DNA of 34,789 nucleotides from Treponema sp. (GTDB taxonomy: Bacteria; Spirochaetota; Spirochaetia; Treponematales; Breznakiellaceae), in NCBI GenBank assembly GCA_031279205.1, contig JAITIX010000052.1, positions 1-34,789 on the forward strand. The letters run 5' to 3'. A model generated the notes under the pieces. It did no database searches. It was given only the letters and a program-made list of their open reading frames with translations, and was not told where the DNA came from. The position numbers and the translations under genes were made by a program. Shown one piece after another: positions 1-34,789 of this stretch (positions are counted from its first letter, which is position 1; each line of letters begins with the position of its first letter).

Positions 1-104
1 CGCATAACAGGACTGTTAGCGCTTCGCCGCCAGTAGGCGGCTCGGGGTTCCGGCTGGCTAGGTCATTGCGCTACGCTCCATTCCCACGCCAGCCTCCACC
101 CACA

Positions 105-156
105 TTTTTGCAGCCCTGGTCTTTGCTGCGCAAAGCCCTTATTCGGGCTGCAAAAA
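105..156. repeat. Long nested palindrome
   Basis: Two perfect 12-base arms (105-116 and 145-156) begin with TTTTTGCAGCCC and end with its complement. A second perfect hairpin sits inside the loop (121-126 with 130-135, loop TGC). It lies downstream of oppF, so it may end that transcript, but the T and A runs are inside the stem, so it is not a classical U-tailed terminator. The rest of 1-253 contains no convincing gene. Confidence 0.6.
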
Positions 157-253
157 CATCGCCAACAGCCGAAACGTTACGCGCAATGTGCCTAAAACGT
201 ATAAGGGGAATAGAAAATGGCTTAAGATAGCTATTATGAACGTACTGACCGTT

Positions 254-1228
254 TTAAATGTCGAGGCGCAAGCAGCGGGTGAAGTGTGGCGGCGCGTTGG
301 GTGGGGCAATGTTTACCAGCTTGCTGAGGGCGGTGGAGCAGGCGGGACAAAGCGATGGGCAGCGCGGGGCATAGCGGCAGAATAGGGTGGGCGTGCTGTC
401 AGAGGCATTGCCGGTGCTGTCTTCGCCAAGAATGGTGGTGGCAGCGGCAAGCAGAGCGCGGGTGTATGGGTGTGCCGGCGCGTTATACACAGCGTCAGCC
501 ACGCCGAGTTCCACGATTTGTCCGTGATACATCACGGCAATACGGTCGCAGAGGTAATAGATAACGTTGAGGTTGTGGGAAATGAAGAAGAGGGCGAGGC
601 CGAGCCGGTGATGCAGGTCCTGAAAGAGGTTGAGTATCTGCGCCCCAACTGATACGTCAAGGGCGCTGATGGCTTCATCGGCGATGATCAGTTTGGGCGA
701 CAGCATCAGGGCTGAGGCGATACAGACTCGCTGGCGCTGTCCGCCGGACAACTCACGGGGCGCGCGCGCCTTGTACGAGGGGTCAAGCCCCACGAGATTG
801 AGCGCCTCGTCAACGCGGTGGTTGCGTTCCCACTTATCGCCAAGCCGATGTATCTTCAGCGGCTCTTCAAGGATTTCGCCCACCCGCTTGATGGGATTGA
901 GTGATGCCAATGGGTCTTGAAACACCGCCTGTACCTTCCGCGCCAAGGTGAGCTGTCTACGTCGGTTCAAGCGATCAAAGCTGTTCCGTTGCGGCATACC
1001 ATCAATAGTGATAAGACCTTTGTAGTCGATAAGTCCCAGTATGCTTCGCCCCAGCGTGCTTTTACCACAGCCGGATTCGCCCACTAGCCCAAAGAGTTCG
1101 CCGGAACCCAGTTCAAGGTTCACGTTGTCAAGCACAGGTTTCACCTCTTTCCTGCCAAAGAGACCATAGGCGCGGCTTGTGTAAGCGTTAGAGACATTTT
1201 CGATGCTCAGTAACGGCGTATCAGCCAT
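254..1228 (-). CDS. oppF: Oligopeptide/dipeptide ABC transporter ATP-binding protein OppF
   Basis: This is the second ATPase of an oligopeptide importer; it powers peptide uptake at the inner face of the cytoplasmic membrane. Walker A (GESGCGKST) is at about residues 50-58, the Q-loop FQD near 104, the signature LSGGQ near 160 and Walker B near 181-185, followed by ALD and an ISH H-loop. The C-terminal Cys-containing tail (CRYAPRCP) is typical of Opp/Dpp ATPases. I place the start at the ATG at 1228 (MADTPLL), which overlaps the oppD stop by 8 bases; a start at 1249 would overlap more. Walker B continues DEA where the family normally has DEP. No opp permease or binding-protein gene is in the window. 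Confidence 0.9.
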   Translation of the reverse strand: MADTPLLSIENVSNAYTSRAYGLFGRKEVKPVLDNVNLELGSGELFGLVGESGCGKSTLGRSILGLIDYKGLITIDGMPQRNSFDRLNRRRQLTLARKVQAVFQDPLASLNPIKRVGEILEEPLKIHRLGDKWERNHRVDEALNLVGLDPSYKARAPRELSGGQRQRVCIASALMLSPKLIIADEAISALDVSVGAQILNLFQDLHHRLGLALFFISHNLNVIYYLCDRIAVMYHGQIVELGVADAVYNAPAHPYTRALLAAATTILGEDSTGNASDSTPTLFCRYAPRCPSLCPACSTALSKLVNIAPPNAPPHFTRCLRLDI

Positions 1229-2231
1229 GACGCGCTCCAGCGTGAACACAGTGAACGCGGTGATGGGCGTTGAGCATTGTTGGTTTGGGGAAATGGGTTA
1301 AGCAGGTTTCCACAGCCGCGTAACAGCGGGGAGCAAAGGGGCAGCCGTCGCGTATGCCGCCCAGTTCCTCAAGGGAGGGAACCTTACCCGGAATGTTTAC
1401 CAGCGCCATGCCTTTACGACTGCGATCAGGGATTGAACCGATGAGTCCTCGCGTGTATTCATGCACAGGCGCGGTGAAAAGGTCGCTGGCAGCGCCTTCT
1501 TCCACGATTTTGCCTGCGTACATGACCAGCATACGGTCGCAGACACGACTCAACAGGGCCAGATCGTGTGAGATGAAGAGGATCGCCACGCCACGCTCGC
1601 GGTTTATGCGCCGTAGGAGCCGTAGTATCTGCGCCTGAATGGTAACGTCGAGTGCGGTGCTTGGTTCGTCGGCGATGAGCAAACGTGGCCCGCATACGAT
1701 GGCGAGTGCGATCATCACCCGCTGGCGCATACCTCCGGAAAGCTGGTGAGGGTACATGGCGGCCAGCCTCACCGGGTCGGGCAGTCCCACCTGCCGCATG
1801 ATGTCCAGTGTTTTTTGCCTGACGAGGGCGCGGTCGGTTTCGCCGTGCAGTTCAAGGCTCTCTGCGATCTGCCGTCCTACTCTGAGCAGGGGATTTAGTG
1901 ATGTCATGGGTTCCTGAAAGATCATAGATATATCCTTGCCGCGCCGCGCAGTCAGTTCGTGGGGCGGCAACGCGCCTAAGTCAACGCCGTCGAACACGAT
2001 GGAGCCACCCACGCGGCCGACGCCTTCTGGCAGAAGCGCGGGTATGGAGAGCGCGGTGAGGGTCTTGCCGCAGCCAGATTCGCCCGCGATGCCAACAATT
2101 TCGCCGGCGCGTATCGTGAAGCTGATGTCATCGACCGCGAGGAGTGGCTTGCCGGTATCAGACACCACACGTCCGGCACCACCGCCAACGCTAATCGACA
2201 GCCGCTCAACCTGTAACAGATTTGCCGCCAT
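1221..2231 (-). CDS. oppD: Oligopeptide/dipeptide ABC transporter ATP-binding protein OppD
   Basis: This is the first ATPase of the same importer. Walker A GESGCGKT is at about residue 54, followed by a [11 protein letters not shown]-loop region, the signature LSGGMRQR, Walker [13 protein letters not shown] and an FISHD H-loop. The C-terminal oligopeptide-transporter tail has the Cys pattern CPFAPRC. Length (336 aa) is normal. It lies 2 bases downstream of the CYTH gene and overlaps oppF, so the three genes are probably co-transcribed. The permeases OppB/OppC and the binding protein are not adjacent, so these ATPases may serve membrane components encoded elsewhere. Confidence 0.92.
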
Positions 2232-2233
2232 GT

Positions 2234-2830
2234 CTACTGTCCCAACAGTTCCGTGTAGTAACGGCTCTCAATGCGATTGCGGGCTATGCCCAGCAGATCA
2301 AGCAGGGCGAGGAGTCTTTCCTTTGCCATCGCCACGGTGTTTGGCGCGTCATTGTTTGCCAGTATCTCCAGCTCGATGAAGTAGCCAAGCCGCTCAACCA
2401 GGGCAAGCTCCACCGTGATGCCATCCTCAACGGCAAGCGTGCCATTGCCATACACCCAGGCCCAGCCGATCTTGTGTTTACGTTTTACGGGGGTAAGCCC
2501 CAGCACTGTCAGCAATTCCTCAAACACAGCACCAGCCGATACGGTGAACTCCCGCTCATGGTTTACCTCAATGCTATCCCGCACTTCCTTTACCTTATAG
2601 GTGATTCGCGTAGTTTGAACGCCGTTTCGTATATCCTCGCCATCCCCCACAAGCTCTCTCCGCACCCGCACGCCTGACACTGGCAGAGCAGTGGCCGGCG
2701 CTCCTGTGGCCGGAAACCAGTAGGCGTCCAGCTTGTCAAACATACCGGTAAAGTGGGCAATAGCGTCGATACGCTGTCTCAGGGATTCGGGCGCGTCAAC
2801 CCATGCCTTAACCTCGATCTCAATAGCCAT
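2234..2830 (-). CDS. CYTH-domain protein (class IV adenylate cyclase / thiamine-triphosphatase-like)
   Basis: CYTH enzymes form an eight-stranded tunnel that binds triphosphates with metal ions. The hallmark ExExK motif is at the N terminus (EIEVK, residues 4-8). Later conserved positions are also visible: VRVRRE, the basic TYKVKE strand, HEREFTV, the Lys/Arg-rich KRKHKIGW segment and acidic strands ending in YFIELEI. The length of 198 aa suits the CyaB-like branch, whose members are cAMP cyclases or inorganic/thiamine triphosphatases; the sequence does not say which. It is the first gene of an apparent operon with oppD and oppF. Confidence 0.8.
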   Translation of the reverse strand: MAIEIEVKAWVDAPESLRQRIDAIAHFTGMFDKLDAYWFPATGAPATALPVSGVRVRRELVGDGEDIRNGVQTTRITYKVKEVRDSIEVNHEREFTVSAGAVFEELLTVLGLTPVKRKHKIGWAWVYGNGTLAVEDGITVELALVERLGYFIELEILANNDAPNTVAMAKERLLALLDLLGIARNRIESRYYTELLGQ

Positions 2831-2944
2831 GAGTGCATACTAGCATACTTCCCAGCCTTTGTTTATCAGCTGTGAACCACAGGCTTGAAAGGGCTGCTCA
2901 CGTGTTTAAATTTCACCAAGCCCATTTCCGATACTAAACAAAGT

Positions 2945-3679
2945 ATGAATGTGCGATATGGTCTTCTCTACCTTCTTCTTTTCGCATTAAGCTTCGCCTG
3001 TTTCGGACAGAATCAGACCCACGTGGTTAGACAGGGCGAGACAATCACGTCGATAGCCCGTTCTTATGGGGTTGATGCCAATAGACTGATGAGCGTGAAT
3101 AACATCACTGATCCTCAGCGCCTTCAGGTTGGCAAGCAACTAGTCATACCAAGTGTTGCAAGCATTGAGCATCGCGCGGTTCGCGGCGAGACCCTCTACG
3201 GCATTGCCCGTCAGTACGGGATCGATATTAAAACGCTGAGAAGCGTGAATAACCTGTCAGAAACGTATGTACTCAAAGCGGGCGATGTACTCCGCATCCC
3301 CCACGAAGGCGCGACAGTATCCAGTACATCCCTCTGGCCTATAGCGGCGAAAGAGGTGGCATACCGAAACGGGAATCTAGGCGGCGTGATCCTGATAGGG
3401 GAGCCTTCCGAAGTAGTGAAAAGCATCACCACAGGAACCGTAATATCAGCGGGACCTTATCACGGATTTGGGCAGGTCGTGGTTGTTAAAACAGCAGGGG
3501 GCTATTCTTACGTGTACGGCGGGTGCGATAGCTTGTTGGTGAAAACCGGCGATACAGTGCGCCATGGAACAGAGCTGGGGCGGCTGGGCGTAGACGCGAC
3601 GAGTGGAAAGCCGCAGCTTTCTCTCATGGTTTTCCTGCGTAATAATCCGGTTGATCCAGCCACAGCCCCGCGAGCCTAG
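2945..3679 (+). CDS. Exported protein with two LysM domains and a degenerate M23/LytM domain
   Basis: The start is set at the ATG at 2945 because it gives an immediate signal peptide (MNVRYGLLYLLLFALSFACFG); the longer TTG reading from 2885 adds an unlikely leader. Two LysM peptidoglycan-binding modules follow, at about residues 26-70 and 74-119, each starting with the (R)GET pattern and ending IP. The C-terminal ~100 residues look like an M23/LytM beta-barrel, but the zinc ligands (HxxxD and HxH) are missing: the HxH position reads YVYGG. This suggests an EnvC/NlpD-like activator or structural role rather than an active endopeptidase. An atypical spirochaetal lipobox ending at Cys19 is possible. 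ksgA follows at once. Confidence 0.82.
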   Translation: MNVRYGLLYLLLFALSFACFGQNQTHVVRQGETITSIARSYGVDANRLMSVNNITDPQRLQVGKQLVIPSVASIEHRAVRGETLYGIARQYGIDIKTLRSVNNLSETYVLKAGDVLRIPHEGATVSSTSLWPIAAKEVAYRNGNLGGVILIGEPSEVVKSITTGTVISAGPYHGFGQVVVVKTAGGYSYVYGGCDSLLVKTGDTVRHGTELGRLGVDATSGKPQLSLMVFLRNNPVDPATAPRA

Positions 3680-3695
3680 CCCGCCCAACAAATCA

Positions 3696-4547
3696 GTGTG
3701 TAACCCGATAAACTACGACTCTCCAAGCGCGCTTCGCGCTTTTCTTGACACGGAGGGCTTAGGGGCGCGTAAGCAGTTTGGGCAGAACTTCTTAATCAGG
3801 CGGGACATCCGCACACGCCTGATCGACGCCCTTGGGTTTGAGCGGGGCGACGCGGTCTGGGAGATTGGTCCCGGGCTTGGCGCCATGACTGCCTTGCTTC
3901 TTGAACGCGGCGCACAGGTTACCGCGTTTGAGATTGACCAGGGTTTCTGCCGCGTACTGCGCAACCTTTTCGATGAACGCCTCACGCTTATCGAAGGCGA
4001 CGCGCTCAGCGCCTGGCGCGATACAGACGCCGCGCCATACCTGCTCGGCAACCTTCCTTACAACATAGGCGCACGCCTCATCGCCGACTTCATTGAGCAG
4101 GGGCGCTTTTTTCAGCGCATGGTGGTAACCATACAGCGCGAAGTTGCCCAGCGTATGAGCGCCCATCCTCACACAAAGAACTACTCGTCGTTTTCGATAC
4201 TCTGCGCCTCTGCCTACACTGTAACGCCGCTGATGGTGCTCAAAGGCGCATGTTTTTATCCTGCGCCTCATGTCGATTCGCAGGCGGTTCGCCTCGACCT
4301 TCGTCCTGACCGTCCCCGCTATCCTGCGCTGTTTTACCCGTTGATACGCGCCTTGTTTTCGTCGCGCCGGAAAACCGTCAAGCACAACCTTCGCGATTTC
4401 TTGGCGCAGCGTTCCGGCGATGCGGTGCGTCTTATGGACGTAGCCCTTGTTCACTGCAACATAGGCGCCGGCGCGCGTGCCGAGAATCTGTCGCTGGACG
4501 ATTTTACGGCGCTGGCGCTATGGCTGGCCGACGCGATGCAAGGCTGA
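3696..4547 (+). CDS. ksgA: 16S rRNA (adenine1518-N6/adenine1519-N6)-dimethyltransferase KsgA
   Basis: KsgA dimethylates two adjacent adenines near the 3' end of 16S rRNA in late 30S assembly. Visible motifs are KQFGQNFL near residue 26, the SAM-binding loop EIGPGLG near 56-62, the acidic FEID near 78-81, IEGDAL near 99, and the catalytic NLPYNI near 119-124. The C-terminal SRRKTVKHNL stretch is also typical. I prefer the GTG at 3696, which gives 283 aa, normal for KsgA. A longer ATG reading at 3603 would overlap the LysM gene. The gene starts 16 bases after the preceding stop. Confidence 0.94.
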   Translation: MCNPINYDSPSALRAFLDTEGLGARKQFGQNFLIRRDIRTRLIDALGFERGDAVWEIGPGLGAMTALLLERGAQVTAFEIDQGFCRVLRNLFDERLTLIEGDALSAWRDTDAAPYLLGNLPYNIGARLIADFIEQGRFFQRMVVTIQREVAQRMSAHPHTKNYSSFSILCASAYTVTPLMVLKGACFYPAPHVDSQAVRLDLRPDRPRYPALFYPLIRALFSSRRKTVKHNLRDFLAQRSGDAVRLMDVALVHCNIGAGARAENLSLDDFTALALWLADAMQG

Positions 4548-4681
4548 AAGCGCGGGGCCTAGGCTTAGAGACATGGGCGAGGGGCGCGGTGTCAGAGGCG
4601 TGGGTAGAGGCGCCCATCTCCGTGGAGCTGGAGGATGTACTGTCAGGGGTAAGTTGACAGCACTGTTTGAGGTATTCAAAC

Positions 4682-4865
4682 CGCTCGGATCAAAGTGTTT
4701 GATACGCTCGGATGAAGGTGTTTGATACGCGCGGCTCAAGGTGTGTGATACGCTCGGTTCAAAGTGTTGGATACGCTCGGATCTAGGTGTTTGATACGCT
4801 CGGATCAAGGTTTTTGATACGCTCGGATCAAAGTGTTTGATACGCTCGGATCAAGGTGTTTGATC
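4682..4865. repeat. Tandem array, eight copies of a 23-bp unit
   Basis: Eight consecutive units of 23 bp start with CGCTCGGATCAA and end with GTTTGATA, with one to four changes per copy. The last copy (4843-4865) overlaps the 3' coding end of comEC. Because 23 is not a multiple of three, the array is open in several minus-strand frames and reads as a 23-residue peptide repeat every three units. There are no spacers, so it is not CRISPR. Confidence 0.9.
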
Positions 4866-6259
4866 CGTCGGTGATATAAAAAGGCACAAAGCGCAACAAG
4901 GAGCGCGGACACGAGTAGAACTGGAAGCGGTGCGACGGGCAGGCCTGGGACGCGGGCTGCAAAGGTCGAAAGCGCGACGAGCGCGTTGTAGAGCAGGGAT
5001 AAGAGAGGCGCGACATTGCTCACCACGAGAAAAAGTATCGCCACGAGCATGAACGCCGTAGTGAGCGGGATCATGGCAAGGCTTGCAATGATACCGATGG
5101 GGCGTAGAACGCCGAAACAGGTGGACACGACAGTGGCGCTTGCGATAAACGCGCCCAAGGAGGCGGCAAGCGGCTTTGCCATAAGGTCGGGAAGCGAGCC
5201 GTGAATAAGCTCATAGAGGGGTTCGCCAATGAAGAGGATGCCGGCAAGTGCCAGATAGGACAGGATGAAAGACAGGGTATGAGCAGACTCCGGCTGGAGT
5301 ATGAGCTGTATCAGAAAACTCATGCCCAGGATCGACGCGCCCTGTTTAGGCAGGGAGGCAAGGAGCATAAGCGTTCTCAGCAGGTACATGATGGCGGCGC
5401 GATTCAGGGACGGCAGGTTTCCTACAAGGTATACATAAAGGAGAATGAGTGCAGAGCAGACAAGCGCAGACCGCCGCATCCCCAAGGGACGTCTCAGCAC
5501 AAAGGCAATGAGCGCGGTGATTATGCCAAGGTGCATACCGGACAGCGCCAGTATATGAGCGCAGCCCGCGTCCTGATACGCAGCGGCAAGCGAGGTAGCA
5601 AGCTCGTCCTTCACGCCCAGAAGCAAGGCGGCGGCAAGTCCGCCCCACTCAAAGCCACTGAACTGTTCTGTCAGCCGCGTGCGGACGCTCGTTCTTAGGC
5701 GTTCCAGAGCCGGTGCGTTCCGCACAACATGAACAGCGTACGCGCGAAACGTCTGCTTCCCCGCCCCGTCTTCAGCCGGCTGGAAGGTCCCTTCGACGTA
5801 TACCTCAGCGCCCCGACCAAAGCCTTTCACTCGCGGAATCGTTGTTGCTGGGAAAAACACCTGCACATTTCCTGACGCAGACGCGCTCAAGCCGTCAGAG
5901 CCAGACACCCGTTTGAGCGCGACAGAAGCCATGCCGCCGCCCTGGGTAAAACGGGGGTCATCGCGGAGTATTCCGCGCAGTCCCTTGATGTCTGTGCTTA
6001 TGGACAAGCCCAAGCGGGGTTTCACGCTCCCGGCAACATTAGCAGCAGCAAGCCCTATGCTCAGGCCGATTGCAAAGGCAATAATCAAGACCCTCACCAC
6101 GCGAAAGCTGTAGCGTAACCCAAGGTGTATAGGCATGTATGCAAGGGTCTGCATGAGGCTAACCACAACAACGCCGAAAGCCATGAGTGAAAACGTCATA
6201 CCGCTGTAATAAGCGAGTGCAGCGCCAAACGCGGCGCACAAAACCGGTGTCAATCCCAT
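4805..6259 (-). CDS. comEC: ComEC/Rec2 family DNA-uptake channel (no metallo-beta-lactamase domain)
   Basis: ComEC carries single-stranded DNA across the inner membrane during natural transformation. The N terminus has membrane segments and an OB-like soluble domain, followed by the competence domain with the family hallmark ALSGMHLGII and about eight further hydrophobic segments. At 484 aa it is the short form lacking the C-terminal beta-lactamase-like nuclease domain. The last ~20 residues are encoded by the 23-bp repeat array (HLDPSVSNTLIRAYQ), so the natural C terminus has probably been replaced or extended by repeat sequence. No other competence gene is nearby. Confidence 0.85.
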   Translation of the reverse strand: MGLTPVLCAAFGAALAYYSGMTFSLMAFGVVVVSLMQTLAYMPIHLGLRYSFRVVRVLIIAFAIGLSIGLAAANVAGSVKPRLGLSISTDIKGLRGILRDDPRFTQGGGMASVALKRVSGSDGLSASASGNVQVFFPATTIPRVKGFGRGAEVYVEGTFQPAEDGAGKQTFRAYAVHVVRNAPALERLRTSVRTRLTEQFSGFEWGGLAAALLLGVKDELATSLAAAYQDAGCAHILALSGMHLGIITALIAFVLRRPLGMRRSALVCSALILLYVYLVGNLPSLNRAAIMYLLRTLMLLASLPKQGASILGMSFLIQLILQPESAHTLSFILSYLALAGILFIGEPLYELIHGSLPDLMAKPLAASLGAFIASATVVSTCFGVLRPIGIIASLAMIPLTTAFMLVAILFLVVSNVAPLLSLLYNALVALSTFAARVPGLPVAPLPVLLVSALLVALCAFLYHRRIKHLDPSVSNTLIRAYQKP

Positions 6260-6294
6260 ACAAGGTATAAGGCGCTGATACCGTGAATTGCTTG

Positions 6295-7626
6295 TTAAAC
6301 GCAGCTCGCTATAGCGCTTTCCAGGGCTTCAAGCCGTGGATCAATGATGGCTATTGAGTCGGTTCTTTTCCGCAGGGCAAGGAGGTGTTCCGGCATCTTG
6401 ATGGTCTGACCCGTGATTTCCTTGATAAGTCCGCTCTCTATTGCTGGATGTCCCGTAGCAAGTACCACGATATGCGCCTCACAGCTTGAGAGGTTGCGCT
6501 CCTCGATCATGCGTTCAGCAGCGGCAAAGCCAACCGCTGCATGAGGATCAAGCAAGACGCCGTATTTCTTCCAGACCTTCCCAATGGTATCAACAGTCGT
6601 CTTGTCATCAATTGACGCGGGGAACACCATGTTTCGCATAACCGCAGGCGCTTCCGCATAGAACGAGGATAGTCGCTCATAGTTTGAAGGCACAGCAACG
6701 TCCAGACCCGGGGAAATCGTGGCTACCGGCTGCTTGGGCTTGAATGGCTTGCCCTGGATAAAGTCGCCGACGGAGTTATTAGCGTTCATTGCCGCGATAA
6801 AACCACCTACTGGTAACCCAAACTTCCATGCGTACAGTCCCGCGATGAGGTTTCCGAAGTTACCGGAAGGCACGCTGAATATCAGGCCGCCCGGTAACTG
6901 CTTCTTCAGCTTGAGAAAGGCGTAGATATAATAGAAGGATTGTGGCAGAAGCCGTCCCGGGTTACGGGCGTTGGCAGTGGTGATGTGGTAACGTTCGGCG
7001 AAAGAGGTATCGTAGATGCACTCCGTGATGAGCCGCTGGCAGTCGTCAAAGGTGCCGCGTATTTGAATGGGGAGGATGTTCCCGCCATTAGGCAGAAAGG
7101 TAGACAGATCAAGTCCACGAATGGGTCCTGATGGGTAGAGCAGGCAGCAGACGATGTTCAGCCGTCTGGCAAACGCACGGGCAATGCTCACGCCCGTGTC
7201 GTCCCGCACGGCTGATAGAATCATGCTATGCCCGTTGTTCTTGAGGAATTCCTCCATAGCTGCCGCGAGGAAACCAGTACCAAAGTCCTTAAAGAGGCCG
7301 GTTGGTCCGTTGTATAGCTTGAGGAGAGAGAAACGCTCGTCGAGTTGCACGAGTTCAGGCTCAAAGCTGAAGGCGCTTTGGGCAAGCAGTGTTGCGGAAA
7401 CTGGATTAAGGTCTCCCTGCAAGAGTACCGGTGTAAGGGTCTCAACGAGTTCCGGGTACGTTGTGCTGGCATCCATGTACAAAAAGAACTGCCGCATATC
7501 CATCACCTCGCTTGGAACGTACAAGCCGCCCTCCGGCGGCAGGCACTGGAGAACCGCGTCTTTGAAAGAGACCAGAGGCGCGGCAGAGTCGGGAGAAGAA
7601 GATGGCACGGTAGATTTAAATTGCAT
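6295..7626 (-). CDS. thrC: Threonine synthase
   Basis: This PLP enzyme converts O-phosphohomoserine to threonine and phosphate, the last step of threonine synthesis. The PLP lysine is in GPTGLFKDFGTGF (about Lys113). The N-terminal motif around PEGGLYVP is typical, as are the phosphate-binding and central segments SVPSGNFGNLIAGLYA and NANNSVGDF. Length (443 aa) matches the bacterial type with an N-terminal extension. The start ATG at 7626 lies 16 bases downstream of the stop of the lipoprotein gene, so the two may be co-transcribed. Confidence 0.92.
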   Translation of the reverse strand: MQFKSTVPSSSPDSAAPLVSFKDAVLQCLPPEGGLYVPSEVMDMRQFFLYMDASTTYPELVETLTPVLLQGDLNPVSATLLAQSAFSFEPELVQLDERFSLLKLYNGPTGLFKDFGTGFLAAAMEEFLKNNGHSMILSAVRDDTGVSIARAFARRLNIVCCLLYPSGPIRGLDLSTFLPNGGNILPIQIRGTFDDCQRLITECIYDTSFAERYHITTANARNPGRLLPQSFYYIYAFLKLKKQLPGGLIFSVPSGNFGNLIAGLYAWKFGLPVGGFIAAMNANNSVGDFIQGKPFKPKQPVATISPGLDVAVPSNYERLSSFYAEAPAVMRNMVFPASIDDKTTVDTIGKVWKKYGVLLDPHAAVGFAAAERMIEERNLSSCEAHIVVLATGHPAIESGLIKEITGQTIKMPEHLLALRKRTDSIAIIDPRLEALESAIASCV

Positions 7627-7641
7627 GATGAATCGTCCTTA

Positions 7642-8265
7642 CTAGAACCTTGCCTTGGGTTGTTGGATAAGCTTCTTGATTTCGTGCTGTCCCGCCCACC
7701 AACGGGCTGTGGTTTCGATATTGGTAAGCTCCGCACTGACTGAGTAATATCTGCTGGTAACGTTATCCACCTTTCTGACAATGGAGTCCACCGTACCGGT
7801 CAGCATGAAGATCGCGGCGGTTTCATTACCGAGGGATGGCGCTGTATCGTCGCTGGCATTGGCGAGCTGGTCTTGGCGCTCTGCTCGCAGTTCCTGCCGT
7901 GTTTCTCCCCCTGCCACAAACTCAAGCCTGCCGCTGTTTATCAGCGCGATCTCCATGTTCTTGGAAATGAGTCCTGTATTGATATGCTCACCGCTCTTGT
8001 TACTGAAACGGCCAACGATGATGGTAGGCAGTGCGCCGTTGTGTTCAACGGCGTACTGATCGATGAACGGCGCGACGCGGGGGTTCTTCAGACAATCGGC
8101 GACAAGGCTCTCGCAAGCCCGCCGCACATCAGTGTCATCCCACTCACCGCTTAGATCGACCTGTGTATCCGCGTCAACGCGGTTCACTCTGGGACTTGAA
8201 CTGCATGCGCTTAACACAACGAATGTTATAACACCACAGACTAGGTTTAACACCTGCTTTCTCAT
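7642..8265 (-). CDS. LpoB-like penicillin-binding-protein activator lipoprotein
   Basis: The start is the ATG at 8265, preceded by an AGGAGAG ribosome site; a longer reading from 8349 lacks support. Residues 1-20 are a lipoprotein signal ending in the lipobox LSAC, so Cys21 would be lipidated. The rest fits the LpoB/FlgT-like fold: a segment with LSGEWDDTDV, then PTIIVGRFSNKSGEHINTG, then a central strand with LTGTVDSIVRK. In enterobacteria LpoB activates PBP1b from the outer membrane; related spirochaete proteins are uncharacterised. I am fairly sure of the family and not of the partner. Confidence 0.75.
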   Translation of the reverse strand: MRKQVLNLVCGVITFVVLSACSSSPRVNRVDADTQVDLSGEWDDTDVRRACESLVADCLKNPRVAPFIDQYAVEHNGALPTIIVGRFSNKSGEHINTGLISKNMEIALINSGRLEFVAGGETRQELRAERQDQLANASDDTAPSLGNETAAIFMLTGTVDSIVRKVDNVTSRYYSVSAELTNIETTARWWAGQHEIKKLIQQPKARF

Positions 8266-8321
8266 ATTCTCTCCTCTTAAAATTGAACTTGCCGGCACAC
8301 CGATAGTGGCGGCCAACAAGT

Positions 8322-8349
8322 CTAATATACGCGAAATAGCATGTTTCAA
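8322..8349 (-). promoter_or_regulatory. Possible promoter for the LpoB-like lipoprotein gene
   Basis: On the minus strand TTGAAA (plus 8344-8349) is followed after 16 bases by TATTAG (8322-8327), with an overlapping TATATT. This would put the start of transcription roughly 50 bases before the ATG at 8265. It is a pattern match only. Confidence 0.4.
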
Positions 8350-8415
8350 TAAAGAGGGTAAACATGAAACTTTCAGTTGCCTTATCTCTTTTATAGGTAA
8401 TAAAATAACTTTTAT

Positions 8416-8444
8416 TTGACTTTTACTAAGTCATAGATTACCCT
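8416..8444 (+). promoter_or_regulatory. Possible promoter for the glycoside hydrolase gene
   Basis: TTGACT (8416-8421) is followed after 17 bases by TACCCT (8439-8444). The -35 is good and the -10 is weak (three of six). It lies about 37 bases before the start codon at 8481. Confidence 0.35.
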
Positions 8445-8480
8445 AGAGAAAATAATGGATAGAACATTCGTAAGGAGTAG

Positions 8481-10337
8481 GTGTTGATAAAGCGTGATTT
8501 CCCTAAAATACATTTCTACGATCAGGATTTCGTTGATATATATGATAAAACGTGGGCGTGGATTCAGGATTGCTGGAGTTCGGGTAACGAGAAAGTAGCC
8601 ATGCTACACGCCGCGTTTGGGGAACATGCCGCATCTGGTGCATTGCCTGTTGATAAGGCGACGCAAGCTGCTACGGCGCCTGACTTCCCGGTAGAAACCA
8701 TAGTTGACGTGGAACTTTCGCCGCCAGTCATCTTGGCGGATTCCCCGATGGTGTTACCCACGGTGTTTTCAGTGCCTGATAACAGCATGGCGAGTAAGGA
8801 AATCGCGCCGCTTGAGTTGAGCGAGGCGGAACCACCGCCGTCTGCTGAGGTTGCTCTAGCTGAACTGGCGGACGCGGTGGCTGATTCAGCGCCGTCGGGA
8901 GGGGCGGCTCTAGCCGAACCGGTGGCTGAGGACGGGGGAAGCGCGCCGGAACAAACCGCGGCATCGGCGGCGGCTCAGGACGAGGAGAAGCCACTCTTCA
9001 ATACACCGCATATCATCGAAGGAAAGTTCTTTGCATACCCAGGCAGCTCCGTGGCACGGCAGGCGGACGCAATCTACTCTTCGTTCTTCCTTGTTTACTC
9101 AAACCGCATTTATCAGGCGCACCCAACCCTCGATATCTTTTATGATCGTCAGGAACCTAACGGGGCGATTCGTAACGCCTACAGTATCGAGACCGGACTC
9201 CCCGTGGTTACCCCTGACAATCCAGAGGGCATTGGAATCCCTCTGTTTGCCTGGGCTGAATTCAACCTCTATCATAAGTCAGCAAACAAAAAACGGGTGA
9301 AGGACATACTGCCGGTCTTGCATAGGTATATTGACTGGATTGACGCCACGTTCAAACGACCTAACGGTCTTTACGAAGTGCCTCTCAGCGCAATAGGCAT
9401 GGAGAATACCCCGCGTGAACAGGCAGTCTATCTCATGGATTTCAATACCATGATGGCTATCAATGTACTCTATATGTCAGCGCTCTCGGATATCCTTAAC
9501 GATAAGGATGCCAGCTTTCACTATAAGAAAATCTACTTCTCGCTCAAAACGCGGATTAACAGCCTCATGTGGAACGCCAACGATGGCTTTTACTACGATA
9601 TTGACCGAGACGAAAAACAGATTCCGGTAAAAACCATCGCGGGTTACTGGCCCCTCCTTGCGGAAATCCCCAATGATGATAAGGCTGAACGGCTTATCGC
9701 CAAGCTGCAAGACCCTCAGTTTTTTGGCACTCCTCATCCCTTCCCCTCACTGGCCGTGAATGAGCCATGCTTTGAGGAAAACGGGTGCGGTTATCGGGGT
9801 TCGGTTTATCCTCACCTCTCCTTTATGGTGATAAAAGGACTGGAGCGTTACCAGCGCTGGGACATGGCACGAGAGTGCGCCATACGCCACCTCTACTTTG
9901 TCCTTGATTCCATGACCGAAGGCCATGCCAATGGTCACCACAGCCCACACCGAGGCAATCTCTGGGAAGCCTATCTCCCCCTGCGGGAAGGACATGCCAT
10001 CTGGCCTGATAACCCAGATTTCCCTCGCGTCCAGTATCTCACCTATGACGCACTGTCAACGATCTGCCTTATGATAGAAAATATTGTAGGGCTTTTCATT
10101 TCCTTGCCCCGTAAAACCGTGGACTGGATCATTCCCAATCTGGAGATCATGGGCGTAGAAAACCTCTCCCTCAAAAAGAACATGATCACCATACTCTCGA
10201 ACAAAAGCGGCAGAGGCTGGGAAATCCACATGGAAAGCGAAAAGCTCTACTACTTTACTATCAACATACTGGGAAAGAAGAAAAAGACCCTGCCCATCCC
10301 CTCAGGAAAATGCTCAATGCTTATCGACAAGCTGTGA
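8481..10337 (+). CDS. GH63/MGH1-like glycoside hydrolase with a low-complexity insertion
   Basis: The region from about residue 171 onward fits the alpha,alpha-toroid of GH63/GH37-type inverting glycosidases, including SSFFLVYSNR, EPNGAIRNAYS, PLFAWAEFNLY, MDFNTMMAIN, LMWNANDGFYYDID and GNLWEAYLPL. Substrates in this group are alpha-glucosides such as trehalose-like or mannosylglycerate-like sugars; the exact one is not readable. The N-terminal 35 residues (ending AWIQDCWSSG) belong to the same enzyme, but residues ~36-170 are an Ala/Pro/Glu-rich low-complexity stretch that separates them. No signal peptide is seen, so it is probably cytoplasmic. The start is GTG 8481 or TTG 8484, just after AAGGAG. 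Confidence 0.78.
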   Translation: MLIKRDFPKIHFYDQDFVDIYDKTWAWIQDCWSSGNEKVAMLHAAFGEHAASGALPVDKATQAATAPDFPVETIVDVELSPPVILADSPMVLPTVFSVPDNSMASKEIAPLELSEAEPPPSAEVALAELADAVADSAPSGGAALAEPVAEDGGSAPEQTAASAAAQDEEKPLFNTPHIIEGKFFAYPGSSVARQADAIYSSFFLVYSNRIYQAHPTLDIFYDRQEPNGAIRNAYSIETGLPVVTPDNPEGIGIPLFAWAEFNLYHKSANKKRVKDILPVLHRYIDWIDATFKRPNGLYEVPLSAIGMENTPREQAVYLMDFNTMMAINVLYMSALSDILNDKDASFHYKKIYFSLKTRINSLMWNANDGFYYDIDRDEKQIPVKTIAGYWPLLAEIPNDDKAERLIAKLQDPQFFGTPHPFPSLAVNEPCFEENGCGYRGSVYPHLSFMVIKGLERYQRWDMARECAIRHLYFVLDSMTEGHANGHHSPHRGNLWEAYLPLREGHAIWPDNPDFPRVQYLTYDALSTICLMIENIVGLFISLPRKTVDWIIPNLEIMGVENLSLKKNMITILSNKSGRGWEIHMESEKLYYFTINILGKKKKTLPIPSGKCSMLIDKL

Positions 10338-10353
10338 TAAGCAGGCAGCAGCA

Positions 10354-11181
10354 CTAACGGACGCCAGAGTCGGTGTATAGCCATTCACCAGCATCCCGCA
10401 GACGCGGCAAAAGTATCACCGCGTGAACCTCACCGCACGCTTCAGAAACAGCCTTGTTCCAGTCCCGTATACGCGGCAGGCGTTTCCACGTTTGCCTGCG
10501 TCCACTTTCGGCAACAGTAAGAAGCTCAGCCTTGCGCTCAACTAGCGCCTTACTAAGGGTATCCACAAGGAGAAAGGCGGACAGGCCGGTGATGAGTGGG
10601 ACAGGAGAACTTTCGTTTATCAGTATGATGAACTGCTCCGAGGCGCGGGAATACTGCCGATCAAGCAAGAGGGAAAAACCATAGTACCAGCGAAGCCAAC
10701 TACTTGTGCCGAATGCTCGTTTACGCGCCATACCAGATACGCGAACCGCAGCATCAAGCCTTGCGGAAAAAAAAAGCGCCGCGCCCGCTATATCCTTGCT
10801 GAGAAGCCGCGCCACGCCAAAAACCAGCGCATTCTTTTCAATAAGATTGGGATTCGCCAGAGCAGTCTTCTGCTCAAGCTCCCGCACCGCTGCAGAATCA
10901 GCAAGCGTCAGGTAAGTGTTAGCCAACAGCCGCGTAAAACCAGCCGTATAGCGCCCTTGCACAAACACACGCCGCTCAAGCCACACACACAGCGCCGGCC
11001 AATCTTCCCGCTCAAGCAACTGGAACATGCGCCGGTTCACCAGAAAATAAACACCAATCGCCAGCATGAAACCAGCAAAGACCGCGACAAAAGGCCAGCT
11101 TGAGCCCCAGAGCAAGAGCAAAACAGCCAATACGCCAATCATGATACCGTTAAGAACACACAAAACATACCTAAGCTTCAA
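10354..11181 (-). CDS. Small membrane-anchored protein of unknown function
   Basis: I do not recognise this protein. Two hydrophobic helices at about residues 5-25 and 28-48 are followed by a ~220-residue soluble part rich in Ala, Leu and Arg that appears all-helical, with segments suggestive of TPR-like pairs (WPALCVWLERR, YYGFSLLLDRQYSRASEQF). It probably sits in the inner membrane with a cytoplasmic helical domain. It converges with the glycosidase gene (16-base gap) and is divergent from the HD-GYP gene. Confidence 0.65.
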   Translation of the reverse strand: MKLRYVLCVLNGIMIGVLAVLLLLWGSSWPFVAVFAGFMLAIGVYFLVNRRMFQLLEREDWPALCVWLERRVFVQGRYTAGFTRLLANTYLTLADSAAVRELEQKTALANPNLIEKNALVFGVARLLSKDIAGAALFFSARLDAAVRVSGMARKRAFGTSSWLRWYYGFSLLLDRQYSRASEQFIILINESSPVPLITGLSAFLLVDTLSKALVERKAELLTVAESGRRQTWKRLPRIRDWNKAVSEACGEVHAVILLPRLRDAGEWLYTDSGVR

Positions 11182-11196
11182 GCCACCACCTCATTG

Positions 11197-11225
11197 TTGC
11201 CAAACTTACTAAAATTATCTATAAT
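11197..11225 (+). promoter_or_regulatory. Likely sigma70-type promoter for the HD-GYP operon
   Basis: TTGCCA (11197-11202) and a perfect TATAAT (11220-11225) are separated by 17 bases. The predicted start of transcription near 11232 leaves a leader of about 60 bases before the ATG at 11293. This is the best promoter match noticed in the window. Confidence 0.6.
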
Positions 11226-11292
11226 CTAAAAATAGTACCGAAACTATAAAAGATTAGAAAAGGAACCGTCAATTCGGATAAGTAGGTGCATA

Positions 11293-12375
11293 ATGAATAA
11301 ATATGTAGTAAAGGATATCCCAGTGGAAAGCAGATTCTCAGGAGATCTGTATCTTGATACGGGGTTTATCCTGACAACGTCAGAACTGCCGTTTTCACAG
11401 GAACTGAAAAACATGCTCCTTGAAATGGACTTTAGAGAAGTTTTCAGCATAGGCGCCCTGAACCCCATCACGCCAGAGCCAGCTGGAGTCATAGCTGATG
11501 CAGGCAAAATGCAAGCGGCTGAGGATTTATTTGTGAATACCGAGAAATATATGAAAGATATCTTCACGCAGGTCGCAAGAAATGGCCAACTTGACTTCAA
11601 AGACATTGCTGATAAGATGCAAAGCATCTACCCTCTCATACGGGAAAACCCCTATTTCCTGATCAAGTTCCAGAAAACCCGCCATGTCAATGGAGACTTC
11701 AATACTTTTCACGCAGTTACCTGTATGGTTATTTCTATTATCATTGGATTTTCCTTAAAGTTGCCGGAGAGCAACCTTATCGAGCTTGGAGTTGCCGCGC
11801 TTCTTCATGAAATCGGCATGATCAAACTCAAGTCCCAAAGCTACTTTGAGGCAAAAAAACTCAACCTCGAAGAACGGAAAGCCTTATACGTCCATCCATT
11901 AGTGGGTCATAACATACTCAAGTCTTTCAACTTTCCCCGCACAGTATGCCTTGCCGCCTTAGAACACCATGAACGGGAAAACGGTAAGGGCTATCCCCAG
12001 AAACTTTCCTCAGACAAGATTAGCCTTTACGCCAAGATTATTAGCGTAGCCTGTTCCTATGACGCAATCATATCTCACAGACCTTATAAACAGGAAGAGG
12101 ATAGCACTACCAACATTATTACTCTCCTCAAAAATGAGAATAAAGATTACAACAGCATCGTTGTTAAGGCCTTGTTACACATCCTTTCGCCCTATCCTGT
12201 AGGCCTGTATGTACTACTCTCCAACGAGAAAAAGGCGCAGGTCGTGGATGTACATCCAGAACACCTCTATTTCCCCACAGTCCAAGTTCTGGGAGAGGAG
12301 GCAACCATACAGACCGCCGAGAACGGTATCTCTATCACGCGCCCCCTCAATCGTAGCGAAGTCGAAACTAAGTAG
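11293..12375 (+). CDS. HD-GYP-type protein with altered metal ligands
   Basis: HD-GYP proteins hydrolyse the second messenger c-di-GMP with a binuclear metal centre. The C-terminal half (about residues 130-268) has the layout: H140, AALLHEIG (171-174), HPLVGHNIL (201), HHERENGKGYP (225-235) and ACSYDAIISHRPY (253-265). Two positions differ from the usual pattern: the HD pair reads His172-Glu173, and the later metal Asp in the usual ADVYDA reads Cys254. It may be a sensor or a low-activity enzyme. The N-terminal ~125 residues are a DUF3391-like or unrecognised domain. The CNNM gene follows after 22 bases. Confidence 0.8.
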   Translation: MNKYVVKDIPVESRFSGDLYLDTGFILTTSELPFSQELKNMLLEMDFREVFSIGALNPITPEPAGVIADAGKMQAAEDLFVNTEKYMKDIFTQVARNGQLDFKDIADKMQSIYPLIRENPYFLIKFQKTRHVNGDFNTFHAVTCMVISIIIGFSLKLPESNLIELGVAALLHEIGMIKLKSQSYFEAKKLNLEERKALYVHPLVGHNILKSFNFPRTVCLAALEHHERENGKGYPQKLSSDKISLYAKIISVACSYDAIISHRPYKQEEDSTTNIITLLKNENKDYNSIVVKALLHILSPYPVGLYVLLSNEKKAQVVDVHPEHLYFPTVQVLGEEATIQTAENGISITRPLNRSEVETK

Positions 12376-12397
12376 CGGCGTGTAAATTAGAATACAC

Positions 12398-13642
12398 ATG
12401 GAAGACCCTTTACCATTTTTCTTATTTATTCTTGTTATTATCTTAAAAATTTTATGCACGCTGCTGGAAAGCGTTTTGTTTTCAACGCGGAAGACTGCAC
12501 TCCGTTTCAGGATTGAAACCGTCTCTGACACCAGACAACACAAGGCGCTGTCGGCAGCTCTCAAGGTACTTGAGTCGCCAGAACATTTCCCGCTGAGAAA
12601 CTTTGGCGCTTTTCTAGGAATACTAGCCGGCGTAGTGGCTGGCATCGGCGTCGCCACTGTAGTGAGATATAACGCGCCGGAGGCAATGCTGATAAGCCTG
12701 GCAGTTTCGTTGGCCACACTTGTTCTGGGCGAAATTGGTCCCCGCATCCTTGCCAGTATCATGCCGGAACAGTTCATCATCACCCTGCTGACCCTCTTCA
12801 GCCTGCCGCTTACACTCATTGCCCGCGGTCTCTCCCACGCCAAAGGCGCTAGCGCTGAGGGCAACATGACCGCAGACGAGTTCCATATCGCTCTTGTGGA
12901 AGGGGAGCGTTCCGGCGTTGTTGAAAGCAAAGAGCGGACTATGGTTGAGGGCGTTTTGTACCTGGGCGACCGGCAGACAGGAACCTTTATGACTCATCGT
13001 TCAGAGATTCAGTGGCTGGACATCAACGCTGACGCGGAAACTGTACGAAACTTGGTTCTCAACGTTAAGGGACAGCGCTCTTTCCCTGTGGCAAATGGGA
13101 CGCTTGATGAGATTAGCGGCGTGGTTTCGATTGAGGACATCCTTCGCGCCCTGCTTAATGACAACTGGCCTGGCCTGCGGAGCATTATGAAAAAGCCGTA
13201 CTTCATACCAGAAACCATGTCCGCGCTCAAGGCGTTTGAGGCGTTCAAGCAGGAAACACTGCTCATGGTTATGGACGAATACAGTGGCTTTGCCGGAATT
13301 CTTTCTATACAGGACCTGATAGCTGAACTTGTCGGCGAATTCTCGACTGAGGCTGAAAATGAAGCCGAGATTCTTCAGCAGGATGATGGTTCCTTACTCG
13401 TGGAAGGCGGTGCCAATATTGATGAAGTTGCTAACCTACTTAATCTGGAAACAATCGCCGGTGAACATCAGGAATACCACACGCTCGCCGGCTTTATCCT
13501 CAACCTTGCCGGTGAAATACCCCACGCCGGCGAAATTTTCTTCTATAATAGTTATCAGTTCACGATTCTTAGCATGGATGGCAACCGAATCGACAAGGTG
13601 CTGATTAGCAGTCGTAAAAAAGTAGATATGCTGCCCCGCTGA
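12398..13642 (+). CDS. CNNM/CorC family transporter (DUF21, CBS pair, CorC-HlyC domain)
   Basis: The N-terminal DUF21 region (about residues 1-150) has three to four membrane helices, including the VLGEIGPR segment (usually LGEIxPK). A CBS pair follows (about 185-310, with the typical SFPVANGTLDEISGVVSIEDIL and FAGILSIQDLIAELVGE). The C-terminal CorC/HlyC domain (about 325-410) contains ADEVxxLLxLE-like NIDEVANLLNLE. The family is linked to Mg2+/Co2+ efflux; older annotation as hemolysin is not supported. The ATG is preceded by only a weak ribosome site. It is the second gene of the HD-GYP transcription unit. Confidence 0.85.
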   Translation: MEDPLPFFLFILVIILKILCTLLESVLFSTRKTALRFRIETVSDTRQHKALSAALKVLESPEHFPLRNFGAFLGILAGVVAGIGVATVVRYNAPEAMLISLAVSLATLVLGEIGPRILASIMPEQFIITLLTLFSLPLTLIARGLSHAKGASAEGNMTADEFHIALVEGERSGVVESKERTMVEGVLYLGDRQTGTFMTHRSEIQWLDINADAETVRNLVLNVKGQRSFPVANGTLDEISGVVSIEDILRALLNDNWPGLRSIMKKPYFIPETMSALKAFEAFKQETLLMVMDEYSGFAGILSIQDLIAELVGEFSTEAENEAEILQQDDGSLLVEGGANIDEVANLLNLETIAGEHQEYHTLAGFILNLAGEIPHAGEIFFYNSYQFTILSMDGNRIDKVLISSRKKVDMLPR

Positions 13643-13683
13643 TTCAGCCACACTAAGCGGGCGCTCACGCAATAGACCGTGTA

Positions 13684-13750
13684 GCGTTCGCGCCTTGCGT
13701 AACAGATAGAGCCCGCAAAAGTGGGTTCTTGCAAGGCGCGAGACTAACGC
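13684..13750. terminator. Large hairpin between converging genes
   Basis: The outer arms are GCGTT (13684-13688) with AACGC (13746-13750). The main 10-bp arms are CGCGCCTTGC (13689-13698) with its exact complement (13731-13740). A short inner stem may form from AGCCCGC and GTGGGTT with wobble pairs. It lies between the CNNM gene (plus) and the 230-aa gene (minus), so a bidirectional stop is plausible, although no T-run follows on either side. Confidence 0.5.
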
Positions 13751-14443
13751 TTATGGCACTATTGTGTGAAACATCGGACACCACGGACCGTATTCTCCGG
13801 CTCCGTTTTCTATGCGTATGTCAAAATAAGCAGTCTTTCCGCTATCGTTAGAATTGAAGTTTACAATGTCCTTTCTCCGTTTGGTTGCGAATACTATCGG
13901 CAACTCTTCTGGGGTAATGGGAACTTTGAGCAAGTCCATTCCTGAGGATTCTATGCCGGGCGGCGGTAATACACCATAGCGCACTTGAAGCCTTATGTCC
14001 GTGCGGGGGTCTGCGAGGCTTTCCGTGCCTTCGGCGTATTTGTAATTGAGTATCAGCATCGCTGCGCCGCTTCTGCCGATTTCAGCGGTTTTTTGCGCCT
14101 TAGGCACTCCACGCGGACTGCGGGTCGTGTCTGGCACACTGAGCAGAAGGGCGGTAAAGTCCTCGTCCATCAGGGGCGGCTTTTTGAAGTAACGGTCTTT
14201 GATGAAACGCATTTTTTCCACCAAAGCGCCGAAAAGCCGCTGACATTCAGTGGTAATAGTGGACGTCCGGTCGCCTGAAAGAGCGATTTGTAATATCGCC
14301 TCAGCGTTTTGTATAGCGGTTCCAAATTCGCTCATAATGTCCGCGGGTATGCCCCAACCGGTTCCCCGGCTTTGTATGGTGTTTTTCCATACTTTAGCCA
14401 TGTTCAACTGCCCCTCACGGGTTCCTGGCATCCAATCTGCCAT
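13751..14443 (-). CDS. Helical/Ig-like protein of unknown function, paralogue of the gene at 23610-24278
   Basis: I cannot name this family. The first ~100 residues look helical. A KDRYFKKPPLMDEDFTALLL segment follows, and the C-terminal ~100 residues look like a beta-sandwich (Ig/Fn3-like), ending in a strand pattern (DIRIENGAGEYGPWCPMF) close to that of the 222-aa protein at 23610-24278. The two proteins align along their whole length by eye, so they are paralogues. The ATG is preceded by GAGGAGG. No signal peptide is seen. A structural or phage-tail-like role is conceivable but unsupported. Confidence 0.7.
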   Translation of the reverse strand: MADWMPGTREGQLNMAKVWKNTIQSRGTGWGIPADIMSEFGTAIQNAEAILQIALSGDRTSTITTECQRLFGALVEKMRFIKDRYFKKPPLMDEDFTALLLSVPDTTRSPRGVPKAQKTAEIGRSGAAMLILNYKYAEGTESLADPRTDIRLQVRYGVLPPPGIESSGMDLLKVPITPEELPIVFATKRRKDIVNFNSNDSGKTAYFDIRIENGAGEYGPWCPMFHTIVP

Positions 14444-14544
14444 AATTGCCTCCTCATTTGTCCTTTCCGTCTTTTTGGACGGCTTGTTTTTCGGGGAAAA
14501 TATCTCATTTGCTCCGAATAATGTGCCATTTGCTCAAGCAAATA

Positions 14545-14630
14545 GAACATTCGTCTATTAGAATAAGTCATTCGTCTATCCAAATGCTTCATTCGTCTAT
14601 TAGAATAAGTCATTCGTCTGAGCTAATGAC
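14545..14630. repeat. Tandem array of a ~21-bp unit
   Basis: About four degenerate copies of ATTCGTCTATTAGAATAAGTC-type units (21 bp) lie in the gap upstream of the 230-aa gene. They read on the minus strand as a repeated heptapeptide (YSNRRMK-like), but no credible gene contains them. The gap 14444-14975 otherwise holds only the hairpin and the direct repeat listed next. Confidence 0.75.
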
Positions 14631-14746
14631 CTATCCATTTACAAATTTATTTTTTATAGATTACACAACTTATACTAATCTGTCAAGTAAGCTGGGACAA
14701 TCTATTAGCATTGACACTGGGGAAACAGGTTTTTCCTTTTAAGGAA

Positions 14747-14781
14747 AGCTGCGGAACTTAGTCGTCTAGCGACTAACAGCT
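14747..14781. other. Hairpin in repeat-rich gap
   Basis: A perfect 7-bp stem (TTAGTCG, 14758-14764, with its complement, 14770-14776; loop TCTAG) is extended by AGCTG (14747-14751) pairing with CAGCT (14777-14781) across a six-base bulge. It lies downstream of the LuxR-type gene and may act in 3' end formation. There is no adjoining T-run. Confidence 0.4.
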
Positions 14782-14884
14782 AATGAAGGACACATTGGGG
14801 ACTATGTGGTCATTCATAAGGCCGCCGTAATCGGCTATGTCGAGGAGCAGAGGAGTAGTATAGAATGCTTTGAATCCTACCCAA

Positions 14885-14951
14885 AGGCACTGGCACTGGA
14901 AGTCAGACGTGGAGGGCAGAGATGAGGCACTGGCACTGGAAGTCAGACGTG
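14885..14951. repeat. Direct repeat, two 27-bp copies
   Basis: An identical 27-base sequence, starting AGGCACTGGCACTGGAAG, occurs at 14885-14911 and 14925-14951, 40 bases apart. The unit itself contains the duplicated word GGCACT. It lies just 3' of the LuxR-type gene. There are no target-site or transposase features. Confidence 0.85.
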
Positions 14952-14975
14952 AGTACGTCTTCTGTTCCTGCAAGG

Positions 14976-15809
14976 CTAGGAGTGAGATGCGCTATCCACC
15001 ACCGGAGACACGGAATCCTCTATCTCTAGTTCAACTGTGTAGCCTTCATACTTTGCCATGAATATCTGTCTATTCGCCACCCTCGCGTATTTAAACAGCA
15101 GCTTAGTTCGTCTTTTTAGAGTGCTTAAGCCCATACGTTGTTCACTGGCAATGGCGGTATACTTTTTGCCCGCAAGAATCCCCTGCGCCATCGACACATC
15201 CTGACGCTTGAACTTGTCGCAGGGAAGCATGAGTTTCTTTTGGGACTGCAAAAGAGGAGTCGCTACAACTTCGATTTCATCAGTTTCACCGTGTTCTTTG
15301 TAGAGGTTTTGGAGCCTATGCCTGAGCAGGAATACACCCATGCCCACTATGAGGAAGACCACCGCCAAGTCTTGTAAGGTATTAAATAAAAGTTCTCCTC
15401 CATAGCGTATTTGTGAAAGCAGAACCGCGACTAAAACCACGGCTGACAGGGGAAGTTTCAGCTTCCAGCGTGTGGCAAAAAACCCTTTTTCTATCGCAAA
15501 AATCATGCCCAGACAGTACATCAGAAACCCCGGAACATTTCCGCCTTCTACCAAATGCACAATTCCCCAGATACAGCAGAAGAATGTGTAAATATAAAAC
15601 TGACACGGAAAAGCTATCAATACCCCACAGCCTACCAGAGTGCTTATATAGAGCAGTAGCATCATTGCTGGTGGTATTAAATCCTTTTCATTGAATTTAT
15701 AAGGAAGCAGAGCGTGTACGTAGAGGTTCCCTAGGGTTACAAACCCCCATACGATGAACGTAATGATTGCTATAATTCGCCAGCAAGTCCTCTCGTCTAC
15801 ATTTTTCAT
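14976..15809 (-). CDS. Membrane-anchored LuxR-type DNA-binding regulator
   Basis: About six hydrophobic helices fill residues 10-165. The C-terminal cytoplasmic part ends in a LuxR-type helix-turn-helix (about residues 200-255): DVSMAQGILAGKKYTAIASE, then LSTLKRRTKLLFKYARVANR, matching the family pattern of a scaffold helix, a turn, and a recognition helix ending in VxNR. Membrane-bound regulators of this build sense envelope or small-molecule signals; the ligand is unknown. It starts 2 bases after the stop of the frameshifted gene upstream and likely shares its promoter. Confidence 0.72.
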   Translation of the reverse strand: MKNVDERTCWRIIAIITFIVWGFVTLGNLYVHALLPYKFNEKDLIPPAMMLLLYISTLVGCGVLIAFPCQFYIYTFFCCIWGIVHLVEGGNVPGFLMYCLGMIFAIEKGFFATRWKLKLPLSAVVLVAVLLSQIRYGGELLFNTLQDLAVVFLIVGMGVFLLRHRLQNLYKEHGETDEIEVVATPLLQSQKKLMLPCDKFKRQDVSMAQGILAGKKYTAIASEQRMGLSTLKRRTKLLFKYARVANRQIFMAKYEGYTVELEIEDSVSPVVDSASHS

Positions 15810-15811
15810 AG

Positions 15812-16383
15812 CTAACGCTCTGGGACTTCATATATGTCTGGCAGAATGTCGTCCAACGTCGCGCATGGGCAAGCCTGAAGTTCCCGGCTCAACGTGAGCC
15901 ACATTGCCTCCGCGTCCCATGACCCATCGTTAAGCGGGTTGTAGACCCCGCAGCGCAGGTCATGTTCGCGGCTGCGCTCGTATCCCGCGAGCATGAGCAG
16001 GGCAAGCTGAGACATGCCGTGCCTGATGATGTCCGGTTGCCGCCTATGAATGAAGAGAGAAGCCGTAGGCGGGTAAAAGGACTGACGTTATCCGCCGGAG
16101 TATGAGCGCCGATGAGTCTTCCGCCGCGCAGTTCGGTCATGTACACCGCTAGGTGAGCCAGAGCGCTACGCTCCGCTTCCTCACAGCCCGTGACAAAAGG
16201 AATGGCGGCAATGAGCCGCGCGGTGTTGTTGCCGGCAAAGGCTGTCTGTTCATGGCTGGTAAACCGGAACGTTTCAGCCACACTCTCGCAGAGCGTCTCC
16301 CAGGGGGAAGGGAGTTTCACAGAAAGGGACGCCGCTGGTTTCTGAGCGGCACGACGGGTAATGGTTAAGATAGCGTCATTCAT
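15812..16383 (-). pseudogene. Frameshifted gene of unknown function
   Basis: Two overlapping minus-strand frames form one protein. The first starts at the ATG at 16383 (MNDAILTITRRAAQKP) and makes sense to about residue 103. Sense then moves to another frame that continues YPPTASLFIHRRQPDIIRHG and ends at 15812. Adding one base in the run of four A's at 16075-16078 would restore a ~190-aa reading frame. It could be a true mutation, slippage in a homopolymer or a sequencing error. I do not recognise the protein. Confidence 0.6.
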
Positions 16384-16415
16384 AAAGCTCTCCTATTCAA
16401 CAAGTTTAGAGAAAT

Positions 16416-16443
16416 GCTATACCAGCTTGCGAGATGCTGTCAA
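16416..16443 (-). promoter_or_regulatory. Likely promoter for the frameshifted gene and LuxR-type regulator
   Basis: On the minus strand a perfect TTGACA (plus 16438-16443) is followed after 16 bases by TATAGC (16416-16421). This puts the start of transcription about 25 bases before the ATG at 16383. Confidence 0.5.
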
Positions 16444-16518
16444 GAAAAATCGCAACCTTTTTTCAAGCGGTGGTTTGACAAGCAAATTCCATGCCAAGCT
16501 GTCTTAAAAAATGCTCAA

Positions 16519-16590
16519 TGAGACCAGTAAGACCGTGAGAGACTCTGTGAGACTTTTAGTGTGAGACCGTGATATGAGACCAAGTGAGAC
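16519..16590. repeat. Cluster of TGAGAC words upstream of the RiPP locus
   Basis: TGAGAC occurs at about 16519, 16548, 16562, 16575 and 16585, with a TGAGAG variant near 16536. The 325-base gap 16384-16710 has no gene. The cluster could be a set of regulator sites or a decayed tandem repeat. Confidence 0.55.
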
Positions 16591-16618
16591 TCAAAATATG
16601 CCAGTTTTTAAAAATTAG

Positions 16619-16657
16619 CTTGATTTCTTGTCCAGAGTGTAATAAGTTTAAATCAAG
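16619..16657. promoter_or_regulatory. Inverted repeat and possible promoter upstream of the RiPP locus
   Basis: CTTGATTT (16619-16626) is repeated in inverse as AAATCAAG (16650-16657), separated by 23 bases that include a TGTAATAAG -10-like element. The layout is what a repressor site around a promoter would look like, but no protein can be assigned. Confidence 0.35.
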
Positions 16658-16710
16658 ATTGAGGAAGAAACGTGGTCCACTGAGAGAATCACTTCCCATT
16701 GGAGGATTGC

Positions 16711-18036
16711 TTGTTAAAAGAATCAATGTACAATCACTACCTGCCTGAAAAGGGCTACACGCTCGTCTACAACCATTTGACAAACTCGATTGGTCGGATT
16801 ATGAACCAGGTGGAGCTTGCGAAGATTCAGCAGACCCTTGAGCAGGGTCAAATACCCGACAGTCCGCTCTTCGCCTGTCTTGTGCGGGACGGCTTCTTTG
16901 TTGATGATACGCGCGAGGAGGAGTACGCCGCTGAGGTTCGCTACACAAGCAGAAGGTATCACAGCGGCTTAGACGCGACCATTCTTGCGTCTGAGCAGTG
17001 CAACTTCCGCTGCGTCTATTGCTACGAGGAGTTTAAGCGGGGCAACATCAGTGAGGCAGTCATTAACGCCTTCATACGCTACATAAGGAAGAATCTGAGA
17101 AACTATACCAGTGTCTCGCTCGGTTGGTTTGGCGGGGAACCTCTGCTTGCCGCTAAAGAGATTGAGCGTATCTCAACAACGGTCATGGACATCTGTGCTC
17201 GCGCGCGCAAGCCCTTTACCGCAAGCATGACCAGCAATGGGTATCTGCTGGACGTCCCCATGATGGAGCGGATGCTGCGCTGCAAGGTGTCTCACTATCA
17301 GATTACGCTGGATGGTCTTGCTGAAAGCCATAACAAGACACGGGTTCTTGCCAATGGCGGATCCAGCTTTGAGCGAATCATCACCAACCTCAGAGCAATC
17401 CACGATCAGGTGAAGTCCCAGTTCTTTCAGATAGCAATACGTATGAATGTTACTAAATCCCAGATTCCGCTTATGCAAGAATACGCCGTGTTTATGGCTG
17501 CTGAATTCGGGCAAGACCCGCGCTTCAGCTTTCTGTTCCGTCCTGCTGGTGATTGGGGCGGTGAGCGAGTGCATAGCGTAAAGGATGAGCTGGTATCGTC
17601 ATTGGACGCTGTGTATGACACGCTGCTGCAAAGCGGGACAAAGCTGAACTATGACATCAATCTTGACCTGATGGGTAATTCTACTTGTTATGCTGCTGAC
17701 CGGAACTCTTTTATTCTGGGCAGCGACGGAACCATCTATAAATGCACGGTCAGGTTTGACCAGGAATATAACCGCCTTGGTCATATCAGTGAGAATGGAG
17801 ACCTGCTTATTGATTATACGAAGCTGGACCGCTGGCTTGTTCAGCCTGCACGAAAAACAGAAGGGTGCGCGGTGTGCGCGGTATGGGCGCTGTGCCGGAA
17901 CCGTACCTGTCCTGCGAAGACTTTTGACGTGGAAGGTCATGACGTGAAGCACTGCGGCTATGAACGCGAGTCCCTTGATCCTCTTATTAGGCTCATGGAC
18001 CGCTCGAATAGCGACTACATTACGGTATATGAGTGA
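16711..18036 (+). CDS. Radical SAM/SPASM peptide maturase
   Basis: This enzyme is expected to bind a [4Fe-4S] cluster, cleave SAM and make a radical crosslink in a peptide. With the TTG start at 16711 (6 bases after GGAGG at 16701-16705) it has 441 aa; the ATG at 16726 is too far from the ribosome site. The radical SAM motif CNFRCVYC has Cys97, Cys101 and Cys104; GGEP follows at about 141-144. A C-terminal SPASM-type region has Cys at about 345, 386, 389, 395, 400 and 415, enough for two auxiliary clusters. The first ~75 residues resemble the small precursor-binding domain found in such maturases. The carrier-protein gene follows after 7 bases and the Cys-rich precursors lie just beyond. Confidence 0.88.
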   Translation: MLKESMYNHYLPEKGYTLVYNHLTNSIGRIMNQVELAKIQQTLEQGQIPDSPLFACLVRDGFFVDDTREEEYAAEVRYTSRRYHSGLDATILASEQCNFRCVYCYEEFKRGNISEAVINAFIRYIRKNLRNYTSVSLGWFGGEPLLAAKEIERISTTVMDICARARKPFTASMTSNGYLLDVPMMERMLRCKVSHYQITLDGLAESHNKTRVLANGGSSFERIITNLRAIHDQVKSQFFQIAIRMNVTKSQIPLMQEYAVFMAAEFGQDPRFSFLFRPAGDWGGERVHSVKDELVSSLDAVYDTLLQSGTKLNYDINLDLMGNSTCYAADRNSFILGSDGTIYKCTVRFDQEYNRLGHISENGDLLIDYTKLDRWLVQPARKTEGCAVCAVWALCRNRTCPAKTFDVEGHDVKHCGYERESLDPLIRLMDRSNSDYITVYE

Positions 18037-18043
18037 GGCGGTC

Positions 18044-18301
18044 ATGAAAACTGGGGTTATAAAAGAAAAGGTACTTGGATGTCTTGAGAACCTTGGGATT
18101 TTCGCTGACGCAAATGAGAATTTTTTGCTCAATGAATACATAAGAGACTCAATGACCTATATGATGTTCCTTGTGGGTTTGGAAGAAGGTTTCAGCGTTG
18201 ATATTCCCGATGAGTATCTCAGCTCGGTAATCAGTCCTGAGCAAACGCTGGAAGGTCTATGCAACGCGCTGGAGACGCTAGTTGAGGCAAGGTCTCTGTA
18301 G
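18044..18301 (+). CDS. Acyl/peptidyl carrier protein
   Basis: Carrier proteins hold acyl or aminoacyl groups as thioesters on a phosphopantetheine arm. This 85-aa acidic protein has the attachment motif IRDSMTYMMFLVGLEEGF, with the serine at position 36, followed by the helix-III pattern DIPDEYLS and a final EQTLEGLCNALETL helix, as in acyl carrier proteins. I place the start at ATG 18044, preceded by GAGG; an ATG at 18029 is in frame but overlaps the radical SAM gene. It has no fatty-acid genes around it and sits inside the RiPP locus, so it is likely dedicated to peptide modification. Confidence 0.82.
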   Translation: MKTGVIKEKVLGCLENLGIFADANENFLLNEYIRDSMTYMMFLVGLEEGFSVDIPDEYLSSVISPEQTLEGLCNALETLVEARSL

Positions 18302-18421
18302 CGCGGCGTTTATTGTGGAAGAAGCACGCTGTCAGTGCAATTTTTCAGGGTTGTCTGGTGAATAGGTTCTGTTTTCAGGGCAATTCTTTTGTTAAGAAAT
18401 TTGATAAAAGGAGGAAAACTT

Positions 18422-18631
18422 ATGGAAAAGCCCGAGAAAAAGCCTTTGTACAAGCCGCAGGCGGACAGTGTAGACATCGACGTGAATATCTATGCCAATG
18501 AATCTTGCAAGAATCCGCCTAATAGAGTCTGTGTCGACTATGGCTGCATAGACCGTTTTAATGAAGTATGCATTAACAGGCGTCAAGGTTGTGGTTGTAC
18601 CTACAATAATAGCGTTGATTGTAGTTGCTAA
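18422..18631 (+). CDS. Cys-rich RiPP precursor peptide, copy A
   Basis: This 69-aa product has a strong AAAGGAGG ribosome site. The N-terminal part shared with copies B and C (KPLYKPQADSVDIDVNIY, then ANESC) is the presumed leader or recognition region. The C-terminal part carries eight Cys (positions 29, 37, 42, 50, 57, 59, 67 and 69), ending in CSC. There is no GG protease site. The core differs from copy C after the shared NRVC(V/I)DY segment. Its place right after the radical SAM and carrier genes makes it a likely substrate. The mature form is unknown. Confidence 0.75.
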   Translation: MEKPEKKPLYKPQADSVDIDVNIYANESCKNPPNRVCVDYGCIDRFNEVCINRRQGCGCTYNNSVDCSC

Positions 18632-18683
18632 AGATGCTTTCAACGAGTGTCTGTAAATTCCATTAGTGCGGTTCGGTGGATGT

Positions 18684-18709
18684 GTCTGGTGAATACCTAT
18701 TTACCAGAC
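18684..18709 (+). other. Conserved hairpin 1 of the precursor modules
   Basis: The arms GTCTGGTGAAT (18684-18694) and its near-complement (18699-18709) form 11 bp around a tetraloop, with G-T wobble. It lies directly before copy B. Compared with the copy-C hairpin, one C-G pair has become T-A on both sides, a compensatory change. Confidence 0.65.
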
Positions 18710-18717
18710 GTCTATAT

Positions 18718-18920
18718 ATGAAAAGACCGTTGTACAAGCCACAGACTGGCGATGTGGATATCAACGTGAATGTCTATAACAATCAATCTTGCAGGGGTTT
18801 GCGTGATAGAGTTTGTACTAACAATGATGTACAAACAATGCTTGTGACGGTTCGGCTCAATGGCCTATTTTTATTAACGATGTTTGTGAAAACACCAAGT
18901 GTGTAAACGACCATTGTTAA
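18718..18920 (+). pseudogene. Cys-rich RiPP precursor peptide, copy B (broken)
   Basis: The frame opens MKRPLYKPQTGDVDINVNVY and runs through QSC and RVCTNND, then goes out of frame. Read on, it gives a Leu/Val-rich tail ending at 18906. Adding one T near 18828 restores NDCTNNACDGSAQW and continues to CENTKCVNDHC and a stop at 18918-18920, matching copy C over its whole length. The AAAAGGAGG ribosome site present before A and C is missing; the ATG follows the hairpin closely. Two lesions in one copy suggest decay. Confidence 0.75.
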
Positions 18921-18963
18921 GCATCAGACTGGCACGGGACGGAAGCTTTGTTTCCGAAAGATT

Positions 18964-18991
18964 TGTCCGGTGAATATCCATTCGCCGGACA
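18964..18991 (+). other. Conserved hairpin 2 of the precursor modules
   Basis: Perfect arms of 12 bp (TGTCCGGTGAAT, 18964-18975, with 18980-18991, one G-T pair) enclose a tetraloop ATCC. It lies about 28 bases before the copy C start. It has no T-run after it, so it is more likely an RNA-processing or stability element than a terminator. Confidence 0.7.
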
Positions 18992-19019
18992 TATATACTA
19001 AGATAAAAGGAGGTAAAGC

Positions 19020-19223
19020 ATGAAAAAGGCTTTATACAAACCGCAGATGGACAGTGTAGACATCAGCGTGAATATCTATGCCAATGAATCTTGCAACAGG
19101 TCGCCTAATAGGGTCTGTATCGACTATAGCTGCACAGACAGTTCTTGTGATGGTTCGGCTGAATGGACTGTATTTCTAAATGACACTTGTGTAAACATCA
19201 CTTGTGTAAACGACCATTGCTAA
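19020..19223 (+). CDS. Cys-rich RiPP precursor peptide, copy C
   Basis: This 67-aa product starts MKKALYKPQMDSVDISVNIY and has a strong AAAAGGAGG ribosome site 5-6 bases before the ATG. Seven Cys lie at 25, 33, 38, 43, 57, 62 and 67, the last residue being Cys. Several are followed or preceded by Asp or Asn (CIDYSCTD, CDGS, VNDHC), which could suit thioether crosslinks to the alpha, beta or gamma carbon, as in sactipeptides and ranthipeptides. That link type is inference. The leader is nearly identical to copy A, while the core is a distinct product. Confidence 0.78.
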   Translation: MKKALYKPQMDSVDISVNIYANESCNRSPNRVCIDYSCTDSSCDGSAEWTVFLNDTCVNITCVNDHC

Positions 19224-19265
19224 CCAGCAGGTTGACGCGAGTGGAACCTTTGTTTTTGCGGGATA

Positions 19266-19293
19266 TGTCCGGTGAATGCTAGTTCGCCGGACA
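19266..19293 (+). other. Conserved hairpin 3 of the precursor modules
   Basis: Arms of 11 bp (TGTCCGGTGAA, 19266-19276, with 19283-19293) enclose a six-base loop. It lies after copy C and about 35 bases before the 357-aa gene, and is followed by CTTTATT. It may reduce read-through into the downstream genes so that precursors outnumber enzymes. Confidence 0.65.
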
Positions 19294-19327
19294 CTTTATT
19301 AAGGTAATTTTATTTAGGAGAAGAACT

Positions 19328-20401
19328 ATGAAACAGCTACCGATTGAACTCAATCCATCAATAACATCTGAATGTTGGACGTATGACAGACTGTGTATTA
19401 TTGAGACTGATCCAGCCAGTCCGGAATGGGTTGCCAGTCATTATAGTGTATTTATGCATTGGGAGGGGCAAATACATTTCGGCGATGGAATGAATAGCTA
19501 TTCAATGAGCTATTATGATGATATTCTGGAACATCAGTGTGTCCCGATAGAACAATACAGGTCTCAAGAACTGATAAGACATTTTGAGCAGTGGATAGAT
19601 GAAGGGTACTATGTTATTGTTGATATGAATCTTGGAGACCTGATTAAGGGATATAAGAATTTCAAGGTACATGAGATACTCCTGTATGGTTATGATGAGC
19701 AAAGGCGTGTTTTTTATAGCCCGCTGCAAAATGAAAAAACAGGGCAGTTTGAATCCTTTGAGTTGGAATATGACGTTATACCGCCGGCTATAGAAAGCGC
19801 TATCGCATATTATCGGGAAAAGCCTAATGAGCGCCTTTGGCATTTTTATAATTTCTTTTATCCACTTACCAAGCTAAAAATCAGGCAAACATATAATGAT
19901 GACAATATGTTTATATTGAAGGCGCTCAAGAAGCTAGAGGTTGAGTGTAACAGTTATTGTCATGAGATTGGTATATACAAACAAACGCAGGAATTAGATT
20001 GTAAATTCATCAACTATACTGGTTTAGGGTGTCTTATCGGGATGAAAGAAATTCTTAACGGTATACTAGAAGATAATGATCAATCATCTAAGGGTCAAGA
20101 TAATGTTGATAAACTTTTTAAGTTATATGAACATCGCTGTATCATGCGTTCCATGCTTGAGCTGTTGCGGGAAAAATTGGGTATAGACAATGAGGCGTAC
20201 AAGAGCGCCTTTGAAACCTATTGTTCTGACATAGCGAGTATGCGGGAATGTTATTTGCTTATGGAAAAGGCTCGCATAAGCGGCAAGCTGAACTCGTTGC
20301 CCGGAATTATACAACGTCTGGACACTATTTATGAAAACGACTATGACTCGCTGCGTGTCATAGACGGTATAGCGAGGGAAAAGATGAGCGAAAGGCTCTG
20401 A
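19328..20401 (+). CDS. BtrH/papain-like family protein of the RiPP locus
   Basis: I assign only a tentative family. Residues ~90-135 (GYYVIVDMNLGDLIKGYKNF, then VHEILLYGYDEQRRVFYSP) have the strand-helix pattern of BtrH N-terminal and C39/papain-like proteins, with candidate Asp99 and His115; a Cys at position 16 (SECWTYD) could be the nucleophile. BtrH transfers an acyl group from a carrier protein in butirosin synthesis, which would fit the carrier protein two genes upstream. The C-terminal half (~200-357) is helical and unrecognised. AGGAG precedes the ATG. It might instead be the leader peptidase. Confidence 0.55.
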   Translation: MKQLPIELNPSITSECWTYDRLCIIETDPASPEWVASHYSVFMHWEGQIHFGDGMNSYSMSYYDDILEHQCVPIEQYRSQELIRHFEQWIDEGYYVIVDMNLGDLIKGYKNFKVHEILLYGYDEQRRVFYSPLQNEKTGQFESFELEYDVIPPAIESAIAYYREKPNERLWHFYNFFYPLTKLKIRQTYNDDNMFILKALKKLEVECNSYCHEIGIYKQTQELDCKFINYTGLGCLIGMKEILNGILEDNDQSSKGQDNVDKLFKLYEHRCIMRSMLELLREKLGIDNEAYKSAFETYCSDIASMRECYLLMEKARISGKLNSLPGIIQRLDTIYENDYDSLRVIDGIAREKMSERL

Positions 20402-20490
20402 GAATTTTGGAATAAACGTGCTGTTAGCGCGATTTCTCAGAGCAAGCCAGCAGGTAGCTCTATTGTAAACTAAAGGAGTTGGACTATTAT

Positions 20491-22293
20491 ATGAAGAACA
20501 AGGTAGGCAAGCATTGGTTTATTGGACTGAGCTACATGGTGAAGGTCTATTGGAAATATCACAAGCCAACGCTGTTTTATCAAGTAATAGTCTGCGTATT
20601 GGAAGGCGTTCTGCCCTTTGCAGGTATTGTGTTTCCCAAGTATATCATTGATGAATTGACCGGCGCTCATGACATCAGTCGCATTGTCTTCTTTGTTACA
20701 GTCCTGCTCCTGTGCAGTCTCTTTGGTAATACGTTCATCGGCTTTGTTCAGGCGCGGCGCGAAATGGGGCAGGCGCGTATCTACAATGGCTGGGTAATGG
20801 ACTTGATCAGGCGTCTGTATGAGGCTGACCTTGAGCGGCTTGAGGCTTCGTCGTTTTTAGACCTGCAATCCAGGGCATACAAGTTTCTGGAGGCTGACGG
20901 CTATGGTTTTGGCGCAGTGCTGGGAAAAACCGCAGATATAGCCGGTCGGATTATCACCCTCGTTGGCATCATCTCCATTATTTCACTTCTTAACCCCTTG
21001 GTTGTGCTGGTTTTCATTGGTTTAGTGATTATCACTACCCTATTCAACTCACAAAACAAGAAAGTCAGCGTTGAATTACAAATGGGACTGCCGCCGGTTC
21101 AAAGAAGGAGTAGTTATTATAGCAATCTGTTTTCCAATAATCTTTATGCAAAAGAATTGCGCATCAACGACATGGGCGCGTGGGGCTTAAAAAAGGTCAA
21201 TGAGTATGTAGGGCTTTTCTATGATTTCACCAAAAAATGGTGGGCTAATAATCTGAAGGCACAAATGTTTGGCAATGGTGTTGCGTTTATCCAGCAGGGC
21301 GTGGCTTACGCCTATCTGGTCTATGGCGTGATAAACGGACAGTTCGGCATAGGCAGTTTCACCATGTACCTTGCGGCGATCAACGCCTTCTCAGGCTCGA
21401 TGAACGCGGTTATGAATAACATTATTGACATACGCCGCTACAGCGATTATTACGACGCGGTGGACGAGTTTATGAACATGCCAAAGCGTCAGCGGGAGGG
21501 CAAGCAGGCGCTGACGCTCGCCACAGCGCCTGCGCTGGAATTCCGCGACGTGTCGTTCCGCTATCCGGGACAGGAAGCGTTCACCCTCAAGCATATCAAC
21601 ATTGTTATTCCGGCTGGTCAAAAATTATCGGTGGTTGGCGAAAACGGCGCGGGAAAAACCACGTTCACCAAGCTGCTCATGCGCCTCTATCGCCCCACAG
21701 AGGGCGTCATTCTCTTAAACGGCGTTGATATTCAGGAGTATGACTTTGACGATTACGAGAGAAATTTCTCAGTGGTGTTTCAGGATTTCGTCTTATTTGC
21801 CGCGTCTCTGCGGGAGAATGTAACGGCGGGACATGATGTGGATGACGCGAAAGCCATAGACGCGCTGCGGCGGAGCGGGTTTTCAGATAAGCTAGACCGG
21901 CTTGAAAAGGGACTTGATACGCCTATTTACAAAATACTGGACGAAAGCGGCTTTGAGCCCTCAGGCGGGGAAGGGCAGAAAATTGTTATGGCGCGCGCGC
22001 TCTTAAAAGACGCGCCGGTCGTCATACTGGACGAGCCAACCGCGGCGCTTGATCCACGGGCTGAATATGAAATCTACATGCACTTCAACAACATGGTGGC
22101 GGGCAAGACCGCGGTGTTTATCTCGCACCGGCTTTCCAGCGCCCAGTTTTGCGACAAAATAGCCGTGTTCAAAAACGGGGAAATCGTGGAACACGGCTCC
22201 CACACAGAACTCGTGAGCCGCGGCGGGCTGTATCACGAGCTGTTTAGTATGCAGGCGCAATTCTACGGGGAACAGGATGCGGAAAAGCATTAA
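20491..22293 (+). CDS. ABC exporter (fused membrane and ATPase domains)
   Basis: This 600-aa protein has about six membrane helices in residues 15-310 and an ATPase from about 345. Walker A is GENGAGKTT near 383, the signature is the unusual PSGGEGQ near 490, Walker B is VVILDEPTAALD near 510, and the H-loop reads FISHR. It has no N-terminal C39 peptidase, so it would export an already-processed peptide or leave the leader to be cut by another enzyme. The start is ATG 20491; the TTG at 20479 lies only 2 bases after AAGGAG and is less likely. It closes the RiPP locus and is probably the product exporter. Confidence 0.86.
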   Translation: MKNKVGKHWFIGLSYMVKVYWKYHKPTLFYQVIVCVLEGVLPFAGIVFPKYIIDELTGAHDISRIVFFVTVLLLCSLFGNTFIGFVQARREMGQARIYNGWVMDLIRRLYEADLERLEASSFLDLQSRAYKFLEADGYGFGAVLGKTADIAGRIITLVGIISIISLLNPLVVLVFIGLVIITTLFNSQNKKVSVELQMGLPPVQRRSSYYSNLFSNNLYAKELRINDMGAWGLKKVNEYVGLFYDFTKKWWANNLKAQMFGNGVAFIQQGVAYAYLVYGVINGQFGIGSFTMYLAAINAFSGSMNAVMNNIIDIRRYSDYYDAVDEFMNMPKRQREGKQALTLATAPALEFRDVSFRYPGQEAFTLKHINIVIPAGQKLSVVGENGAGKTTFTKLLMRLYRPTEGVILLNGVDIQEYDFDDYERNFSVVFQDFVLFAASLRENVTAGHDVDDAKAIDALRRSGFSDKLDRLEKGLDTPIYKILDESGFEPSGGEGQKIVMARALLKDAPVVILDEPTAALDPRAEYEIYMHFNNMVAGKTAVFISHRLSSAQFCDKIAVFKNGEIVEHGSHTELVSRGGLYHELFSMQAQFYGEQDAEKH

Positions 22294-22332
22294 GATCGCG
22301 CTTTTAGACGCAGCCCTAGGGCGTTGGCTCGT

Positions 22333-22367
22333 CAGCCCCTGGGATATTCCATGGCCTAGCGGGGCTG
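22333..22367. terminator. Hairpin after the RiPP locus
   Basis: CAGCCCC (22333-22339) pairs with GGGGCTG (22361-22367), with a short inner TGG/CCA stem. It lies 40 bases after the exporter stop and is probably where the transcript ends, although no T-run follows. Confidence 0.4.
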
Positions 22368-22432
22368 GAGTATCCATAGCCCGGCGCACAAGCCCGACGC
22401 GGTTTTTCGCAGCATTTACCGAATAACTCTAA

Positions 22433-23368
22433 TTAAAGCCCTATTTCATACCGTAACTCTTTTAGATTCTTTTCAGCTGAATATAAATCACCAAGTGTTT
22501 CATTTGAGATAAATTTATATCTGCTGGCAATATCATAAAAAGATGCCAATACTTGTTTATATTTTCTTGAATCATTAGCAATTATAAACAAGCCAACATT
22601 CGCATAATCAATTAGTGTCGCCATGCGCCCAACTCCACTCCATACACCTGTAGATAATTCAACCTCAAATGCGTATTCAGGGATATAGCGGTCTCCCTTT
22701 AACCTAAACCATAGCACATCTATTTCACGCAAAAGTTTATAATCCGAAAATTGCAACTGAGGACAAGTATATAATGTTGCTATATTCTCTAGTTTCTTAT
22801 TATTGAATACCTTAGATTTATTTGGACAATACGTTTGATACCCACGAATATTGCCTATTTCGTGGAGGCGCCCCTGCAAAATAGAATGCAGGTTCTCTTC
22901 AACCGTGTTGCGGCCTTTCAAACTTATTTTTTGCGGGCTAAACAGCGAAGCCCATGCGTTATAAAAACCAGCACAACCAAGCCGGTTGTTTTTTCCGGCT
23001 AAAACCAAGTTAAAGTCTTTATCAAAAACTATTTTGTATTCACCATTTCTGTCATGACTTATCTGTGATAAATGAGCGAATAATATTTGTGCAGGCATAA
23101 TAACAACAGAATCAATCGAACCGCAGATGAAAGCGATAAACGGGTTGTCCAGATTGACAAGTTCTTCTATATGCAGATAGTTGACACCATAGAAAAAACG
23201 GCGATTTGCTCCTTCCGTTGCGACGCGAATGAGAACATTTGCTCCTCCTATATGATAAGTACGCGATTTTAAGACTTTTATTAGTTCAATATTATCAGAT
23301 AAAAATCGCGCCCGTTCTAAAAAAAGCGATGCCAATTTTTCAGAGGTTGTTTGTATTTTATTTGCCAT
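22433..23368 (-). CDS. Putative PD-(D/E)XK-type nuclease
   Basis: Nothing in the first ~195 residues is recognised beyond mixed alpha/beta character. Residues ~215-265 show IDVLWFRLKGDRYIPEYAFE followed by VELSTGV, an acidic Asp strand and a FEVE strand, the arrangement of PD-(D/E)XK nucleases (Asp in IDVLW, the ExE pair in FEVE). Many restriction enzymes and defence nucleases carry this core; no methyltransferase is in the window. The DNA is AT-rich compared with its neighbours, which suggests transfer. Its function is unproven. Confidence 0.5.
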   Translation of the reverse strand: MANKIQTTSEKLASLFLERARFLSDNIELIKVLKSRTYHIGGANVLIRVATEGANRRFFYGVNYLHIEELVNLDNPFIAFICGSIDSVVIMPAQILFAHLSQISHDRNGEYKIVFDKDFNLVLAGKNNRLGCAGFYNAWASLFSPQKISLKGRNTVEENLHSILQGRLHEIGNIRGYQTYCPNKSKVFNNKKLENIATLYTCPQLQFSDYKLLREIDVLWFRLKGDRYIPEYAFEVELSTGVWSGVGRMATLIDYANVGLFIIANDSRKYKQVLASFYDIASRYKFISNETLGDLYSAEKNLKELRYEIGL

Positions 23369-23370
23369 AA

Positions 23371-23493
23371 TTAATCTCTTTTGTGAAAAATGTCTTGCCG
23401 TCTTATTGAAAAAATTATTTCGTCTGCGTTAGCGGAATCTGTCTGTAACAGTTGTATTCTTTCCATAGGTTCTCCCATCATGTTACTGTTCAT
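23371..23493 (-). CDS. Possible 40-aa ORF upstream of the nuclease
   Basis: The minus-strand frame runs from the ATG at 23493 through two further in-frame ATGs, one preceded by GGGAGA, to a TAA only 2 bases before the nuclease ATG. The predicted peptide ends SIRRQDIFHKRD. The close spacing suggests translational coupling or a small accessory protein; it could also be chance or the tail of a lost gene. Confidence 0.3.
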   Translation of the reverse strand: MNSNMMGEPMERIQLLQTDSANADEIIFSIRRQDIFHKRD

Positions 23494-23520
23494 TGTTTCA
23501 TATTTTTACTTCATCATAAA

Positions 23521-23570
23521 AAAGGCGCTCCCGGAATATATATTCTAAAGAATATTCTGAGAACGCCTTT
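23521..23570 (-). terminator. Intrinsic terminator for the 222-aa gene
   Basis: On the minus strand AAAGGCG (23564-23570) pairs with CGCCTTT (23521-23527), with GAG/CTC and an AT-rich inner stem, followed by a run of T's (23518-23523 region). This is a classical U-tailed hairpin ending the 222-aa gene at 23610. Confidence 0.75.
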
Positions 23571-23609
23571 GACGCTTTTCTTGTCGTTTTATGTTGTCTC
23601 AAAAAACCA

Positions 23610-24278
23610 TTACGCGATGACCACGCTTTGTATCGCGCTGGGCTGACCAAGACGTCCCTGCTCGTTCTGCCACAAGGCGGCGCAGGAAAGGCGCGCGCCC
23701 GACGCTTCAGGCGGCAGGACGAGGGTGAAGGGAAGGCGCGTCATTAGCGCGCTTTGCGTCAGCGCGGCGTAGTCGGTAACGCGCTCCGGCCCCCACGCGT
23801 ACTTCAACAGGCAGCCGTTGCAGCCGTAGGGAATGGCGCGGCTGTCCGGTGTGGTCTCGTCGTGGGCGCGGATTTCCACCCGGCTGTTCCCCAGCGGGTG
23901 CAGTTCCGCGATCACCGGTACTGTCGCGGGGTCTCCGATGGGGGTTTTGACCGTATCGTGGGGATGCAGCCCGCACCGCACCCGGTCGGCGTTGGTGATC
24001 ACCGGATTTTCAAAGCGGAATTTCACCATCGCGCGGACTTTCGTTTTGAAAGCGTCCCTGGCCTCGTTCTTTTCCTCGATGATCACGGGGCTTTTCTCCG
24101 GACTCACCGCCTTCGCGTGCAGGGTCTTGAACGCGGCAAGCGCCGTGCTTACCCCCGTGATCTCTGCGGCGGGAATTTCCCACTCCGCGCTATGCGCCGT
24201 AATCTCCGCAGCAAAATTGTCGCCCCAGTCGATGAGCACCGCTTCCTGCTGCGGCAAATAGTCGCCATGTTTAGACAT
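23610..24278 (-). CDS. Helical/Ig-like protein, paralogue of the 230-aa protein at 13751-14443
   Basis: The build is the same as the other copy: an N-terminal helical part of ~110 residues, a middle KFRFENPVITNADR segment matching the KDRYFKKPPLMDED segment of the other, and a C-terminal beta-sandwich ending ARLSCAALWQNEQGRLGQPS. AAGGAGG precedes the ATG. The DNA is GC-rich, unlike the adjacent nuclease gene. No function is known to me; two diverged copies suggest a multigene family. Confidence 0.7.
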   Translation of the reverse strand: MSKHGDYLPQQEAVLIDWGDNFAAEITAHSAEWEIPAAEITGVSTALAAFKTLHAKAVSPEKSPVIIEEKNEARDAFKTKVRAMVKFRFENPVITNADRVRCGLHPHDTVKTPIGDPATVPVIAELHPLGNSRVEIRAHDETTPDSRAIPYGCNGCLLKYAWGPERVTDYAALTQSALMTRLPFTLVLPPEASGARLSCAALWQNEQGRLGQPSAIQSVVIA

Positions 24279-24307
24279 CTTGTCCTCCTTGATTTGATAG
24301 GTATTAT

Positions 24308-24338
24308 CTGCCCGCAGAAAGATTCTTCCTGCGGGCAG
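24308..24338. other. 10-bp perfect hairpin upstream of the 222-aa gene
   Basis: CTGCCCGCAG (24308-24317) pairs exactly with CTGCGGGCAG (24329-24338) around an 11-base loop. It sits about 30 bases upstream of the ATG on the minus strand, in the presumed leader, so it may affect translation or stability. Confidence 0.45.
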
Positions 24339-24396
24339 CGAGTGTCATTTTACCGGAAACAGGCGGTTTACTGCAAGTAGAGAATATTTTTCTAAT

Positions 24397-24607
24397 GGTA
24401 GGGAGCCGCTCATTACTGGTAGGGAGCTACTCATTACCGGTAGGGAGCCGCTCATTACCGGTAGGGAGCCGCTCATTACCGGTAGGGAGCCGCTCATTAC
24501 CGGTAGGGAGCCGCTCATTACCGGTAGGGAGCTACTCACATTACTGGTAGGGAGCTACTCATTACTGGTAGGGAGCTACTCATTACTGGTAGGGAGACAC
24601 TCACCGC
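24397..24607. repeat. Tandem array, ten copies of a 21-bp unit
   Basis: Units read GGTAGGGAGCCGCTCATTACC with C/T and G/A variants; the seventh has two extra bases, which break the reading frame. They read as a heptapeptide (SLPVMSG) on the minus strand but no credible gene uses them. Together with the array that follows, they fill most of the 690-base gap 24279-24965. Confidence 0.9.
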
Positions 24608-24805
24608 TTGTGGTGTCTGCTTGTAGTGTCTGGCACCGTGTGCGGTGTCTGGCACTGCTTGCGGCACGGCTTGCCGTTTTGGTGTCTGGCACCGTGTGGT
24701 GCGGTGTCTGGCACCGCTTGTGCCGGTGTCTGGCACTGCTTGCGGCACGGCTTGCCGCTTCGGTGTCTGGCACCGCTTGTGCCGCTCGTGGTGTCTGGCA
24801 CCGCG
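24608..24805. repeat. Second tandem/duplicated array built on GGTGTCTGGCAC
   Basis: The 12-base word GGTGTCTGGCAC recurs about seven times, and a longer block starting CGGTGTCTGGCACTGCTTGC is duplicated at about 24635 and 24724. It is GC-rich, unrelated to the preceding array and has no spacers of constant length. The rest of the gap up to 24965 has nothing recognisable. Confidence 0.8.
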
Positions 24806-24965
24806 GTCTGCAAGACGGTGAACAGGCTGTTGCAAGTGCGCCTTGGCACGGTGCAGCACCCGCAGAGAGGAAACATTGTATAGGCGAACGTGTGTTTCTT
24901 TTATATACTGGCTTTGTTCATTAATTGCGAACAAACCTGATTTTGTAAAACCAAGTGGAGGTCTT

Positions 24966-25883
24966 ATGCGCTTATTAACCAGATCCGATTTTGACGGATT
25001 AGCCTGTGGCGCGTTACTGGAGTCTCTGGGGCTGATTGACGAATGGAAGTTCGTTCATCCCAAGGACCTTCAGGATGGGCTTGTGGAAGTTACGAATAAC
25101 GATGTGCTTGCCAATGTTCCCTATGTCAAAGGGTGCAAGCTGTGGTTCGATCATCACTCCAGCGAAACCGAACGTCTGGGGAGCAAGGTGTTCTTTGAAG
25201 GCGTGTGCCGGAAAGCTCCAAGTTGCGCCCATGTGGTGTACCATTATTATGGCGGTAAGAAGAAACTGGGGCGTTTCGCCGAGATGGTTCACTATGTGGA
25301 TAAGGTAGATTCCGCCGATCTGACGCAGGCCGAGATACTCAACCCCAGCGGCTGGATACTTTTAGGCTTCATCATGGACCCCCGCACTGGTCTTGGCAGG
25401 TTCAAGAACTTTACCATCAGCAATTATGCCCTCATGGAAGCGCTGGCAAAGGCTTGCATCACCAAAAGCATCGACGAAATTCTGGCCATGAGTGATGTGA
25501 AAGAGCGCATTGATGTGTACTTCGAGCAGGGCAAACTGTACCGCGAGATGCTGCAAAAGCATACCCACACTGAGGATAACGTGATCATAGTCGATATACG
25601 AAATGTTAATCCAATCTACGTGGGGAATCGCTTCCTAATTTATACCCTTTTCCCTGAGCAGAACATTTCCATCTGGGTGATGGACGGCAAAAACAAGGCT
25701 AACTGCGTGATTACCGTTGGGTATAGCATCATCACCAAAACCGCCGCCATTAATGTGGGCAGTCTGCTGCTCAAGTACGGCGGCGGCGGCCATCGCCAGG
25801 TGGGAAGCTGCCAAGTCGCTTGCGAGGACGCAGAGCGCGTGATCGCAGAGATTGTGGCTCAGTGCAAAACGCAGTCGGAGTAG
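24966..25883 (+). CDS. DHH/DHHA1 family phosphoesterase
   Basis: DHH enzymes hydrolyse nucleotides, short RNAs or polyphosphate with two metal ions. Metal motifs are SDFDGLACG (Asp8, Asp10), FDHHSS (Asp62, His63, His64) and a later YVDKVD segment. The C-terminal DHHA1 part has GGGGHRQVGSC near residue 279. The length, 305 aa, is near NrnA-type enzymes. The ATG at 24966 follows GTGGAGG; a GTG/ATG reading upstream would run through repeat-rich DNA. The exact substrate (nanoRNA, c-di-AMP products or other) is not readable. Confidence 0.82.
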   Translation: MRLLTRSDFDGLACGALLESLGLIDEWKFVHPKDLQDGLVEVTNNDVLANVPYVKGCKLWFDHHSSETERLGSKVFFEGVCRKAPSCAHVVYHYYGGKKKLGRFAEMVHYVDKVDSADLTQAEILNPSGWILLGFIMDPRTGLGRFKNFTISNYALMEALAKACITKSIDEILAMSDVKERIDVYFEQGKLYREMLQKHTHTEDNVIIVDIRNVNPIYVGNRFLIYTLFPEQNISIWVMDGKNKANCVITVGYSIITKTAAINVGSLLLKYGGGGHRQVGSCQVACEDAERVIAEIVAQCKTQSE

Positions 25884-25901
25884 TTTTTTTTGAACCAACA
25901 C

Positions 25902-25937
25902 TGTCTGTTTTTGTAGACAGGCAGTGTTGCAACAAAG
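25902..25937. other. Hairpin after the DHH gene
   Basis: CAACACTG and its complement form the base of an imperfect stem, with TGTCT/AGACA further in and a two-base bulge. A run of T's precedes rather than follows it on the plus strand. It could end transcription or separate the DHH gene from the next. Confidence 0.4.
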
Positions 25938-26081
25938 GTTTCCCATACGCCTTATACACTATATATAGGGTATTTTAAGGGAAAAGGTCTAAATATTTAC
26001 CCTATTAGGGGTGGTGAAGTGGACTGGCACAGGCTATGCTCTATTGCCGGTATGAAGATAAATACTGGTATGGAGATAAAA

Positions 26082-26726
26082 ATGGAAAGAGCGCGACAGG
26101 AAGTATTAGTGGTTCAACTGCCAAAAGCATTCATGGGCGTAATCAACTTTCGTGAAATAAAGACTGAAATCATCAGGAAAGCGATACATTTTCTTATTGC
26201 GTTAAGCCCTACGCTTGCGGAGCTTAACCATTTGCTCACCATGGTTCTCCTTATGGCTGGTACGCTGTTTTACGCATGGGTAGAATACCTGCGTCTTTCA
26301 GGCATCAATGTTCCCCTGATCTCTGCTATTACCAATATGGCGTCGCGCACTCGTGATAAGGGCCGGTTCGTGCTGGGGCCGGTTACGCTGGGTCTTGGCG
26401 CGCTGCTTTCCCTTCTGCTCTACCCGTCGCCCGCTGCCACCATTGCCATTTACGCGCTGGCCTTTGGTGATGGCGTTGCTAGTCTTGTCGGTAAGCTCTT
26501 TGGCCAGTATCGTCCTGCGTTTCTGTGTGGCAAAAGCCTCGAAGGTTCCATTGCCTGCTTTATGGCAGTGTTTCTTGCCGCCTACTACGCGTGCTGGGAT
26601 TACAAGATCGCTCTGAGCGCTGCCATAAGCGCCACGCTCGCAGAGGCTCTGCCGATCAGGGACTATGACAATCTGATCATTCCGCTCATTGTCGGTTTCA
26701 CGGTTAAGTTAGTAGCCGGTGTTTAG
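26082..26726 (+). CDS. Cytidylyltransferase / polyprenol-kinase-like membrane protein
   Basis: This 214-aa membrane protein has about six helices and the family motif AFGDGVASLVGKLFGQYRP followed by GKSLEGS, as in CDP-diglyceride synthetase, dolichol kinase and phytol kinase relatives. These transfer a nucleotide or phosphate to a lipid alcohol. I choose ATG 26082, with GGAG six bases before it; GTG 26019 and ATGs at 26052/26070 are upstream alternatives. The inverted repeat ATAGGGTA ... TACCCTAT at about 25965-26006 precedes it. The substrate is uncertain. Confidence 0.72.
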   Translation: MERARQEVLVVQLPKAFMGVINFREIKTEIIRKAIHFLIALSPTLAELNHLLTMVLLMAGTLFYAWVEYLRLSGINVPLISAITNMASRTRDKGRFVLGPVTLGLGALLSLLLYPSPAATIAIYALAFGDGVASLVGKLFGQYRPAFLCGKSLEGSIACFMAVFLAAYYACWDYKIALSAAISATLAEALPIRDYDNLIIPLIVGFTVKLVAGV

Positions 26727-26795
26727 TTAGGCCGCCCTTGTCCTTTCATCTTCCCTCATTATCAGGTATGTTGCTTCAGTAAGTAAGGAGCTGTG

Positions 26796-27599
26796 GTGAT
26801 AGAACTGAGGGATATACACAAAACGTTTCGCGTGGCCATGCGTGAAAAAGGCGTTATGGCGGCGGCAAAGGCGCTGTTTCATCGGCAGTATGAGGGAAAA
26901 CACGCCCTTGCTGGCATTTCCTTCATGGTTGAAGCTGGCGAAATCGTGGGTTTCATCGGGCCAAATGGTGCGGGCAAGTCCACAGCTATCAAGATTATGA
27001 GCGGAATTCTGGTTCCTGACTCCGGCTCATGTACGGTTCTGGGCGTTACCCCGTGGAAGAACCGCGTCTCCTATGTGTCGCATATCGGGGTGGTGTTCGG
27101 CCAGCGAATCCAGCTCTGGTGGGATGTGCCGGTTCAGGATTCGCTTGAGCTATTGCGGGATATTTACCGGATTCCCCAGCCGCAGTTTGATGAAACCCTG
27201 GCGGAACTGACCGATGTGCTGGAACTGGCGGAGCTTCTTGGCGTGCCGCTGCGTCAACTCAGTCTGGGTCAGCGAATGCGTTGCGAGCTTGCCGCCTCGC
27301 TCTTGCACAAGCCAGCAGTGCTGTTTCTGGACGAGCCGACCATTGGGCTTGACGCGATCTCAAAGCTGGCAATCCGCGCCTTCATCGCACGGCTTAACCA
27401 AGCGCGCAAGATCACGGTTATCCTCACCTCGCACGACATGGATGACATTGAAGCTCTCACGGACAGAATCCTGCTCATTGACGCGGGGAAGATACGCTAC
27501 GACGGTTCTTTGGCAACGATTCGGGAACGCTACGACCAGGGCGGTGGACGCAGTATTGAGGAGATCATTGCCGCGCTTTATCAGGATAGGAACCTATGA
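26796..27599 (+). CDS. ABC-2 type transporter ATP-binding protein
   Basis: This is the ATPase of a three-gene exporter. Walker A GPNGAGKST, the Q-loop region GVVFGQR, the signature LSLGQRMR, Walker B VLFLDEPTIGLD and a TSHD H-loop are all present. The start is GTG 26796, five bases after AAGGAG; GTG 26793 is also possible. Its last four bases overlap the start of the first permease. The family is close to ABC-2 exporters with paired DUF990-type permeases. The substrate is unknown. Confidence 0.86.
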   Translation: MIELRDIHKTFRVAMREKGVMAAAKALFHRQYEGKHALAGISFMVEAGEIVGFIGPNGAGKSTAIKIMSGILVPDSGSCTVLGVTPWKNRVSYVSHIGVVFGQRIQLWWDVPVQDSLELLRDIYRIPQPQFDETLAELTDVLELAELLGVPLRQLSLGQRMRCELAASLLHKPAVLFLDEPTIGLDAISKLAIRAFIARLNQARKITVILTSHDMDDIEALTDRILLIDAGKIRYDGSLATIRERYDQGGGRSIEEIIAALYQDRNL

Positions 27600-28408
27600 G
27601 GCGGAATCTCAGAGCGTATTGGGCTATCTTCAGGATGCGCCTCATCGCAGGTATGCAGTACCGCGCCGCGGCTTGGGCGGGGGTTACCACGCAGTTCTTC
27701 TGGGGCGGCATTGAACTTCTCGTATACGCCGCCTTTTACCGAAGCGCGTCAGCGCCCACGCCCATTGCCTACGACCAGCTCGCCGACTTGATCTGGCTGC
27801 GGCAGGCGTTTCTAGCGCTTGTGATGCTTTGGATGCAGGATAACAGCCTGCTCGACATGGTAGTAAAGGGCGATGTGGCCTATGAGCTGTGCCGCCCCCT
27901 GGACTTGTACTCCTTCTGGTTTGCGCGACTCCTCGCGCTACGGTTTTCCCGCGCAGCCCTGCGCTGTGTACCCATCCTGGTGATCGCCGCCTTACTGCCC
28001 GAACCGTTCCGTTTTCACCTGCCGCCGAGTTCACAGGCCGCCGTCTGTTTCCTGCTGGCGCTGGTCTTTGCCACGTTTCTGGTTGTAGCGCTTTCCATGT
28101 TTATCTACCTTCTTACCTTTTTTACCCTTAACCCCTACAGCTGCCTTATCATTAGCGTTGCTTCGGACTTTCTCATGGGCACGTTGATTCCCATACCCTT
28201 GATGCCTGACTCTTTACAACGTGTTCTGGCTCTGTTGCCCTTTCGTTACATGGCCGACTTCCCGTTTCGCGTATACAGTGGCCATATCGCTGGAACCGAG
28301 GCGCTCACCGGTTTAGGTATACAGCTATGCTGGATAACGTTTTTTGTCATAAGCGGTGGCATGGCGTTTCGCGGGATTCAGAGACGGCTTGTGGTACAGG
28401 GAGGATGA
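27596..28408 (+). CDS. ABC-2 type permease, first of a pair
   Basis: This 270-aa protein has about six hydrophobic helices. It overlaps the ATPase gene by ATGA, which means translational coupling. It resembles the DUF990/ABC2_membrane_6 permeases that come in pairs with one ATPase. An N-terminal MRRNLRAYWAIFRMRLIAGM amphipathic helix precedes the membrane part. The transported substrate is unknown. Confidence 0.8.
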   Translation: MRRNLRAYWAIFRMRLIAGMQYRAAAWAGVTTQFFWGGIELLVYAAFYRSASAPTPIAYDQLADLIWLRQAFLALVMLWMQDNSLLDMVVKGDVAYELCRPLDLYSFWFARLLALRFSRAALRCVPILVIAALLPEPFRFHLPPSSQAAVCFLLALVFATFLVVALSMFIYLLTFFTLNPYSCLIISVASDFLMGTLIPIPLMPDSLQRVLALLPFRYMADFPFRVYSGHIAGTEALTGLGIQLCWITFFVISGGMAFRGIQRRLVVQGG

Positions 28409-28411
28409 GTC

Positions 28412-29185
28412 ATGCTTTACCTAAAATACATCGCTATGCACCTGCGCTCGCTTATGCAGTACCGGATTTCAACCTTGTTTATGACGCTGGGGCAGTTTCT
28501 CGTCGCGTTCTTTTCGTTTCTTAGCGTCTCGCTTCTGTTTGAACGCTTTGGCACTCTCGACGGCTGGACTTTTTCCGAAGTATGCCTCTGTTTCGCGGTA
28601 ACAAACATGGCCTTTGCCATAAGCGAATGTTTCGTGCGTGGCTTTGATACGTTTTCCAGTCTGGTCATTCGCGGTGATTTTGACCGCATACTGCTCCGCC
28701 CCCGCTCCACGCTCTTGCAAGTGCTTGGCGCAGGCTTTGAAATCTCCCGCGTAGGCAGGCTCGTGCAGAGTATTGTGGTTCTCGTCATCGCCATTCCCTT
28801 GACGACTGTTGACTGGACTGGTTCAAAAGTCATCACGCTCATCCTTATGATAAGCGGCGGCGCGGCGGTCTTCGCAGGCGTGTTCATTCTGGGAGCAACT
28901 ATGTGCTTCTTCACGCTGGAAGGGCTTGAGTTCGTCAACATTTTCACAGACGGCGGTCGTGAACTCGCCTCTTACCCACTGCCTGTATATGGGAAGTGGG
29001 TACAGCGCTTCTTTACGTTTATCATTCCCTACGGCTGTATTAACTACCTGCCGCTTTTGTACATCACGGGGCGCGCTGAATCCATCTTGTATATGTTTAT
29101 CCCTCTTCTAGGCATACTCTTCCTCGCGCCCTGTGCGCTTATCTGGCGCTTGGGTGTCAGACACTATACCTCGTCAGGCTCGTAG
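28412..29185 (+). CDS. ABC-2 type permease, second of a pair
   Basis: This 257-aa protein has about six helices and starts three bases after the first permease stop, preceded by GGGAGGATG. It has the conserved cytoplasmic segment FDRILLRPRSTLLQVLG typical of this family. The three genes form one transporter operon. Confidence 0.8.
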   Translation: MLYLKYIAMHLRSLMQYRISTLFMTLGQFLVAFFSFLSVSLLFERFGTLDGWTFSEVCLCFAVTNMAFAISECFVRGFDTFSSLVIRGDFDRILLRPRSTLLQVLGAGFEISRVGRLVQSIVVLVIAIPLTTVDWTGSKVITLILMISGGAAVFAGVFILGATMCFFTLEGLEFVNIFTDGGRELASYPLPVYGKWVQRFFTFIIPYGCINYLPLLYITGRAESILYMFIPLLGILFLAPCALIWRLGVRHYTSSGS

Positions 29186-29272
29186 GCTGGCTCACTCCAA
29201 GACACACACTACGTGGTGGAGGAGACACATGAGAGAGGCGCGCTACGCGGTATCAGCAGACACCGCGCGTGG

Positions 29273-31087
29273 TCAGACGTCAAGGGAGGCCGCCTCATTG
29301 TCGCTTTGCAACTCGAAGATACGGCGGTAGCTGCCGTTCCGTGCCATGAGTTCGGTGTGGGAGCCAAGCTCTTCCACGGTTCCATCTTTCAGCACCAGTA
29401 TTTGGTCAGCCTGCATTAGGCTGGAAATACGGTGGGAGATGATAATTACCGCCGCGTCTTTAACGCGCCTGCGGAGACCTGCACGGATTTTCGCGTCAGT
29501 CTCGGTGTCCACCGCTGAAAGGCTATCGTCAAAAATCATCACCGGCGGATTCGTGGCAAGCATACGCGCTATGGCAACGCGCTGCTTCTGACCTCCCGAA
29601 AGGGTAACGCCGCGCTCGCCAATCACGGTGTCATAGCCATTGGCAAACTCCCTGATGGTCTCATCAACCTGAGCCACTGAAGCAGCGCTCCTGACCTCTT
29701 CTATTGTTGCCCCGTGAACCGCGATGTTTTCTCTTATGGTCTTGGAAAAAAGGAACGGTTCCTGGAGACAAAGACCAATGTAACGGCGAAGGTGATGGCG
29801 GGCAATGCGGCGTATATCCACGCCGTCAATGCTTATACAGCCGCCGTATTCGCCTACGTCGTAGAGGCGGCTGAGCAGTTGCACCAGCGAGGATTTCCCG
29901 GAACCAGTTCCACCGAGTATGGCAAGGGTTTTGCCCGGCTTCACTGTAAACGAAATATCCCGTAAGACCGGCTCGTTCTTCCCATAAGCAAAGCTAACCT
30001 TGTCAAAACGAAGTTCGCCTTTGATTGCGGGTGTCAGAGACCCTACGGCGTCGGTTTCCGGCTCAGCTTGAAGCACTTCTCGCACGCGGCCTGCGGCAAC
30101 CATTGTCTTAGAAAGGTCGGAGAGTATACGGCCAAGCTGCCGTACCGGCCAGATCATCCAGTTGCAGTAGGTGTAGAAGGCGAGAAAGGTTCCGGGTGAA
30201 AGATCGCCGCGCGCGCTCCGGTAAATGCCTGCCGCCACCACAATGGCAAGTTGCAGGCCGCTCATCAAATCGCCCGCGCCCCAGAACAGCCCCAGCATCT
30301 TACCGATATGCCGCCAGATGTCCGCGTAAGCCTTAGTCTTTTCCGAAAAGCGCTCAATCTCAAAGGCTTCCCGGCCAAAGGCCCGCACCACCCGCACTCC
30401 CGTATAGTTCTCCTGAGCGCAGGCTTGCATGGCTCCCTCCGCAGCATCGGCTTTGGCAAACTGCTCGGCAACCCGCCGGAAGTAAATAATCGAAAACACC
30501 AAAATAAAGGGAACCAATGCAAGCGCCACTATGGTCATAAAAACATCCATAGAAAACATCAGTACCAGAGCAATGGTAAAGACGCAGAAGGTACGCAACA
30601 ACTCGCCCAACTGGTTTTGGATAAAGTTACGAATGGTGTCTACGTCTGAAGTACAGCGCTGGATGATGTCTCCGGTCTGGCAGCTTATGTGCCAGTCGTA
30701 GGGCAGCCTCTGGATATGGCCGTAAAGCATGTTCCGCAGCCGCCAGGCGATTGTTTCCCCAATCTCCATGCAGGTATATTTTCTCACGATGTTAAGACCG
30801 CCGGAGCAGATAGCCGCCACGATGATGAACAGGGCGCAAACCCAGAGATTTTGCCGCAACGCAACAGCGCCTCCAAGGGCGTCAAGCAGATGCACGACCA
30901 GCGCCGGCGCGTCAAAAGGCGCTGAACCAATCACCGAATCAATGGTATACTTGATGATTTGAGGGCTTACAAAAGAAAAAGACACGGTTCCGATTGTGGC
31001 AAGGCAACATAGAATGAAACGGAAACGCCGATCCTCCGCCGCCGCGATGATCAGCGCGGAACGGCTTTTTGTCCAAGGTAAATGCAT
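29273..31087 (-). CDS. ABC exporter half with a degenerate Walker B
   Basis: This 604-aa fused exporter of the MsbA/BmrC type has about six membrane helices in residues 20-320. The ATPase has Walker A GGTGSGKSS, the signature LSGGQKQRV, and Walker B VMIFDDSLSAVD, where the catalytic Glu is replaced by Asp, as in the degenerate subunit of heterodimeric exporters. No partner half-transporter gene is in the window. The gene converges with the ABC-2 operon (gap 29186-29272). It may pair with a protein encoded elsewhere or act alone with reduced activity. Confidence 0.85.
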   Translation of the reverse strand: MHLPWTKSRSALIIAAAEDRRFRFILCCLATIGTVSFSFVSPQIIKYTIDSVIGSAPFDAPALVVHLLDALGGAVALRQNLWVCALFIIVAAICSGGLNIVRKYTCMEIGETIAWRLRNMLYGHIQRLPYDWHISCQTGDIIQRCTSDVDTIRNFIQNQLGELLRTFCVFTIALVLMFSMDVFMTIVALALVPFILVFSIIYFRRVAEQFAKADAAEGAMQACAQENYTGVRVVRAFGREAFEIERFSEKTKAYADIWRHIGKMLGLFWGAGDLMSGLQLAIVVAAGIYRSARGDLSPGTFLAFYTYCNWMIWPVRQLGRILSDLSKTMVAAGRVREVLQAEPETDAVGSLTPAIKGELRFDKVSFAYGKNEPVLRDISFTVKPGKTLAILGGTGSGKSSLVQLLSRLYDVGEYGGCISIDGVDIRRIARHHLRRYIGLCLQEPFLFSKTIRENIAVHGATIEEVRSAASVAQVDETIREFANGYDTVIGERGVTLSGGQKQRVAIARMLATNPPVMIFDDSLSAVDTETDAKIRAGLRRRVKDAAVIIISHRISSLMQADQILVLKDGTVEELGSHTELMARNGSYRRIFELQSDNEAASLDV

Positions 31088-31202
31088 TTTTTTAGATACT
31101 CACTTTTTTATGAGCATGGCCTACTTTGCTCCTGATGACAAGCTGTGTCGACCCACCGCTACGTTCCTTGCCCTTGTCAGCGCGATGTTTTATAACAAAA
31201 AC

Positions 31203-31826
31203 ATGATTAACATGAAAAGAATCAGGCTTGTCGTGTTTCCAGCTGTGGCGCTTCTGCACGTCGTCCTCATCTTCTTTCTGGTATTCACCATGAACACCAT
31301 TGCCAGTGAAACCGAGCCAGTCGCCGATATTATGAAGCTGGTTGACGTTCAGGAAGAAACGCCGCCACCACCGCCGCCGCCCGAAGAGGAGCCGCCGCCG
31401 AGCGAGCAGAACACGGTGGAAGCAGTCGCGGCAAACATGAAAGCCGTCGACGTGGTTCCGCAACAGACCGTTGTCCCGTCTACGCCGCGTCTGGTAGTAC
31501 AGACGCAGGAGATTGAGTACCTGCCGGCGCACAAGATTTCCAAACCACCTCAGTTTTCTACTCAGGTTCGGAGTCAGCTCGTCTATCCACCCATTGCCCA
31601 GCGTTCCGGCGTTGAGGGCATGGTCATTCTGGACATGTTCATCGACGCGCAGGGGAACATACAGCGAATTGAGGTGCTTAAAGAAGACCCGCCCGGACGC
31701 GGTTTCGCTGAAGCCGCGCTTAACGCGTTCCGAGGCGTCAAAGCCACGCCCGCTGAGGCTAATGGTAAAGCGGTCGGCACGCGCTACCGTTATCCGATCA
31801 GGTTTACGATCAAGAAGAACCGATAG
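31203..31826 (+). CDS. tonB: TonB-like energy transducer
   Basis: TonB spans the periplasm and passes inner-membrane energy to outer-membrane receptors. One N-terminal helix (VVFPAVALLHVVLIFFLVFT) follows a short basic tail. A proline/glutamate-rich stretch (TPPPPPPPEEEPPPSEQ) follows, and then the C-terminal TonB fold with LVYPPIAQRSGVEGMVILDM and TRYRYPIRFTIKKN. I put the start at ATG 31203 (or 31212); upstream reading overlaps the divergent ABC gene. No exbB/exbD is present. Confidence 0.8.
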   Translation: MINMKRIRLVVFPAVALLHVVLIFFLVFTMNTIASETEPVADIMKLVDVQEETPPPPPPPEEEPPPSEQNTVEAVAANMKAVDVVPQQTVVPSTPRLVVQTQEIEYLPAHKISKPPQFSTQVRSQLVYPPIAQRSGVEGMVILDMFIDAQGNIQRIEVLKEDPPGRGFAEAALNAFRGVKATPAEANGKAVGTRYRYPIRFTIKKNR

Positions 31827-31868
31827 AAAAGCAAGCCGTACCAAGTTATCTAACATGAGGAGGAACAA

Positions 31869-33089
31869 TTGAGAACATTCAAGAAGTCTATAAAACTGAA
31901 TGACGTGTGTTACGACATTCGAGGGCCGGTACTAAAAGAGGCAAAGCGCATGGAGGAGGAAGGGTTTCACATTCTCAAGCTGAATATAGGAAATCCTGCA
32001 CCGTTTGGCTTTAACGCACCGGACGAGATAATCCATGACATTATCGTCAATATGCAAAACGCACAGGGCTACTGCGATTCACAGGGACTCTTCGCCGCGC
32101 GGAAGGCTGTCATGCACGACTTCCAGAACAAAGGCGTCATGGACGTAGGTATTGACGACATTTTTATCGGCAATGGCGTGAGCGAACTGATTATGATATC
32201 CATGCAGGGACTGCTGGACACAGGCGACCAGGTGCTGGTGCCTGCGCCAGACTATCCTCTGTGGACCGCAGCAATAACGCTTTCCGGCGGGACAGCAGTG
32301 CATTACCACTGCGACGAAGGCGCAGGCTGGAACCCCGACCTTCAAGACATAGCCAGCAAAGTAACGCCGCGAACCAAAGCCATTGTGGTGATTAACCCAA
32401 ACAACCCCACCGGCGCAGTGTATGAGCGCGAAACGCTTGAAGGCATTGCCCGCATCGCACTAGAGCATCAGTTGATTATCTACGCCGACGAGATTTACGA
32501 CCGCATCGTGTATGACGGGGCAAAGCATATAACCATGGCCTCCATAGAACCGGAGGTTCTGAATGTGAGCTTTAACGGCTTATCCAAAGCCTACCGGTCG
32601 GCGGGATTCCGCGCCGGTTGGATGGCGCTGTCTGGTAACAAGAAACTGGCCGCCGACTACCGCGAAGGCCTGGAGATGCTGAGCAATATGCGGGTTTGCC
32701 CGAATGTGCCAGCACAGTTCGGCATACAGACCGCGCTTGGCGGCTATCAGAGCATCAACGACCTCATCCTGCCCGGAGGCCGACTCAAGGAACAGCGCGA
32801 TCTGACCGTGAGCCTTATCAACAACATCCCAGGTCTTTCAGTGGTTATGCCCAAAGGGGCGCTCTACTGTTTTCCCCGCATTGACACAGCGCGTTTCAAC
32901 ATCCGCGACGATGAGCGTTTCGTTATGGACATGCTCAAGGAAGAACAACTACTCCTCGTGCAAGGCACAGGCTTTAACTGGAACGCCCCCGATCACTTCC
33001 GCCTGGTCTTTTTGCCTGACAAGGAAACACTCACCGTCGCACTTAGCCGTATGCGCCGCTTCCTCGCCAGTTACCAGCAGATACTTTAA
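31869..33089 (+). CDS. alaA: Pyridoxal-phosphate aminotransferase, AlaA type
   Basis: This fold-type I aminotransferase interconverts alanine and pyruvate with glutamate/2-oxoglutarate in the AlaA family. Visible parts are LNIGNPAPFGF near residues 38-48, the PDYPLW loop near 128, NPNNPTG near 176-182, YADEIYD near 205-211 and the PLP lysine in NGLSKAYRSAGFRAGW (Lys240). The length of 406 aa is standard. The TTG start at 31869 is preceded by GAGGAGG. It begins 42 bases after tonB and may share its transcript. Confidence 0.88.
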   Translation: MRTFKKSIKLNDVCYDIRGPVLKEAKRMEEEGFHILKLNIGNPAPFGFNAPDEIIHDIIVNMQNAQGYCDSQGLFAARKAVMHDFQNKGVMDVGIDDIFIGNGVSELIMISMQGLLDTGDQVLVPAPDYPLWTAAITLSGGTAVHYHCDEGAGWNPDLQDIASKVTPRTKAIVVINPNNPTGAVYERETLEGIARIALEHQLIIYADEIYDRIVYDGAKHITMASIEPEVLNVSFNGLSKAYRSAGFRAGWMALSGNKKLAADYREGLEMLSNMRVCPNVPAQFGIQTALGGYQSINDLILPGGRLKEQRDLTVSLINNIPGLSVVMPKGALYCFPRIDTARFNIRDDERFVMDMLKEEQLLLVQGTGFNWNAPDHFRLVFLPDKETLTVALSRMRRFLASYQQIL

Positions 33090-33096
33090 AAACAAA

Positions 33097-33132
33097 AGAC
33101 GGTGCGCCTGGACGTCTGTGCGCGCACCGTCT
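33097..33132. terminator. Hairpin terminator between alaA and the molybdenum-hydroxylase genes
   Basis: An 11-bp perfect stem (AGACGGTGCGC, 33097-33107, with 33122-33132) has a T-rich side when read on the minus strand (TTTTGTTTTT), so it most likely ends the minus-strand transcript from 34568. It could also stop the plus-strand gene. Confidence 0.65.
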
Positions 33133-33214
33133 CGTATTTCAGGGTTATTCCCCTCCAATAATCTATATATCGGACTGCTATTCCAGGCCTTTAGTAAAAA
33201 AATCGCGCTTACCA

Positions 33215-34099
33215 CTAATCAACCAGTCCCAGCAGAGAGCTTGTAACGAAGTTTGATAACTCAGTGCGTATAAAACTCTGTTCTGGCGGAAGCGTCGCAA
33301 GACAAGTTTCCCATTGCGCAATGGCAGCACGGGCATCTTTACAGTTCAATGGCAGATGTTTCCCACTCAACAGACTCTCAGTGCGCTTATCCTTAAGCAC
33401 GGTTCTGCCGGCAAACACGATTCTAATGTCGGTGAGAATGTCTTTCTGGTTCCTGAGAAGCAGAACAATAACCCCGTCATCCAGATTCGGTCTATCCAGA
33501 TCAGAGCATCGGAACTTCCGGTATAACGAATAGTTCCACGATTCAAGGGGAATGCGGATTCGCGTAAGCAGCTCGCGGGGAGCGAGAGACGCAGGCGTGA
33601 AACGCGACGCAGCTATCCAGCGCGTCGAAGATTGCGTGGAAAACAATGAAGACAGCGTAAACGACGCAGGCGGTACAGAAGGCATAGAGCGCAGCTCATA
33701 GTGGGCGTCCAGCGCAATAAGCGCAGCACAAGAATCCATGTAACGGAGCGTGGTGCAGATGTTTCCGCCAATAGTGGCGCTGTTTCTAAGCTGCGGACCA
33801 GCAATGCCCTCAAGACACTTCCTGAGTATCTCAGGAACTATCGTACCCAGATGGATAATCTCACTCAGACGCACCATAGCCCCAAGCTCAAGGTACTGCT
33901 CAGTTCGGGTAACGAGGTGCAGTTCCTCAATATCCTCAAGCGCAATGAGCTTACGCGGAAGCGCCGGCGCGCGTTTACCTTGAAAGTGGAGAAATTGAAT
34001 CCCGCCCGCAAAAGGAACCGCGTCAGGGTTACTGTTCCAGAAGTTGAAAAGCCCTTCCCAAGAGGTCAGAGGAGGAACTTGATTAAACGGCGCGTCCAT
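33215..34099 (-). CDS. FAD-binding subunit of a molybdenum hydroxylase (CoxM/XdhB type)
   Basis: This subunit passes electrons from the 2Fe-2S subunit to FAD and on to an acceptor. Visible motifs are FAGGIQFL near residue 30, QLRNSATIGGNICTTL near 104-119 (the FAD signature GGN) and a C-terminal CO-dehydrogenase-like domain with IVFAGRTVLKDKRTE. It starts at ATG 34099, overlapping the 2Fe-2S gene by 17 bases. The substrate (purine, CO or other) is not readable without the catalytic subunit. Confidence 0.84.
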   Translation of the reverse strand: MDAPFNQVPPLTSWEGLFNFWNSNPDAVPFAGGIQFLHFQGKRAPALPRKLIALEDIEELHLVTRTEQYLELGAMVRLSEIIHLGTIVPEILRKCLEGIAGPQLRNSATIGGNICTTLRYMDSCAALIALDAHYELRSMPSVPPASFTLSSLFSTQSSTRWIAASRFTPASLAPRELLTRIRIPLESWNYSLYRKFRCSDLDRPNLDDGVIVLLLRNQKDILTDIRIVFAGRTVLKDKRTESLLSGKHLPLNCKDARAAIAQWETCLATLPPEQSFIRTELSNFVTSSLLGLVD

Positions 34100-34568
34100 A
34101 TAACCTCAGTTGGCGTATCGAAGCCGCGATAAGCACCCCTTCAATAAGACTGTCAGGTTCGGTACAGCGACAGCGAATGCCGTTAAAGCCACTCAAGATA
34201 TCGATTCGTGAGGGGTACGGATTTTGCACAAGCAGTGTTTCCACAGTGAGTATCTTGCCCGCGTCGCAGTAGCCGCAGTTCCGCACGCCAGCGCGGGCAA
34301 AGCCCTGCACAATGTCTCGACACTCATCAGTATGAGCAAAACCTTCTATAGTAATGAGCTTACTGCCACGTACCTGAAACGCGGGTATGAGGCAGGCCTT
34401 AACCACCTTATGATTAAAGATAATGGAACAAGCGCCACAGTTTCCGGTCAAACAGCCGCACTTCGCGCCGGTGAGCGGGAAGGTTTCCCGAAGTATATTG
34501 ATGAGCCGCTCATTCGCGTTGGCACTGAATGTAACTTCTTCACCATTGAGTACGCAGTGTATGGTCAT
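34083..34568 (-). CDS. 2Fe-2S subunit of a molybdenum hydroxylase (CoxS/XdhC type)
   Basis: This 161-aa protein has a plant-type cluster site (KCGCLTGNCGACSI, Cys39, Cys44, Cys47 and Cys59) followed by the second, helical 2Fe-2S site (NCGYCDAGKI and RCRC). The two clusters carry electrons from the molybdenum centre to FAD. It overlaps the FAD gene and is probably first in that operon. The catalytic molybdopterin subunit is not in the window on either side. The start ATG at 34568 lies just after a region without another gene. Confidence 0.86.
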   Translation of the reverse strand: MTIHCVLNGEEVTFSANANERLINILRETFPLTGAKCGCLTGNCGACSIIFNHKVVKACLIPAFQVRGSKLITIEGFAHTDECRDIVQGFARAGVRNCGYCDAGKILTVETLLVQNPYPSRIDILSGFNGIRCRCTEPDSLIEGVLIAASIRQLRLYGRAV

Positions 34569-34738
34569 ACGTTTACGATTCGCCTCTTAACATAATTCAT
34601 CTTATACTCTCCTTCATACAGTGAAATACACGGGAATCTCCGTAATATAGCGCGGAAAATCCCCAAGCTCAAGCGATCTTTCTGCTCAGTTTTGTTTTGA
34701 AGCAGTGCGGCCTTTCCCCGAAACCCACCGAGTTGTAG

Positions 34739-34789
34739 AAATCTCACCCCCTTCTCAGCAAATCTCACCCCCTTCTCAGCAAATCTCAC
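34739..34789. repeat. 21-bp tandem repeat at the window end
   Basis: About two and a half units of AATCTCACCCCCTTCTCAGCA run to the last base, so the array continues outside. On the minus strand it reads as the heptapeptide VRFAEKG. The preceding 34569-34738 has no recognisable gene. Confidence 0.75.

What the first reader, a model, noticed from the sequence alone, without database searches (positions are those of the whole stretch)
16711..22293. Compact, apparently undescribed RiPP locus: radical SAM, carrier protein, three Cys-rich peptides, BtrH-like protein, exporter
Seen: six adjacent plus-strand genes with small gaps, three of them tandem small Cys-rich ORFs sharing a leader. Known: radical SAM/SPASM maturases crosslink Cys-rich peptides. 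A dedicated phosphopantetheine carrier protein inside such a locus is not standard for sactipeptide or ranthipeptide systems. Inference: the peptide may be crosslinked and acylated before export.
Basis: partly seen in the sequence, partly recalled or inferred. Interest (0 to 1): 0.85.

Follow-up and report, generated by a model that had tools for sequence, protein, structure and literature searches.

The report
Crosslinked-peptide cassette with true carrier protein
A gut spirochaete (Treponema relative) carries a gene cassette that probably staples small cysteine-rich peptides into many tiny rings and then attaches a group handed over by its own carrier protein; the general kind of cassette is known, but this version, with a working-looking carrier and a matching transfer enzyme, appears undescribed.

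Summary
The locus is real: radical SAM/SPASM enzyme (16711-18036), carrier protein (18029-18301), Cys-rich precursors (18422-18631; 18718-18920, frameshifted; 19020-19223), BtrH-like protein (19328-20401), ABC exporter (20491-22293). The neighbourhood is conserved: a paralogue in the same genome, same-family genomes, and Firmicutes and Spirochaetota. The general cassette (rSAM + TIGR04066 + 'acyl carrier-related' TIGR04069 + subtilase + ABC + Cys-rich peptide) is already published (Roseburia; SacP23 of Paenibacillus), so 'undescribed' is only partly right. This branch differs in three ways. The phosphopantetheine serine is invariant in 15/15 carriers, but present in only 1/5 canonical TIGR04069 proteins sampled. 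A BtrH-like protein, whose model matches carrier-dependent enzymes (CcbD, CtaG, AziU3), occurs only in loci with such carriers (6/10 versus 0/66). The precursors carry repeated [Asp/Asn]-x-x-Cys motifs (64/100 Cys, 22 expected). Best reading: the rSAM makes NxxC-type thioether rings, and the BtrH-like enzyme transfers a carrier-bound group onto the peptide, before leader removal and export. Crosslinking is well motivated; acylation is plausible but unproven. Here the locus has lost its protease gene and one precursor is broken.

The parts
16711..18036 (+). Radical SAM/SPASM peptide maturase (441 aa from TTG 16711)
   Evidence: CxxxCxxC at C92/C96/C99 and seven SPASM-type Cys (321,340,381,384,390,395,410, numbered from Met at 16726), invariant in 6 relatives; NCBIfam best TIGR04463 2e-48 but 165 of 525 bits; PF04055
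18029..18301 (+). Carrier protein (ACP-like, 90 aa), phosphopantetheine serine S41
   Evidence: Aligns to solved ACPs with S41 on the DSL serine; AlphaFold four-helix ACP fold, pLDDT 83, S41 at start of helix II, PDB matches nearly all ACP/PCP though weak in E-value; S41 invariant in 15/15 homologues
18422..18631 (+). Precursor peptide 1 (69 aa)
   Evidence: shared leader; 5 of 8 Cys in [DN]xxC
18718..18920 (+). Precursor peptide 2, frameshifted (ORF ends 18906; Cys-rich tail continues in next frame to 18920)
   Evidence: one-base gap against peptide 3 and the L009 orthologue
19020..19223 (+). Precursor peptide 3 (67 aa); all 7 Cys preceded by Asp/Asn at -3
19328..20401 (+). BtrH-like papain-fold protein (357 aa), candidate carrier-dependent acyl/amide transferase; C16 and H115
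20491..22293 (+). ABC exporter (permease-ATPase, no C39 peptidase)
   Evidence: PF00005 8e-28, MsbA-like
22277..22312 (+). Truncated 5' end of S8 subtilase/TIGR04066 gene (MRKSIKIALLDA)
   Evidence: matches start of the 613-630 aa S8 proteins in L008/L009/L011; those carry S8 triad motifs, and the L009 one a TIGR04066/DUF1611 domain
18684..18709 (+). Intergenic hairpin upstream of peptide 2
   Evidence: 11-12 bp stem, 2-4 nt loop
18965..18990 (+). Intergenic hairpin between peptides 2 and 3
   Evidence: same element in L009 and L013
19267..19292 (+). Intergenic hairpin between peptide 3 and BtrH-like gene
16519..16592 (+). Cluster of six GAGAC repeats upstream of the rSAM gene, possible regulatory region
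   Evidence: six copies also upstream of the orthologue in L009, none in L008/L010

Best explanation
This is a RiPP cassette of the rSAM / carrier / subtilase-TIGR04066 / ABC kind, in a branch whose carrier protein looks functional. Proposed pathway. (1) Precursors with a KPQ...VxVNxYxNE leader bind the rSAM/SPASM enzyme, which joins each Cys thiol to the side chain (probably beta carbon) of the Asp/Asn three residues earlier, giving several four-residue thioether rings (ranthipeptide, NxxC type). (2) The carrier receives phosphopantetheine from the genome's PPTase and carries an acyl or aminoacyl group of unknown identity. (3) The BtrH-like protein, using Cys16 and His115, transfers that group to an amine or hydroxyl of the peptide. 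(4) An S8 protease fused to TIGR04066 cuts the leader and the ABC protein exports the product. Shown: gene content, conservation, folds, invariant serine, motif enrichment. Inferred: crosslink chemistry, acylation, order of steps. In this genome the protease must act in trans from the paralogous locus, or the window locus is decaying.
For: [DN]xxC: 64 of 100 Cys in 17 Treponema precursors versus 22.1 expected in shuffles (p<=0.0003, the floor of 3000 shuffles); 12/32 versus 6.3 in Firmicutes relatives (p=0.007); absent from four CcpM-type precursors. NxxcA has one Cbeta thioether Cys23-Asn20, and freyrasin has six Cys-Asp Cbeta thioethers (PMC8326336). SPASM cysteines invariant. ACP serine invariant 15/15 versus 1/5 canonical TIGR04069 (Fisher p=0.001). 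ACP fold. BtrH-like: top full-length PDB matches AziU3/U2, CcbD (complexes with a PCP domain) and CtaG; VIA Z 10.5-12.9 over 258-286 residues. Aligned ends put C16 at or near CtaG C11 and CcbD C19, the residues mutated in those entries. BtrH-like found in 6/10 distant loci with the carrier versus 0/66 without (p about 1e-6; 5/9 without L020, p=7e-6). PPTase in genome. S8-TIGR04066 intact in paralogue.
Against: No acyl-activating enzyme in the locus, so the loaded group is unknown. The BtrH-like model has moderate confidence (pLDDT 64.6) and its N-terminal region is poor; the window protein itself has no Pfam hit. C16 is kept in Treponema and perhaps L020, but not in Tumebacillus and Lachnospiraceae homologues, so catalysis is not universal. 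Four loci with carrier serine show no BtrH-like protein (L025 and L042 have transglutaminase-like proteins, L056 none, L023 truncated), nor does L012. L012 precursors favour Asp/Asn at -4, not -3. The window locus lacks the protease and has one broken precursor.
Confidence: 0.5

Rival explanations
1. Crosslinked RiPP without acylation: the carrier-like and BtrH-like proteins are recognition or scaffolding partners (for example presenting the precursor to the rSAM), as may hold for the canonical CcpM cassettes where the carrier-like protein has lost its serine.
For: Four of five canonical TIGR04069 proteins lack the serine yet stay in the cassette, so the fold can be kept without carrier chemistry; no acyl-activating enzyme in the locus; C16 not conserved in several BtrH-like homologues.
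Against: Serine invariant in 15/15 carriers of this branch across two phyla at 22-40% identity among the distant members, and the BtrH-like protein tracks it.
Confidence: 0.3
2. The BtrH-like protein is a papain/C39-like leader protease (or product hydrolase) rather than a transferase; the carrier serves another step.
For: One relative (L024) scores weakly against Peptidase_C39_2 (0.032); the window locus has lost its subtilase and its ABC protein has no C39 domain.
Against: Paralogues and relatives keep both a subtilase with intact triad motifs and the BtrH-like protein; the best full-length PDB matches are carrier-dependent enzymes, not proteases.
Confidence: 0.1
3. The window locus is a non-functional relic: a deletion removed the subtilase and a frameshift broke peptide 2; only the paralogous locus on contig C45 is active.
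For: Truncated S8 gene, frameshift, and other deletion derivatives in relatives: leader fused to BtrH-like in L010, leader fused to the S8/TIGR04066 C-terminus in L013.
Against: rSAM, carrier, peptides 1 and 3, BtrH-like and ABC reading frames are intact with invariant catalytic residues; a trans-acting protease exists; MAG assembly or base errors are possible.
Confidence: 0.25

Closest known systems
CcpM / TIGR04066-TIGR04068-TIGR04069 peptide maturation cassette (Roseburia intestinalis L1-82, PMC4573289; SacP23 of Paenibacillus polymyxa, PMC10731318)
   Same: rSAM, TIGR04066 protein, acyl-carrier-related protein, subtilase, ABC transporter and Cys-rich precursor together
   Different: rSAM is a separate clade (split from CcpM at 100 SH-aLRT); carrier keeps its serine; subtilase fused to TIGR04066; BtrH-like protein added; precursors with [DN]xxC arrays
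NxxcA/NxxcB ranthipeptide (Streptococcus orisratti)
   Same: Asn-x-x-Cys spacing, rSAM enzyme
   Different: one ring there, five to seven motifs here; no carrier protein mentioned with it in the review passages read
Freyrasin / PapB
   Same: multiple Cys; distant rSAM relative (NF047865 3e-34)
   Different: acceptor Asp lies after Cys (C-x3-D, from memory) rather than before it; PapB far below cut-off; the 66 relatives without a carrier gene next to the rSAM include the Paenibacillus loci
BtrH, CcbD, CtaG (carrier-dependent papain-fold acyl/amide-forming enzymes; functions from memory and PDB titles)
   Same: fold, probable Cys/His, co-occurrence with a carrier protein
   Different: those act on aminoglycoside, lincosamide and nonribosomal substrates; here the acceptor would be a ribosomal peptide
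Goadvionin-type lipopeptide RiPPs (from memory)
   Same: carrier-bound acyl group joined to a RiPP
   Different: uses a GNAT-type transferase and a PKS; none here

Membership tests
NCBIfam TIGR04463 (rSAM versus C-rich peptide) | whole-protein score above curated cut-off 525 | tested here: not met
   165 bits, E 2e-48: distant relative only
NCBIfam TIGR04068 CcpM cassette | rSAM above 500 bits | tested here: not met
   81 bits; separate clade in tree
NCBIfam TIGR04069 acyl carrier-related protein | score above 70 bits | tested here: not met
   not listed for the window protein; distant carriers in the same branch score only about 18-28 bits
CcpM-type peptide maturation cassette (gene content) | rSAM + TIGR04066 + carrier-like + subtilase + ABC + Cys-rich peptide | tested here: met
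   all present in L009 with TIGR04066 fused to S8, and homologous S8 proteins in L008, L011; in the window itself the S8/TIGR04066 gene is truncated
Functional acyl/peptidyl carrier proteins | four-helix fold with phosphopantetheine Ser at start of helix II | tested here: met
   the window protein is not listed against PF00550
Functional acyl/peptidyl carrier proteins | phosphopantetheinylation and acyl loading | not testable with these tools
   needs biochemistry; PPTase is present
BtrH_N (PF14399) | Pfam gathering score | tested here: not met
   no hit for the window protein; 6 of 9 relatives hit at E<=1, best 2.6e-5; L020 homologue 20.6 of 29.7 bits
BtrH/CcbD/CtaG-like papain fold | overall fold with catalytic Cys and His | tested here: inconclusive
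   fold matches full-length, Z 10.5-12.9; C16/H115 positions agree but model pLDDT 64.6 and N-terminal region poor; Asp third member not identified
Ranthipeptides (radical non-alpha thioether) | rSAM with SPASM domain and Cys-rich core | tested here: met
Ranthipeptides (radical non-alpha thioether) | Cys linked to beta or gamma carbon of acceptor | not testable with these tools
   needs MS/NMR; only the [DN]xxC motif supports it
Sactipeptides | Cys to alpha-carbon thioether | not testable with these tools
   cannot be excluded from sequence

The most novel reading that the evidence does not exclude
A hybrid pathway in which an rSAM enzyme makes repeated Asn/Asp-to-Cys thioether rings and a BtrH/CtaG-type enzyme then transfers an acyl or aminoacyl group from a dedicated phosphopantetheine carrier onto the same ribosomal peptide. 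Canonical CcpM cassettes would be the derived form, where the carrier has become a serine-less scaffold.
Probability: 0.4. Interest if true: 0.8.

Novelty: new variant of a known kind. Interest (0 to 1): 0.62.

Why it matters
A carrier-like protein has been noted in rSAM Cys-rich peptide cassettes for over a decade without an established role in the papers found. This branch separates two cases by sequence (serine kept, usually with a BtrH-like partner; serine mostly lost, without one), which makes the role of the carrier directly testable. If the acyl transfer is real, it joins thiotemplate chemistry (carrier-bound thioesters, papain-fold condensing enzymes) to rSAM-crosslinked ribosomal peptides, in an anaerobic gut lineage where such peptides appear little studied.

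Tried and rejected
Known NCBIfam precursor families for the peptides: no hits above noise (FlmA 0.12 only). Sequence-only search of PDB with the BtrH-like profile: no meaningful match, so the relation rests on Pfam sub-threshold hits and fold. Loss of the subtilase by a dispersed repeat: the junction stretch 22308-22432 is single-copy in the genome. Reading +2 Asp/Asn enrichment as a second acceptor: set aside, because it probably follows from regular Cys spacing. Literature: no PMC paper found on this branch; searches covered open-licence papers only, and searches for CtaG and CcbD/BtrH papers gave nothing useful. The ACP Foldseek hits have E>0.05; they are taken as support because nearly all are ACP/PCP, not for their E-values. 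The rSAM tree is a quick one with several long branches; single versus multiple origin of the carrier association is not settled.
Full report
Observation. The stated genes are there, in order and on one strand. The rSAM gene starts at TTG 16711 behind GGAGG, in line with relatives (MKRLKESMYNHCLP...). The carrier gene overlaps its stop (ATGAGTGA at 18029). Three peptide ORFs share a leader; the second is frameshifted by a missing base relative to peptide 3 and to a same-genus orthologue. A 357-aa protein and a 600-aa ABC exporter follow.

Family assignment of single proteins. The rSAM resembles TIGR04463, Clo7bot, CefB and PapB maturases but is far below all cut-offs. Its CxxxCxxC motif and seven SPASM-type cysteines are invariant in six relatives. 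The carrier aligns to solved ACPs with S41 on the phosphopantetheine serine; its model is a four-helix ACP with S41 at the start of helix II, and its PDB matches are nearly all ACPs or PCPs. The 357-aa protein has no Pfam hit alone, but 6 of 9 relatives match BtrH_N weakly.

Conservation. The same genome has a second, 70%-identical system on contig C45. Three same-genus genomes and one of another genus in the family have it too; the named records behind four of these loci are Treponema and Spirochaetaceae MAGs, and the sample labels look like a termite-gut series (from memory). Among 80 relatives fetched from named genomes, ten beyond the Spirochaetaceae loci just named have a carrier gene directly behind the rSAM: L018, L019, L020, L022, L023, L024, L025, L042, L056, L092. 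Eight of the ten also have the S8 protein; L018 and L023 sit on short contigs. In L009 the S8 protein is fused to a TIGR04066 / DUF1611-type P-loop domain, and all four Spirochaetaceae S8 proteins checked have intact S8 motifs.

What is already known. TIGR04066, TIGR04068 and TIGR04069 are NCBIfam models of a peptide maturation system. Such a cluster with subtilase and ABC transporter was reported in Roseburia intestinalis L1-82 (PMC4573289), and with a Cys-rich precursor in Paenibacillus polymyxa as SacP23 (PMC10731318). I fetched five canonical examples. They share most or all of the gene set, and some share a similar leader (for example NNVSVYANGPC), but none has a BtrH-like gene.

What is different here. 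First, the carrier serine: 15 of 15 carriers of this branch keep it at 22-82% identity to the window protein, while the aligned residue in the five canonical TIGR04069 proteins is S, P, A, A, P. Second, the BtrH-like protein: an iterated profile finds it in L018, L019, L022, L024 and L092, and L020 has one by Pfam (5.5e-4). That is 6 of 10 distant loci with the carrier and 0 of 66 without. L025 and L042 have a transglutaminase-like protein instead. Third, the precursors: 17 Treponema peptides have a constant leader and variable cores in which 64 of 100 cysteines are preceded at -3 by Asp or Asn, against 22 expected (peptide 2 was counted with its tail read in the next frame). In peptide 3 all seven cysteines follow this rule. 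The motif is also enriched in the Firmicutes set (12/32 versus 6.3). In L012 the preferred position is -4, and four CcpM-type precursors show no preference.

Mechanism. NxxcA carries a Cbeta thioether from Cys23 to Asn20, and freyrasin carries six Cys-Asp Cbeta thioethers (PMC8326336). The [DN]xxC arrays therefore suggest a series of four-residue thioether rings made by the rSAM; this is an inference by analogy. The BtrH-like model (pLDDT 64.6) matches AziU3/U2, CcbD and CtaG over most of its length (Foldseek E 7e-5 to 2e-3; VIA Z 10.5-12.9). CcbD was crystallised with a PCP domain, as the entry title states. The aligned ends (model residue 8 with CtaG 3 and CcbD 11) would place C16 on CtaG C11 and CcbD C19 if no gap intervenes, which the tool output does not show. 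H115 is invariant. With the genome's PPTase, and a fatty-acid-type ACP encoded separately, a route from loaded carrier to peptide is coherent. What group is loaded, and where it goes, is unknown; no activating enzyme is in the locus. An A-PCP-C NRPS module lies near the PPTase on contig C82, but nothing links it to this locus.

State of the locus. In this genome the protease gene is truncated and one precursor is broken, so processing must use the paralogue's S8 protein or the locus is decaying. L010 and L013 show other deletions in the same system. MAG sequence errors cannot be excluded.

Small features. The three intergenic gaps after the first peptide gene each hold a GTCCGGTGAAT-type hairpin with 11-12 bp stem; the three copies differ in stem letters but keep pairing, and the element recurs in L009 and L013. 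It may act in mRNA processing or attenuation to set the peptide-to-enzyme ratio (inference). Six GAGAC repeats precede the rSAM gene here and in L009.

Verdict. Real, conserved, a new variant of a known kind of cassette.

Noticed in passing
G000:C45 (L008:4682-12220): Complete paralogous cassette in the same genome with three further precursors, intact S8-TIGR04066 protein, ABC, BtrH-like and carrier.
   Followed up: yes
L010:10843-12045 and L013:1416-1883: Deletion derivatives: a precursor leader fused in frame to the BtrH-like protein (L010) and to the C-terminal part of the S8-TIGR04066 protein (L013).
   Followed up: partly
window 18684-18709, 18965-18990, 19267-19292; L009 8162, 8480, 8775; L013 1366: Recurrent intergenic hairpin GTCCGGTGAAT-N-ATTCGCCGGAC around precursor genes.
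   Followed up: partly
G000:C82 (L116:4780-5496, L116:10549-13788): Phosphopantetheinyl transferase and a single A-PCP-C NRPS protein on one contig; no other link to the locus.
   Followed up: partly
window 24397-24603 and 4682-4871: Tandem repeats of 21 and 23 bp units; ORFs with similar short repeats of other sequence appear in L009, L011 and L012.
   Followed up: no
L018 (Streptococcaceae MAG Ehx436): rSAM is sister to the Spirochaetaceae clade (97 SH-aLRT) and 40% identical; possible transfer between gut residents.
   Followed up: no
L012:4114-6295 (minus strand): Seven or more precursors with leader MEKxKLAKPQSxETxENAAVYAC and Asn/Asp at -4 rather than -3 of Cys: different ring size predicted.
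   Followed up: partly
window 22433-23368, 13751-14443, 14976-15809: Flanking minus-strand proteins without any Pfam match.
   Followed up: no
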